A stretch of DNA of 50,357 nt from Gallionella sp. (GTDB lineage: Bacteria; Pseudomonadota; Gammaproteobacteria; Burkholderiales; Gallionellaceae). This document shows, one piece after another, positions 1 to 50,357 of this stretch (positions within the stretch are counted from its first letter, which is position 1; every line of letters starts with the position of its first letter). The position numbers and the translations under genes were made by a program. The stretch lies in contig JAHEDW010000007.1 in NCBI GenBank assembly GCA_024641025.1, forward strand, positions 1-50,357, read 5' to 3'. A model generated the notes under the pieces. That model ran no database searches, was not told the origin of the DNA, and saw nothing but the letters and a program-made list of their open reading frames with translations.

Positions 1-2
1 CG

Positions 3-161
3 TGTGCACATGTTGAAACATACGATTACCCGGAGAGTCTGTCTGCATTGCAGGAAATGGCAAAAGAATCGGGGCTACAGGGCAATAAGGTGATCAGTCA
101 GTTCGGACAGCACTACACGGTGCTTTTCTCTCGAAATTCCCTGCCACAAACTGTTTTTTGA
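3..161 (+). CDS. C-terminal fragment of an unidentified protein
   Basis: An open frame enters from the left edge and stops with TGA at 159-161, leaving 52 residues. The tail reads like alpha-helix followed by a beta strand (ends ...HYTVLFSRN), which loosely resembles the last helix and strand of class I SAM-dependent methyltransferases, but too little remains to assign it. Codon use is ordinary and no competing frame explains the segment better. The start lies outside the window. The gap to the next gene is 96 bases and holds no recognisable terminator. Confidence 0.5.
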   Translation, partial: CAHVETYDYPESLSALQEMAKESGLQGNKVISQFGQHYTVLFSRNSLPQTVF

Positions 162-257
162 TCGAAATTGTTGCATCAATTATTTGAATGTCAGCATCGT
201 AACGGAAATACCATAGGCGGTTGAGATGTTGAAAATGCCACATAGGTTTTGAGTTAA

Positions 258-665
258 ATGAAAACAAAAAAATATCTGACGCTTTCAGATGCGAAAATTA
301 TTGCTGCTGCTTGTGAAGCAGAGGCCATAAAGGGCGGCAAAGCAGTAACTATTGCGATAGTTGACGATGGCGGACACTTGGTCTTTTTGCAGAGGTTGGA
401 TGATGCGCCATTGCTCAGCATGGAGATAGCCATTGGGAAGGCATATACCTCAGCGATAGGTCGAAGGCCCTCAAAATTCTACATGGACAGAATCAACAGT
501 AATGAAGCAGCGGTATTGTCCTTGCCAGGCAATCTGACCTGTATGGAAGGTGGTGAGCCGGTAATGATCGACGGTGAATGTGTCGGTGCAGTTGGTGTGT
601 CCGGAGTCACAGGCGCAGAGGATGCGTTTATAGCTCGAGCTGGCATTAGTGTGCTGAAAAGCTGA
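258..665 (+). CDS. glcG: GlcG/HbpS family protein (cytosolic form)
   Basis: A 135-residue protein of the GlcG/HbpS (DUF336) family. The N-terminal helix region (LTLSDAKIIAAACEAEA), the central VTIAIVDDGGHLVFLQR strand pair and the C-terminal GAVGVSGVTGAEDAFIARAG segment are the family hallmarks, and length is typical. There is no signal peptide, so it should be cytosolic, unlike the second copy at 23244-23738. GlcG is encoded with glycolate oxidase genes in many bacteria and HbpS binds haem in Streptomyces, but the biochemical role of the family is unsettled. It lies convergent with the lutABC operon, a context consistent with 2-hydroxyacid metabolism. The ATG start has only a weak ribosome site. 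Confidence 0.85.
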   Translation: MKTKKYLTLSDAKIIAAACEAEAIKGGKAVTIAIVDDGGHLVFLQRLDDAPLLSMEIAIGKAYTSAIGRRPSKFYMDRINSNEAAVLSLPGNLTCMEGGEPVMIDGECVGAVGVSGVTGAEDAFIARAGISVLKS

Positions 666-859
666 GCGATTGAAGAGTTTCGTTGACTGCACAGGGAATA
701 TGAAGGGCAACGGGTTGCTTGTAAGTATTACTTGAAAGCGAAGCACCAACAGTAATGATTATGCAATTTGCTGCAATAATCTGGTTTGGCCTCTGTGTCG
801 ATTGCTGATCTTCAAATTCTTCGATCCACATGTTCCATCTTGGGATTAAAAGCCTTGCA

Positions 860-1504
860 TCAAGGCGGAGCAAGTATAACTAGTACACGATATGGACCAT
901 GCGCCCCTAGCGTGACGGTCTGTTCAATATCCGCTGTTCGCGAAGGTCCGGAGATAAAATTCACTGCACGTGGTGGCTGTTTGTATTCCAATCGAAGCAA
1001 ATCCCATGCATCTTCCATGGTGGCAACGATTCTAAGGGGATCAAGCACTGCCACATGGGTTTCAGGCAGCAGGCTTGTTGATGCTGGCGTTTCAGCGCCA
1101 GAAAGCATCATCAGGGTACCTGTTTCAGCTATGGCACAAAATGCACCCGTCACCCCAACCATATCCTGGTTGGTCGCGGGATTAGGGAGCATTTCAAGGC
1201 CAGCTGCACCCCAGGGAAGCCCGACTAGAGATGTCCAGCATACGCCACGCAGCGGAAGTTTCCTCTCCTCCAGATAATGTGCTAGCAACGCTGGCACTTC
1301 CATGCGAACACTTGTTTCCAGTACATCGCTAGAAAGCTTTATGGCGCGCTTCTTGAAGCCTGTGACCAAATCATCCGGAGGGGGTGGGGAAGGCCCACGT
1401 TGATGTAAAGCGAGATAGTTGGCGATAGGCGCTGCCGGAACATTTTGCGGTGCACTTGATCGGGCTTCCCGAATCTTGCTTAGTATATTGTCGCGGGCGC
1501 TCAT
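860..1504 (-). CDS. lutC: LutC/LldG, lactate utilisation LUD-domain protein
   Basis: A 214-residue LUD-domain protein (LutC/YkgG family), third member of the LutABC L-lactate oxidising complex. Family features are the N-terminal short helix MSARDNILSKIREA, the central AIAETGTLMMLSG segment (the LUD 'AETGT' motif), and the C-terminal ISGPSRTADIEQTVTLGAHGP stretch, which is the most conserved part of the family. The start codon overlaps the TGA stop of lutB in an ATGA arrangement, so translation is probably coupled. The complex is thought to pass electrons from lactate to the respiratory chain via the iron-sulphur clusters of LutA and LutB. No transcriptional regulator lies next to the operon. 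Confidence 0.93.
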   Translation of the reverse strand: MSARDNILSKIREARSSAPQNVPAAPIANYLALHQRGPSPPPPDDLVTGFKKRAIKLSSDVLETSVRMEVPALLAHYLEERKLPLRGVCWTSLVGLPWGAAGLEMLPNPATNQDMVGVTGAFCAIAETGTLMMLSGAETPASTSLLPETHVAVLDPLRIVATMEDAWDLLRLEYKQPPRAVNFISGPSRTADIEQTVTLGAHGPYRVLVILAPP

Positions 1505-2907
1505 TTAGTTGATTTCTTTCGGTACATTTCGCGGAAAGTCTTCCCTGATGGCGCAGGGAAATCGCGGCCATCTGTCCAACCTGTAGCGCCAGGCAGGGTG
1601 TGCAACAAATGTCTTTCGCCGCCCATCATCGCCAATATCCGCACGCCAATCTTGGTCGCAAGTGCATATATCCTTGGGTGTAGTGTCAGCCATCCCCAAA
1701 CCTTGAGCATGAGGACTTCTTGCCGTGATTTCAAGCCGAGCGCCATCTGTCTTGTACGAAGATTTCGCAATAAATCTGGAAGCGGGATTTTTACCGGGCA
1801 AACAGCCGCGCAAGCACCACAAAAGGTTGAGGCATTTGGCAAATCTGGGGATGACTTCAAGCCTGATAAAAGTGGCGTCAATATCGACCCCATCGGGCCA
1901 GGGTAAACCCAGCCATATGCATGGCCGCCGATATTCTGATAGACCGGACAATGATTCATGCACGCTCCACAGCGTATGCAGCGCAGCATCTCCTGCATTT
2001 CTCCACCAATTAGACTACTGCGGCCATTATCGAGCAGGATGATGTGGAAGTGTTCCGGACCATCATGGGCTTTTGCATCCTTGTTGCCGGTCAATACAGA
2101 CACATAGTTGGTGATCGACTGCCCAGTTGCAGAACGCGGCAACAGACGCAGGAGTGTGGTCACATCTTCGAGTGTCGGTACCACTTTCTCGATTCCGGTG
2201 ATTGCTACATGTACGCGTGGCAGTGTCGTAACAAGACGCCCGTTGCCTTCATTGGTGACGATTAGCACTGATCCAGTTTCTGCGATCAGAAAATTCGCAC
2301 CCGAAATCCCCATGTCCGCATTGAGGAAAGCGGGGCGTAATATCTCGCGTGCTTCAAGGCATAGCTCCGCGATACCCGTCTTGCGTGACATTTGATGCTT
2401 TTCTGCAAACAGGTCTGATATTTCTTCCTTGTTTTTGTGCACGACAGGGGCGACGATGTGAGACGGAGCTTCATGTGCAAGTTGAAGGATATATTCTCCC
2501 AGGTCGGTTTCCATGACCTTGATGCCAGCATGTTCAAGTGCATCGTTCAGGCCGCACTCTTCGCTGACCATGGACTTCGATTTGACTGCTGTGAGAACGT
2601 TATGTTGAGCAGCGATCTCAGTAACGATTCGGTTAGCGTCTGTAGCAGTTTCGGCCCAATGAACGATCGCACCATGTGCGATCGCTTGTTGTTCGAATTT
2701 CTGCAGCCAGCTATCGAGATCATTCAGTACACAATCCCGGATCGCTGCAGCTGCAGTACGTGTATCCTCCAAGTGATGGATCTCGCTGATTACCGCAGAG
2801 CGTCCTTCGACGAATCGCGTCTGAAGTCTGGACAAGGCATCCTGAAGCTTTGTATCGGCCAGTTTTATGTTCACCTGGCGTTTGAAGTCGATAGCTTTGT
2901 TTTGCAT
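1501..2907 (-). CDS. lutB: LutB/LldF, iron-sulphur LUD-domain protein
   Basis: A 468-residue protein with an N-terminal LUD domain (AETGSVLIVTNEGNGR near residue 210) followed by two [4Fe-4S] ferredoxin-type motifs, CIRCGACMNHCPVY and CGACAAVCPVKIPLPDLL, in the second half. This architecture and length are those of LutB (YkgF/LldF), the central subunit of the L-lactate oxidation complex. The start overlaps the lutA stop codon (TAATG), and its own stop overlaps lutC, so the three genes form a tightly packed operon read leftwards. The C-terminal region after the second cluster carries the usual LutB DUF3390-like tail. Confidence 0.95.
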   Translation of the reverse strand: MQNKAIDFKRQVNIKLADTKLQDALSRLQTRFVEGRSAVISEIHHLEDTRTAAAAIRDCVLNDLDSWLQKFEQQAIAHGAIVHWAETATDANRIVTEIAAQHNVLTAVKSKSMVSEECGLNDALEHAGIKVMETDLGEYILQLAHEAPSHIVAPVVHKNKEEISDLFAEKHQMSRKTGIAELCLEAREILRPAFLNADMGISGANFLIAETGSVLIVTNEGNGRLVTTLPRVHVAITGIEKVVPTLEDVTTLLRLLPRSATGQSITNYVSVLTGNKDAKAHDGPEHFHIILLDNGRSSLIGGEMQEMLRCIRCGACMNHCPVYQNIGGHAYGWVYPGPMGSILTPLLSGLKSSPDLPNASTFCGACAAVCPVKIPLPDLLRNLRTRQMALGLKSRQEVLMLKVWGWLTLHPRIYALATKIGVRILAMMGGERHLLHTLPGATGWTDGRDFPAPSGKTFREMYRKKSTK

Positions 2908-3653
2908 TATTTGTCTTTATCCAAGCCTGACAGTACTTCGGCGATATGAAGCACTTGGGTAGAATGATCACCGGTACGTCGTAGACGTCCTTCGATATTC
3001 AGAAGACAACCCAAGTCCCCGCCGACGATCGCATCAACTCCTGCAGCAGCGATATGCTGGCATTTGTTTTCAGCCATGCGTGTTGATAGTTCGCCATATT
3101 TAACTGAAAAGGTACCGCCGAAGCCACAGCAGGTGGTTGATTCAACCATTTCGTATATTTTTACACCTGGTAACTTCGCCAGTAGTGCACGCGGTTGATT
3201 GTAAACGTCGAGTTCACGTAGACCCGAGCAGGAATCATGATAGGTGAGTGTACCTTTGAAATTTCCTGGGACATTTTCAAGCTTTGCGACATTTACCAGG
3301 AAGTCGGTCAATTCATATGTGCGCTTCGCCAATGATGTGAATCTTTGCTGTAACTCGGGATCGCCTCTGAACAGTTCGGGATAATGCACGCGGATCATTC
3401 CGGCACATGAACCGGATGGAAGTACCACATAGTCAAATTCTTCAAATTCACTGAGGAATTTCAGGGCCATCGAAACAGTTGATTTTCGTTCTCCGGAGTT
3501 GTAACCGGGTTGACCACAACAGGTTTGCTGCGCTGGAACGACAATCTCGCATCCTGCTGCTTCCAGCAACCTGATCGCGGCAAAACCGATATGGGGTCGC
3601 ATGGAATCAACCAAGCAAGTGACGAAAAATCCTACACGCACTTTATTTTCCAT
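2907..3653 (-). CDS. lutA: LutA/LldE, CCG-domain iron-sulphur protein
   Basis: A 248-residue protein with two cysteine-rich CCG domains: QQTCCGQPGYNSG around residue 45 and TTCCGFGGTFSVKYGELS near residue 175, each preceded by its paired upstream cysteine (CLVDSMRP and YHDSCSGLREL). This is the (Fe-S)-binding LutA/LldE subunit, related to GlpC and heterodisulphide reductase HdrB. It is the first gene of lutABC and overlaps lutB by one base. The upstream 387 bases should carry the operon promoter, but I see no confident -35/-10 pair. Sequence is intact and all motif cysteines are present. Confidence 0.94.
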   Translation of the reverse strand: MENKVRVGFFVTCLVDSMRPHIGFAAIRLLEAAGCEIVVPAQQTCCGQPGYNSGERKSTVSMALKFLSEFEEFDYVVLPSGSCAGMIRVHYPELFRGDPELQQRFTSLAKRTYELTDFLVNVAKLENVPGNFKGTLTYHDSCSGLRELDVYNQPRALLAKLPGVKIYEMVESTTCCGFGGTFSVKYGELSTRMAENKCQHIAAAGVDAIVGGDLGCLLNIEGRLRRTGDHSTQVLHIAEVLSGLDKDK

Positions 3654-4040
3654 TCTTGGCTTTAATTATCCCTTTGAACTTCCAAATCCCAGTGCATTTT
3701 AACTGAGTTATTGTTGCTGTAATTCCTTGACCGTAGCCATTACGCATTATTAATTCCTTTAGGGCCATTGTATGAATCAACCGCATAAAATATTGCTATG
3801 TAGCCACAAGGGATGTTGCTTCCATTGCTTCCTTGGGCATCCTATACCTGAGCAAATAGCTTGTCTATGCATACACTCTTCTTGCGCTGAGGCGCCAAAT
3901 CCACCAAAATCCTCCTGTAAATGTTGACTTGGTAAAGCAATTTTGAATCCGATGAGAAGCCCTGTTTCATTTGGCATGCTGTTCTTCTGGTCTGTTTTCA
4001 AAATGTCATGACTTGCAATAATCAAACAGGAGGATAAATC
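3654..4040. other. Divergent intergenic region between lutA and the acidic repeat protein
   Basis: This stretch separates two divergent genes and must hold both promoters. The right end carries a strong ribosome site (AGGAGG, 4027-4032) for the gene at 4041. A minus-strand open frame (3777-4025) exists, but it lacks a ribosome site and has unusual composition, so I do not call it. No hairpin, tRNA-like structure or repeat was seen. Confidence 0.5.
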
Positions 4041-4541
4041 ATGATACGTAATCCAATAGACATAGCCACCAGGGTAAGCCCGGAGTTGTCAAGCCTGATT
4101 GAATCCATTATCAGTCAGCTTGATGGTGGTGAGCCAGTTACGCTTGCTGGTATTCGAGCATTCGTCAAGCATGATATGCCTGCTGAGATCGATGAGAGCG
4201 AGCACATGCATCATTTTGACCTTGATGAATCCCTCAGCGACGAACTTGATGATTTGATCGAACAGTTTGGTGAATCCGCTGCTGCGATGGACTTCATCTA
4301 TGCCTTTGCCAGCGAGCCCCTTACGCGGGCGATAGAAGAAGTGATGAACAACGAGAATCGTGAGAATCCGCCATCGCTTAATGATGTCAGGGATGCATTG
4401 CTTGAAGGGTTGGGCGGCTCGCTGGTGGGCAATGGCGTACTCGAAGACGACGAAGAGTACATGCTGATGCCCGAGATCGATGAATTGATAGAACTTTATG
4501 GCGGTGATGCCCTGGCAGAGGATTTCCTTCGCTACGAGTAG
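4041..4541 (+). CDS. Acidic protein of unknown function with an internal duplication
   Basis: A 166-residue, strongly acidic, soluble protein without signal peptide or membrane segment. I do not recognise a family. Its two halves are similar to each other: residues 13-86 and 91-163 can be aligned end to end, with the best matches at DELDDLIEQFGESAAAMDFI versus PEIDELIELYGGDALAEDFL, and PVTLAGIRAFV versus PPSLNDVRDAL. This suggests ancient tandem duplication of a helical unit of about 75 residues. The ribosome site (AGGAGG, eight bases ahead) is one of the strongest in the window, so the gene is probably well expressed. It stands alone between divergent lutA and a convergent exported protein. 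Confidence 0.8.
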   Translation: MIRNPIDIATRVSPELSSLIESIISQLDGGEPVTLAGIRAFVKHDMPAEIDESEHMHHFDLDESLSDELDDLIEQFGESAAAMDFIYAFASEPLTRAIEEVMNNENRENPPSLNDVRDALLEGLGGSLVGNGVLEDDEEYMLMPEIDELIELYGGDALAEDFLRYE

Positions 4542-4596
4542 TTTTGCAGCATGTTGGCTAGAGTTTGCGATTGGAAGCCCAGTTAGCCCTCCGGCA

Positions 4597-5001
4597 TTAG
4601 TTCCGCGTGTGCGGGAACATCAGTTGTTCGTTGCATGCCGTGGACAATTCACCTTGATGTTGTTTTAGGCAGCGCAGGATTCGGCCTTTGCCGGGTTCGA
4701 TGTCCATGCAGAACTTGGCGGCATCATCCTTGCAAGACTCAGCAACATCCCTGATCTTCTCTTTCATCTTCACGATGTTTTTCTTGCAGCCGGGCGACAA
4801 ATCCTTTTCATGTTCCTTCATGCATTGCGCCACACGTCCTTCCCCCGGACGAACATCATCGCAGAACTTTTTCGCATCTGCGACGCAGGGCTGGTCGGCA
4901 TCTTCTGCCGTTACAACACCTGCCATACTCAGGAAAAACACTCCTGCAACCACTGCCAGTAAATTCATTCGTATCCCAGGAAACACGATATTGTTGCTCA
5001 T
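4597..5001 (-). CDS. Exported eight-cysteine repeat protein (GLG1-type repeats)
   Basis: A 134-residue exported protein. Residues 1-32 form a signal peptide ending near VVTAEDA. The mature part has two repeats, residues 39-72 and 90-123, each with cysteines in the same spacing C-x7-C-x12-C-x11-C and a shared core PG-x-GR followed by C(M/L)K. This matches the cysteine-rich repeat of animal Golgi protein GLG1/ESL-1 (PF00839), which is also found in short bacterial exported proteins of unknown role. All eight cysteines probably pair in the periplasm. The start was set at 5001, not 5106, because a good ribosome site (AAGGAGTGAG) lies directly ahead of it and the signal peptide then begins close to the N-terminus. 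Confidence 0.8.
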   Translation of the reverse strand: MSNNIVFPGIRMNLLAVVAGVFFLSMAGVVTAEDADQPCVADAKKFCDDVRPGEGRVAQCMKEHEKDLSPGCKKNIVKMKEKIRDVAESCKDDAAKFCMDIEPGKGRILRCLKQHQGELSTACNEQLMFPHTRN

Positions 5002-5135
5002 ATGCCTCACTCCTTTTGCGTGGTTAAAATATTTCAGCGAATATCTTTGCATGCGCACAATATCAAAATAACCAACCGTTTGTGCCGACTTTTGATCAAC
5101 GCTCAAAGCTAAAGGTCAGATGACAAACCTATGCA

Positions 5136-6272
5136 TTATTTTTTGAACGGGCTCCTGTCATTGAGTTCTTCCACATATTCCGAGATCGCACCGGTCTCGC
5201 GCAGCAGATAGTTCTCAATCGCTTGCGCAAATTCGGGATGCGCCAACCAGTGCGCCGAGCGGGTGGTCACCGGAAGAAAGCCGCGTGCCAGCTTGTGCTC
5301 CCCTTGGGCACCGCCTTCGAAGGTCTTGATGCCGCGTGCGATGCAGAACTCGATCGCCTGATAATAGCATGTCTCGAAATGTAAACCGGAGTGGAATTCG
5401 AACGTTCCCCATGAGCGTCCATACAACACATCATCGGTCACGATATTCAATGCGCTTGCGATCGGCCGGCCTTCGCGCGTCGCGATTACCAGCAAAGTGT
5501 TGTGCGGCATTGCTGCGCCGATGCGATGGAAAAAATCATCGTTTAGCGCCGGTGGCGAATGATGGATCTGCCTGGTATGCGCATAGCAAGAGGCAAAGAA
5601 AGCCCATTGTTCAAACGTGGCGACATCCCCGGTGACGCATTGCAGCAGGATTCCTGCTTCCCGCACCTTTCGCCGTTCCTGCTTGATGCGCTTGCGCTTG
5701 TCGCGGCTCAGCGCGGCGAGGAATTCGTCAAAGTCGCGATAGCCGCGATTTTGCCAATGGAACTGCACATCCTGTCGCAACATCATGCCCTGCGTTTGTG
5801 CCTCGCGTGAATCTGGATCATCCAGGAACAGGCAATGCAGTGAAGATACACCCGCATCCAAGGCGAATTGCAATGCATTGCTGAGCAGCAATGCGCGCAC
5901 CTCATTTTCATCTTCTCCCGGCGCCGCCATCAGCCGTGGCCCGGTCACCGGCGTGAAAGGCACCGTACACACCAGCTTGGGATAATAGCGCAGCCCGTGG
6001 CGATGATAGGCATCGGCCCATGCCCAATCGAACACGTGCTCACCATAGGAGTTCATCTTCAGGTAGAGCGGCATCGCGCCGATCAAGCGCCGCGCCTGCC
6101 ACAAGGTGATAAATTGCATCTGCCAGCCGAACTGCGCCGTGGCGCAGCCACTTAGTTGCAGCGCGTAAAGATAGCCATGTGATACAAACGGATCACGCTC
6201 GGCCAGCGCGTCCCATTCCGCTGCAGGAATATCCGCAAGGTCCTCGATGATCTTCAGCTGGGTGGAATCCAT
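5136..6272 (-). CDS. GNAT-like peptidoglycan-type acyltransferase family protein (COG3146/DUF482)
   Basis: A protein of 378 residues in the COG3146 family, distantly related to GNAT and FemAB acyltransferases. Recognisable blocks are the N-terminal PAAEWDALAERDPFVSHGYLYAL, the LPLYLKMNSYGEHVFDWAWADAY segment, the middle basic LSRDKRKRIKQERRKVREAG, and the C-terminal CYYQAIEFCIARG followed by FEGGAQGEHKLARGF, all typical of the family. The substrate is not known. A TTG start seven codons upstream (6293) is possible; the ATG at 6272 is preferred, though neither has a clear ribosome site. It stands 96 bases downstream of the stomatin gene on the same strand and may be read as part of that unit. 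Confidence 0.85.
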   Translation of the reverse strand: MDSTQLKIIEDLADIPAAEWDALAERDPFVSHGYLYALQLSGCATAQFGWQMQFITLWQARRLIGAMPLYLKMNSYGEHVFDWAWADAYHRHGLRYYPKLVCTVPFTPVTGPRLMAAPGEDENEVRALLLSNALQFALDAGVSSLHCLFLDDPDSREAQTQGMMLRQDVQFHWQNRGYRDFDEFLAALSRDKRKRIKQERRKVREAGILLQCVTGDVATFEQWAFFASCYAHTRQIHHSPPALNDDFFHRIGAAMPHNTLLVIATREGRPIASALNIVTDDVLYGRSWGTFEFHSGLHFETCYYQAIEFCIARGIKTFEGGAQGEHKLARGFLPVTTRSAHWLAHPEFAQAIENYLLRETGAISEYVEELNDRSPFKK

Positions 6273-6368
6273 GTGACCATTGTAGCGGGGCAATCCCCGG
6301 ATCCGCCATATCTTGCAGCAGCATCAGCAAGACAACTCGGGTCATTCAGCGCAGGGCGAATGTGGATC

Positions 6369-7142
6369 TTATTTGGCCGGTCCGCCCAAGGTCTTTTCGA
6401 CATATAGCCGCATCAGGTCGATCGGCATCGGGAACACCACGGTCGAATTGTTGTTCGCGCCTATCACCGTCAGCGTTTCCAGGTAACGCAGTTGGATCGC
6501 CTGCGGTTCCTGTGCCAGTACCTGAGCTGCCTGCAGCAGTTTCTCCGACGCCTGCAATTCGCCTTCGGCATGGATCACCTTTGCGCGGCGTTCACGTTCT
6601 GCCTCGGCTTGCCGCGCGATCGCCCGCACCATGGTCTCGTCGATATCCACATGTTTGATCTCGACATTCGACACCTTGATACCCCATGCATCGGTCTGGC
6701 TATCGAGCACCTTCTGGATGTCGATGTTGAGCCGTTCACGTTCGGCGAGCATGTCGTCCAGTTCGTGTTTGCCCAGCACCGAGCGCAATGTGGTTTGTGC
6801 CAACTGGCTGGTCGCTGAAAGAAAGTCCTCTACCTGGATGATCGCTTTCTCCGGATCCACCACGCGGAAATACACCACCGCATTGACCTTGACCGAAACG
6901 TTGTCCCGCGATATCACGTCCTGACTGGGCACATCCATCACCACCGTGCGCAATCCCACCTTGACCATCTGCTGGATGCCAGGCAACACGATCACCAAAC
7001 CCGGGCCTTTGACTTTCCAGAATCGCCCGAGCATGAATACCACGCCGCGATCGTACTCGCGCAGGATGCGAAAGCTGGAGAACACCAGCAGCACCAATGC
7101 AAACATGAAAAAACCGAAACCAAAATTGATATTGAAGAGCAT
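6369..7142 (-). CDS. Slipin / stomatin-like SPFH-domain membrane protein
   Basis: A 257-residue stomatin-family (slipin) protein: an N-terminal hydrophobic hairpin-like segment (residues 3-22), then an SPFH/band-7 domain starting at [14 protein letters not shown], with the conserved [18 protein letters not shown] and [15 protein letters not shown] blocks, and a C-terminal helical part rich in [16 protein letters not shown]. Stomatins form oligomeric membrane microdomain scaffolds. The start at 7142 has an excellent ribosome site (AAGGAGAACGAT); the longer frame from 7169 does not. It lies 56 bases after the NfeD gene, the classical nfeD-stomatin pair in which the NfeD protease cleaves the stomatin partner in Pyrococcus (PH1510/PH1511). 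Confidence 0.93.
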
Positions 7143-7198
7143 ATCGTTCTCCTTAATTGTTAAGGCCAATGAAAGCAGAATTACTTATTACATATTTC

Positions 7199-8590
7199 TT
7201 ATTGCTTGTACTCTGCTAGTGGCTCCACATCGAAGACCAGCCCGTCCATACGCACCACCCTGATCTTTTGTCCCCGGCTTAACGGCTGTCGGCTTTTGAT
7301 GCGCCAGTTTTCGCCATGCACACGCGCCCAACCGTCCTTGCCATCAAAGTTTTCCAGTACTTCCCCGACGCTTCCTACCAATTCTTCGCTGCCGCTTACC
7401 ACCGGCTGCTTGCGCGCTTTGAGTGCCAAGCCGCCCACGAAGAAGATGAACAACGCGCTGGTGATGCCAACCGGCACGATCACAGACCAAGGAATCCCAT
7501 ACCCCGGAATATCAGTATCGATCAGCATAACCGAACCGATCATGAAGGCGATAACTCCACCGATACCAACCACCCCGAAGCTGGGGATGAACACCTCGGC
7601 GATCATGAAGGCGATTCCCAGGATGATCAGGCCAAGACCCGCATAGCTGACCGGCAACATCTGCAGTGCGTATAGCGCGAGCAACAGCGAGATCGCGCCG
7701 ACTACGCCTGGCAACACGAAACCCGGATTGGAAAATTCGAAGAACAGGCCAAACATGCCGGCCAATAACAGCATGTAGGCGATGCTCGGGTCCGCGATTG
7801 CCGACAGCAGACGGCTGCGCCAATCAGGCTCGAGTGTCACGATACGCGCATCTTTTAATTCCAGCATGCGCACCACGCCCAGTACATTCACCATGCGCCC
7901 GTCGAGTTTACTGAGCAACTCGGGCACATCGCGCGCGATCACGTCAATGACCTTCACCTTCAGCGCCTCGTCAGCGGACAGGCTTACCGCCTCGCGCACC
8001 GCCTGCTCGGCCCATTCGATATTGCGGCCGCGCATCTGCGCCAGACTGCGGATATATGCGGAGGCATCATTGATCTGCTTGTGTTGTAGCGCTGAATTTG
8101 GAGCGGGCATCTTGTCGCTAAATGGCCCCTTGTCTTTGCCGCCGTCCTGATCGGGTTGTTTATCAGATTCCGGCTGCCCGCCGATGCCGCCGATGCCGAT
8201 ATTGACCGGTGTGGCAGCGCCCAGATTGGTAGCAGGGGCCATCGCGGCGATATGGCTGGCGTAGAGGATATAGGTTCCGGCACTTGCAGCGCGGGCGCCT
8301 TCGGGTGCGACGAATGCGGCAACAGGCACAGGCGAAGCGATGATCTGCTTGATGACCTGGCGCATCGACGTATCCAGCCCACCCGGTGTGTCCATCTTCA
8401 GCACCACCAATTGGGCCTGGTCGTCGGCCGCTGATTTCAGGCCGCGCACAACATAGTCTGCGGATCCCGGACTTATCGCGCCATTGACGCTGAGGACCAC
8501 CACCGTGGGTTCCGACGCTGCCGCGCTGCCCAACCAGCCAAATAACAGAAGGCCTGAAAGAAAAGCGCGAATGATGGAAAGGCGTTCCAT
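7199..8590 (-). CDS. nfeD: Long-form NfeD membrane serine protease
   Basis: About 463 residues. A signal peptide (residues 1-25) is followed by a ClpP-like serine protease domain with the nucleophile in ARAASAGTY (Ser103) and the LKMDTPGGLD block. Four to five membrane segments follow (roughly residues 270-400) and then a C-terminal OB-fold NfeD domain (GSVGEVLENFDGKDGWARVHGENWR). This is the long NfeD form known from PH1510-N, a Ser/Lys-dyad protease. The gene precedes the stomatin gene in an apparent two-gene unit. The start at 8590 puts the signal peptide at the very N-terminus; the longer frame from 8635 would add 15 residues without benefit. Confidence 0.92.
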   Translation of the reverse strand: MERLSIIRAFLSGLLLFGWLGSAAASEPTVVVLSVNGAISPGSADYVVRGLKSAADDQAQLVVLKMDTPGGLDTSMRQVIKQIIASPVPVAAFVAPEGARAASAGTYILYASHIAAMAPATNLGAATPVNIGIGGIGGQPESDKQPDQDGGKDKGPFSDKMPAPNSALQHKQINDASAYIRSLAQMRGRNIEWAEQAVREAVSLSADEALKVKVIDVIARDVPELLSKLDGRMVNVLGVVRMLELKDARIVTLEPDWRSRLLSAIADPSIAYMLLLAGMFGLFFEFSNPGFVLPGVVGAISLLLALYALQMLPVSYAGLGLIILGIAFMIAEVFIPSFGVVGIGGVIAFMIGSVMLIDTDIPGYGIPWSVIVPVGITSALFIFFVGGLALKARKQPVVSGSEELVGSVGEVLENFDGKDGWARVHGENWRIKSRQPLSRGQKIRVVRMDGLVFDVEPLAEYKQ

Positions 8591-8691
8591 AATCACCACT
8601 ATAGGCGTTTCAGTTTTATCTGCAAGCTTACGCATGATCCGCCGGGCGGACAGATAAAGTTTAGACTGATCTCTTCCGATCAGTGCAGTTA

Positions 8692-10263
8692 TTAACGTCT
8701 CCCGGCCAGTTCAGCCCTTTCAACGATCACTCGATACAGATCCAGATCGGCCTGTTTGTAAGCCCGCACGCCGGGGAGCTGAAGCTGGGCGCGCTGCCCG
8801 GACGAAAGTTTAGCTGTGACCAGCAGGGGATCGCTTTGCTGGTCCGGTTGCCGGGTCTCCGCGTTGATATGAACTATGCGAACATACACATTGGTGACAG
8901 TCACACTGGTTGGGTTGTATACCACTGCATAGATATATCCCATGTTGTCGGCCTGGGCAGCAGCCTGCAGGAACTTTGCTGGATTGCTAGCGATCTCCAG
9001 ACGCTGGTAGCGCGCCTTCGCCAACTTTCCGGAATCGGATTCTGAATCGGCGGCAACCTGGTACTGCTGTATCGCAGTTTTGAAATCGCCTCGTCCTTCC
9101 GCGATCTGGCCCAGCACATAATAACTGGTCGCGGTGGGCAACAACTCATTGCTGCGCTTGAGAAAGGTTTCTGCTTCCTTCGAACGCCCCAGGCTGTTCA
9201 GCACGACACCGCTCTGCACATACGGCCTGAAATAATCCGGCTGCAATCTGATCGCTTGCTGGTAATTGCCCAGTGCATCCTCGTTTCGGTTCTGCTTCAT
9301 CGCGATGTCGCCGAGCAGTTCCTGGAAGCGCGCCTCGCGGGGCTCGCCTGCATTGGCCACCTTTGCCAATGTCGTAGCTTTGTCGACATCGCCCTTGGCA
9401 AGTGCCTGCACGCCATCGTCATATGCCTTGTAGGCAGGCTGTGTTGCTTTCAACTTGCCCACCTTCTGTGCATAGATTTCCTTACCCAATATGCCGCCTT
9501 CACCGAGTTGAGCCAAGGTTGCCTTATTCGCGGCAACGCGTTCAGCCGAGGGCGGGTGGCTGGCGAACAAACCCTCGAGGAAACTTGAATTTCGATCCTT
9601 GCTCAGGCGCACGAATGTTTCCTGCAGCGTCACTGCGGCACGCGGGTCATAACCAGCTTTCTTCATGTAACGCATGCCGTACAGATCGGCTTCCGATTCA
9701 TCGTCGCGGCTATATTTTTTTGATATGAGTTGTGTGCTCAATTGCGCGCCACCCACGATCAGATCAGCATATTTGTTATCCTGTGCAGCAATACCTGTTG
9801 CCATCACTGCGCCCTGTAGCAGCAAACCTGTTTCCATGCTTTGTGCGCCGTGCCGTGCCGCAGCATGGACGATCTCATGGCTTAGAACAGCGGCAAGCTC
9901 GGCTTCGCTATTCAGCTCGTAAAGCAGGCCACGATTGAACGCGATTTTTCCACCGGGCATCGCCCAAGCGTTCGGGACGGAATTGTTCAACACCACAAAT
10001 TCATACGGCAATTGCCGATCAGATACCGCCGCGAGCTTTTTCCCCACACTCTGTACATAAGCAGTCAGATCAGGATCGATGTCGTAATCACCGCCCTGTT
10101 GCTGGCGTGCAGGAACATAGTTCTTCTGGCCGATGGAAACTTCCTCGGATTCTGAAACTAGTTGAAGCTCGCGTTTGTGCGTAACCGGATTGGTGCCGCA
10201 ACCGGCCAACGAAAATATCATCACTGCGGCAGCAAACTTGCAGGTGTAGGATTTCAGCATCAT
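8692..10263 (-). CDS. M48-family metalloprotease lipoprotein with TPR repeats (BepA-like)
   Basis: A 523-residue periplasmic lipoprotein protease. The signal sequence ends in the lipobox LAGC (Cys22). The zinc site is HEIVH at residues 129-133, with the downstream glutamate in SEADLYGMRYM. The C-terminal half holds TPR repeats (for example EDALGNYQQAIRLQPDYFRPYVQSG, cut here by family pattern). The layout matches BepA/YfgC, which degrades or assists outer-membrane proteins such as LptD. The ATG at 10263 follows AAGGAACGA, a good ribosome site, and gives a proper signal peptide; the frame opens earlier at 10320. It lies about 100 bases upstream of NfeD on the same strand, so the envelope-quality genes may be co-transcribed. 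Confidence 0.92.
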   Translation of the reverse strand: MMLKSYTCKFAAAVMIFSLAGCGTNPVTHKRELQLVSESEEVSIGQKNYVPARQQQGGDYDIDPDLTAYVQSVGKKLAAVSDRQLPYEFVVLNNSVPNAWAMPGGKIAFNRGLLYELNSEAELAAVLSHEIVHAAARHGAQSMETGLLLQGAVMATGIAAQDNKYADLIVGGAQLSTQLISKKYSRDDESEADLYGMRYMKKAGYDPRAAVTLQETFVRLSKDRNSSFLEGLFASHPPSAERVAANKATLAQLGEGGILGKEIYAQKVGKLKATQPAYKAYDDGVQALAKGDVDKATTLAKVANAGEPREARFQELLGDIAMKQNRNEDALGNYQQAIRLQPDYFRPYVQSGVVLNSLGRSKEAETFLKRSNELLPTATSYYVLGQIAEGRGDFKTAIQQYQVAADSESDSGKLAKARYQRLEIASNPAKFLQAAAQADNMGYIYAVVYNPTSVTVTNVYVRIVHINAETRQPDQQSDPLLVTAKLSSGQRAQLQLPGVRAYKQADLDLYRVIVERAELAGRR

Positions 10264-10497
10264 TCGTTCCTTGTAATAGGAGTCAGTACAGCGAATCATT
10301 TTAACAGGAGTATGGGGCATCCTGCCCCTGCATGAATGTTACGATGGGCACCTGTCAGGGCACATAGTTCCCGATCCTGAACCTCGCAAGACAACCGGCA
10401 GCAGGATGAGTAAGCCGAATTGATTTATATAGTGCCCACTCGCCAACGCATTGAATCTGGGATATTTGGTGTAGGGATTTCAAAGGATAGCGTCGAA

Positions 10498-11241
10498 ATG
10501 AAAGTAGCTGTTCTGTCCGACATTCACAGCAACCTGGAGGCGCTGCACGCCTGCCTCGCCCATGCCCGCTCTAAAGGAGCGGAGCAATATGTCTTTCTTG
10601 GCGACCTGCTGGGCTACGGTGCGGATCCAAAAGCATGCCTGGAGATCATCGCACCAATGGTGAGCGCCGGCGCCCTTGCGGTGATGGGCAATCATGACGA
10701 AGCAGTACTTGGCGGCTTTTGCGAGAACCTGGCGTTCGCAGCACGCGATGCGATCTACTGGACCCGGGAACAGTTGGGACAACCAGAGCGCGATTTTCTC
10801 AAGACCTTGCCGATGGTGTCGCGCAAGGACAATGCATTCTATGTCCATGCCAGTGCCGTTGCTCCCGAGCGCTGGACTTATATCGACAATGTGGTTACCG
10901 CAGCGAAATGCATGAAGGCATCCGGGTCACAACTGACCTTTGTCGGTCATGTTCATCATCAGACGTTGTATTACACCGCCGGCGGTGGTGCTGCGCAGGT
11001 TTTTATTCCGGTTGCCGGTGTTGAGATTCCGGTTACGCAGCACCGACAGTGGCTTGCTATCGTGGGGTCGGTCGGGCAGCAACGAGACGGGAGTCCGCCT
11101 GCCGCGTACCTGCTTCACGATCAGCACCGCGAATCCCTGACTTATTTTCGGGTGCCGTATGATTATTTGAGTGCCGCCGGCAAGATCCGTGCTGCCGGCT
11201 TGCCTGAAAGGTTTGCCCTCAGACTGGAGAAAGGGAGCTGA
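10498..11241 (+). CDS. Calcineurin-like metallophosphoesterase
   Basis: A 247-residue metallophosphatase. Metal-binding motifs in order are SDIHSN (residues 7-12), GDLLGYG, GNHDEA, and the C-terminal GHVHHQ. The protein belongs to the YfcE/MJ0936-like clan whose members hydrolyse phosphodiesters or phosphoproteins. The start at 10498 follows AAAGGATA and removes a 26-residue non-conserved extension. Its stop codon lies four bases before the start of the Ser/Thr kinase gene, so the two are almost certainly one transcript. This suggests, but does not prove, that the phosphatase opposes the kinase. Confidence 0.9.
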   Translation: MKVAVLSDIHSNLEALHACLAHARSKGAEQYVFLGDLLGYGADPKACLEIIAPMVSAGALAVMGNHDEAVLGGFCENLAFAARDAIYWTREQLGQPERDFLKTLPMVSRKDNAFYVHASAVAPERWTYIDNVVTAAKCMKASGSQLTFVGHVHHQTLYYTAGGGAAQVFIPVAGVEIPVTQHRQWLAIVGSVGQQRDGSPPAAYLLHDQHRESLTYFRVPYDYLSAAGKIRAAGLPERFALRLEKGS

Positions 11242-11245
11242 TCTT

Positions 11246-12643
11246 ATGGAGCTGACGAATCTGCAACCCGGCATCGAGGTCGACAGTTTCCATGTCGGCG
11301 AGAAGATCCACGAAGGCGGCATGGCCGTGCTTTATCGCGTGGAGCGTCAAGGCGGCGAGTTTCCGATGTTGATGAAGGTGCCGCGGATGGAATTCGGCAG
11401 CCATCCCAGTTGTTATGTCGGCTTCGAGGTCGAGCAGATGATCCTCGGTAAACTGACCGGCATGCACGTGCCGCGCTGGGTGGCCAGCGGCACCTTTGAA
11501 GACACGCCCTACCTAGTGATGGAATATGTCGAGGGCAGATCGCTGCACGAATATGCCGATCATGCCCCGTTGCCGGCAGATCAGGCAGCGCATCTGGTCG
11601 CGGCGCTGGCGACTGCAGTGCATGACCTGCACCGGCAGGAGGTGATCCATCTGGATATCAAGCCCGCTAACGTGCTTTACCGGGCGGGCGGGGAGGTGGT
11701 GCTGGTCGATTTTGGTTTGGCGCGCCATTTCCATTGGCCCGATCTGGTGGAAGAAGCGTTCCACAAGCCGGTGGGGAGCTCCGCGTATATTTCGCCGGAG
11801 CAGATCATTGGCAATCGCGACAACCCGCGCAGTGATCTGTTTGCAATCGGGGTGATCCTTTATCAGCTTTGCACTGGGCGGTTGCCGTTCGGCGAACCTA
11901 CCAGCCTGAGCGGATTCCGCCTCCGGCTGTTCCTAGACCCACTGCCGCCGCGGCACTGGGTGCCCGACTTGCCGGCCTGGATGCAGGAGATCATCCTGCA
12001 TTGCCTAGAGGTCGATGCGGAAAATCGCTATGCGACTGCAGCTCAGCTCGCCTTCGATCTTGCCCACCCGGATCAGGTGCCGCTCACCGAGCGGGCAACC
12101 CGGCTCAAGCGTTCCGGGCTGTCGAGCATCATCCGGCGTTGGTGGCAGAGCTTGCGCACCGAGCAGCGTAAACATGAAGTCCCAACCACACATCTCGCGC
12201 AGGCGCCACAGATCCTGGTTGCGCTTGATCCGGGTGTCGGTCAGGAAGCATTGCTGCGGGCAATTCTGGCTGCAGTGCGCCGTGCCGCTGCGGCGGACGA
12301 CAATTGCAGGATCATGTGCGTGACGGTGCTCGAGCCGGACATCTCCACCGATCAGGAGACCGGTCACGAGCTGGTTAACAGCCTTTATACCCAGCGACTG
12401 GTGGAACTGCATCACTGGGCTGCCGAACTTCAGTTACCGCAATATCGCTTGCGCTTCCACGTGCTGGAAGGGGCGAACGCCGCTACTGTGCTGCTCGATT
12501 ACGCACGCCAGAATCATGTGGACCAAATCATCATGGGCGCACGCGGCAGATCCGGCCTGCGTCGGATACTGGGCAGTGTATCCGCGCGGGTGGTTGCCGA
12601 GGCACGCTGCACAGTGACCGTGGTGCATGCACCCAGTGCTTAA
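11246..12643 (+). CDS. Ser/Thr protein kinase fused to a universal stress protein domain
   Basis: A 465-residue soluble fusion. Residues 13-280 are a Hanks-type kinase: glycine loop GEKIHEGGMAV, lysine 44 in MLMKVP, catalytic HLDIKPANVL (residues 135-144), DFGLAR (155-160) and the SPEQ activation-segment end. All key residues are present, so it should be active. Residues about 315-465 form a UspA-like domain with an ATP-binding-type GARGRSGLRRILGSVSARV loop (G-x2-G-x9-GS). There is no transmembrane segment, unlike PknB. The start at 11246 is preferred because of AAAGGGAG ahead of it. It is coupled to the phosphatase gene and is followed, after 310 bases, by the YeiH-type transporter gene. Confidence 0.93.
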   Translation: MELTNLQPGIEVDSFHVGEKIHEGGMAVLYRVERQGGEFPMLMKVPRMEFGSHPSCYVGFEVEQMILGKLTGMHVPRWVASGTFEDTPYLVMEYVEGRSLHEYADHAPLPADQAAHLVAALATAVHDLHRQEVIHLDIKPANVLYRAGGEVVLVDFGLARHFHWPDLVEEAFHKPVGSSAYISPEQIIGNRDNPRSDLFAIGVILYQLCTGRLPFGEPTSLSGFRLRLFLDPLPPRHWVPDLPAWMQEIILHCLEVDAENRYATAAQLAFDLAHPDQVPLTERATRLKRSGLSSIIRRWWQSLRTEQRKHEVPTTHLAQAPQILVALDPGVGQEALLRAILAAVRRAAAADDNCRIMCVTVLEPDISTDQETGHELVNSLYTQRLVELHHWAAELQLPQYRLRFHVLEGANAATVLLDYARQNHVDQIIMGARGRSGLRRILGSVSARVVAEARCTVTVVHAPSA

Positions 12644-12953
12644 CGAACGTGATTGATTTTAATATTAAAGTTTCCTCATAAACTAATGTGATTGACTGAA
12701 CTTAAAGCACCATGATAGAAATATTATTAGATCAGCAAAAATAAATGGAATATTTCCGCCTGCTGTTACGTCTACTTGAGGATTACTAACATCAGGTTGA
12801 ATCTGTGGTTCGGTGCGGACGTGGATGAATTCCGGCAGCAATAGGAGCAAATAGAGGAGGTTTTACCAACGAATCAACTGAAATCCGGTAACTAGGCTCG
12901 CTGTAGAGGGCTATGCTCGTAATCATTAAGTAGTACTTTAAAGGGGGAACGTA
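12644..12953. other. Intergenic region before the YeiH-type transporter gene
   Basis: This AT-rich stretch probably carries the transporter promoter. The only clear element is the ribosome site GGGGGAA at 12943-12949. A second Shine-Dalgarno-like GAGGAGG lies at 12855-12861 but is not followed by a start codon. No hairpin with a T-run and no RNA gene was seen. Confidence 0.45.
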
Positions 12954-14708
12954 ATGATCTATACAGTAAAGTCATCAGCACTACTGATCATCGGCATAGT
13001 CATGCTGGCATGGGCAGGTCTTAATAGTTCAGGCGCAGTCGACGGCATGCAGTCCTACCTGCTGGCTAGCGACTACAAAGACCACGTCAAGGTCATGAAA
13101 AAATACGATGCGCAAGTGAAAGAGGCTACCGAAAAGGCAGCGGCGGCAGGTCAACCCGCGCCGGAAATGAAAATGCCCGCCTCGAAATTCGACCACTCCA
13201 AGGCGACCCAGTCCAAGATGTCGAATTATTTTGGCATAGCCTTTGTTCTGATCGGGCTGTTCACGCTGGTATGGAAACCCAAGCCGGGCAATCTCGACTA
13301 CCTTATCTCGGTCGTGCCCGGGATCGCATACATCCTGCTGATCGCCTTTATTGTCAGATGGGGACTTGATCCGATCTTCGGCAACTGGGGCAAGGCGGCA
13401 GAGCCGGCGCTGGGCTGGAATTTCGCCAAAATATTCAACCTGAACTATGTCGTGATTGGTATCGTGATCGGCATCGTCGTTGTCAATGTGTTCAAGATAC
13501 CGGCATGGGCAGCCAACGGCGTGCGCACCGCGCGCTTCTTCCTCAAGACCGGCGTGATATTGCTGGGCACCCTTTACAGCGCGGCTGAACTCGCGCAACT
13601 GGGCGCACTTTCCGTGGTCATGATCGGCATCTTCGTGCTGGGCTCCGTTTGGATGGTGCTTTACATGGGCAAGCGCATGGGGACACCCAATTCCATGACG
13701 GCGGTGCTTTCGGCCGGCATGGGCGTGTGCGGTGTTTCCGCCACCGTGGCGGCCGCGCCGGTGGTTCAGGCCAAGGCCGAAGAGATCGCCTACACTATCG
13801 GGACCATCCTGATCTGGGGCGTAGGTTGCATGTTCGTGTTCCCTACCATCGGCCACCTGCTGAATATGGGCCCGGTGCAATTCGGCGCCTGGGCCGGCAC
13901 GGGTATCCTGAATTCGGCGCAGGTTGCCGGCGCAGCCTTGGCATTCGATCCGCACAACATCGAAACGCTCAAGGTGGCAGAGATCTTCAATATCACCCGC
14001 GTGCTGTTCCTGCCTATCATCGTGTTGTGGCTGGCTGCCTGGTATGTCAAGCATGAAGAGGGTGCGGAGAAAGTCAACCTCACACAAGTACTCGTCGCCA
14101 AGTTCCCGGTATTCGTGCTGGGCTTCATCGCAATGTTTGCCTTGAGCTCCATGGGCGTGTTCGCGCCGGCCGGGCACTATAAAGGCAAATACTTCAGCAG
14201 CACCGAGATCAAGGAAGACAAGCTGCTCAAGAGCGATGAGACAAGTGCCGTGCAGGGTGAACTGAACCGGCTCCGCGGCGCAGAAGGATCGCAGGCGCTG
14301 AGCAAGTACCTGACCGAAAGCCACGTCACACTCGGCAAGCGCAATGTGACATCGGAAGATGTCTACACGGCGTTGACCGAGCTGGCCGCCAACAAGAAGA
14401 TCATGACGCGCGAAGAGGATAGTGTCCTTGAATCGCTGGCCAAGATGGACGGTATCGACAAGGCGGCCAAGGAGGCCATCAGCAACGCGCACCATGCGGC
14501 CTACCATACCTCCAAGTCCATCAAGGCGTACCGCAACTGGATCGCATGGCTGTTCGCCTTCGGCCTGATCGGATTGGGCATGCAGATCACCGGCAAGGCA
14601 CTCAAGCAGGCTGGCGGCGCTCCGCTGGTCATCGGCGGCGTGGTAGGCACTGTGAAAGCCATCGGCTCGCTGATCGTGGTGATGCTGTTCGTCAAAGAAT
14701 TCATTTAA
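12954..14708 (+). CDS. Enlarged YeiH-family putative sulphate exporter
   Basis: A 584-residue polytopic membrane protein of the YeiH family (PF03601, putative sulphate exporter). The core blocks VRTARFFLKTGVILLGTLYS and the glycine-rich SAGMGVCGVSATVAAAPVVQ are diagnostic of the family. Typical members have about 350 residues. This one has two additions: a charged N-terminal segment between the first membrane helix and the core (residues 31-82), and a hydrophilic, mostly helical insert of about 120 residues (roughly 400-523) ahead of the last two membrane helices. It follows the kinase-USP gene and precedes a 40-residue membrane peptide. Transport substrate is unproven for the whole family. 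Confidence 0.88.
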   Translation: MIYTVKSSALLIIGIVMLAWAGLNSSGAVDGMQSYLLASDYKDHVKVMKKYDAQVKEATEKAAAAGQPAPEMKMPASKFDHSKATQSKMSNYFGIAFVLIGLFTLVWKPKPGNLDYLISVVPGIAYILLIAFIVRWGLDPIFGNWGKAAEPALGWNFAKIFNLNYVVIGIVIGIVVVNVFKIPAWAANGVRTARFFLKTGVILLGTLYSAAELAQLGALSVVMIGIFVLGSVWMVLYMGKRMGTPNSMTAVLSAGMGVCGVSATVAAAPVVQAKAEEIAYTIGTILIWGVGCMFVFPTIGHLLNMGPVQFGAWAGTGILNSAQVAGAALAFDPHNIETLKVAEIFNITRVLFLPIIVLWLAAWYVKHEEGAEKVNLTQVLVAKFPVFVLGFIAMFALSSMGVFAPAGHYKGKYFSSTEIKEDKLLKSDETSAVQGELNRLRGAEGSQALSKYLTESHVTLGKRNVTSEDVYTALTELAANKKIMTREEDSVLESLAKMDGIDKAAKEAISNAHHAAYHTSKSIKAYRNWIAWLFAFGLIGLGMQITGKALKQAGGAPLVIGGVVGTVKAIGSLIVVMLFVKEFI

Positions 14709-14721
14709 GAGGAGAGCAATC

Positions 14722-14844
14722 ATGGCAGAACAAAAATTCGAACGTGGCACCAGCCTGTCTATCTTTGTCAGCGACCGCAGGGAAGACATCACTGCGCTGA
14801 TTTTTGCTTTCGTCATCGCATTTGGCGTATTGCTCACGACCTGA
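14722..14844 (+). CDS. Small 40-residue single-span membrane protein
   Basis: A 40-codon frame from ATG 14722 to TGA 14844, too short for ordinary ORF cut-offs. It begins 13 bases after the transporter stop and has a strong ribosome site (AAGAGGAGAG). The first 22 residues are charged and hydrophilic (MAEQKFERG... SDRREDI) and the last 18 form one membrane helix (ALIFAFVIAFGVLL). A strong terminator follows at once. The position and signals argue for a real small subunit or regulator of the transporter, as known for other transporters with small accessory proteins (for example KdpF, MgtS), although no homology is claimed. Confidence 0.75.
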   Translation: MAEQKFERGTSLSIFVSDRREDITALIFAFVIAFGVLLTT

Positions 14845-14858
14845 GGCAGTTAAACCTA

Positions 14859-14900
14859 GCGCGGGCACCTTGTAACAGCAGGGTGCCCGCGCGTTTTTTT
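14859..14900 (+). terminator. Rho-independent terminator after the transporter unit
   Basis: A perfect 11-base-pair GC-rich stem (14859-14869 with 14882-14892) with a 12-base loop is followed by one G and seven T residues (14894-14900). It ends the transporter plus small-peptide transcript. The next gene starts 12 bases later and so needs its own promoter or read-through. Confidence 0.9.
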
Positions 14901-14911
14901 GGCGCTTGAAC

Positions 14912-15382
14912 ATGAAAAATCTGAAATCGATATTGCTGGCGCATCATGGCACGCCGGGTGCGTTGCTGGCCGAGGCGCTGGCGCTTGAAACGGCTGTAGC
15001 TGGACAGACGCAGATCGTGCATCTGCTGGTCGTACCAGATTTTTGGGAAGGCATGCAGGGCGACGACTGGCTGAATAACGCCTCGACCCGCGATACCTTC
15101 GGCAGCTATGTCGAAGGCCTGCTCGAGGCGGACGTCAAACAACAGTTGCGCGCACTGGAAGGTCGCTGTGCCGAACGTGGTTTCGCCTACAAGCCGGTGA
15201 TGCGCCAAGGAGACCCGGCGCAGTGCCTGCTGGAGACGGCAGTGCAGGAGGATGTCTCGATGGTGGTGATCGGCCCGCCGCGTCCCAAGGGCGTGCCCGG
15301 TTATCGTTCGCGCATGGATATCGAAAAGCTTGCGCGCGGCCTGCATGTGCCGCTGCTGATGGCGGCGCGGGCTGCTTCATGA
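14912..15382 (+). CDS. UspA-like universal stress protein
   Basis: A 156-residue single-domain universal stress protein: an N-terminal KSILLAHHGTPGALLAEALAL strand-helix, a middle acidic region, and C-terminal VSMVVIGPPRPKG... KLARGLHVPLLMA. The usual G-x2-G-x9-G(S/T) ATP loop is altered (GPPRPKGVPGYRS), so nucleotide binding is uncertain. The start is ATG 14912, immediately after the terminator T-run; a TTG two codons earlier is possible. Its stop overlaps the ATG of the next gene (ATGA), implying translational coupling with the SRPBCC-like membrane protein. Confidence 0.85.
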   Translation: MKNLKSILLAHHGTPGALLAEALALETAVAGQTQIVHLLVVPDFWEGMQGDDWLNNASTRDTFGSYVEGLLEADVKQQLRALEGRCAERGFAYKPVMRQGDPAQCLLETAVQEDVSMVVIGPPRPKGVPGYRSRMDIEKLARGLHVPLLMAARAAS

Positions 15383-16026
15383 TGCAGGATGCGGCCGCGC
15401 AGGCCGGCGAGGATGCTGCTTGGATCAGCGTGGAGTTGCCGCTGTCGCAGCGCGATGCCTATGCATTCATCCAGCAAACCGAGCTGCTATTCAGGCTCAA
15501 TCCTTATCTTGCGATCAAATCCTGGCAGGAGGATGCACCCGGCAGGATCTATCTGGGCAAGAAGATCCATCTCGATGCATTGAACGAGATGAACGGCATG
15601 CAGCAGACGATGACGCTGAGCGTGACTGATGTTCAGCCAGATGGGTCATATGCATTGGGTTACGACAAGGGGCTCAAGCAGGGCAGTTTTTTCACTGTGG
15701 AATCCATTACCCCGGATACGTGCCGACTGACTCTGAAGGATCGTTATCCGGCCGAGATCAGCGTGGCCGAGCGCGAAGCACGCCTGAACGAAGTGGACAG
15801 GTCGCTGATACCCTGGGGCGCGGCGATACACGGCTACTTCAAGCGGCGCAAGTACTGGGGATGGCTGCCCTTATACAACAGGTTTCAGGATTCATTTTGG
15901 TTTGGCATGGTGCCGCGGCACCGCCGCATTGCACGGCTGCTGGTCTGGATCACCGTGCTGGAATTCGTGGTGTTTCTGTTTGTATTCGTCATATACTGGC
16001 TTGAACTGGCGCGCGGAAAAATCTAA
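15379..16026 (+). CDS. SRPBCC-like protein with C-terminal membrane anchor
   Basis: About 215 residues. The N-terminal 180 residues have the alternation expected of an SRPBCC (START-like) lipid- or ligand-binding fold (WISVELPLSQRDAYAFIQQ at the start, PDTCRLTLKDRYPAEIS later). Residues about 188-210 form a single membrane helix (LLVWITVLEFVVFLFVFVIYW). The soluble domain probably faces the cytoplasm. A longer frame opens at 15223 but would run inside the universal-stress gene; the ATGA overlap at 15379 is the natural start. I assign the fold with moderate confidence and no function. Confidence 0.75.
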   Translation: MMQDAAAQAGEDAAWISVELPLSQRDAYAFIQQTELLFRLNPYLAIKSWQEDAPGRIYLGKKIHLDALNEMNGMQQTMTLSVTDVQPDGSYALGYDKGLKQGSFFTVESITPDTCRLTLKDRYPAEISVAEREARLNEVDRSLIPWGAAIHGYFKRRKYWGWLPLYNRFQDSFWFGMVPRHRRIARLLVWITVLEFVVFLFVFVIYWLELARGKI

Positions 16027-16061
16027 AAGATCGACCTAGCCGCCGGCCATGTTATCGTTCC

Positions 16062-16084
16062 TGCGGCAGCGCGCTGCTGCCGCA
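16062..16084. repeat. Perfect 9-bp inverted repeat between the SRPBCC-like gene and the rhomboid gene
   Basis: The stem 16062-16070 pairs perfectly with 16076-16084, leaving a five-base loop. It is GC-rich but lacks a following T-run, so it is not a classical intrinsic terminator. It could halt decay, slow transcription, or act as a protein-binding palindrome. Confidence 0.6.
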
Positions 16085-16108
16085 ACAATGAAGATAGGTT
16101 AACTAACG

Positions 16109-16681
16109 ATGACCCCTGCCGTAAAAAGTATCCTGATCGTCACCGTCGTGAGCTTCATGCTGCAGGGTGTCGGCGGCGGCCAGATGATTACCAATTTTGC
16201 GCTGTGGCCGATGACCGGCTCATTCATGCCTTGGCAACTGGTGAGCTATGCATTCCTACACGGCAACTTGATGCACCTTGCCTTTAACATGTACGGCCTG
16301 TGGATGTTCGGCCAGGAACTGGAACTCCTGCTGGGACGCAGGGTGTTCTTGCATCTTTATTTCGCCAGCGTCCTGGCGGCAGGCATCATGCAGGTGCTGG
16401 TCACCACCTTCACCGGCGGCATGTATCCCACCGTGGGCGCATCAGGCGGGGTTTTCGGGATATTGCTCGCCTATGCAATGTATTTTCCGAATCGGGTCAT
16501 CATGTTGATACTACCCCCGGTAGCCATGCGGGCACGGACATTTGTGTTTGTCTACGCAGCCATTGAACTTTTTCTCGGTGTGACCGGAACGCAAGCTGGT
16601 GTGGCACATTTTGCTCACCTTGGTGGCATGATCGGCGCTTATCTGATTCTTAGCTTCAGGGGTCGGAGTCGTTGGCGTTGA
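16109..16681 (+). CDS. Rhomboid-family intramembrane serine protease
   Basis: A 190-residue membrane protein with six helices. It shows HGNLMHLAFNMYGLWMFG (the H-x3-H-x3-N block in helix 2), the nucleophile in GASGGVFGILLAY, and the catalytic histidine in AHLGGMIGAYLI. All catalytic residues are present and the length fits the compact bacterial rhomboid type. Substrates cannot be predicted. It follows the SRPBCC-like gene after 82 bases that contain an inverted repeat. The next frame starts close to its stop codon on the same strand. Confidence 0.93.
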   Translation: MTPAVKSILIVTVVSFMLQGVGGGQMITNFALWPMTGSFMPWQLVSYAFLHGNLMHLAFNMYGLWMFGQELELLLGRRVFLHLYFASVLAAGIMQVLVTTFTGGMYPTVGASGGVFGILLAYAMYFPNRVIMLILPPVAMRARTFVFVYAAIELFLGVTGTQAGVAHFAHLGGMIGAYLILSFRGRSRWR

Positions 16682-16704
16682 ATGGCTCGACACAAATCAT
16701 CCCG

Positions 16705-17301
16705 ATGAAACCTTACGCCGAATCCAGCGAAAAAAACAAGGAACCGATTCTTGTCATACTGAAAGAGATCTTTGCTAGGCGCAAGCGAGTGTTAGAGATT
16801 GCAAGCGGCACTGGCCAGCATGCTGTGCACTTTGCTCGTGAACTTCGCCATCTGATCTGGCAACCTAGTGAATTGCCGCAACACCTCGCTGGCATCCAAG
16901 CGTGGGTAGATGAAGCACAACTTCCTAATGTAATTGAGCCACTCGCACTTGACGTGAACGATACAAACTGGCCTGTGACTTCTGTGGATGCCATCTTCAA
17001 TGCCAATACTGTGCACATAATCTCGTGGCAGGAAGTTGAACGAATGTTCTGGCATATCAATCGTGTTATCGATCCAGGAGGATGTGTGTGCTTCTACGGA
17101 CCATACAACTACGGCGGCAATTTCACTTCTGAAAGCAATGCGCGATTCGATGCGTGGCTCAAGTCACGCAACCCAAACAGTGGCGTGAGAGATTTTGAAG
17201 CAATGAATGATCTTGCCAATTATTATGGACTTAGCCTAAAGCATGATATCGAGATGCCTTCCAACAATCGCATCTTGGCCTGGGAAATGTTTGATAGATA
17301 G
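16705..17301 (+). CDS. DUF938 SAM-dependent methyltransferase-like protein
   Basis: A 198-residue class I SAM-methyltransferase of the DUF938 family (related to animal methyltransferase-like 26). Motif I is VLEIASGTGQHAVHFA; the IFNANTVHIISW and FYGPYNYGGNFTSESNARFD blocks are family markers. Substrate is unknown. A TTG start at 16672 inside the rhomboid gene is open, but the MKPYAESSEKNKEPIL sequence at 16705 is the usual family beginning. From this gene on, base composition becomes visibly more AT-rich than in the preceding transporter region. Confidence 0.88.
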   Translation: MKPYAESSEKNKEPILVILKEIFARRKRVLEIASGTGQHAVHFARELRHLIWQPSELPQHLAGIQAWVDEAQLPNVIEPLALDVNDTNWPVTSVDAIFNANTVHIISWQEVERMFWHINRVIDPGGCVCFYGPYNYGGNFTSESNARFDAWLKSRNPNSGVRDFEAMNDLANYYGLSLKHDIEMPSNNRILAWEMFDR

Positions 17302-17322
17302 ACTTTTCAAATAAGGATCGAC

Positions 17323-18021
17323 ATGTGTGGACGCTTCGCCCTGTATGAGCATCCCCTCGAACTTGCTGAGCACTTCGCGTTGATAGGTGATCTGGATTTC
17401 TCGCCATCATGGAATATCGCCCCGTCGACTCGTGTCTGTTCCATCGTTGCTGATGCGAATGGTTACAGGCGATTGTTCAGGATGCGCTGGGGTTTGATTC
17501 CTTCTTGGGCAAAGGATAGGTCGATTGGAAACAAGCTTATCAATGCACGCGGGGAGACTGTTGCTGAAAAGCCTTCCTTTAGGTCAGCCTTCAAGCAAAG
17601 CCGCTGCATCATCCCTGCTTCAGGCTTTTACGAATGGCGAACTGATCAGGGCATCAAGCAACCGTGGTTTATAAGCTTGAAATCTGGTAATCCGATTGCG
17701 TTCGCGGGGCTTTGGGAAACTTGGCATCCCAAAGAGGCAAGTATCACGGTACAAGGGGCAGGGGGGGTCATCACCAGTTGCTGCATCATCACTACCACGG
17801 CGAATTCCATAATGAGACCGATCCATGACCGCATGCCGGTGATCCTGGATCGTGAACAATGGGATACATGGCTTTCACCGAATGTTAACCAAACAGCCAA
17901 GTTGATGCCCTTGATACGCCCGTATGATCCGGTTTTAATGCAGGTATGGACGGTATCACGCGAACTGAACAGGGTTGGGTTGCGTGATGATGCGGGTTTG
18001 ATCGAGAAGGTGTCAGGCTGA
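17323..18021 (+). CDS. yedK: YedK/HMCES-type SOS response-associated peptidase
   Basis: A 232-residue SRAP-domain protein that begins MCGRFALY. Cys2, exposed after removal of Met1, is the residue that forms a thiazolidine cross-link with abasic sites in single-stranded DNA. Other family blocks are RLFRMRWGLIPSWAKD, NARGETVAEKPSFR, CIIPASGFYEW and the histidine in IHDRMPVIL. All key residues are present, so it should protect abasic sites at replication forks. It follows the DUF938 gene after 21 bases and probably shares its transcript. No LexA box was recognised ahead of it. Confidence 0.95.
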   Translation: MCGRFALYEHPLELAEHFALIGDLDFSPSWNIAPSTRVCSIVADANGYRRLFRMRWGLIPSWAKDRSIGNKLINARGETVAEKPSFRSAFKQSRCIIPASGFYEWRTDQGIKQPWFISLKSGNPIAFAGLWETWHPKEASITVQGAGGVITSCCIITTTANSIMRPIHDRMPVILDREQWDTWLSPNVNQTAKLMPLIRPYDPVLMQVWTVSRELNRVGLRDDAGLIEKVSG

Positions 18022-18275
18022 TATTACTAAGTATCGAGCTATCATATTAGAGCTGCAGATTTTGCTGCAAGAGTTTGTTGAAGATAGGAAATATCTCGTG
18101 GGATTGAGTTTAGAAAATGCAGAAGTTCTTACCAAATAGGGCTTCTTGTGCACACTTGAGTTTCTGTAATTGCAATACGAAGCATCAATTCAGTCTATAG
18201 AGAATCTTGCTCGATGGACAAAGTGGCGGTCCTTGTGCAAACTTGAACTTAGCCATAATCGCGGAGGATATTTTT

Positions 18276-18776
18276 ATGTGCAGGTTGTTATTTACGATCA
18301 TGCTCGCCTTGACGGCTGTCCCGGTGAGTGCTGCCGGCGTGGGTGGGATGTTTGGGCATGGGCAAACTCACTTTTCTTTGGTGGCGGGTAATGGTTATGC
18401 ATTTAACGATAACTATCTCGTTGTTGGAGCAGGTGCGACCTATTATGCGCTCGACGGATTGGGCGTTGGTTTGTCATTCGAAAATTGGTCTGGAGCTGAT
18501 CCGGGAATCACCAAGTATTCACCTTTTGTTCAATATGTCTTCTATAGGATGTCTCCGGTACAGCCTTATCTAGGTGGTTATTACCGCCACACTACTGTAA
18601 GCGGTTTGCCAAGCATTGATTCGGTCGGGGCTCGTGCCGGTATTTATTTTTCTGCGGGCACCAATGCATATGTCAGTATCGGCATGGTTTATGAGTCATA
18701 CATGGATTGCTCAACTATTGTTTACAGTTCATGCAACTCGACTTATCCAGACATGGGCTTAACTGTGGCATTTTGA
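18276..18776 (+). CDS. Small outer-membrane beta-barrel-like exported protein
   Basis: A 166-residue exported protein. A signal peptide ends near VPVSA (residue 19). The mature chain is rich in Gly, Tyr and Ser, alternates hydrophobic residues in short strands, and ends in phenylalanine (LTVAF), the usual signal for outer-membrane insertion. A barrel of about eight strands is plausible. The start at 18276 is chosen for its ribosome site (GGAGG, 18263-18267) and the signal peptide; the frame opens 23 codons earlier. I know no specific family. It has 254 unremarkable bases ahead of it. Confidence 0.7.
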   Translation: MCRLLFTIMLALTAVPVSAAGVGGMFGHGQTHFSLVAGNGYAFNDNYLVVGAGATYYALDGLGVGLSFENWSGADPGITKYSPFVQYVFYRMSPVQPYLGGYYRHTTVSGLPSIDSVGARAGIYFSAGTNAYVSIGMVYESYMDCSTIVYSSCNSTYPDMGLTVAF

Positions 18777-18852
18777 TGAAGCTGAGTAAGTTGAGCACAT
18801 GAAGGATCATAGGAGCTTAGGGTTGAGAATATCCACTTTGCCCTGATAAAAC

Positions 18853-19755
18853 ATGAAACTCATCGACCCAAGAACCACTTACATCCTTACCAATCCAGCT
18901 GAATTTTCTCTGCGGGTTTTGAAAGCATTTCAGGCCAATCAGGGTTTGTTGCTTGCCGGTGCGGTTGCATATTATGCGCTACTCTCAATCGTGCCGTTAC
19001 TGATCCTGATGATAATCGTGCTTTCGCAAGTAATTGATCAAGATGTGCTGTTGGCGACTTTGGGCCGTGCGCTTGAGTATGTCGCTCCCGGTCAGAGCAA
19101 TGCGCTGATGTCTGAGTTGCAGGCATTGGTAGATCATCGTGAGGTGATTGGCTGGGTGCTACTTATCACGATGCTTTTTTTCAGTTCTCTTGGATTCAAG
19201 GTGTTGGAGAATGCGATCTCAGTGATCTTTTTACACCGTATTCAGGAACGCAAGCGGCACTTGTTGATTTCATTGCTGCTGCCTTTCGGCTATATCTTTT
19301 ATATCGGCGTGGCACTGCTGGTTGGAACGTTCATAATCGCAAACCTCAAGGCAATAGGTGGCGAGCATCTTCTCCTGCTGGGGCATAGCTGGTCGTTGAG
19401 CGGCTTCTCCCGCTGGCTGATATATTTTGCAAGTATAGTCGGTGAAATACTTTTCATTTCATCGATCTATTACTTCATGCCGGTTGGCAGGCTTTCGGTG
19501 CGTCATGCATTGATAGGCGGAACTACTGCAGCACTGTTGTGGGAGTTGGTGCGCCAAGCACTGGGTTGGTATTTCGGCACTTTATCGCAGGTGAGTGTGG
19601 TCTATGGCTCCCTTACCACGGCTATAGTTGTTCTTCTCAGCATGGAAGTGGCTGCCTCTCTACTGTTGTTCGGCGCGCAGGTGATTGCAGAATACGAACG
19701 TATAGAGATAGATGTCGAACAGGAGCCTCCTGAGCCCATGCACATTGATGGCTGA
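18853..19755 (+). CDS. YihY/BrkB family inner-membrane protein
   Basis: A 300-residue polytopic protein of the YihY/UPF0761 family. About six membrane helices are visible, with the family sequences GLLLAGAVAYYALLSIVPLL near the start, the central FGYIFYIGVALLVGTF and the late RHALIGGTTAALLWELVRQALGWYF and SVVYGSLTTAIVVLLSMEV. Function is unknown; the old annotation as ribonuclease BN was an error. It is encoded alone, 76 bases after the barrel gene, with a weak ribosome site. Confidence 0.93.
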   Translation: MKLIDPRTTYILTNPAEFSLRVLKAFQANQGLLLAGAVAYYALLSIVPLLILMIIVLSQVIDQDVLLATLGRALEYVAPGQSNALMSELQALVDHREVIGWVLLITMLFFSSLGFKVLENAISVIFLHRIQERKRHLLISLLLPFGYIFYIGVALLVGTFIIANLKAIGGEHLLLLGHSWSLSGFSRWLIYFASIVGEILFISSIYYFMPVGRLSVRHALIGGTTAALLWELVRQALGWYFGTLSQVSVVYGSLTTAIVVLLSMEVAASLLLFGAQVIAEYERIEIDVEQEPPEPMHIDG

Positions 19756-20178
19756 GGAGTTATCCCCTTTGAAGGATCATAATCTCTTGCAGTGCTTAGT
19801 TGCGCAGAGATACGTTGCATATAGCTTGACCATGTTTGGATTGCTACGAGAAAAAATTACTTGATGGGATCTATGTCCGAACAGGAAGTATTCCATTTCA
19901 ATATTCAAAGTATTGATGAAGCAACATTCCACATGGAAGTAGCCTTCGATATAAATTCAGGATCGTTTGTTTGGCTGGTTAGCTATGAAGTGGCAAGAAT
20001 TGATTGCAATTTCATTTGAACCGACATCCTTGAAACAGCGAAATGATAAGATAAACAGTAACTCAGTTTTTAATCATCTGACGGAGCGACCAGGGCGTGA
20101 GCTGGGTTGAACGCTTTCCAGAAGAGATGATGTGAGCCCTAAAATCCTGGTTTATAGTTATAAACGAGTCAATCAAAT
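19756..20178. other. Intergenic region before the flavin oxidoreductase gene
   Basis: It contains one short open frame (19873-20019, listed separately) and otherwise AT-rich sequence presumably including the promoter of the oxidoreductase. No T-run hairpin or RNA gene was recognised. Confidence 0.4.
19873..20019 (+). CDS. Doubtful small ORF (48 residues)
   Basis: A frame from ATG 19873 to TGA 20019 encodes 48 residues with ordinary composition (MSEQEVFHFNIQSIDEATF...). The frame also allows an ATG at 19864. The ribosome site is poor and I recognise no homologue. It may be a small gene or the remnant of a larger one in a region of small hypothetical proteins. Confidence 0.3.
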   Translation: MSEQEVFHFNIQSIDEATFHMEVAFDINSGSFVWLVSYEVARIDCNFI

Positions 20179-21273
20179 ATGAGCAAACTGTTTTCAACTT
20201 TCAAACTAGGCAATCTCGAGCTGAGTAACCGCATCGTCATATCGCCGATGTGTCAGTATTCAGCTGAGTACGGTCAGGCTAGCGATTGGCACTTGATACA
20301 TCTTGGTCAAATGGCGCTGTCCGGAGCTGGCCTGATGTTCATCGAGGCGACTGCGGTAAATCCTACTGGCAGAATTTCTGCGGGAGACCTTGGGCTTTGG
20401 TCTGATCAGACTGAGGCGGCTCTTGCTAGAGTTATAAAGACTATTCGGCTGTATTCTGCCATGCCCATCGGAATTCAGTTGGCTCACGCTGGACGAAAAG
20501 CTTCCGTACAGTTGCCATGGCAGGGCGGTCAGCCCCTTTTGAGTGAACGGGGAGGATGGCAAACAGTTGCGCCTTCTGCATTGCCGTTTAATGAAGCAAC
20601 TCAGCCACCGCTTGCACTAGATGAAATTGGATTGCAGCATTTGCGCAATGACTTCTTGTCGGCGGCGCAGCGCGCACATTCTTTGGGTGTGGAAGCTATC
20701 GAATTACACGCTGCACATGGTTATTTGCTGCACCAGTTTCTGTCTCCCTTATCGAATTACCGCACCGATCAGTATGGGGGCTCACTGGATAACCGGATGC
20801 GCTTCCCACTTGAGATCTTCGATGTGATCCGCGATGCTGTACCTGATAACGTGCAGGTTGGCGTGCGAATTTCAGCAACAGATTGGGTGCAAGGTGGTTG
20901 GGATATTAAGCAGAGCGTCATTTTTTCGAAGGAGTTACAGAAAAGGGGATGCGGTTTCATCGATGTATCGAGTGGTGGACTTTCTCCGTTACAACAGATT
21001 CCACTCGAACCAGGCTATCAGGTTCCGTTTGCTGAAATAATTAGACGTGAAACCGGATTATCGACAATAGCTGTGGGCCTGATCACCGATCCGGAGCATG
21101 CTGAGAAGATCATCTCAACAGAACAAGCAGATATGGTGGCATTGGCTAGGGGCATGCTGTTTAACCCACGCTGGCCATGGCATGCGGCTGCAAAGCTGGG
21201 AGCACAGGTTGACGTTCCGAAACAATACTTGCGATCACAACCTCGAGAGTTTATAAATCTTTTCAAGCAGTGA
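20179..21273 (+). CDS. NADH:flavin oxidoreductase, old yellow enzyme (YqjM-like)
   Basis: A 364-residue TIM-barrel FMN enzyme. Markers are RIVISPMCQYSAEYG (the cysteine of the YqjM class near residue 25), GLMFIEATAVNPTGR, IQLAHAGRKAS, the substrate-binding HAAHGYLLHQFLSPLSNYRTDQYGGS, and the phosphate-binding AVGLITDPEHAEKI followed by DMVALARGMLFNPRW. It is predicted to reduce activated C=C double bonds with NAD(P)H. Complete length, all motifs present. It stands alone on its transcript. Confidence 0.95.
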   Translation: MSKLFSTFKLGNLELSNRIVISPMCQYSAEYGQASDWHLIHLGQMALSGAGLMFIEATAVNPTGRISAGDLGLWSDQTEAALARVIKTIRLYSAMPIGIQLAHAGRKASVQLPWQGGQPLLSERGGWQTVAPSALPFNEATQPPLALDEIGLQHLRNDFLSAAQRAHSLGVEAIELHAAHGYLLHQFLSPLSNYRTDQYGGSLDNRMRFPLEIFDVIRDAVPDNVQVGVRISATDWVQGGWDIKQSVIFSKELQKRGCGFIDVSSGGLSPLQQIPLEPGYQVPFAEIIRRETGLSTIAVGLITDPEHAEKIISTEQADMVALARGMLFNPRWPWHAAAKLGAQVDVPKQYLRSQPREFINLFKQ

Positions 21274-21325
21274 TAGAGCCATTGCTGGCATCACAATCAG
21301 TATTTTGATCATTGCGTGACTGGAA

Positions 21326-21388
21326 ATGAAACTCAAGGTGTTCATTCAAATTCTGGGAGGCTTCCTTGGCGGATTCGCTACTGCATAG
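21326..21388 (+). other. 20-codon signal-peptide-like frame
   Basis: From ATG 21326 to TAG 21388 a frame encodes MKLKVFIQILGGFLGGFATA, which looks like a cleavable signal sequence ending abruptly. It may be the remnant of an exported protein or a chance frame. No following in-frame coding sequence remains on this strand before the convergent DUF3301 gene. Confidence 0.25.
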
Positions 21389-21456
21389 TCAATAACCTTT
21401 TCCCTAGAATTGGGTTCGATAATTGCAAACCATGGACATGGGCAGCCAGAGAATGT

Positions 21457-21774
21457 TCAGTCTAATATTTGATAAGGTTCCATCGTGATCGACTCGATTC
21501 TGTCCCCCAGCATGATCAGTCTGCCTTCCAAGCGGCTGTTGCCGGTCTCGCTGAATTCGAAACGGTAGGTCCTGCGAAATACCCTGCGCCCGGACCGGTC
21601 TCTCGCCAGCGTGAGACCGATGTTGGCAACAGTGTCATCGAGAAATTGCACGTTTAATTCGTTACATGCTTGTCTCCCAGCCTTTCGGGCGACATCAAGA
21701 ACATGTAGCGTGTCGTACCAAAACCAGCCAATCGTACCAAGCAACAGGAGGAAGAGTAAACTCGTGATATCCAT
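21457..21774 (-). CDS. DUF3301 family small membrane-anchored protein
   Basis: A 105-residue protein with one N-terminal membrane helix (residues 4-20) followed by a soluble part with ARKAGRQACNELNVQFLDDTVA, RRTYRFEFSETGNSR and GRLIMLGDRIESITMEP. This is the standard DUF3301 pattern found in beta- and gammaproteobacteria. The function is unknown. It is the only minus-strand gene between 10.3 and 25.8 kb, convergent with the oxidoreductase gene and divergent from the putative protease gene. Confidence 0.9.
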   Translation of the reverse strand: MDITSLLFLLLLGTIGWFWYDTLHVLDVARKAGRQACNELNVQFLDDTVANIGLTLARDRSGRRVFRRTYRFEFSETGNSRLEGRLIMLGDRIESITMEPYQILD

Positions 21775-21939
21775 CGTCAGTGTGATCCTGTATGACCTAG
21801 ATTTAAATTCTATTTGATTCGTGTTGTTACCAAGGAAGAAATTCTTGCCTTGGTCAAAGGATTGTCAGTCTTTTAAGCATACACTTCACAACTATGCTCT
21901 GCTGCTTATGTTCATTGATGGTATCTCGCGGATAACTAA

Positions 21940-22917
21940 ATGAAAATATTGTTTATATTGCCCATTATCGCTGCCGCCCTGTTCAAGCTGGCAAGTGCCA
22001 GTGAAATTAATAAAGGTGTTCCTTTCAGTTTTGCTTCGGTCATTGAGGGCAGGGAGATCCTGATGGCACGTGATGATTTTGTACAGCGTTTGAGCCGCTT
22101 TGACCGTTCGGCCAGACTGAAGACAGCCAAGGATGTCTCAGAGGACACCTACCTGAGATTTGTCGGTGAAAGCGTTCAGGAGTGGAGCGCGGAAGACAAG
22201 TCTATCATTTCATCTGCCATTGCGAGCCTGCAAATACGAATTAATGAACTTTCCCTCCCCTGGCCGGAAGTGATTTATCTTGTCAAGACAACCGGTAACG
22301 AAGAAGGCCATGCTGCTTATACGAGGAGCAATGCGATCGTTTTGCCAGCCGTCATGTTAGTTCAGAAAAACATGGCTTTGATCAATAAGATACTTGTACA
22401 TGAGCTTTTTCACATTCTTACCCGGAACAACCCCGAATTGAAAGATAAGCTCTATGCATCAATTGGTTTTCACAACTGCGGCGAGATAGCTTATCCTTTA
22501 AGCATAAGACAGACAAAGCTAACCAATCCGGATGCCCCAAAGAATAACTATTGCATATTACTTGGCGTAGACGGAATGCCGGTTTGGGCGATACCCGTGT
22601 TGTATTCACCTACTCCGGAATATGATGAGAATCGTGGCGGAGATTTCTTTGATTATCTTAAGTTCGATTTTTTGCTGCTTCAGACCAGAAAATCTACTGA
22701 CCCGATGACTGCGACGTACGATGATCAGCGCATACGACTAGTCGGGCCAGACGATGTTTCCGGTTTCTATGAGCAAGTCGGGCGAAACACTGACTACATA
22801 ATACATCCTGAAGAAATACTAGCAGACAACTTTGCACTTCTCGTGTTGGGGGCGGAAAATTTTCCGTCGCCACAGATTATCCATGATATCCGCGAATTAC
22901 TTGAACAAGACCGTTAG
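21940..22917 (+). CDS. Putative exported zinc metallopeptidase, unknown family
   Basis: A 325-residue protein with a signal peptide (residues 1-20, ending LASASE). A zincin motif HELFH is at residues 154-158, preceded by a hydrophobic helix (MALINKILV), and a likely third ligand and partner acidic pair lie in HPEEILADNF (residues 289-298), the E-x3-D arrangement of gluzincins. I do not know a named family. The segment between them (160-285) has two cysteines at 180 and 205. The ribosome site is modest. It opens the series of small exported proteins that continues to 25.8 kb. Confidence 0.7.
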   Translation: MKILFILPIIAAALFKLASASEINKGVPFSFASVIEGREILMARDDFVQRLSRFDRSARLKTAKDVSEDTYLRFVGESVQEWSAEDKSIISSAIASLQIRINELSLPWPEVIYLVKTTGNEEGHAAYTRSNAIVLPAVMLVQKNMALINKILVHELFHILTRNNPELKDKLYASIGFHNCGEIAYPLSIRQTKLTNPDAPKNNYCILLGVDGMPVWAIPVLYSPTPEYDENRGGDFFDYLKFDFLLLQTRKSTDPMTATYDDQRIRLVGPDDVSGFYEQVGRNTDYIIHPEEILADNFALLVLGAENFPSPQIIHDIRELLEQDR

Positions 22918-23243
22918 AGCAATTCCACATGGTCTGTATTATCATTGTACTTACCTATAGAGATATTTCCAGAGCACTTGACGCTTCCATGGATTAGTTT
23001 CTGGCCGGTGTTTGCCATTCTTGTTGCGATGTTTTTGTATTTTCTGATCCGTTTGTGGTGGTGTTCGAAATGGTGGCTAGCGTATTATGGCATTTGCCGT
23101 TGACGCAAGAAGAAAGATACAAACCAGAAATTATTGGGTTTAAGTCTATACTGACTAACCTATATCGCTTAACGGGCGAAAGTTTTGGTTATTTCATATG
23201 CTCGGATTCATGATCGAAATTAACTGAACTGTAAGGGATTACA
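22918..23243. other. Intergenic region with a possible small membrane ORF
   Basis: A frame from TTG 22945 to TGA 23103 would encode 52 residues with one clear membrane helix (FWPVFAILVAMFLYFLIRLWW) but has no ribosome site. It is in the same phase as the preceding gene, directly after its stop codon. The rest of the stretch contains the ribosome site AAGGGA for the gene at 23244 and nothing else I recognise. Confidence 0.35.
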
Positions 23244-23738
23244 ATGAACAAATCATTATTCGCGATTCTTTTGCTGCTAAATACCATTGGCCCGGCTTTA
23301 GCAGATCAAGCATTATTCGAGACTAAATCGCTTACACCGGAGTCGGCACTAGTAGCTGCCAAAGCGGCTATGGAGTCTTGCCGTAAGCAGGGCTATCAAG
23401 TCTCCGTTGCCGTGGTGGATCGTAGCGGGCTCACCCAGGTTTTGCTTAGGGACAGATTTGCAGGCGCGCACACGATTGAAGTCGCGACCAACAAGGCTTG
23501 GACAGCAGCTAGCTTCCGAACATCTTCAATGGCAATGGGAGAAGAAACCCAACCAGGAAAGCCGATGAGCGGAATACGGAGTCTTTCTCGATTCCTTGGG
23601 GCTGGCGGAGGCGTAGTAATCGAGGGTGGGGGAAACTACTTTGGCGGCATAGGTGTATCCGGCGCTCCAGGTGGCGAAGCAGATGAGAATTGTGCAAAAG
23701 CCGGACTAAAAGCAATCTCAGATGCAATCGAGTTCTGA
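23244..23738 (+). CDS. GlcG/HbpS family protein (exported form)
   Basis: A 164-residue GlcG/HbpS (DUF336) protein with a signal peptide (residues 1-20, ending ALADQ). The family blocks are LTPESALVAAKAAMESCRKQGYQVSVAVVDRSG (split pattern), TKSLT ahead of it, IEVATNKAWTAASF and the C-terminal GGIGVSGAPGGEADENCAKAG. It is paralogous to 258-665 but is predicted to be periplasmic. Exported members such as extracellular HbpS bind haem; a similar role is possible but not shown here. Its last 17 bases overlap the start of the next frame. Confidence 0.88.
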   Translation: MNKSLFAILLLLNTIGPALADQALFETKSLTPESALVAAKAAMESCRKQGYQVSVAVVDRSGLTQVLLRDRFAGAHTIEVATNKAWTAASFRTSSMAMGEETQPGKPMSGIRSLSRFLGAGGGVVIEGGGNYFGGIGVSGAPGGEADENCAKAGLKAISDAIEF

Positions 23739-24159
23739 TTGGCTCACCACGCAGCCAGTCAAAAGGCGTCGTATTGGCCTATTTGAAATAACGCTGATGG
23801 CATTAAGCCTTGCCGGAAGTATGGCTATGACGGTTGAAGCTTCGGAACAGGAGTACCCTGATGTCATCGAAGTTCAAGTAAATGCACGAGAACAGAACGT
23901 CTTCGACTTCGATGTAACGGTATCCTCACCATATGATACTCCTGATAGATACGCTGATGGTTTTCGTGCCATGAGCAGGGATGGTGTAATTTATGGTGAG
24001 CGCAAGCTGTTTCACGCTCATTCGAGCGAACAACCCTTCACGCGTGACATGTATGGCGTGTTTGTGCCTGCTGGTGTTGTCGTCGTCGTAATACAGGCCA
24101 GAGACAAGGCGCACGGATATGGTGGCAAGGTGGTCGAAGTGGCCTTGCCTAGGCGTTGA
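23722..24159 (+). CDS. Exported protein of unknown function
   Basis: Up to 145 residues. A hydrophobic stretch (residues 23-40, ITLMALSLAGSMAMTVEAS) looks like a signal sequence after an unusually long charged N-terminus; a later start at 23800 is possible. The mature domain is beta-rich, with VIEVQVNAREQNVFDFDVTVSSPYDTP, broken into strands, and a hydrophobic VPAGVVVVVIQARDKAHGYGG end. I do not recognise a family. It overlaps the exported GlcG gene and is followed by another exported protein gene, suggesting one transcript. Confidence 0.6.
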   Translation: MQSSSDWLTTQPVKRRRIGLFEITLMALSLAGSMAMTVEASEQEYPDVIEVQVNAREQNVFDFDVTVSSPYDTPDRYADGFRAMSRDGVIYGERKLFHAHSSEQPFTRDMYGVFVPAGVVVVVIQARDKAHGYGGKVVEVALPRR

Positions 24160-24184
24160 TAAATATATCGATATGCAGGTAAAA

Positions 24185-24667
24185 ATGACAACTCATCGGC
24201 ATCTGGCGCATAGTCTATTTACAATTATTCTTGTGTTCGTTGCTACGATCGCATCAGCAGAGACCAAGCAGGAACATATTCACCATAAGGCACATGATGT
24301 AATGCCTTTTGATCTTAAAAAGACCAGACACATTTTTCACATGACGGATTCCGGTGGTGTGGAACGCGTCATCGCCATAGATGCGAGTGATAAAGATCAG
24401 GTGATACTCATCCAGCAACACCTTCAACATGAAGCCGAAGCATTTCAACGCGGCGATTATTCCGATCCGGAAATGCTGCATGGCGTGAATATGCCTGGAT
24501 TGAATGAATTGCGCACAGAGTATGGGCAGATATCGGTAAGATATGCCGCGCTGCCTGACGGCGGGGAGATTACTTTTGAGACGGCAGAATTGCACTTGCT
24601 GACCGCGATTCACAAGTGGTTCGGGGCGCAATTGTCAGAACACGGCGCAGACGCGACATCTGAGTGA
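24185..24667 (+). CDS. Exported histidine-containing protein of unknown function
   Basis: A 160-residue exported protein with a signal peptide (residues 1-25, ending IASAE). The mature protein has a histidine cluster (EHIHHKAHDVMPFD), then KKTRHIFHMTDSGGVERVIA and a helical C-terminus. The HxFxxTxxGG pattern is shared with a family of short exported proteins that I have seen but cannot name. Starts at 24173 and 24185 are both possible; AGGT ahead of 24185 favours that one. Confidence 0.65.
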   Translation: MTTHRHLAHSLFTIILVFVATIASAETKQEHIHHKAHDVMPFDLKKTRHIFHMTDSGGVERVIAIDASDKDQVILIQQHLQHEAEAFQRGDYSDPEMLHGVNMPGLNELRTEYGQISVRYAALPDGGEITFETAELHLLTAIHKWFGAQLSEHGADATSE

Positions 24668-24758
24668 TAGGCCTACCAGTTTATAATTTCCCCAGCCTCA
24701 TTTGCTTCATGCGTGCATATGCAAAGCAAGGGTGCTAGGCAACTTCCTTGAGACTCAT

Positions 24759-25133
24759 ATGTCGGATAAAACACTCAAACACCTCATTGCTTCAGCGATT
24801 GCATTGTTGCTTGTCTTTCAGATAGGTACACTGATCGCGAGTATTTTTGGAGTGGCATGGGGTACCATATCGTCAATTGTTGTCGCGGCTGTAACCATCG
24901 CTTCAGCACGCTTGGCAAAGGCCGCTGGCAAAAGTTCACTATGGTTTTTGCTGCCTGTGCTCATCTTCACTTTCACTCCGATCATCCTGATGATTTGGAG
25001 AGGAATAACTGAAGATGTCACTTGGCTTGATCGTTTAGTGATGCTGCTTCCGTTTATAGTAGGATTTGCAGCACCAATCATTTTGTTGCTGCTAGCTTAT
25101 TATGAATTGCGTAAAAGGAATCTTGAAGGATGA
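24759..25133 (+). CDS. Small polytopic membrane protein of unknown function
   Basis: A 124-residue protein with four hydrophobic helices, about residues 11-30, 32-50, 60-80 and 92-115. The C-terminus is charged (YYELRKRNLEG). No family recognised. The start at 24759 (MSDKTLKHLIASAIALLL) is preferred to a longer frame whose N-terminus has no ribosome site. It lies between an exported protein and another small membrane protein. Confidence 0.65.
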   Translation: MSDKTLKHLIASAIALLLVFQIGTLIASIFGVAWGTISSIVVAAVTIASARLAKAAGKSSLWFLLPVLIFTFTPIILMIWRGITEDVTWLDRLVMLLPFIVGFAAPIILLLLAYYELRKRNLEG

Positions 25134-25220
25134 CACAGTTTCCAGTTACGCATCACTAGCCTCATTCTAACCGCTTGTTGCTAAATACCAGACTTATCGA
25201 AGCTAACAAGAGAGGAAATT

Positions 25221-25406
25221 ATGACTTATATCGACTTGCTAGTACCTGGTCTTGCCGGTTTGCTTTTGCTTGTGTGGCCACAATCGATGTTTCTTGGTTC
25301 TCGTTCGCTACCGGATGCAAAAAAGATCATGTTATTGCGCGGTCTTGGGATAACGCTACTGTTAGTAGCGGTTATTTTCCTTGTCATCAAACTTGGTGGT
25401 GATTGA
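25221..25406 (+). CDS. Small two-helix membrane protein
   Basis: A 61-residue protein with two membrane helices (residues 4-22 and 41-58) and a short charged loop (RSLPDAKKIMLLRG) between them. The ribosome site AGAGAGG is good, so the gene is likely to be real. An overlapping frame in another phase (25175-25402) has poorer composition and is not called. No family recognised. Confidence 0.65.
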   Translation: MTYIDLLVPGLAGLLLLVWPQSMFLGSRSLPDAKKIMLLRGLGITLLLVAVIFLVIKLGGD

Positions 25407-25427
25407 CGCTATAAAGCTCTTCAAATA

Positions 25428-25754
25428 ATGGGACGCCACGAACACTACCATGTATATGTGGTCGAACTCTCGAGAGACGTTCTTTGCAAAAGCAGATTCA
25501 AGAAGGCCAATCCCGACTATATTCCTGGTAAGCCTTGCGTTTATGTTGGCATGACGGGTCTAGATCCTGACGTGCGCTTTGACAAGCACAAGGCGGGCAT
25601 CCAATCAAATAGATACGTTCAGGAATTCGGATTGCGGTTGTTACCAGAGCTCTATGAAGTCTATAACCCGATGCCCTATGAAGCTGCTCGTGAAATGGAA
25701 GTGGAGTTGGCAATTGGACTGCGTGAAGAAGGCTATGGTGTTTGGCAAGCGTGA
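25428..25754 (+). CDS. GIY-YIG-like nuclease-fold protein
   Basis: A 108-residue protein. The opening HYHVYVVEL and PCVYVGMTGLDPDVRFDKHKAG correspond to the two GIY and YIG strands and the following arginine/histidine helix of GIY-YIG domains, and EAAREMEVELA supplies the glutamate helix. The first tyrosine is in YHVYVVEL; the YIG is replaced by VYVG. The family is widespread in proteobacteria with no proven activity. It closes the run of small genes and is convergent with the ABC1 gene. Confidence 0.65.
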   Translation: MGRHEHYHVYVVELSRDVLCKSRFKKANPDYIPGKPCVYVGMTGLDPDVRFDKHKAGIQSNRYVQEFGLRLLPELYEVYNPMPYEAAREMEVELAIGLREEGYGVWQA

Positions 25755-25781
25755 GTAGAGTAAGGTGAAATGTAACTCAGT

Positions 25782-27548
25782 TCACTCCTTATCAGCTTTG
25801 TTACTTTTTATAATTGAGAACAACAGCCATATACCTCCTGTAGCGGCACCCAAATACCCGATGAGACCGAATAATGGCAGTCCAAATAATGTGGGCCCAC
25901 CGGATACGGTCATGACTATCGATGAACCGATTATGAGAGCTGCGACGACGATACCAATCACCAAACGGTTTGCTGCGCCATCGAGCTGATTGCCTACATG
26001 TTTCAAGTGTGTGACGTCAATGTGGATCTCGAGCCTCCCACGCCTTGCAGCACGCAACAGTCGCGAGATGTCATGAGGAAGTCCGGCAGCCAGTGACAGG
26101 GCTTCACTGGCCGCGCGCCAGCTACGCCTGATCAGTGTTGCTGGCTTGTATCGTGCACGCAGGGTCCTCTCCAGAATGGGCATTGCTTCATTAGCCATAT
26201 TAAAGTCAGGGTCAAGTTCGCGGCCCATGCCTTCGAGCGAGATGAATGCCTTGACCAGCAGCGTCAGATCGGCTGGCATCTTGAGATGATGTCTTCGCAG
26301 GATGGCAACCAGATCATTGAGCATCCCTCCAAGACTGAGCTGTTTCAATGGCATTCCATGGTATTGGTCGACGAAAAATTGGATTTCCGCCACTAGGCCG
26401 GTTTCATCAACAGCGCCGTCGCCGGTCCAGTCGAGCATCACATCTGCGACTTGCAAAGGTTCATGATGCACCAAGCCGAGCAACAGTCGGACCAACTGAT
26501 CACGACGTTCGTCGGTAAGCCATCCCACCATGCCAAAGTCAATGAAGGCGATGCGATTGCCTGACAAATAGAATACGTTTCCGGGATGAGGATCGGCATG
26601 GAACAGTCCATCCTCTAAGATCATCTTCAACACTGCGTGAGCTCCACGGACGGCAAGTATTTTTCGGTCAAGTCCGGCGTTTTGGAGGGCGTCAAGATGA
26701 CGTCCCGGTATGCCATCGATGTATTCTTGAACACAAACCCGCTCGCTAGTCCACTGCCAATATATACGGGGAATGACGATTAGTCGGGATATTTTCGGCA
26801 ACTGCATTTTGGTCTTGATCGGATCATTTTTGGCAAAGGCCGATGGCGAGACGAACTGGTCCGTGTAGCCCTCAAAATTGTTCGCAATGCTCTCGCTGCT
26901 TCGGCATTCAGCTGAGAAATCGAGCTCGCGTCTCAATGATTGTGAAAATTGTCGGACGATATCCTGCGGATTGAAACTTCGTAATTCTGGGCTTTCCGAT
27001 TCGGCGAGTTCTGCAAGGCGCATCAGCCAACGCAGGTCAGCTTCGATTGTTGGCTTTATATCGGGACGGCGTACTTTGATCACTACTTCACTGCCATCGT
27101 GCAAGCGTGCTCGGTATACCTGGGCAATCGAGGCGGCAGCAAGAGGTTCGGGGTTGAATTCGGCAAAAATATTTTCGGGTGGTCCGCCTAGATCAGTGGT
27201 TAGTTGCTGCTGTACTTTGGCGTATGGCACCGGAGGTGCGCTGTCTTGGAGCTTCCCGAATTCGGTGATCCATTCAATTTCGAACAAGTCTACGCGAGTG
27301 GCGAGAACCTGACCGAGTTTGACAAAAGTTGGCCCAAGATCCTCAAGCGCACGACGTACCCGCGCGGGTGGTTCTAGGTGAGCCAATTCATCCGCATGTT
27401 TCCATAGCAATGCCTGTCCAGCCCGTTCAAGGACATTGGCCATTCCCATCCGTCGAACCATATCGGCAAAGCCATAGCGAATCAGTATAGTGGCAATCTC
27501 GTGCAAACGCCCGAGGTCATGTGTTGCCATCAATGCTTGCCAGGGCAT
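25782..27548 (-). CDS. ABC1/AarF (UbiB-like) atypical kinase
   Basis: A 588-residue ABC1/AarF protein. Diagnostic motifs are GPTFVKLGQVLATRVDL (KxGQ helix), the alanine-rich PLAAASIAQVYRARL loop, VIKVRRPDI with the active-site lysine, GLFHADPHPGN and IDFGMVG. Two membrane helices lie at the C-terminus (residues about 535-580). UbiB itself supports ubiquinone biosynthesis; paralogues like this one, away from ubi genes, have less certain roles. It begins nine bases after the helical protein gene upstream, with which it probably forms an operon. Confidence 0.93.
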   Translation of the reverse strand: MPWQALMATHDLGRLHEIATILIRYGFADMVRRMGMANVLERAGQALLWKHADELAHLEPPARVRRALEDLGPTFVKLGQVLATRVDLFEIEWITEFGKLQDSAPPVPYAKVQQQLTTDLGGPPENIFAEFNPEPLAAASIAQVYRARLHDGSEVVIKVRRPDIKPTIEADLRWLMRLAELAESESPELRSFNPQDIVRQFSQSLRRELDFSAECRSSESIANNFEGYTDQFVSPSAFAKNDPIKTKMQLPKISRLIVIPRIYWQWTSERVCVQEYIDGIPGRHLDALQNAGLDRKILAVRGAHAVLKMILEDGLFHADPHPGNVFYLSGNRIAFIDFGMVGWLTDERRDQLVRLLLGLVHHEPLQVADVMLDWTGDGAVDETGLVAEIQFFVDQYHGMPLKQLSLGGMLNDLVAILRRHHLKMPADLTLLVKAFISLEGMGRELDPDFNMANEAMPILERTLRARYKPATLIRRSWRAASEALSLAAGLPHDISRLLRAARRGRLEIHIDVTHLKHVGNQLDGAANRLVIGIVVAALIIGSSIVMTVSGGPTLFGLPLFGLIGYLGAATGGIWLLFSIIKSNKADKE

Positions 27549-27557
27549 CAGTCGCCC

Positions 27558-28235
27558 TTAGTTGTTTGTGTTGCTGGGCTTGACGTGATCTGCTAGTCCA
27601 CTGAGTACTCCTGCAGCGATCTTGCGCAAGAGATCGGAAGTATTTCTTGCAAGATGAAGGCTTGCGCCTACCTGGGCACGTCCAGCTGCACTGATCTGAT
27701 GTGCAATCACATCCAGTGTTTCCTTGATCTGCTTACCTACGGCACTACCATGTGTGCGTGCATGCGAAGCCAGGTCTTTTAATATGACCCCTGTTGTATC
27801 CATGGCGTCCGATGCGGACTTTTGCAAGGTTTCGATAAACATTGACTCCAGCATTTTCAAGTCTGAACGAGCAAGATCAAGGTCTTCGTTGGTATACTTC
27901 TGCGCACGGCTAGTTGCTTCCTGAACTGCGAGTTTTGCCGCTTCGGCAAGCTGAGCAAGTGCGACATCCAGTCCGTTGACAGCTTGTTTGAGGCGGGCCT
28001 GTGCAACTTGGGTCTGTGCTGATGTTTGCTGCATTTCTTTTTGAACGCCTGCACGTGCCCCACGCAATACTGCGCCTGCGGTCTGCTGCAGCGATTTTAT
28101 GTCGAAGGAACGTTCAGTTATCATCCGAAGGGTTAGCTGACGAACTTTTTCCTGCACATCGTGTCCTTGCTCGACAGCATTGCGCACTTCGGCTTCGAGT
28201 TTGCTGGTTTCTATACTGCTATGTTCGGTTTGCAT
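27558..28235 (-). CDS. Phasin-like amphipathic helical protein
   Basis: A 225-residue protein that is almost entirely amphipathic helix, rich in Ala, Gln, Lys and Glu, with no signal peptide or membrane segment. It resembles phasins or apolipoprotein-like helical proteins in composition. No named family is claimed. The start at 28235 follows AGGAGATCAATC; a longer frame to 28268 exists. It is immediately upstream of the ABC1 gene, so it may be a partner on lipid or quinone surfaces. Confidence 0.7.
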   Translation of the reverse strand: MQTEHSSIETSKLEAEVRNAVEQGHDVQEKVRQLTLRMITERSFDIKSLQQTAGAVLRGARAGVQKEMQQTSAQTQVAQARLKQAVNGLDVALAQLAEAAKLAVQEATSRAQKYTNEDLDLARSDLKMLESMFIETLQKSASDAMDTTGVILKDLASHARTHGSAVGKQIKETLDVIAHQISAAGRAQVGASLHLARNTSDLLRKIAAGVLSGLADHVKPSNTNN

Positions 28236-28410
28236 GATTGATCTCCTGTGGTCATGAGTCGATAGCATTTCGCGTTACTACTTTCGCGGAATTGGATACC
28301 TCCTTCTTGCGCGGCAGAAAAGGCTCTGCCGTAGGTTATCAGCGGTAAAGATTACCATGCAAAACACCTTGCTTGCCAGCCGCAAAAGAGGCAGCTTTAG
28401 CGCATCTCGC

Positions 28411-29280
28411 TTATTCCTGAGAAATAAACTCACGGTAGCTTCTTGGTTTGCGTCCAAGCAACCTGGAGAACCCAGATGAATCAGCTGTATTTCCAGCGTT
28501 GAGCATGGTAAGCGTATCACTACACAAGGGACTAGCCGGTATTTGGTTGCCGAGTAAGGCTGCCATTTTTACCAATAGTGAAGGCACAGTGATGTGCAAT
28601 GCGGATCCGCTTCCCAGTTGTTCGCGATAACTGTCAAGCATACCGCGCATGTCAGTTGCATCTGCACCCGCAGCGGCAACGACTTGGCTGAGCGCCTTCG
28701 GATCGGCTAGCCAATTTGTGGCTGCCAGACAAATATCATCGATATGAACTGGTTGAAGCCGTTGCTGACCACCCATCGGCAATGCGTGTACCGGCAATCT
28801 CGCCAAAAACCTGAACATCCTTGCACTTGTGCCGTCTTCACCATAGATCACCGAGGGGCGCAGACATAGCCAGCGCAGCTTCTCTGGCAAACACTGTAAA
28901 GCTCTTTCCGCTTGCATCTTGGTGGAAAAATACGATGTCGCGATGCCGCTATCGACACCTAATGCGGAAATATGGATCAGTCGTTCGACATTTGCTTCGG
29001 ATGCGGCGGAAAACAGTGCAGCCGGAGTTTCGGCGTGAATATGCTGCATAGTTTTACCGGGAATGTCACGCAGTACCCCTACTGCATTGATTACGACCTC
29101 AACTCCTTCGAGACGTCTCAGCCAAACTTCCTTGTAGGTGTCACTGCTGAAATCCATAGCGACGTCGTCTGGTTCGGTAGGTCTTCGCACTCCCCGTTTG
29201 ACTGTATGGCCAGCTTTGCGCAGGGCAAGGGTCAGATGGCTTCCTACAAATCCCATAGCACCACAGACAAGTATTTTCAT
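28411..29280 (-). CDS. NDUFA9-like atypical SDR NAD(P)-binding protein
   Basis: A 289-residue short-chain dehydrogenase-like protein. The nucleotide-binding motif is CGAMGFVGSHL (G-x2-G-x2-G type), followed by AVGVLRD, HISALGVDS and a YFSTK catalytic-type tetrad. It falls into the atypical SDR group related to complex I subunit NDUFA9. No substrate can be given. The gap of 175 bases to the downstream helical-protein gene contains a short hairpin (28312-28331) without a T-run. Confidence 0.85.
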   Translation of the reverse strand: MKILVCGAMGFVGSHLTLALRKAGHTVKRGVRRPTEPDDVAMDFSSDTYKEVWLRRLEGVEVVINAVGVLRDIPGKTMQHIHAETPAALFSAASEANVERLIHISALGVDSGIATSYFSTKMQAERALQCLPEKLRWLCLRPSVIYGEDGTSARMFRFLARLPVHALPMGGQQRLQPVHIDDICLAATNWLADPKALSQVVAAAGADATDMRGMLDSYREQLGSGSALHITVPSLLVKMAALLGNQIPASPLCSDTLTMLNAGNTADSSGFSRLLGRKPRSYREFISQE

Positions 29281-29340
29281 TATGAATCTTCGGTTGATAG
29301 GCCAGCTTTGAATGGCTTGAAGTTTGAGATTGTTGCGTAG

Positions 29341-30252
29341 CTAGGCCAGATATCCTTCAGCGATATGCCGATAGACCAAGGCCTTCAGCCAGAGTGCGTT
29401 AGATGCTGACACGTTGCTGAAAGCGATGCCGTATTCAAGCATGGAAGCGGCAGAACCTGGAGTAACCTTTGGAGCATAAGCATGCTTGATCTTTGCATCG
29501 ATCTCCAGAGTCGTTGCAAGTTCCTCCATGTTGGCTGGGAAAGAAAGCAGCAAAGTCTTACCAGGTTCGCCGAGCGATCTCGGAGCACGTAGATGCGCGC
29601 CATCAGGGCTGAGATTTATGATGGTTGCAATTTCATGTGTGCCCAGCTCATCGGCTACCATTACGCCGATATTCGTTCTAGCCCAAGGTGATTTGCGCAA
29701 CTTTTGCACGCGAACTTCGGTTGGGTGCTCAAGGTGCAGGTAATGGGTAGGGTTGGTGCACATGCTCTGTATGGTAGTCTGGAAAACATAGATGTTGTTG
29801 CCGGTCACCATGCGTACTTCTACAGGTTCGCCTTCTGCCATGATCAAAGGTGTGCCGACTACCATCGGGGTAGTAACTAGTATGCACAAGTTCTTGATGT
29901 AACCGACAAGGCGGGTGGAAAAATAAGTTTGCTGGTTGCGATTTACCAGACGAACTTGCACGGACTCCCCTGGTTGAGGCTTTATTCCGTTAGGTGGGAA
30001 TATCCCTACATTTGCGCTCTGGATGAATTCGGCCCAATCCCCGGTTTCGTGGGTTTGGGGTGGAGCATCTACGTCCCGTAATAACCCTTGTCCTAGCAGG
30101 CTTTCAAGTTGCTCAAGGCTTTTTACTTGCTCCCCGCGCGCGAACAATATATAGCCATTGCGGTCATAAAGCCGCCAGGGCAGAGGCCTGCCAAGTGGTA
30201 TGGCTTCAATGGTAACGGGCTGGAGGTTCATAGGGGGTACTTCCAAGGGCAT
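29341..30252 (-). CDS. YcgR-like PilZ-domain c-di-GMP receptor
   Basis: About 303 residues. The C-terminal domain has the PilZ signature INLSPDGAHLRA (D/N-x-S-x2-G) preceded by basic residues in VRVQKLRKSPWARTN, which supply the arginines that bind c-di-GMP; the usual RxxxR spacing is imperfect. The middle region (residues 95-190) is a YcgR-N/FlgZ-like beta domain. The N-terminal 90 residues are less conserved. No flagellar genes are present, so the target may be something other than motility. The start is uncertain (30252 or 30231); neither has a ribosome site. Confidence 0.8.
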   Translation of the reverse strand: MPLEVPPMNLQPVTIEAIPLGRPLPWRLYDRNGYILFARGEQVKSLEQLESLLGQGLLRDVDAPPQTHETGDWAEFIQSANVGIFPPNGIKPQPGESVQVRLVNRNQQTYFSTRLVGYIKNLCILVTTPMVVGTPLIMAEGEPVEVRMVTGNNIYVFQTTIQSMCTNPTHYLHLEHPTEVRVQKLRKSPWARTNIGVMVADELGTHEIATIINLSPDGAHLRAPRSLGEPGKTLLLSFPANMEELATTLEIDAKIKHAYAPKVTPGSAASMLEYGIAFSNVSASNALWLKALVYRHIAEGYLA

Positions 30253-30428
30253 CAAAAACGCAAATAATATATTACCACTCTATGATGTTAGAAGGTATTT
30301 TGGGTTGACTGAAGCATTTTTTGCTAGCGCTCATGTCCGGGAACTTATAGCATCACATATCCACAAACCAATCTGTCGGGACCAGGACGCAATTCATAAA
30401 TTGATAATATGAGGATAAATGATTATTC

Positions 30429-31427
30429 ATGAGTAACTTTGCGCAAATCAAGTGTTGCCTCACTATATTTCTTCTGGCATTCGCAAGCGCTGTGAATGGA
30501 CAGAATATGATTTTCAACGACCACCCGCTGGTTGGCAAGATTTGGGACATGCATAGCCTCAGTTTCATAGACGAGGAGACTCTGATCGCTCGGATCAACT
30601 TGTCCAACGTTCTGTTGCTCGGCGAAGTACACGATAATTCTCAGCATCACGAACTACAGCAGAAACTTCTGCAAGCTCGAGTCGATTCAGGTGCAAAGCC
30701 AGCATTAATGATGGAGCAGCTCGATGCTGCAAGTCAGCCGATACTCGACCAAGCTTTAGCCGGCTTGCGCAGTGATGAGGTATTGAACAACGTCACCGCG
30801 CTAATTAAGTTCTCCGACTGGCAGTTCTATAGCCCATTGTTGGCGATTGCTGTTGATAATAGATTGCCAGTAATTGCAGCCAACGTTCCAAACCAGTACC
30901 TTCAGCCGGTCATCTGGAAAGGATACGCTGCTTATGATGCGAACGAGTTGAAACGACTCAAAGTTGAAGCGGTTTGGAATGAGCGCCGCCAGAAGTATCT
31001 GGTCAGCAATATGGGTGGCGCACACTGTGGACAGCTCAGGGAAGAATTGCGCCTTGGCCTGAGCCGCAGCCAGAGGTTGCGTGATGCGCTGATGGCAGAT
31101 AGCGCGATTGCTAGCATCCCCCATGGTGTGGTTGGCATTGTGGGAAGCAGTCATGCTCGTCGTGACATAGGACTGCCATTATATTTTAACGCGCGAGATC
31201 CTTCAGTACGCGTATTTTCAATCGGCTTTGTCGAGGTCGCGGATAATACAGACCCCAAGGCTTACAACACTGACAGTGCCACAGGAGAAGTACCTTTTGA
31301 TGTGATGTGGTTCACCCCGCGTGTGGATCGAGAAGATCCCTGTGCAAATTTCGTAAGGCCAAAAGTACCACATCAATTGGCGAGCGAGACTGATGCAAAT
31401 TCGACCGGCGAATCTGACAGTCAATAA
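30429..31427 (+). CDS. ChaN-like exported haem-binding Tiki-superfamily protein
   Basis: A 332-residue exported protein with a signal peptide (residues 1-24). The block VLLLGEVHDNSQHHELQQKLL, the later ALMMEQLDAASQP and the late GIVGSSHARRDIGLPLYF are the ChaN (Tiki superfamily) markers; HE and DH acidic and histidine residues form a metal or haem site. Campylobacter ChaN binds haem. A haem/iron role is possible, but function here is inferred. Its end overlaps the next frame by up to 35 bases. Confidence 0.85.
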   Translation: MSNFAQIKCCLTIFLLAFASAVNGQNMIFNDHPLVGKIWDMHSLSFIDEETLIARINLSNVLLLGEVHDNSQHHELQQKLLQARVDSGAKPALMMEQLDAASQPILDQALAGLRSDEVLNNVTALIKFSDWQFYSPLLAIAVDNRLPVIAANVPNQYLQPVIWKGYAAYDANELKRLKVEAVWNERRQKYLVSNMGGAHCGQLREELRLGLSRSQRLRDALMADSAIASIPHGVVGIVGSSHARRDIGLPLYFNARDPSVRVFSIGFVEVADNTDPKAYNTDSATGEVPFDVMWFTPRVDREDPCANFVRPKVPHQLASETDANSTGESDSQ

Positions 31428-32163
31428 TATATATTCTTCCTTGCTGCCGCCAGAGATGACACAAGCCTTGATTTTCGCATTTCGTGATTTGCTTCAGTTC
31501 AAAGTGCTGTGGATTGTGATCTGGCCGATTCTGGTTGCTATTCTGCTGTGGTTGCTGCTAGGTGTGGCTTTCTGGGACACCTTGTCGGGTTGGATTGCAA
31601 ACAGTCTTGGTTATATCGGCATCCAGGAATGGTTGGAAGGGGTGGAGCCTCGCTGGGTTGCGAATGCAATTCAGGCAGTGATGCACATGATCCTGTTTGT
31701 TCCGCTGGTATTCATTACCGCACTCCTGATTACGGCATTCTTTGCGATGCCGGCGCTGATACGCATTGTCGCTGAACGAGATCATCCTCAACTCAAGCGT
31801 GAGAACGGCGGGAGCATTGTTGGCAACCTGCTGAATGCCTTGCTTGCGGTGGGTGTTTTCCTTCTTATATGGGCGCTTACGCTACCCTTGTGGTTCATCG
31901 GTATAGGAATGGCGGTCCCGTTTATTGCCGCAACTTACCTGAACCAGCGTATGTTCCGCTACGATGCACTGGCAGAACATGCCACCCATGAGGAAATGAT
32001 GACCTTGTTCAAAATGCACCAGTCTGCTTGGTGGGGACTTGGACTTCTGACTGGTTTGTTGCAGTTTGTGCCAGTGCTAAATCTTTTTGCCCCAGTACTA
32101 ACAGCACTGGCTTTTATCCATTTTGGCCTTTCGCGCTTGGCAAACCTGCGTCAGGTAACATGA
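31393..32163 (+). CDS. EI24/CysZ-like membrane protein
   Basis: A membrane protein of up to 256 residues in the EI24 superfamily (CysZ-like). Four to six helices are visible, and the segments AFRDLLQFKVLWIVIWPILVA (near the N-terminus) and FGLSRLANLRQ at the end fit the family. CysZ moves sulphate or affects it in E. coli; this divergent member need not. Start at 31393 overlaps chaN by 35 bases; ATG 31456 (MTQALIFAFR) would avoid the overlap and is about equally likely. Confidence 0.8.
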   Translation: MQIRPANLTVNNIYSSLLPPEMTQALIFAFRDLLQFKVLWIVIWPILVAILLWLLLGVAFWDTLSGWIANSLGYIGIQEWLEGVEPRWVANAIQAVMHMILFVPLVFITALLITAFFAMPALIRIVAERDHPQLKRENGGSIVGNLLNALLAVGVFLLIWALTLPLWFIGIGMAVPFIAATYLNQRMFRYDALAEHATHEEMMTLFKMHQSAWWGLGLLTGLLQFVPVLNLFAPVLTALAFIHFGLSRLANLRQVT

Positions 32164-32258
32164 TTTTTTATACTACCATTTATAGCTGAATTTACTAAGA
32201 TTGCCCAATTGTTGCGCAGAAGTGCTTGTTTCTTTAATCTTTAATTAGGAGGTGTGCC

Positions 32259-32639
32259 ATGATTAGTAGATTATTTTTGTGTTTTTCCTTGATGGTGGGT
32301 TTGATGTTTGGCGCGCAATACGCGCTCGCGGCCAGCGAGGCAGTAAGAGAGATGGCAGGTATCATGGTTCATTTGGAGCATTACCCAAGTAGTGACGAAA
32401 AAGGCAAGCTGAAAAGTATCGCAGACAATATGGCAAGCACATCGCAGGAACAGATATTGGCCAGAGCGATCATGAATCTGAAGCATAAAGCTGCTGACGA
32501 TGATAAGGATAAACTCAAGAAGGTAATGGATGATAGTTCTGCCCCTGCCGAGGTGCGCGAGCTGGCAGGCATAGTGCTCAATTTAAACCATATGCCGAGC
32601 ACAGCTGATAAAAACATGCTTGAGCAGATGATGAAGTAA
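32259..32639 (+). CDS. Small exported protein with three helical repeats
   Basis: A 126-residue exported protein. Signal peptide residues 1-24 (ends YALAA). The mature part contains three related units: residues 28-61, 64-96 and 98-126, sharing the core (E/L)AG-I-(M/V)-x-L-x-H followed by a P-S or D-rich linker and a basic KLK motif. This suggests a small helical repeat protein of the periplasm. The ribosome site AGGAGGTG is excellent. No family recognised. It lies between a membrane protein and topoisomerase IB. Confidence 0.75.
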   Translation: MISRLFLCFSLMVGLMFGAQYALAASEAVREMAGIMVHLEHYPSSDEKGKLKSIADNMASTSQEQILARAIMNLKHKAADDDKDKLKKVMDDSSAPAEVRELAGIVLNLNHMPSTADKNMLEQMMK

Positions 32640-32655
32640 TTCTGGATGTTGCTGA

Positions 32656-33717
32656 GTGAGTTCAGCTAAAAATCACGAGTACCGCAAGGCAGCGACCCGT
32701 GCGGGTCTGCACTATGTTACAGACAGCTTTGCTGGAATCAGTCGTAGCCGGTCCGGGAAGGGTTGGAGTTATCGGAACCCTGATGGCACACTGATCAAGG
32801 ACATGAAGGAACGCGGGCGGATCGGCGCACTTGCAATCCCTCCTGCATGGACCAATGTTTGGATCTGTCCCGATCCAGACGGTCATATTCAGGTGACTGC
32901 TCGCGATGCACGTGGTCGCAAGCAGTATCGCTATCATCCGTCCTACCGTGAAGCACGCGACCAATCAAAATTTCGTCGCATGCTCGAATTCAGCGAGATA
33001 CTGCCTTTGCTGAGGCAACGGGTTGAGCGCGATCTAAGGGCCGGAGAGCTAACACGACGGCAGATTCTTGCTACCGTGGTGTTGCTGCTCGATAGGACAC
33101 TTATCCGAGTCGGAAACGACGAATACGCTAAAGAAAACCGCTCTTTCGGTCTGACCACGCTGCGCAGAAAGCATGTTGAGGTGGAAGGCCGTCTGATGCG
33201 TTTCAGTTTTCGTGGCAAAAGCGGAGTGGATCACGTTGTGGCGTTAAATGACCGACGTTTAGCAAGGGTCGTTCAGCGATGCCAAGATCTGCCTGGACAG
33301 GAAATATTCCAGTATCTCGATGCGTTCGGCAGGAACAAGCCAATCACATCTGATGATGTGAACGATTATCTGCGTGAAGTTAGTGGTAGTGAGATTACCG
33401 CCAAGGATTTTCGTACCTGGGGCGGCACTATGGTGGCTGCCTTGGCTCTACGGACGATGGGGCCGGCCACAAGCCGTCGCGAGGCAGACCGCAACATCCT
33501 TCGTGCGCTGGATGCAGTAGCTGAAAGGCTTGGCAACACGCGCACGGTTTGCCGGAAGTATTATGTTCATCCAGCCCTTCTTGAGGCTTATCATTTGGGC
33601 CTAACTACACCTCATTCTTCAGAGAAGGATTCTAACAACTCCCGGAGGAAATTATCGCAAGCGGCTCTAAGGAGAGACGAACTGGCAGTCCTGCAATTTC
33701 TTCTTGAGTTGGTATAG
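32656..33717 (+). CDS. Bacterial topoisomerase IB (poxvirus-like)
   Basis: A 353-residue type IB DNA topoisomerase. Family blocks are RIGALAIPPAWTNVWICPDPDGHIQ (split pattern), RDARGRKQYRYHP, RVGNDEYAKENRSFGLTTL, FSFRGKSG, FRTWGGTMVAAL and the catalytic tyrosine in CRKYYVHPALLEAY near residue 302. It nicks and relaxes supercoils through a 3'-phosphotyrosine intermediate. It starts with GTG at 32656. The ribosome site is weak. Length and motifs are complete. Confidence 0.94.
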   Translation: MSSAKNHEYRKAATRAGLHYVTDSFAGISRSRSGKGWSYRNPDGTLIKDMKERGRIGALAIPPAWTNVWICPDPDGHIQVTARDARGRKQYRYHPSYREARDQSKFRRMLEFSEILPLLRQRVERDLRAGELTRRQILATVVLLLDRTLIRVGNDEYAKENRSFGLTTLRRKHVEVEGRLMRFSFRGKSGVDHVVALNDRRLARVVQRCQDLPGQEIFQYLDAFGRNKPITSDDVNDYLREVSGSEITAKDFRTWGGTMVAALALRTMGPATSRREADRNILRALDAVAERLGNTRTVCRKYYVHPALLEAYHLGLTTPHSSEKDSNNSRRKLSQAALRRDELAVLQFLLELV

Positions 33718-33800
33718 TTCGTACATCAGCTCAAATCCGGAATTTAATCCCGTGAAATTTTATTTTCCGTACTTGTTGACAAATGCTTCCCATGACTCAG

Positions 33801-35153
33801 TTATGGGATCACCGGCAAATGGTCGAGCGCCGCTTTTATATCTGCTTCCGGCAGCGCAAAATCTTCCAGCTTTCCACTGAAGTAACTGTCGTAGGCACCC
33901 ATGTCGAAATGCCCGTGGCCTGAAAGGTTAAAGAACAACGTCTTTTTCTCGCCGCTCTCCTTGCAGCGCATTGCTTCGTCGATACACGCAGCAATTGCAT
34001 GGTTAGATTCTGGCGCGGGAATTATTCCCTCGGCACGAGCGAATGTCACGCCGGCGCGGAAAGTAGACAGTTGTGGAACCGCCACAGCTTCGATTAATTT
34101 TTCGTGATAGAGCTGTGACACAAGTGCAGAATCGCCATGATAGCGCAAACCTCCCGCGTGAATCCCAGGTGGCATGAAATCGTGGCCAAGTGTGTACATC
34201 AACATCATCGGCGTGAGCTTGGCCGTATCACCGAAATCATAAGCGTAATGCCCTCGCGTTAGTGTCGGACAGGAAGTCGGCTCGACCGCGACCATCCTCA
34301 CTTTTTTGCCGGCAGCCTTGTCGGCAAAGAACGGGAAAGCAGCGCCGCCGAAATTCGAACCGCCACCACACGGTGCAAAAATCATGTCAGGATAATCGCC
34401 AACTTTTTCAAATTGTTTCTTGGCTTCCAGGCCGATCACGGTTTGGTGCAGCAGTACATGATTGAGTACTGAACCTAGCGCATAGTTGGTATCTGCGCGC
34501 GTTGCTGCGTCTTCCACTGCTTCAGAGATCGCTAGTCCGAGCGAACCTTGGTTGTTTGGATCGGCTGCCAGCGCTGCCCGTCCTGAATTTGTTTCCATGC
34601 TTGGGCTGGCGAACACTTCCGCTCCCCAGGTTTGCATCATCGAGCGTCGGTAGGGCTTTTGGTTGTAGCTCACCTTCACCATGTAAACGCGCACCTCAAG
34701 GCCGAACATCTGGCCGGCCAATGCCATCGAGGAACCCCATTGTCCTGCACCAGTCTCTGTTGCGATGCGTTTGATGCCGGCTTCCTTGTTGTAATAGGCT
34801 TGAGCGATGGCCGTATTGGGCTTATGCGAACCCGCCGGAGAAATACCTTCATACTTGTAGTAGATCTTCGCCGGTGTACCGAGTGCTGCTTCGAGCCGGT
34901 GGGCGCGGAACATTGGAGAGGGACGCCACAACTGATAGATTTCGCGCACCTTGTCCGGGATCTGGATCCAGCGCTCCGCAGACATTTCCTGCTCAATTAG
35001 GCTCATCGGAAATATTGCAGTAAGAGCGTCGGGTCCGATCGGCTTGCCATCCGGACCCAATGGTGGTGCAGGGGGGTTCGGCATGTCCGCAGCGATGTTG
35101 TACCAGTGAGTGGGGATCTCAGTTTCATCCAGCAGAATCTTGGTTTGTATCAT
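33801..35153 (-). CDS. trpB: TrpB2-type tryptophan synthase beta-like enzyme
   Basis: A 450-residue pyridoxal-phosphate enzyme of the TrpB2 group. The long N-terminal segment (about 80 residues before [12 protein letters not shown]) and [19 protein letters not shown], with the PLP lysine, are typical; [26 protein letters not shown] and [16 protein letters not shown] follow. TrpB2 works without TrpA in many organisms and can use indole directly. No trpA gene is near. Preceding sequence (35188-35193) contains a TATAAT-like hexamer in a strongly AT-rich stretch. Confidence 0.93.
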
Positions 35154-35309
35154 GACATGCTCGCAGTTTGTGGTTGAGTGAAATTAAATTATAATAATTG
35201 AAGTCGAATTGATGTTATTGATTCAAGTCAATACTGAGCCAGCCTTGTATAATTGTGCAATATCTAGCCACAATATGGCAGATTGCTCGCTTTTCCTATG
35301 ATATTCAAA

Positions 35310-37988
35310 TCATAGCTGCTTTCGAACCTTGATGATGCCGTGATCATCTCCGCTGACTTTAGTGGAGAATCCCATACGGTTCATCAATTTGAGCATGTTG
35401 TGGTTGTTTCCAAGTACTTCTCCTTCGATTGTCTTCAATTCCTTCAGGCGTGCCGCCTCCATCAGCGAAACCATGAGCTTTTGACCAAGCCCTTTTCCTT
35501 GCATGTTGTCAGCCACCACTAGTGCGAATTCGCATGAATCACCGTCCGGATTGATTGCATAACGTGCTACACCCAATTCGACCTCCTGATCTTTATCGCT
35601 CGTAACCGCAAGCAAAGCTATCTCGCGGCTGTAATCGAGTTGGGTGAGTCTCGCCAACATATTCTCTGTGAGTTCCTGCACGCTGTTCATGAAACGGAAA
35701 TATTTTGATTCTTCAGATAGTCCATGCACGAATCGTTTGACCAGATCCGCATCTTCTGGACGGATCGGTCTAATCGTGATATCGGTTCCATCGGCGAGTT
35801 GCCATTGGGTGACCAGGTGCGTTGGGTAGGGGTATATCGCCATATGAGAATAACGTTCGGCTCCTGGTGGGCGGTATTCGACCACGACGCGTGCATCTGC
35901 CGCCAGTGCGCCTTGCTCGTCAAGTATCAGCGGGTTAATGTCCATTTCCCTGAGTAGCGGCAGTTCACATACCATTTCAGAAACGCGCAGCAACACATCT
36001 TCCAGCGCAGACATGTTGGCAGGAGCCATATTGCGGAATGCCCCCAGCATCTTGGCGATTCGTGTTCCCTGTATCAGTTCACGTACCAGGAAGTTGTTAA
36101 GCGGTGGCAATGCAACGGCGCGGTCACCCATGATCTCAACAGCAGTACCGCCTGCGCCAAAAGTTATCACGGGGCCGAAAACCGGGTCGGTTGTCACGCC
36201 TATCATCAGTTCGCGACCGCCCGGCTTAACGACCATTGGCTCGATGGAAATGCCTTCCATCCTTGCGTTGGGCCTGTTTAGTCGGATGTTGTCCAGAATA
36301 TGCTGGTAGGCTGAACGTACTTCGTGAGCATTGCGTAAGTTGAGCATTACGCCACCAGCATCGCTTTTGTGACTGATGTCTGGTGAATTTACTTTCATTG
36401 CCACCGGGAATCCGAGTTGCTGCGCGATCAGAAGCGCTTCACTGGCAGAGTGTGCGACCATAGTGCGAGCTACGGGGATATTGAACGCCGATAGCAGTGC
36501 CTTGGATTCCATTTCACTTAGCACCTTGCGATGTTCCTGCATCGCCCCCTCGATGATCAGGCGAGCACTTTCCACATCCGGTTCGATATGATGCGAGAAT
36601 GGTCCTGGCATTTGCATCAGCAGTTGCTGATTTCGGTAATAGGCCGACAAGTGAGAGAACACTTCCACCGCCGGTTCTGGTGTGCGGAAATATGGTTTTC
36701 GTGCTTTGGCAAATGATTCTCGGGCTTCAGCTACCTGGACGTCGCCCATCCAGCAGGTTAGTAGTGGCTTGCTGTAGGTATTGGAAAGTTCAATCATCGC
36801 TTGTGCCGATTCCAGCGGCTTTGTCATCGCCTGCGGTGTGAGGATGGCCAGCACGCCATCGACGTTGTCATCTTCGAGACAGGCTTTCACTGCATGGCGA
36901 TATCGGTCAGCCTGCGCGTCTCCTATGATGTCCACAGGGTTGCGGTGCGGCCAGTTGGAAGGTAGGTGTAGATTGAGATACTCGATAGTTTTTTCCGACA
37001 GGGTGGCGAGCGTCAAACCAAGATCCACCGCGCGGTCGGTTGCCATCACTCCTGGCCCACCGCCATTGGTGACGATCGCGAGTCGGTTGCCAACCGGACG
37101 GAATCCACAAGAAAGAGCTTTGGCAGCAGTGAACAACTGCGTGATAGTCTGGACTCGTACAGCTCCAGCGCGGCTCACGGCCGCATCGAACACGTCGTCG
37201 GCACCGACCAGCGATGCGGTGTGCGACATTGCGGCTTTCGATCCTTCTGCATGGCGTCCGACTTTCACGAGTATCACCGGCTTGATCCGTGCGGCAGCAC
37301 GCAGCGCGCTCATGAATCTGCGGGCGTTACGGATGCCTTCGATGTACATCAAGATGCTATGTGTGTTTGAATCAGAAACCAGATAATCGAGGATCTCGCC
37401 GAAATCCACATCGGTCGAGGAACCCATCGACACCACGCTGGAAAAGCCGACATCGTTGTACTGTGCCCAGTCCAGGATTGCAGTGCACAACGCACCGGAC
37501 TGTGAGATGAAAGCGATGTTGCCGGTGTTGGCGCCGCCCTTGTTGAAAGTGGCGTTAAGGCCGATCGAAGGACGCATTATTCCGAGACAATTCGGACCCA
37601 CCAGACGGATGCCATAACGCTGGACGGTTTCCAGCAACTGGCGCTCAAGTGCCACGCCTTCTGCACCAACTTCGCCGAAACCGGCTGTGATGATGACCGC
37701 CGCTTTCACGCCGTGGATGCCACAGTCCTCGATGATGCCCGGTACTGTATCCGGCGGGGTGGCGATCACAACCAGTTCTACCGGTGCGCCGATCTCTCCT
37801 ATGCTGGAGTAGGAACGCTTGCCCTGCACCTCGGGGTGTTTCGAGTTGACTGGATAAAGCATGCCTCGGAAGCCGCTTTCGAGCATATTTTGAAAGACTA
37901 TTTGACCGACCGAGTCGGGACGTTCGCTGGCACCGAACACTGCGACGGATTTTGGTGCGAACAGCGGATTGAGGTAATGCTTGCCCAT
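35310..37988 (-). CDS. NDP-forming acyl-CoA synthetase fused to GNAT acetyltransferase (Pat-type)
   Basis: An 892-residue fusion. Residues 1-450 are the CoA-binding and succinyl-CoA-ligase-like domains (SVAVFGASERPDSVG, GFRGMLYPVNS, FISQSGALCTAILDWA, AAMSHTASLVGADD with the histidine). Residues about 490-715 are an ATP-grasp_5 domain (SISIEPMVVKPGGRELMIGV). The C-terminal 160 residues form a GNAT domain (VVADNMQGKGLGQKLMVSLMEAARLKE). This is the layout of the PatZ/YfiQ protein lysine acetyltransferase. It is divergent, by 62 bases, from the deacetylase-like gene. Confidence 0.92.
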   Translation of the reverse strand: MGKHYLNPLFAPKSVAVFGASERPDSVGQIVFQNMLESGFRGMLYPVNSKHPEVQGKRSYSSIGEIGAPVELVVIATPPDTVPGIIEDCGIHGVKAAVIITAGFGEVGAEGVALERQLLETVQRYGIRLVGPNCLGIMRPSIGLNATFNKGGANTGNIAFISQSGALCTAILDWAQYNDVGFSSVVSMGSSTDVDFGEILDYLVSDSNTHSILMYIEGIRNARRFMSALRAAARIKPVILVKVGRHAEGSKAAMSHTASLVGADDVFDAAVSRAGAVRVQTITQLFTAAKALSCGFRPVGNRLAIVTNGGGPGVMATDRAVDLGLTLATLSEKTIEYLNLHLPSNWPHRNPVDIIGDAQADRYRHAVKACLEDDNVDGVLAILTPQAMTKPLESAQAMIELSNTYSKPLLTCWMGDVQVAEARESFAKARKPYFRTPEPAVEVFSHLSAYYRNQQLLMQMPGPFSHHIEPDVESARLIIEGAMQEHRKVLSEMESKALLSAFNIPVARTMVAHSASEALLIAQQLGFPVAMKVNSPDISHKSDAGGVMLNLRNAHEVRSAYQHILDNIRLNRPNARMEGISIEPMVVKPGGRELMIGVTTDPVFGPVITFGAGGTAVEIMGDRAVALPPLNNFLVRELIQGTRIAKMLGAFRNMAPANMSALEDVLLRVSEMVCELPLLREMDINPLILDEQGALAADARVVVEYRPPGAERYSHMAIYPYPTHLVTQWQLADGTDITIRPIRPEDADLVKRFVHGLSEESKYFRFMNSVQELTENMLARLTQLDYSREIALLAVTSDKDQEVELGVARYAINPDGDSCEFALVVADNMQGKGLGQKLMVSLMEAARLKELKTIEGEVLGNNHNMLKLMNRMGFSTKVSGDDHGIIKVRKQL

Positions 37989-38050
37989 GATCTATATAGG
38001 TTGGTATTCTGAGTGCGAATGATAACAGCTTGGTCGTTCGGATAAATCAC

Positions 38051-38974
38051 ATGCAAACCGCTTACATCACACATCCGCTCTGTCTGAAGCATGACATGGG
38101 GGCGCACCATCCTGAATCCCCGGCACGCATCCATGCGATAGAGGATCAGTTGATCGCATCTAGGCTTTTCGGTTATCTGTTACATCTGGAGGCACCGGAA
38201 GCGACACGCGAGCAATTGGAACGGGTGCATGAAGGTCAATATATCGATTCCATCTTTGCAGCTTCACCCGGACATGGTTTTGTAGCTCTTGATGGCGATA
38301 CGCTGATGAATCCATTTTCATTGTCGGCTGCCCTTCGTGCAGCTGGCGCTGCGGTGATGGCGGTAGACAAGGTCATGGCGGGGGTCGTAGAGAACGCTTT
38401 TTGCAATATCCGTCCTCCGGGACACCATGCAGAGAGGTCTCGTGCGATGGGATTCTGCTTCTTCAATAATGTCGCGATTGCAGCAGCGCATGCCATGGCC
38501 TATCACGGATTGCGTCGCGTTGCGATCGCGGATTTTGATGTGCATCATGGTAATGGCACTGAAGATATCTTTCGCGATGACCCGCGTGTATTGATGTGCT
38601 CGATCTTTCAGCACCCTTTTTATCCTTATAGCGGCGCGGACACTAGCAATGAACACATGATCAATGTACCGCTTGCGGCGGGTAGTGGAGGAGAAGAATT
38701 CCGGAATGCGATAACAAATCACTGGGTGCCTGCATTGAATGCATTCGAGCCTCAACTGCTGCTGATTTCGGCTGGATTTGATGCACATCGAGAAGACGAT
38801 ATGTCCATGCTTAATTTTGTTGAAGCTGACTATGAATGGGTGACTCAGATACTGAAAGAAGTAGCAGGAAAGTACTCAAGCAAGCGTATCGTCTCAATGC
38901 TGGAAGGAGGATATGAATTGCATGCCCTGGGTCGCAGCGCGACGACTCATATCAAGGTGCTGAGTGGACTGTGA
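38051..38974 (+). CDS. Histone-deacetylase-family enzyme (HDAC class II-like)
   Basis: A 307-residue zinc-dependent deacetylase. Markers are HPESPARIHAIEDQL, RPPGHHAERSRAMGFCFFNNVAIAAAHAM, IADFDVHHGNGTEDIF and SAGFDAHREDDM, which hold the zinc ligands and the catalytic HH pair. Substrates could be acetyl-lysine or acetylpolyamine. It shares a 62-base divergent promoter region with the acetyltransferase gene. The ATG at 38051 is preferred over a TTG at 38030. Confidence 0.93.
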   Translation: MQTAYITHPLCLKHDMGAHHPESPARIHAIEDQLIASRLFGYLLHLEAPEATREQLERVHEGQYIDSIFAASPGHGFVALDGDTLMNPFSLSAALRAAGAAVMAVDKVMAGVVENAFCNIRPPGHHAERSRAMGFCFFNNVAIAAAHAMAYHGLRRVAIADFDVHHGNGTEDIFRDDPRVLMCSIFQHPFYPYSGADTSNEHMINVPLAAGSGGEEFRNAITNHWVPALNAFEPQLLLISAGFDAHREDDMSMLNFVEADYEWVTQILKEVAGKYSSKRIVSMLEGGYELHALGRSATTHIKVLSGL

Positions 38975-39033
38975 CCAGATCAGAGGATCAGTTCGTGCCG
39001 CATGATCCGATGAAATCAGTCGCGGTGCTCAAT

Positions 39034-39068
39034 ACCCGCTGTCCAGCTTGGCGTTGGACAATGCGGGT
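39034..39068 (+). other. Hairpin upstream of the LonB-like gene
   Basis: An imperfect inverted repeat of 12 base pairs (39034-39045 with 39055-39060 and 39063-39068), with a two-base bulge at 39061-39062 and a nine-base loop. Only two or three T residues follow. It could end the deacetylase transcript or act in the leader of the LonB-like gene. Confidence 0.5.
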
Positions 39069-39125
39069 TTCAACCTCGATCAATTAGACCATAGCTTTCC
39101 GCTAAAGGAGTGAGGAATTCAAATC

Positions 39126-39173
39126 ATGGTTACAATCAAAATATCCCCGAGTCCGGGCGGAATAAAAAAATGA
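39126..39173 (+). CDS. Candidate 15-codon leader ORF coupled to LonB-like gene
   Basis: The sequence ATG GTT ... AAA TGA at 39126-39173 encodes 15 residues (MVTIKISPSPGGIKK). Its stop codon overlaps the start codon of the LonB-like gene (ATGA, 39170-39173), and a ribosome-site-like AAAGGAG lies at 39104-39110. This arrangement could set coupled translation. The spacing from that AAAGGAG to the leader start (15 bases) is long, so the evidence is suggestive only. Confidence 0.4.
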   Translation: MVTIKISPSPGGIKK

Positions 39174-41590
39174 CAATCAACAAACTGAAACCTGCCGATC
39201 TTCGCCTAACCATTGCTCCCGATGCACTTGGCTATTCCGATACTTCTGAATTGCTGGGATACCCGTTGCCATGGATCGGACAGGAGCGCGCTGAGATTGC
39301 TGCCCGCTTTGGCCTTGAGATGGATCAACGGGACTATAACCTGTTCGTGTTGGGCGAAGTTGGCAGCGGCCGTTCATCACTGCTGAAGCAAGCGATGCAG
39401 TCGTCGGCCGCAGGCAAATCTGTACCGCCTGACTTGTGCTATCTATACAACTTCGATGCGCCGGAAAGGCCCCGCGCATTACGCTTGCCAGCAGGCCAAG
39501 GTCGTATGCTGCGGCAACAGCTTGCGCGGATGACAAAATCTATCCTGGCCGAAATACCGCAACGGTTGGATAGTCAGGATTTCAAGACCGAAAGCGAACG
39601 CATTGTCAAAACCTTCAAGAATGAAGAAGCCAAGGCATTCGCCGAGCTAGAGGCGTTCGCAGAAGCACGGAGTTTTACCATGCACCGTGAAACCGGCCAC
39701 ATTCTTTTCACTTTGCTTGGCAAAAAGGGGCGAGCCTATACCGAGGACGAAGTGCTCGCGTTGCCAAAGAAGCGTCGCGGTGAAATTGAGCAGTACGAGC
39801 AGGAATTACGTGCCGAGATCAGCAGTTATTTCGAGAAGATTCGGCCGTTGGAGCGTGTGATGAACGATGAACTGGCTTCCTTGAAGAGGCAAGTCGTAAA
39901 ACCACTTCTGGATCATGAATTGCAGGTGATTCGCGTCGGATTGAAAAAGCAGATCAAGGATTCGGTAAAGCTCGGTACTTATCTTGATCGGGTGGTGCAG
40001 GATGTGCTTGAGAACCTCGAACTGTTCCAGGTCTCTGATACCGATGAAGAGATCCGGCATGAGGCATTGAGCAATGTGTTGTCCCGCTACCGGGTCAACC
40101 TGGTAGTTGATAATGACGGCTTGAACGGCGCACCCGTGATCATCGAAGACAACCCGCTTTTCCGGTCACTGTTCGGCAGCATCGAATACCAGTCCGAGAA
40201 TGATGTGCTTGTGACCGATTTTTCCCGGATTCGAGCCGGAAGCCTGCACCGGGCACACGGCGGTTTCTTGATGTTACATCTTCGTGATCTGTTGGCTGAT
40301 CCTTTGGTGTGGGAAAAGTTACGGCGTTTTCTGCGTAGCGGAAGATTGCAGATCGAAGAGCCAGGTACTGCCTTCGCACCGATTGCGGCTGTCTCGCTCG
40401 AGCCCGAGGCGGTGGATGTCGATGTCAAAATCATCATGATCGGCTCGCGTGAACAATATTACGAATTGCAGGAGGAAGACCCTGAGTTTGCACGCCGCTT
40501 CCGGGTTAAGGTCGATTTTGCAGAAAGCTTCTCCTCCAGCGACGAGACACGCCGTACTACGGCAATATTCGTCGCGCATGCCTGCAGCGAACTCGGGCTA
40601 ACACATTTTTCTGCTGCTGCAGTCGCGCGAATGCTTGAGGAAGCACATCGAGAGGTGGACGATCAAAAGCGTCAGAGTGCGATCTTTGCCCACTCAGAGG
40701 CACTGGTTGTAGAAAGTGCGAACCTTTGTCGCGCCCGCGACAGCCGCCTGGTCGAGCCACAGGATGTCGAGGCTGCGCTTGTTGCGCGAACCCGGCGCCA
40801 CGATTATCCAGATCAGCGCATGCAGGAATCGATCGCTGATGGCGACGTGCTGATATCGTTGTATGGAGAACAGACCGGGCAGCTCAATGCCATGACCCAG
40901 ATGGACTTGGGAGACCACCGTTTCGGTTTTCCGGTTCGAGTCTCTGCTCGTACCTTTGCCGGCGACGATGGTTTGCTAAACATTGAGCGAGAAGTCGAGA
41001 TGTCCGGCCCTATCCACGACAAGGGTGTGCTGATCCTACAAAATTACTTGTCAGCGTTGTTCGTCCATAACTCCCCCTTTGCCCTGAACGCCTCGATCGT
41101 GTTCGAGCAGGAATATCATGGAGTAGAAGGTGACTCTGCTTCGTGTGCGGAGTTTTTCGTGCTGCTCTCGGCACTGTCAGGTCTGCCGCTCAAGCAAGGC
41201 ATTGCTGTTACTGGCGCGCTCAATCAGCACGGCGAGATTTTGCCGGTGGGCGGAATCAACGAAAAGATCGAAGGTTATTTCCGCATCTGCGAAAAGGCCG
41301 GGTTGGATGGAAGCCACGGTGTGCTGATCCCAGATCGCAATCGACGTCATCTGATGCTGGAACATAAGGTCGTGGAGGCGGTCACCAAAGGGTTATTCCA
41401 CATCTATACCGCCGATCATGCCGGTGCAGGGATGGACTTGCTGACCGGGTTGCCTTTCGGCATCGCGGACGAGAAGGGCGATTATCCATCGGGCAGTGTG
41501 CTGGGTTATGCACAGAAAACACTGTTGGTCTATCGTCGTGCCTCGCATATGACCGAGCATCCGAAGGCAACACGCAAGCAACTGAGCTGA
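39170..41590 (+). CDS. LonB-like ATP-dependent protease (COG1067)
   Basis: An 806-residue AAA+ protein. The N-terminal nucleotide-binding motif is GEVGSGRSSLL, with the long coiled-coil-like basic region (residues about 130-260), a lid with VETANLCRA-type helix, and a C-terminal S16-type protease domain with the catalytic Ser in EGDSASCAEFFVLLSALSGL and Lys in GGINEKIEGYF. This is the COG1067 'Lon-related' form. No membrane segment. The start is set at 39170; a GTG at 39110 is open but overlaps the AAAGGAG ribosome site. Confidence 0.92.
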   Translation: MTINKLKPADLRLTIAPDALGYSDTSELLGYPLPWIGQERAEIAARFGLEMDQRDYNLFVLGEVGSGRSSLLKQAMQSSAAGKSVPPDLCYLYNFDAPERPRALRLPAGQGRMLRQQLARMTKSILAEIPQRLDSQDFKTESERIVKTFKNEEAKAFAELEAFAEARSFTMHRETGHILFTLLGKKGRAYTEDEVLALPKKRRGEIEQYEQELRAEISSYFEKIRPLERVMNDELASLKRQVVKPLLDHELQVIRVGLKKQIKDSVKLGTYLDRVVQDVLENLELFQVSDTDEEIRHEALSNVLSRYRVNLVVDNDGLNGAPVIIEDNPLFRSLFGSIEYQSENDVLVTDFSRIRAGSLHRAHGGFLMLHLRDLLADPLVWEKLRRFLRSGRLQIEEPGTAFAPIAAVSLEPEAVDVDVKIIMIGSREQYYELQEEDPEFARRFRVKVDFAESFSSSDETRRTTAIFVAHACSELGLTHFSAAAVARMLEEAHREVDDQKRQSAIFAHSEALVVESANLCRARDSRLVEPQDVEAALVARTRRHDYPDQRMQESIADGDVLISLYGEQTGQLNAMTQMDLGDHRFGFPVRVSARTFAGDDGLLNIEREVEMSGPIHDKGVLILQNYLSALFVHNSPFALNASIVFEQEYHGVEGDSASCAEFFVLLSALSGLPLKQGIAVTGALNQHGEILPVGGINEKIEGYFRICEKAGLDGSHGVLIPDRNRRHLMLEHKVVEAVTKGLFHIYTADHAGAGMDLLTGLPFGIADEKGDYPSGSVLGYAQKTLLVYRRASHMTEHPKATRKQLS

Positions 41591-41812
41591 TGGCTACTCA
41601 AGGAATAATCCTGAATTTGCTAGACTTTTCCGGTTCATCAATACTCCTAATTATGATAATTTTTTAACGAACTTCCCAGTAATGGGTATTGCATGTTACG
41701 TATAGTTTTAAAATAACCATAAATATTAAAGTGTTAGATGTTGGCAGGTTAATTGCTAACAATATATTTATACTGATTTTTTTACTATTCTCAACCTACA
41801 GTTATATTGCCA
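41591..41812. other. AT-rich intergenic region before the multihaem cytochrome gene
   Basis: About 220 bases, strongly AT-rich. A small palindrome, AATTAT-G-ATAATT (41649-41661), followed by T residues, could be part of a terminator for the preceding gene or an AT-rich binding site. No confident promoter or ribosome site was identified. Confidence 0.35.
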
Positions 41813-42802
41813 ATGCCATTCAAATTAAAAAAATTCAGCGAGAGTTCCATCATGCTGGTTGAATGGATGATTATCGCCAACTTCGTACTGGCGACATCTG
41901 CGCATGCTGGAGGCTCTACAGTCCAGAATGATAGATTCACCAATATCGGCAGCATTGCGAATACGCGCCACAACATGACCCAAAATACGGCAGGAGGTAT
42001 TCAGATTAATATGGATCGCTACCGTAATGAGTATGGAGAAATTTGTGTTTACTGTCATACACCTCATGGCGCAAACAATACCATCGCAGCGCCACTTTGG
42101 AACCGCACCATCAAGGCCACCAACTACCAGACTTACAATGAACTTGGAACGACTTCACTTACACAGCCGGTAAGCACCCCTGGTCCAGCATCGCGGTCCT
42201 GTTTGTCCTGTCATGATGGGCAAACTGCAATCGATTCGATTATTAACATGCCTGGTTCCGGCATGGGCCTGCTTAGCCAGCAAACGACCCAAAGCCTGTC
42301 ATTCCTGAATGCATGGAGCCCTCCGATGGGCGGAGGTGTCACTGATGCGATTAGACATATGGGTTTGAACAGCACAGATAGCACCTACACTGGAGGATAT
42401 GTACTGGGTGATGGAAAAGGTAATCAAGGCTGCCTGACTTGTCACTCAGAGACCGGCACACTCCCGAGTGGCCTTGCCGATTTTACTCTGTACAATATTG
42501 GCACCGATTTGAGGAATGACCACCCGATTGGAATCACCTTTCCGGCCCCACCGGGCTCGCCACATCCTGATTGGAATATGCCGGCCGGTGTGAAGGGATC
42601 GTCGAACTACTTCGATGAAAACGGCAACGGGAAAATGGAAAAGGACGAGATACGTACCTATGACGGAAAGGTCGAGTGCGCCTCCTGTCATGATCCGCAT
42701 GGCGTTCCATCTGCAGGATTGGGCACTGTCTTCAACAAAACTTTCCTGCGCAAAGAGAACGCCAACGGTAGTGCCGTCTGTCTGACCTGCCACAATAAGT
42801 AA
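41813..42802 (+). CDS. Exported pentahaem c-type cytochrome
   Basis: A 329-residue exported protein with a signal peptide (roughly residues 14-32, ending SAHA). Five CxxCH haem sites are at Cys78, 130, 207, 289 and 323. Histidine-rich surroundings, including CHTPHG and CHDPHG, place it in the doubled-CxxCH/cytochrome c3-like group. Residues 268-279 (DENGNGKMEKDE) match an EF-hand loop, a possible calcium site, just before the fourth haem. The cytochrome could carry electrons in the periplasm or outer membrane. No partner porin or dehydrogenase is adjacent. The start could also be the TTG at 41807; neither has a good ribosome site. Confidence 0.9.
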   Translation: MPFKLKKFSESSIMLVEWMIIANFVLATSAHAGGSTVQNDRFTNIGSIANTRHNMTQNTAGGIQINMDRYRNEYGEICVYCHTPHGANNTIAAPLWNRTIKATNYQTYNELGTTSLTQPVSTPGPASRSCLSCHDGQTAIDSIINMPGSGMGLLSQQTTQSLSFLNAWSPPMGGGVTDAIRHMGLNSTDSTYTGGYVLGDGKGNQGCLTCHSETGTLPSGLADFTLYNIGTDLRNDHPIGITFPAPPGSPHPDWNMPAGVKGSSNYFDENGNGKMEKDEIRTYDGKVECASCHDPHGVPSAGLGTVFNKTFLRKENANGSAVCLTCHNK

Positions 42803-43184
42803 AAATATGGCCTAATTGGTGATCTAGGCCATTCGCGTGACATCCTTAGTGATTAATATTCTGCAGATGAGATTGGAAAATCCACGGACATAATGCCGAC
42901 CAGTGTGATGACCAGTTTGCCACGCTTATGGAATAACAGTCTGAAAACAAGCAACAAAATTTCATGGCGGACTCGGGATGCACAGGTGCAAACCAGCCGT
43001 GGGCTCAGGTCTTGTCAGGGTGGCCGGTTATTAGATATCCCATCATAATATGATTATCATTTACTCGATGCAGTAAAATTTATTTAAGCTCTTACAAATC
43101 AGAATGTTGATTCCGATTTGAAATTTACTTTGAACGCATTGCCGTGTCCAATATCTAGCAGGAGTTCTCAAAGGGAACAGGATT
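42803..43184. other. Intergenic region before the HD-GYP gene
   Basis: A perfect 8-bp inverted repeat with a 10-base loop (42807-42814 with 42825-42832) follows the cytochrome stop. It lacks a T-run on the plus strand but has A residues on its left, so it looks like a terminator only on the minus strand. A possible Fur box is listed separately. The ribosome site AAGGGAACAGGA precedes the gene at 43185. Confidence 0.5.
43047..43067. promoter_or_regulatory. Possible Fur-like box
   Basis: The segment around 43050-43064 (ATATGATTATCATTTAC) resembles half of the Fur consensus (GATAATGATAATCATTATC): most positions of its right part match. It lies about 120 bases ahead of the HD-GYP start. AT-rich sequence makes chance likely. 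Confidence 0.25.
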
Positions 43185-43958
43185 ATGAAGAAAGGGCATG
43201 CAAATCTAGACGTACTTCCTGACGGATTCATAGCCGCCTGTAACGAATGTGGCTCGGTTTCAAGCGAACGTCAATATGCCCATATCAATGAGCGCCACAC
43301 CTGCGAACATTGCCTACTGAATTCGCGCAAGCTACAAAGTGGTCTTGAAAACGACCAGTACGAGTTGTTCGTCGAATCGCTCGCAGAAGCACTTGACTTG
43401 AGAGAGAGGGAAACTGGTCTTCATTCCAAACGGGTCGCGACGCATACGCTGCTGCTTGCAGCCCATCATTATGAGAAGGTTAGTGATCTTAAGGAGGTCT
43501 ATTGGGGAAGTTTGCTGCACGATATCGGCAAGATAGGGGTACCTGATGCGGTTCTCCTAAAGCCAAGTCAGTTGTCTGAAGATGAGTGGCGGATCATGCG
43601 TGAGCACCCGCACAACGGATTTCTTATCCTGCAGAAGTTGCCTATTCTTTCAATGGCTGCGGAGATCGTGCTTTGCCACGAGGAACGATTCGACGGTTCG
43701 GGTTATCCAGTGGGACTTAAGGGGGAACAGATTCCCCTTGCAGCAAGACTTTTTGCCGTGATAGACACACTTGATGCAATGACTTCTGACCGGCCATATC
43801 GCAAGGCCTTGCCTTTCGACACTGCCAAGGCAGAGATTCTGCGCTTGGCGGGCATTCAATTCGATCCGGTTGCGGTGGAGACTTTTCTGCGAGAAGAGGA
43901 CGCTTTGCGCGATATGGCAGCTATGGAATTCCCTCGTGGCAAGAGCGATTCAGTTTAG
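43185..43958 (+). CDS. HD-GYP cyclic-di-GMP phosphodiesterase with zinc ribbon
   Basis: A 257-residue HD-GYP protein. Residues 19-47 hold CNECGS and CEHC, two CxxC pairs forming a possible zinc ribbon. The HD-GYP domain has GLHSKRVATHT, HDIGKIGVPD, a HPHNGFLIL segment, CHEERFDGSGYPVGL and DTLDAMTSDRPYRKA, all catalytic and metal residues present. It should hydrolyse c-di-GMP. The nearest c-di-GMP link in the window is the PilZ protein at 29341. No receiver or membrane sensor is fused. Confidence 0.92.
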   Translation: MKKGHANLDVLPDGFIAACNECGSVSSERQYAHINERHTCEHCLLNSRKLQSGLENDQYELFVESLAEALDLRERETGLHSKRVATHTLLLAAHHYEKVSDLKEVYWGSLLHDIGKIGVPDAVLLKPSQLSEDEWRIMREHPHNGFLILQKLPILSMAAEIVLCHEERFDGSGYPVGLKGEQIPLAARLFAVIDTLDAMTSDRPYRKALPFDTAKAEILRLAGIQFDPVAVETFLREEDALRDMAAMEFPRGKSDSV

Positions 43959-44122
43959 TATTGCCTTCCATTGATATTTCATTTGAATTGCTGCCAGATC
44001 AGTCTGTCGTGATTGCATATATGTTTCGTGCAAAAAAACGGCGCACAGCCTCGCCATGCGTTCGCTGGTCCCTAATAGGCCCGGAGATTGTGATCTCTTC
44101 GACAATGGCAGTGATGTCCGTA

Positions 44123-44638
44123 TTATGAACTGGGACTGATAAGCCTTTGATAGAAAGCGAGGTCGCTGTCGGAAAAGCAGCAAAAGATCACTTCACTGAT
44201 TTTGCTGTCCCCGACCAATGATGAACTGACAGTTTCGACAGCGATACGGGCTGCAAGCGCTATTGGATAACCGTACACGCCAGTGCTGATACTAGGGAAA
44301 GCGATGCTATGCAGATTCTTGCTTGCTGCTAGTTGCAGCGAGTTGTGGTAGCAGGAGGCCAGCAGCTCCGGTTCGCCCTTGCTGCCGCCATGCCAGACCG
44401 GGCCTACAGTGTGGATAATGTATCTGGCAGGGAGGCAGTAGCCTTTTGTTATTTTTGCTTCGCCGACCCTACAGCCGCCTATTAGCCGGCATTCTTGCAG
44501 CAATGCCGGCCCGGCGGCACGATGAATTGCACCATCAACACCACCCCCCCCAAGAAGCGAAGAGTTGGCTGCATTGACGATTGCATCGACTTTGAGTGTT
44601 GTGATGTCGGCATTGATGGCACTAAGTAAGGGCGTCAT
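44123..44638 (-). CDS. MacroD-type macrodomain protein, probable ADP-ribosyl hydrolase
   Basis: A 171-residue macrodomain of MacroD/YmdB type. Markers are [30 protein letters not shown] near the N-terminus (split pattern), [24 protein letters not shown], and [15 protein letters not shown]. Such proteins remove ADP-ribose from proteins or DNA or hydrolyse O-acetyl-ADP-ribose. The start at 44638 lies two bases after the stop of the upstream glycosylase gene. It is the last gene in a three-gene unit. Confidence 0.92.
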
Positions 44639-44640
44639 GG

Positions 44641-45219
44641 TCAAACTCCGGCGACAACTTGCCGAGGCACTTCTTCTTTCTCACGCCCAACTTGCAGCTG
44701 GGCCGGGATGAATCGAAGAATCTCCTTCCATGCTTCTAGTTTCCGACTGAATTTCATGGATGCATGAGCTGGACTTGTCGAGGGCAGACGCTTGAAGTGC
44801 AGCGCTCTCGGTGTGTGCAGTGACTCGAGCAAAGGGAGAACGTGCTTGCGGAAGCATTTTTCTGCCATGCTGCCGTTGAAGAACACGTGCGTGATGCCGG
44901 GATGCTTCAATAAAAAAGCTGCGAGATCATTCGGGCAAATCGATTGCGCCTCAATATCGTTATCCATGCTGCTCTGACGCAAGCAGGATGCAAGAACATC
45001 CCAGAGTGCGATTCCGTTGGATTTCAGAATTCTCGTACGTGCTTCGTAAGAAAGTGCAGGTGAGGCACCTACAAGTTCTCCCATGATGTCCCAGAAAGCA
45101 TTGCGGTTGTGCGCATAATATTGACCTGCACGCAGTGATGCCTTGCCCGGCATGCTTCCGAGGATCAGGATATTCGCAGATACATCTTCGATCGGCGGGA
45201 AACTGCGGATGTATGGCAT
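44641..45219 (-). CDS. Deoxyinosine-specific DNA glycosylase (UDG superfamily)
   Basis: A 192-residue protein of the hypoxanthine-DNA glycosylase (family 6) branch of the UDG superfamily. Markers are [33 protein letters not shown] (split pattern), [22 protein letters not shown], and [10 protein letters not shown]. The usual catalytic residues of this family (Asn in AHNRNAFW) are present. It removes hypoxanthine from deaminated adenine. The ATG at 45219 is used; an upstream TTG would overlap the hydrolase gene. Confidence 0.9.
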
Positions 45220-45227
45220 GGCACTGT

Positions 45228-45854
45228 TTAGAGATGCTGCGTGAACCAATCGGCAGCCGAATATGCAGCCTGTTGCAGTGTGCCAGGTTCCTCGAATAAA
45301 TGGGTTGCGCCGGGTACGAGCAAAAGTTTCTTTTCGCAGGCCAGCAGCTTTTCAGCAAGTTGGTTCAACTCGATCACACCATAGTCTGCGCCGCCGACGA
45401 TGAGTAGGGTTGGAGCAGTCACTTTACCTAAAGCAACTTCTCCCGCAAGGTCGGGTCGTCCTCCACGAGATACAACTGCCGAGATTTCGTCGCCGATTTT
45501 CGCCGCTGCCTGCAAAGCCGCCGCCGCGCCGGTACTGGCACCGAAATAACCAAGATGTAGCGATTTTGTACCGGGGTTGGACTGACACCATGCGGTTGCA
45601 GCGAGCAGACGCTGAGTAAGTAATGTGATGTCAAAACGTGTCGAATAATTTTGATCTTCGTCCTGGGTCAGCAGGTCGAATAGTAGAGTTCCAATGCCTC
45701 GCTGTTGCAAAACTTCAGCGACATAGGTGTTGCGCGGACTGAATCGGCTGCTGCCGCTGCCATGCGCGAATAGCACCACACCTTTGGCAGAAGTTGGCAA
45801 AACCAGTTCTCCATCAAGTACGACTTGGCCGGCTGGAATGTGCACGGTGTTCAT
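45228..45854 (-). CDS. Alpha/beta hydrolase (dienelactone-hydrolase-like)
   Basis: A 208-residue alpha/beta hydrolase. The oxyanion region is VLFAHGSGSSRFSPRN, the nucleophile elbow GASTG (Ser near 107), the acid is in LIVGGADYGVI and the histidine in VPGATHLFEEPG. The substrate is unknown. It is the first gene of the hydrolase/glycosylase/macrodomain unit (eight-base gap to the next start) and has a strong ribosome site (AGGAGGAAAGAA). Confidence 0.9.
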   Translation of the reverse strand: MNTVHIPAGQVVLDGELVLPTSAKGVVLFAHGSGSSRFSPRNTYVAEVLQQRGIGTLLFDLLTQDEDQNYSTRFDITLLTQRLLAATAWCQSNPGTKSLHLGYFGASTGAAAALQAAAKIGDEISAVVSRGGRPDLAGEVALGKVTAPTLLIVGGADYGVIELNQLAEKLLACEKKLLLVPGATHLFEEPGTLQQAAYSAADWFTQHL

Positions 45855-46205
45855 TTCTTTCCTCCTGTCGTGAATTTAATTCGCGGGCGACGGTATGAAA
45901 TGGCGTAGTTATTGCGCTTTAAATAGGCTTAATTTCTGGATAAATATCAAATGGTGTATACTGAATCCGATTAGTTTATTTGCGGAGAGCATCAAATCAC
46001 TGCAACTGCAATTCTAGCGCAACAACAACTTGGCAAGGATATATCAACGGAATATCCGTCACCATACTCCGCTTTTACTCTAGTAATTCAAATCCCGAAC
46101 AGCTTTCTACTGGGATCATCCAAGCTACATCAATATGGCCATGAATGATTGTATTCTGTCGCTTGGATACCGATACCAAAATTCATATGAAAGAAACCAT
46201 TAGCT
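45855..46205. other. Divergent intergenic region before the ATP-grasp cluster
   Basis: It holds promoters for two divergent units. The left edge is the ribosome site of the hydrolase gene. A TATACT hexamer at 45957-45962 with weak TTTCTG about 18 bases upstream is a possible promoter for the right unit, but it lies some 250 bases from the start codon. No RNA gene or hairpin terminator was seen. Confidence 0.4.
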
Positions 46206-47645
46206 ATGGCATTGAATTTCAAAAATTACGATACGGAAAATTTTTACGATGAACTGATTGAGTCTCCTGGCGTCCCGCGATCTGGTGCCAGAATTTTGGT
46301 CGAGCGCCTCGAAACGCTTGATGATGCCGATATTCTGGGTCGCCAGAAGGCGGCTGAAGCTGCAATGTACAACATGGGTATCACTTTCACCGTTTACGGT
46401 AGCGATGAAGGAACCGAGAAGATATTTCCCTTTGACATTGTTCCTCGTATTGTGGAAGCCAAAGACTGGGAATATATCGAGCGCGGACTCAAGCAGCGTA
46501 TCCTGGCCCTGAATCTGTTCATTGACGATATCTACCATGAACAAAAGATACTCAAGGACAAGGCTATCCCGGAAGACATAATTCTTTCTGCAACCTCATT
46601 TAGGTCTCAATGCGTCGGTCTGGATGTTCCCCGCGGGATCTGGTGCCATATCACTGGAACTGATCTAGTAAGGGATCGCGACGGCCAACATTATGTGCTG
46701 GAAGATAATCTACGGTGTCCATCTGGTGTCTCTTATGTATTGGAAAATCGTCACGTGCTGAAACGGACCTTGCCGGTTGCTTTCGAGGCATCAAAGGTAC
46801 GGGCGGTGGATGATTACCCTGCACGTTTACTCGAGACCTTGCAGTTTCTCGCACCAGATCACTTGTCCTCCCCTACTGTCGTGGTACTGACGCCGGGAAT
46901 GTACAACTCGGCTTATTTTGAACATTCCTATCTTGCTCAGCAAATGGGTGTTGAACTTGTGGAGGGCAGCGATCTGGTAGTAATGGATGGATTCGTTCAT
47001 ATGCGCACCACTCGCGGATTTCAACGCGTGGATGTTATTTACCGCAGGATCGATGACGATTTTATAGATCCTACAACATTCCGTGCCGACTCTGTGTTGG
47101 GTGTACCTGGCTTGATTGATGTATTCCGCAAAGGCAGGGTGGCGCTGGCAAATGCACCCGGCACCGGCATTGCTGACGACAAGGCGGTGTATGCCTACCT
47201 TCCGCAGATCGTCAAGTATTATCTTGATGAAGACATGATTCTTCCCAACGTGCCAACCTATGTCTGTGCAGATAACAAGGAGAGGGAGTACGTGCTGGCA
47301 AATCTGGACAAGTTGGTGGTCAAAGCGACCAATGAATCCGGTGGCTACGGAATGCTTGTTGGGCCGCATTCGACTAAAGCACAGCAGGTGGAATTCGCCG
47401 AACTGATCCGGAAAAATCCACGCAACTACATCGCTCAGCCGACTTTGGCACTGTCGCGGGCACCTGTACTGATGGGAGATCATTTTGAAGGCCGTCATAT
47501 CGATCTGCGCCCATACATACTCTATGGCAAGGATATATATGTCATGCCCGGCGGCTTGACCCGTGTTGCACTGAAAAAGGGTTCACTGGTGGTCAACTCG
47601 TCCCAGGGTGGGGGCAGCAAGGACACATGGGTGCTGAGCAAATGA
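46206..47645 (+). CDS. Circularly permuted ATP-grasp enzyme
   Basis: A 479-residue CP_ATPgrasp_2 protein. Family blocks are [30 protein letters not shown], near the N-terminus (split pattern), [51 protein letters not shown] and [11 protein letters not shown]. Iyer and co-workers proposed that such enzymes make amide or peptide-like bonds; none in this operon type has a proven product. It is the first gene of a four-gene unit with alpha-E, Anbu and transglutaminase proteins. Confidence 0.95.
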
Positions 47646-47682
47646 CCAGAACTGAATTGGATATAAAAAGGAGTAAATCTGC

Positions 47683-48669
47683 ATGTTGAGCCGAGTAGCA
47701 AATTCGATCTACTGGATGAGCCGATACCTCGAACGAGCCGAGAACGTTGCCCGGTTCATTGATGTCAACCTAAATCTAATTTTGGATACGCAGGCTGAGC
47801 TTGGCGAGCAATGGGCGCCGCTGGTGAACACCACGGGAGACCTTGAGCTATTTAACAAGCTTTATCGTGTACCTACGCGCGAAAACGTCATGCACTTTCT
47901 TACCTTCGATCGGGAGAATCCGAATTCCATTCTGAGTTGCGTACGCAATGCACGCGAGAATGCGCGCTCGGTACGCGAGATCATTTCATCGGAAATGTGG
48001 GAGCAGGCCAATCGCTTCTACTTGCTGGTCAAGGATGCATCAAAGGATAAATCCGTGCTTGAGAAAAACACTGAGTTTTATACTGCAGTGAAAATGGCAA
48101 GCCATCTGTTCGACGGGATCACGGAAGCCACCATGTCCCACGGTGAAGCATGGCATTTCCTGCAGGTTGGCGAACTGTTGGAGCGTGCCGACAAGACTTC
48201 GCGCATACTGGACGTAAAATATTTCATCTTGTTGCCGGATGCCCAGGCCGTTGGCACCGCGATCGATAATATCCAGTGGGCGGCACTGTTGAAGTCTGCA
48301 AGCGCGCTGGAGATGTACCGCAAGCATTCCAAACAGATCGATCCGTCAAAAGTGGCCGATTTCCTGATCCTGAACCGTGAATTCCCGCGTTCGATACTCT
48401 CCTGCCTGGACCGCGCTGCGTTTTCCCTGCATGCCATCACCGGTTCATCTGAAGATGGCTTCAGCAACAAAGCAGAACAGGGGTTGGGCAGACTGCTTGG
48501 GGAACTGAATTACACACAGATAGACGAGATAATTTATGATGGGTTGCATGAATTTCTCGATAAACTGCAAAACCGCTTGAACTGGATCGACGATGCACTA
48601 TACGAATCATTTTTCACACTGCGTCCATTGACAGGTTCCAATTCCCATCTGACATTCCAGGAACAATAA
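47683..48669 (+). CDS. Alpha-E domain protein
   Basis: A 328-residue all-helical alpha-E protein. It begins MLSRVANSIYWMSRYLERAENVARFIDVN, the family hallmark (shown here in part), with NARENARSVREIISSEMWEQ and a SILSCLDRAAFSLHAI repeat of the same motif later. Alpha-E proteins always sit with CP_ATPgrasp and transglutaminase genes; their chemistry is unknown. Ribosome site AAAAGGAG is strong. Gap to the next gene is seven bases. Confidence 0.95.
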   Translation: MLSRVANSIYWMSRYLERAENVARFIDVNLNLILDTQAELGEQWAPLVNTTGDLELFNKLYRVPTRENVMHFLTFDRENPNSILSCVRNARENARSVREIISSEMWEQANRFYLLVKDASKDKSVLEKNTEFYTAVKMASHLFDGITEATMSHGEAWHFLQVGELLERADKTSRILDVKYFILLPDAQAVGTAIDNIQWAALLKSASALEMYRKHSKQIDPSKVADFLILNREFPRSILSCLDRAAFSLHAITGSSEDGFSNKAEQGLGRLLGELNYTQIDEIIYDGLHEFLDKLQNRLNWIDDALYESFFTLRPLTGSNSHLTFQEQ

Positions 48670-48676
48670 AAAAATC

Positions 48677-49468
48677 ATGACTTTCTGCGCTGCATTCAAG
48701 ATCAAAGATGGTCTCGTCGGTGTTTCGGATACACGCATCACTTCGGGTTCAGTGCGCACCACTGCCCGCAAGGTGACCATACACCAGCACGGCAAGCATT
48801 CGATGTTCCTGATGACTTCCGGATTGCGTTCAGTGCGCGACAAGGCACTGACATACTTCGAGGAGGTGGTGGAAGAGAAGGACACCTATTTCGACAAGCT
48901 GTACAAAGCAGTGAATGCATTTGCAGAACAGTTGCGTCGTGTCGCCGAAGAAGACAGGGAAGCGCTCAAGAAGAGCGGGCTGGATTTCAATCTTTTCTCG
49001 ATCGTCGGCGGGCAATTGGAAAAAGACAAGGAGCACAAACTCTACATGCTCTACCCGGAAGGAAACTGGGTTGAGGTGCCGCCGGGATCGCCCTATTTCC
49101 TGATTGGTGAGTCCAGCTACGGCAAGCCGATCATTGATCGGGTGCTACGCTATGAATCTTCCATGGAGGTTGCGCTCAAGGTGGCCTATCTCGCTTTTGA
49201 TTCGACGCGCATCAGTGCGGTCGATGTGGATTTTCCAATTGATGTCGTGCTGTACAAACGCGATTCCTACGACATCGTGCAGCATCGGTTCGAGCGCGAG
49301 GATCTTCAGCATTTGCCCGAATGGTGGCAGGAAAAACTGCGCCAAGCGGTGGAAAGCCTACCGAATGAATGGGCGAGCGAGGCTATTTCCAAGCTGACAC
49401 AAAAAAATAAGTTAATGCCTAAAAAGAAGCTGACGCCTAAAAAGAAGCTAAAACAAAATAAATTATAA
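48677..49468 (+). CDS. anbu: Anbu, bacterial proteasome-type peptidase
   Basis: A 263-residue Anbu (ancestral beta subunit) protein. It begins MTFCAAFKIKDGLVGVSDTRITSG, giving the N-terminal threonine after Met removal and the SDTRITSG block; SSYGKPIIDRVL and FDSTRISAVDVDFPIDVV are Anbu markers. The protein folds like a proteasome beta subunit and assembles into a spiral or ring; proteolysis is not proven. A lysine-rich C-terminal tail (residues about 243-263) is unusual and is encoded by a short repeat. It lies between alpha-E and transglutaminase genes. Confidence 0.93.
   Translation: MTFCAAFKIKDGLVGVSDTRITSGSVRTTARKVTIHQHGKHSMFLMTSGLRSVRDKALTYFEEVVEEKDTYFDKLYKAVNAFAEQLRRVAEEDREALKKSGLDFNLFSIVGGQLEKDKEHKLYMLYPEGNWVEVPPGSPYFLIGESSYGKPIIDRVLRYESSMEVALKVAYLAFDSTRISAVDVDFPIDVVLYKRDSYDIVQHRFEREDLQHLPEWWQEKLRQAVESLPNEWASEAISKLTQKNKLMPKKKLTPKKKLKQNKL
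49409..49462 (+). repeat. 18-base tandem repeat encoding a lysine-rich tail
   Basis: Two 18-base units (49409-49426 and 49427-49444) encode KLMPKK and KLTPKK, and a degenerate third unit (49445-49462) encodes KLKQNK at the end of Anbu. It was probably produced by slippage. Usual Anbu proteins end before such a tail. Confidence 0.75.
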
Positions 49469-49480
49469 GCAACCCGATCC

Positions 49481-50341
49481 ATGCTATTTGAGATCGCCCA
49501 TCGTACCCGCTACCGCTACAGTCATCCGGTATTTTTGGAACCCTTTACCGTCAGGCTGAGGCCCCGTAGCGATGCCAGCCAGACCTTGCGAAGCTACAAC
49601 ATCAAAGTCTCCCCCAGCCCCAGTGGAATCACCCACTGCAACGGGCTTTACGGAAACAGCACCGAAACGATCTGGTTCGACGGCTTGCACGAAAATCTGC
49701 TAATCGAAGTTCATACGCTGGTTGAGACTCACCACGGCAACCCGTTCGATTTCTTTGTCACAGATCCGACCGCGTTGACTTTGCCTCTTGAGTACGAACC
49801 GCAACTCGCCCGGGTGCTCGGACACTATAGGGTTCGCGATATTGGCCATCCAGAATTGGCTGCATTTTCGCTGGAAATGTTGCGTGCTGCCAAGCATGAA
49901 ACGATCCCATTCCTGACGCTTCTAGCGGAAGAGATATACCAGCGCCTGGAGTATATGCTTCGGGAGCATGGAGACCCGTGGACACCGTTAGAAACTCTGG
50001 CAAAAGGGAAGGGATCATGCCGTGACTTTGCGATGCTTTTCATCGACATTTGTAGAAGCGTAGGTATTGCTAGCCGATTTGTCAGTGGTTACTGTATCGG
50101 TGATGCTGCCGAGGGCGGAGATATGCATGCCTGGGCCGAGGTGTACCTGCCTGGCGCGGGATGGCGTGGGTTCGATCCCAGTCGAGGGTTGTCAGTCAAT
50201 GACGATTATGTTGCTGTTGCCGCAGGACAACTCCCCCAAGATGCAGCGCCAACCTTTGGAAGCTACCGGGGTGAGGCGGTATCTTCCATGGATGCAGAGA
50301 TAACTATGAGAATCATGGAGAACGACACAGCATCAACTTGA
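49481..50341 (+). CDS. Transglutaminase-like cysteine protease
   Basis: A 286-residue transglutaminase-family protein. The N-terminal beta domain starts MLFEIAHRTRYRYSHPVFLEPFTVRLRP; the catalytic Cys-His-Asp are in KGSCRDFAMLFID, MHAWAEVYLPG and GWRGFDPSRG. It is predicted to cleave or transfer peptide bonds and always travels with CP_ATPgrasp and alpha-E genes. Gap to Anbu is 12 bases; the cluster ends 16 bases before the right edge. Confidence 0.94.
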   Translation: MLFEIAHRTRYRYSHPVFLEPFTVRLRPRSDASQTLRSYNIKVSPSPSGITHCNGLYGNSTETIWFDGLHENLLIEVHTLVETHHGNPFDFFVTDPTALTLPLEYEPQLARVLGHYRVRDIGHPELAAFSLEMLRAAKHETIPFLTLLAEEIYQRLEYMLREHGDPWTPLETLAKGKGSCRDFAMLFIDICRSVGIASRFVSGYCIGDAAEGGDMHAWAEVYLPGAGWRGFDPSRGLSVNDDYVAVAAGQLPQDAAPTFGSYRGEAVSSMDAEITMRIMENDTAST

Positions 50342-50357
50342 GGTGTCGGGCGTTCAA

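Follow-up and report, generated by a model that had tools for sequence, protein, structure and literature searches.

An Enlarged YeiH-Like Transporter with Three Conserved Partner Genes Suggests an Undescribed Regulated Membrane Gate for Sulfur Compounds

Gene Organization of the Locus

Within the window, i.e., the whole stretch of 50,357 nucleotides of Gallionella sp. DNA that was analysed, six genes lie on the + strand between positions 10498 and 16026, all in the places and in the single direction that the earlier note had given them, and they form two units rather than one. The first, which is optional, comprises a calcineurin-like metallophosphatase of 247 aa (10498..11241; PF12850, 54.6 bits) and its partner, a Hanks-type Ser/Thr kinase of 465 aa with a C-terminal Usp domain (11246..12643; PF00069, 119.6 bits; PF00582, 71.4 bits). 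The kinase–Usp gene starts four bases past the phosphatase stop, and both this spacing and the kinase–UspA fusion read previously from the sequence are borne out by the coordinates and the two domain matches. The second unit, hereafter the core, consists of an enlarged YeiH-like transporter of 584 aa (12954..14708), a single-helix micropeptide of 40 aa (14722..14844), a divergent UspA-like protein (14912..15382), and an SRPBCC-like protein with a C-terminal membrane helix (15379..16026), whose start falls within the usp stop codon (ATGATG at 15379).

The two halves of the core are separated by an intrinsic-terminator-like hairpin on the + strand (14859..14892), with 15 pairs followed by T7, which agrees with the terminator already placed after the 40-residue peptide and is the top-ranked of 10 terminator-like sites versus 5.0 expected. 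A stable fold with T5 lies between the micropeptide and Usp genes in 27 of 74 loci, and no more than 20 bases separate them in 16 of the 74. A promoter scan of positions 10200–16200 found no sigma-70-type site. The tRNA-Gly that ARAGORN calls inside the transporter gene (13708–13783) is taken as false, since it is absent from the ARAGORN calls in seven related loci. Genes in related loci were called by codon scoring; calling by ORF length yielded antisense artefacts in high-GC loci.

The Enlarged Transporter

The transporter passes the gathering score of PF03601 (167.3 bits versus 24.5) and stays below the curated cut-off of TIGR00698, the NCBIfam YeiH subfamily (88.4 bits versus 232.6). It is a YeiH-like protein outside the TIGR00698 subfamily and, given that the long form falls below this cut-off, the function of YeiH can be transferred to it only at a distance. 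The family search retrieved 2217 relatives among 8000 scored candidates, and no solved structure matched the transporter profile at E 0.01. Relative to the YeiH/PSE core, around 210 residues have been added in two blocks. The first is an N-terminal extension (residues 1–109; 12954..13280) that contributes two further hydrophobic segments along with a charged loop; in alignment A5, residues 2–21 and 32–109 are absent from two or all of the three shorter relatives, and residues 43–83 are absent in most gamma-type rows. The second is an insert of 105 residues (413–517; 14190..14504), likewise absent from two or all of the three shorter relatives in this alignment. Because the C-terminus of YeiH is periplasmic according to PMC12880088, the alignment indicates that both additions most likely face the periplasm.

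Conservation and Distribution of the Core

Conservation was counted in 80 named loci with the transporter, chosen as the best of 211 relatives. Of the testable loci, 77 of 78 have the micropeptide after the transporter, 75 of 77 have Usp, and 71 of 76 have the SRPBCC-like protein; the loci span Beta-, Gamma-, and Alphaproteobacteria and Magnetococcales. These four genes constitute the core, and the suspected conserved set around one transporter is real to this extent. The long form was found in none of 36 other genomes of the genus, several of them incomplete, a rarity that would suit a chance or strain-specific neighbourhood; however, the recurrence of the SRPBCC-like gene across four proteobacterial groups speaks against it, and the block counts rule it out, so that its probability is vanishingly small. 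The co-occurrence sought in the earlier note holds for the core, beyond the genus, and not for the set of six genes.

The micropeptide has no Pfam match in profile searches. All 77 relatives carry the motif RGxx(L/I)(S/T)(I/V)FxxDRxED, and their start lies a median of 17 bases past the last sense codon of the transporter. The core Usp passes the gathering score of PF00582 (31.0 bits versus 24), and the 75 proteins examined share a G(D/N)DW block. The core Usp also has a conserved basic loop of the type G[PAS]PRxKGxxGLRSRM. The ATP motif G-2x-G-8/9x-G(S/T), in contrast, occurs in none of the 75.

The SRPBCC-like protein has 1045 relatives in the family search. A C-terminal hydrophobic helix is found in 43 of 43 alignment members, which upholds the membrane anchor proposed for this protein. 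The SRPBCC-like label itself is fair rather than proven, since PF10604 (Polyketide_cyc2) matches 13 of the 43 members at E ≤ 1 (best 2.1e-5) and the copy in the window has no match to any Pfam profile; among the matches listed, the database annotates PF10604 for 2 of 120 relatives. One solved structure matched the family profile at E = 1 and was taken as chance.

The distribution of this family was followed in 399 genomes of the order, namely 12 carriers of the long transporter and 387 others. It occurs in 12 of the 399, always beside a YeiH-type gene: 11 of the 12 carriers, the twelfth (G377) being cut at a contig edge, and one further genome (G344), where it adjoins a third YeiH type with a micropeptide-like gene and Usp. 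Moreover, shorter YeiH proteins are accompanied by a micropeptide and Usp of their own in eight of eight fetched loci (L139–L146), none with a convincing SRPBCC-like gene. As the shorter and third types also have these partners, a transporter–micropeptide–Usp triad exists in three transporter types.

The Kinase and Phosphatase Pair

The phosphatase and the kinase–Usp protein are a separate, optional unit. They adjoin each other in 15 of 15 fetched loci, drawn from 38 matches. Of 57 testable transporter loci, 32 have the phosphatase close by and 25 lack the pair. In the group of 52–56 % identity, the pair is near none of the 29 loci, of which 16 extend 5 kb on both sides. In addition, 37 of the 399 order genomes contain the kinase–Usp gene, and the long transporter is absent from 31 of these 37. 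Gene distances correlate with r = 0.86 for transporter and Usp, 0.83 for transporter and SRPBCC-like protein, and 0.78 for kinase and phosphatase, versus 0.56 for transporter and kinase. Owing to the absence of the pair at many loci, its occurrence without the transporter, and its less congruent distances, the view of the six genes as a single system was discarded, and with it the place of kinase and phosphatase among the core members.

The earlier note had envisaged a transporter controlled by phosphorylation and adenine nucleotide, which would involve this neighbouring pair and the two Usp domains. Indeed, the kinase of the window carries the catalytic HLDIKPAN and VDFGLA sequences, i.e., HxD and DFG, the ATP motif is kept in 31 of 34 kinase-fused Usp domains (GARG-8x-GS in the window), and the kinase is enriched in carriers (6 of 12 versus 31 of 387; Fisher 3e-4, a value that is too small because the genomes are related and not independent). 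However, besides the loose association of the pair with the transporter, the core Usp offers no motif support for nucleotide control, although a degenerate motif is still compatible with ATP binding (PMC3673472). Furthermore, the additions to the transporter are probably periplasmic and, thus, beyond the reach of a cytoplasmic kinase, which argues against phosphorylation of the inserts. Such a switch is decidedly unlikely.

Association with Sulfur Oxidation

The core tracks dissimilatory sulfur oxidation, as shown by its link to dsrA. In the order sample, this gene is present in 10 of 12 carriers versus 77 of 387 other genomes (Fisher 7e-6, again too small a value for genomes that share kinship), and the genome of the window itself contains dsrA and soxB. 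In 50 carrier genomes, dsrA exceeds the cut-off in 38, with fragments in six more, soxB in 42, and aprA in 34; the soxB and aprA counts have no background rate, leaving dsrA as the sole controlled association. Among order genomes without the long form, a short or third type occurs in 9 of 77 with dsrA and in 0 of 77 lacking it. The long form is dispensable for the pathway, since 77 of the 87 dsrA-positive genomes of the order do without it, including the nine with a shorter or third form. The full block also occurs in two dsrA-negative genomes that belong to one genus (G051 and G385), and one carrier (L080, genome G092) has neither dsrA nor soxB and a weak aprA match.

Directly upstream, 29 of 73 testable loci encode a rhodanese, with CxxGxCW in 24 of the 29, PF00581 in four of four tested, and an N-terminus that appears signal-like by eye. 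Five loci have sox genes near the transporter, as judged by eye from sequence starts. Together with the predicted periplasmic additions and the frequency of soxB in carriers, these neighbours would suit an importer that brings periplasmic sulfane sulfur, sulfite, or thiosulfate to cytoplasmic Dsr, with rhodanese and loops as the delivery side. Nonetheless, no rhodanese was found in 44 of the 73 loci, nor at the locus of the window (the closest hit elsewhere in its genome has E 1.9e-6), and the studied YeiH proteins indicate sulfite resistance or export, which makes import rather unlikely, even if rhodanese and loops suit import and export equally. YeiH confers sulfite resistance in Salmonella (PMC12880088), and yeiH is the most thiosulfate-induced gene of Hyphomicrobium denitrificans (526-fold) and its product is read as a sulfite exporter (PMC11582611, PMC12423496).

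The exported compound could also be sulfate, the end product of a cytoplasmic Dsr–Apr–Sat route, in line with the abundance of aprA in carriers and with the family name of putative sulfate exporter. However, Salmonella YeiH counters sulfite, and the sulfate reading of the family goes back to one case doubted by later authors (PMC11582611); sulfate export is, thus, quite unlikely. The aprA counts also bear on sulfite, as internal sulfite oxidation is probable in most of the tested carriers and would lessen the need for export.

Proposed Function

We propose, with about even confidence, that the core is one functional unit that exports sulfite or a related oxyanion and is gated by dedicated cytoplasmic partners. 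The hosts would be oxidizers of reduced sulfur via cytoplasmic DsrAB, in which sulfite, or a similar sulfur oxyanion, from reverse Dsr would leave the cytoplasm through the transporter into the periplasm. The added loops, predicted to be periplasmic, probably link the port to sulfur chemistry on that side, in which the rhodanese encoded upstream in many relatives would take part. As a candidate dedicated membrane subunit, the micropeptide could dock Usp through its conserved cytoplasmic motif. Usp and its SRPBCC-like neighbour, which are predicted to be cytoplasmic, may assemble with the transporter and gate it in response to a ligand for which ATP is not the obvious choice. The kinase/phosphatase pair may provide a further, independent input in part of the betaproteobacteria. 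A bolder version, rather doubtful for now, would be a new transport machine with several subunits, built by lithotrophic sulfur oxidizers from the transporter, a micropeptide of a new family, Usp, and the membrane-tethered SRPBCC-like protein. In it, Usp, its phosphate-binding loop rebuilt into the conserved basic loop, would sense sulfite, APS, or another sulfur oxyanion inside the cell and switch the port, letting toxic sulfite out only at Apr/Sat saturation.

Relation to Known Systems and Significance

Among the papers listed in a literature search that covered mainly non-subscription journals and no bioRxiv preprints, none describes this gene set, in agreement with the earlier note. The closest relatives belong to the YeiH/PSE family (TC 2.A.98, PF03601), including Salmonella YeiH, Hyphomicrobium Hden_0834, and Paracoccus SuyZ, which share the transporter core and the sulfur-oxyanion context, the studied members being tied to sulfite stress or thiosulfate induction. 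The present transporter differs by its extra residues, its position below the TIGR00698 cut-off, and its dedicated partners; unlike this core, the Salmonella and Hyphomicrobium yeiH genes have a LysR-type regulator adjacent.

Tiny single-helix subunits encoded beside their transporter are exemplified by KdpF in KdpFABC, with which we know of no common motif, and the present micropeptide has a charged motif ahead of the helix. As regards Usp partners, TeaABC is a TRAP-type transporter that carries ectoine and belongs to a different family from YeiH, while for Rv2623/Rv1747 of Mycobacterium tuberculosis we know of no micropeptide or SRPBCC-like partner. TeaD and Rv2623 are Usp proteins tied to transporters, as stated in PMC5549992, where TeaD is proposed to regulate TeaABC in Halomonas elongata; here, the tie is gene linkage alone. 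TeaD binds ATP (PMC3673472), whereas the core Usp has the G(D/N)DW block and basic loop in place of an ATP motif. Rv2623 acts on a membrane transporter, as proposed here, although that one is an ABC transporter, to which Rv2623 binds by way of an FHA domain. SoxT1A/SoxT1B and TauE of sulfur oxidizers also serve membrane traffic of sulfur compounds and belong to other families (YeeE-like and TauE; PMC11582611).

The passage of sulfite, sulfate, and sulfane sulfur over the cytoplasmic membrane of DsrAB sulfur oxidizers is poorly understood, and the transporter and its three partner genes suggest an undescribed regulated membrane gate for sulfur compounds, a concrete candidate for this step. The block is short, occurs in several proteobacterial classes, and is testable in culturable hosts. 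It also yields a micropeptide family with no Pfam match. Moreover, with its ATP motif lost and its one transporter partner retained, the Usp subgroup of the core would be a tractable case for understanding Usp function.

Gene Layout in the Window

The neighbourhood of six genes around the YeiH-like transporter, which the earlier note had correctly picked out, with good recognition from raw sequence, is a conserved gene set made of two units, a core and a kinase/phosphatase pair. The pair consists of a metallophosphatase (10498-11241, +; gene calling and a profile match) and a kinase-Usp fusion (11246-12643, +; gene calling and profile matches). The core begins with the 584-residue long transporter (12954-14708, +), a member of PF03601 whose score with the YeiH subfamily model TIGR00698 is 88.4 (cut-off 232.6), and continues with a 40-residue micropeptide read from the window sequence (14722-14844, +), a terminator-like hairpin recognised as a sequence fold (14859-14892, +), a Usp identified by profile match (14912-15382, +) and, overlapping the Usp gene, an SRPBCC-like gene (15379-16026, +; window sequence) encoding a soluble domain and a C-terminal membrane helix. 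A tRNA-Gly (TCC) called by ARAGORN inside the transporter gene (13708-13783, +) is most likely false, and no such call was made in seven related loci. A Rhomboid-family protein is encoded on the same strand immediately 3' of the core (16109-16681, +). On the other side, an NfeD-type protein adjoins a stomatin/SPFH-like protein, the latter judged by eye (6369-8635, -), followed at 8692-10320 by an M48 peptidase carrying TPR repeats.

Conservation and Organization of the Core

The protein search gave 2217 relatives of the long transporter among 8000 candidates scored; the 120 listed share 70-92 % identity (the window's own aside) over lengths of 543-603 residues, and named hosts among the matches listed include Gallionella, Sulfuricella, Sulfuritalea, Sulfurisoma and Chromatiaceae. 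From a scan of named genomes, the best 80 of 211 transporter relatives were taken as the locus set, which spans Beta-, Gamma- and Alphaproteobacteria and Magnetococcales, as taken from record titles. Genes were called in this analysis, so that starts may be some residues off, and partners were counted by tblastn and clustering of gene calls, setting aside loci truncated by a contig end. On this basis, the micropeptide lies 3' of the long transporter in 77/78 testable loci, the Usp in 75/77 (a 56-residue piece found only by tblastn in L107) and the SRPBCC-like gene in 71/76, all three together occurring in 71 of all 80 loci. Only one uncut locus, L101, lacks all three, L096 has neither a Usp nor an SRPBCC-like gene, and the latter is absent at the detection limit used from L065, L067 and L107. 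Pairwise distances, which are non-independent, correlate at r = 0.86 for transporter and Usp, 0.83 for transporter and SRPBCC-like protein, 0.86 for Usp and SRPBCC-like protein, and 0.78 for transporter and micropeptide.

The micropeptide starts 17 bases past the last sense codon of the transporter (median of 77 loci), and the Usp and SRPBCC-like genes overlap or lie at most 5 bases apart in 51/70. The gap between micropeptide and Usp is at most 20 bases in 16/74 loci, and in 27/74 it contains a stably folding sequence with a run of T; the terminator of the window is thus common but not universal, and the core would form one operon in some hosts, with perhaps partial read-through in others. 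Immediately 5' of the long transporter, 29/73 testable loci (e.g., L050, 9436-9888) encode a rhodanese whose N-terminus looks signal-like by eye, and PF00581 was matched in 4/4 tested; a genome search found no close rhodanese copy in the window's genome. Genes of the sox type, recognised by eye, are near the transporter in five loci. Moreover, an ECF sigma factor cluster, with Pfam tested on one member, lies upstream in 6/67 testable loci, all of gamma type, five in the direction of the transporter and one (L086) opposite. A putative anti-sigma gene, whose zf-HC2 match is below cut-off, follows the sigma factor in four loci, L088 (8484-9793), L102, L105 and L109, where both stand directly 5' of the transporter. 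The kinase/phosphatase pair is missing from these gamma-type loci.

The micropeptide carries the motif RGxx(L/I)(S/T)(I/V)FxxDRxED in 77/77 cases, and its charged half is expected in the cytoplasm. The SRPBCC-like protein ends in a hydrophobic helix with more K/R before it than after it (43/43), so its soluble domain is expected there too. The core Usp contains G(D/N)DW in 75/75 and the ATP motif in 0/75, the place of the latter being taken by a basic loop of the kind G[PAS]PRxKGxxGLRSRM (67/75 with a loose pattern, the remaining eight being near variants by eye). According to excerpts of PMC3673472, a degenerate Usp motif does not exclude ATP binding.

The Kinase/Phosphatase Pair

The metallophosphatase and the kinase-Usp are each found near the transporter in 32/57 testable loci, all within L031-L081, and at four of these (L036, L045, L047, L053) the pair stands 3' instead of 5' of the core; neither was found nearby in L082-L110 (29 loci, 16 with 5 kb on both sides). 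Distances correlate at 0.78 between kinase and phosphatase, versus 0.56 for transporter and kinase and 0.69 for transporter and phosphatase; SRPBCC-like protein and phosphatase likewise reach 0.78. In a sample of 399 genomes of the order Burkholderiales, the kinase-Usp (E<=1e-70) occurs in 37, six of them carriers of the long transporter, and in G220 the two are on different contigs. The metallophosphatase adjoins the kinase-Usp in 15/15 loci fetched from 38 matches, nine of them in genomes without the long transporter. These two genes form a stand-alone pair that some betaproteobacteria have next to the core. The kinase-fused Usp has the ATP motif in 31/34. At the catalytic-loop Asn position, the 34 kinase-Usp relatives of L031-L081 have His in 19, Asn in 14 and one unread residue; the window kinase has Asn. 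The Asn to His change (19/34) is unusual for an active Hanks kinase.

Transporter Types and Anatomy

Short relatives (L004-L008, L050:7066-8232, L085:13189-14382, L139-L146) measure about 380-400 residues and share 40-45 % identity with the long form. Downstream of them come a micropeptide-like gene and a Usp, and their loci hold no convincing SRPBCC-like gene, the one match being of 34 residues (L143, E 0.004) inside the transporter region. Short and long units share one locus in L050 (7066-13060) and L085 (10001-15013), and each unit has a micropeptide-like gene and a Usp of its own. A further type occurs in G344 (L147, 463-3517), where an ATP-motif Usp, a micropeptide-like gene, a 458-residue YeiH relative, a second Usp and an SRPBCC-like gene are found; single SRPBCC-like queries gave no tblastn match in L147, and the profile hit is directly 3' of the second Usp by coordinates. 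The micropeptide and Usp are therefore common to the long, short and 458-residue types, and neither these nor an SRPBCC-like match was found in 17 loci of distant YeiH relatives (L009-L022, L026-L028; flanks of at most 1.5 kb, some cut).

Two additions set the long transporter apart from the short type: an extension at the N-terminus (residues 1-109), which adds two hydrophobic segments and a charged loop, and an insert of 105 residues (413-517) ahead of the last two hydrophobic segments. Excerpts of PMC12880088 place the YeiH C-terminus in the periplasm; counting back from it, and judging by hydropathy, charge and homology, both the N-terminal loop and the insert would face the periplasm.

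Distribution and Link to Sulfur Oxidation

The long transporter (E<=1e-100) was found in 12 of the 399 Burkholderiales genomes. A profile search for the SRPBCC-like family (E<=1e-8, up to seven candidates scored in each genome) likewise found it in 12, namely G344 and 11 of the carriers, in each of which its match and that of the transporter lie no more than about 1.5 kb apart; in the twelfth carrier, G377, the transporter is cut at a contig edge. Thus, wherever the family was found in this sample, a YeiH-type transporter gene was nearby. Within the window's genus, 36 other genomes gave no long transporter and three short forms (G004, G026, G031), a patchy spread that suggests horizontal transfer. 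Two contigs titled Gallionella sp. (L031, L066) do carry the long form.

Reverse DsrAB yields sulfite in the cytoplasm. Tests for dsrA, aprA and soxB covered 50 of the 80 carrier genomes, and absences are weak in those reached via named loci, which have no completeness value. The dsrA gene is over cut-off in 38/50, with fragments in six more (G067, G071, G082, G086, G091, G101), mainly hits read as dsrB in G078 and G100, and none in four (G061, G072, G092, G109); aprA is over cut-off in 34/50, with eight other genomes showing pieces, one a weak match and seven none, and soxB is over cut-off in 42/50. The window's own genome has dsrA and soxB (contig C97). Among the 399 genomes of the order, 87 have dsrA (E<=1e-40); the two carriers without it (G051, G385) belong to the same genus. 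The gene occurs in 10/12 carriers versus 77/387 others (Fisher 7e-6), and a short-form query matched 9 of these 77 remaining dsrA-positive genomes (eight at 73-80 % identity, G344 at 37 %) versus 0 of 77 dsrA-negative ones (p 0.003), both p-values being too small because the genomes are related. The converse fails, as 68 of the 87 dsrA-positive genomes have none of the transporter forms at the thresholds used.

Possible Function of the System

Excerpts of the literature state that Salmonella requires YeiH to resist sulfite (PMC12880088) and that in Hyphomicrobium denitrificans its gene is the one most induced by thiosulfate and is taken to encode a sulfite exporter, the older sulfate reading being questioned (PMC11582611, PMC12423496). 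Usp proteins proposed to regulate transporters, or shown to bind them, include TeaD and Rv2623, according to parts of PMC5549992. The earlier note had proposed control through phosphorylation of the transporter inserts and adenine nucleotide on both Usp domains, which the comparison does not favour. That the transporter works as an importer is the less likely reading. The simplest account is that it would be an exporter of sulfite or of a sulfur oxyanion equipped with its own control parts.
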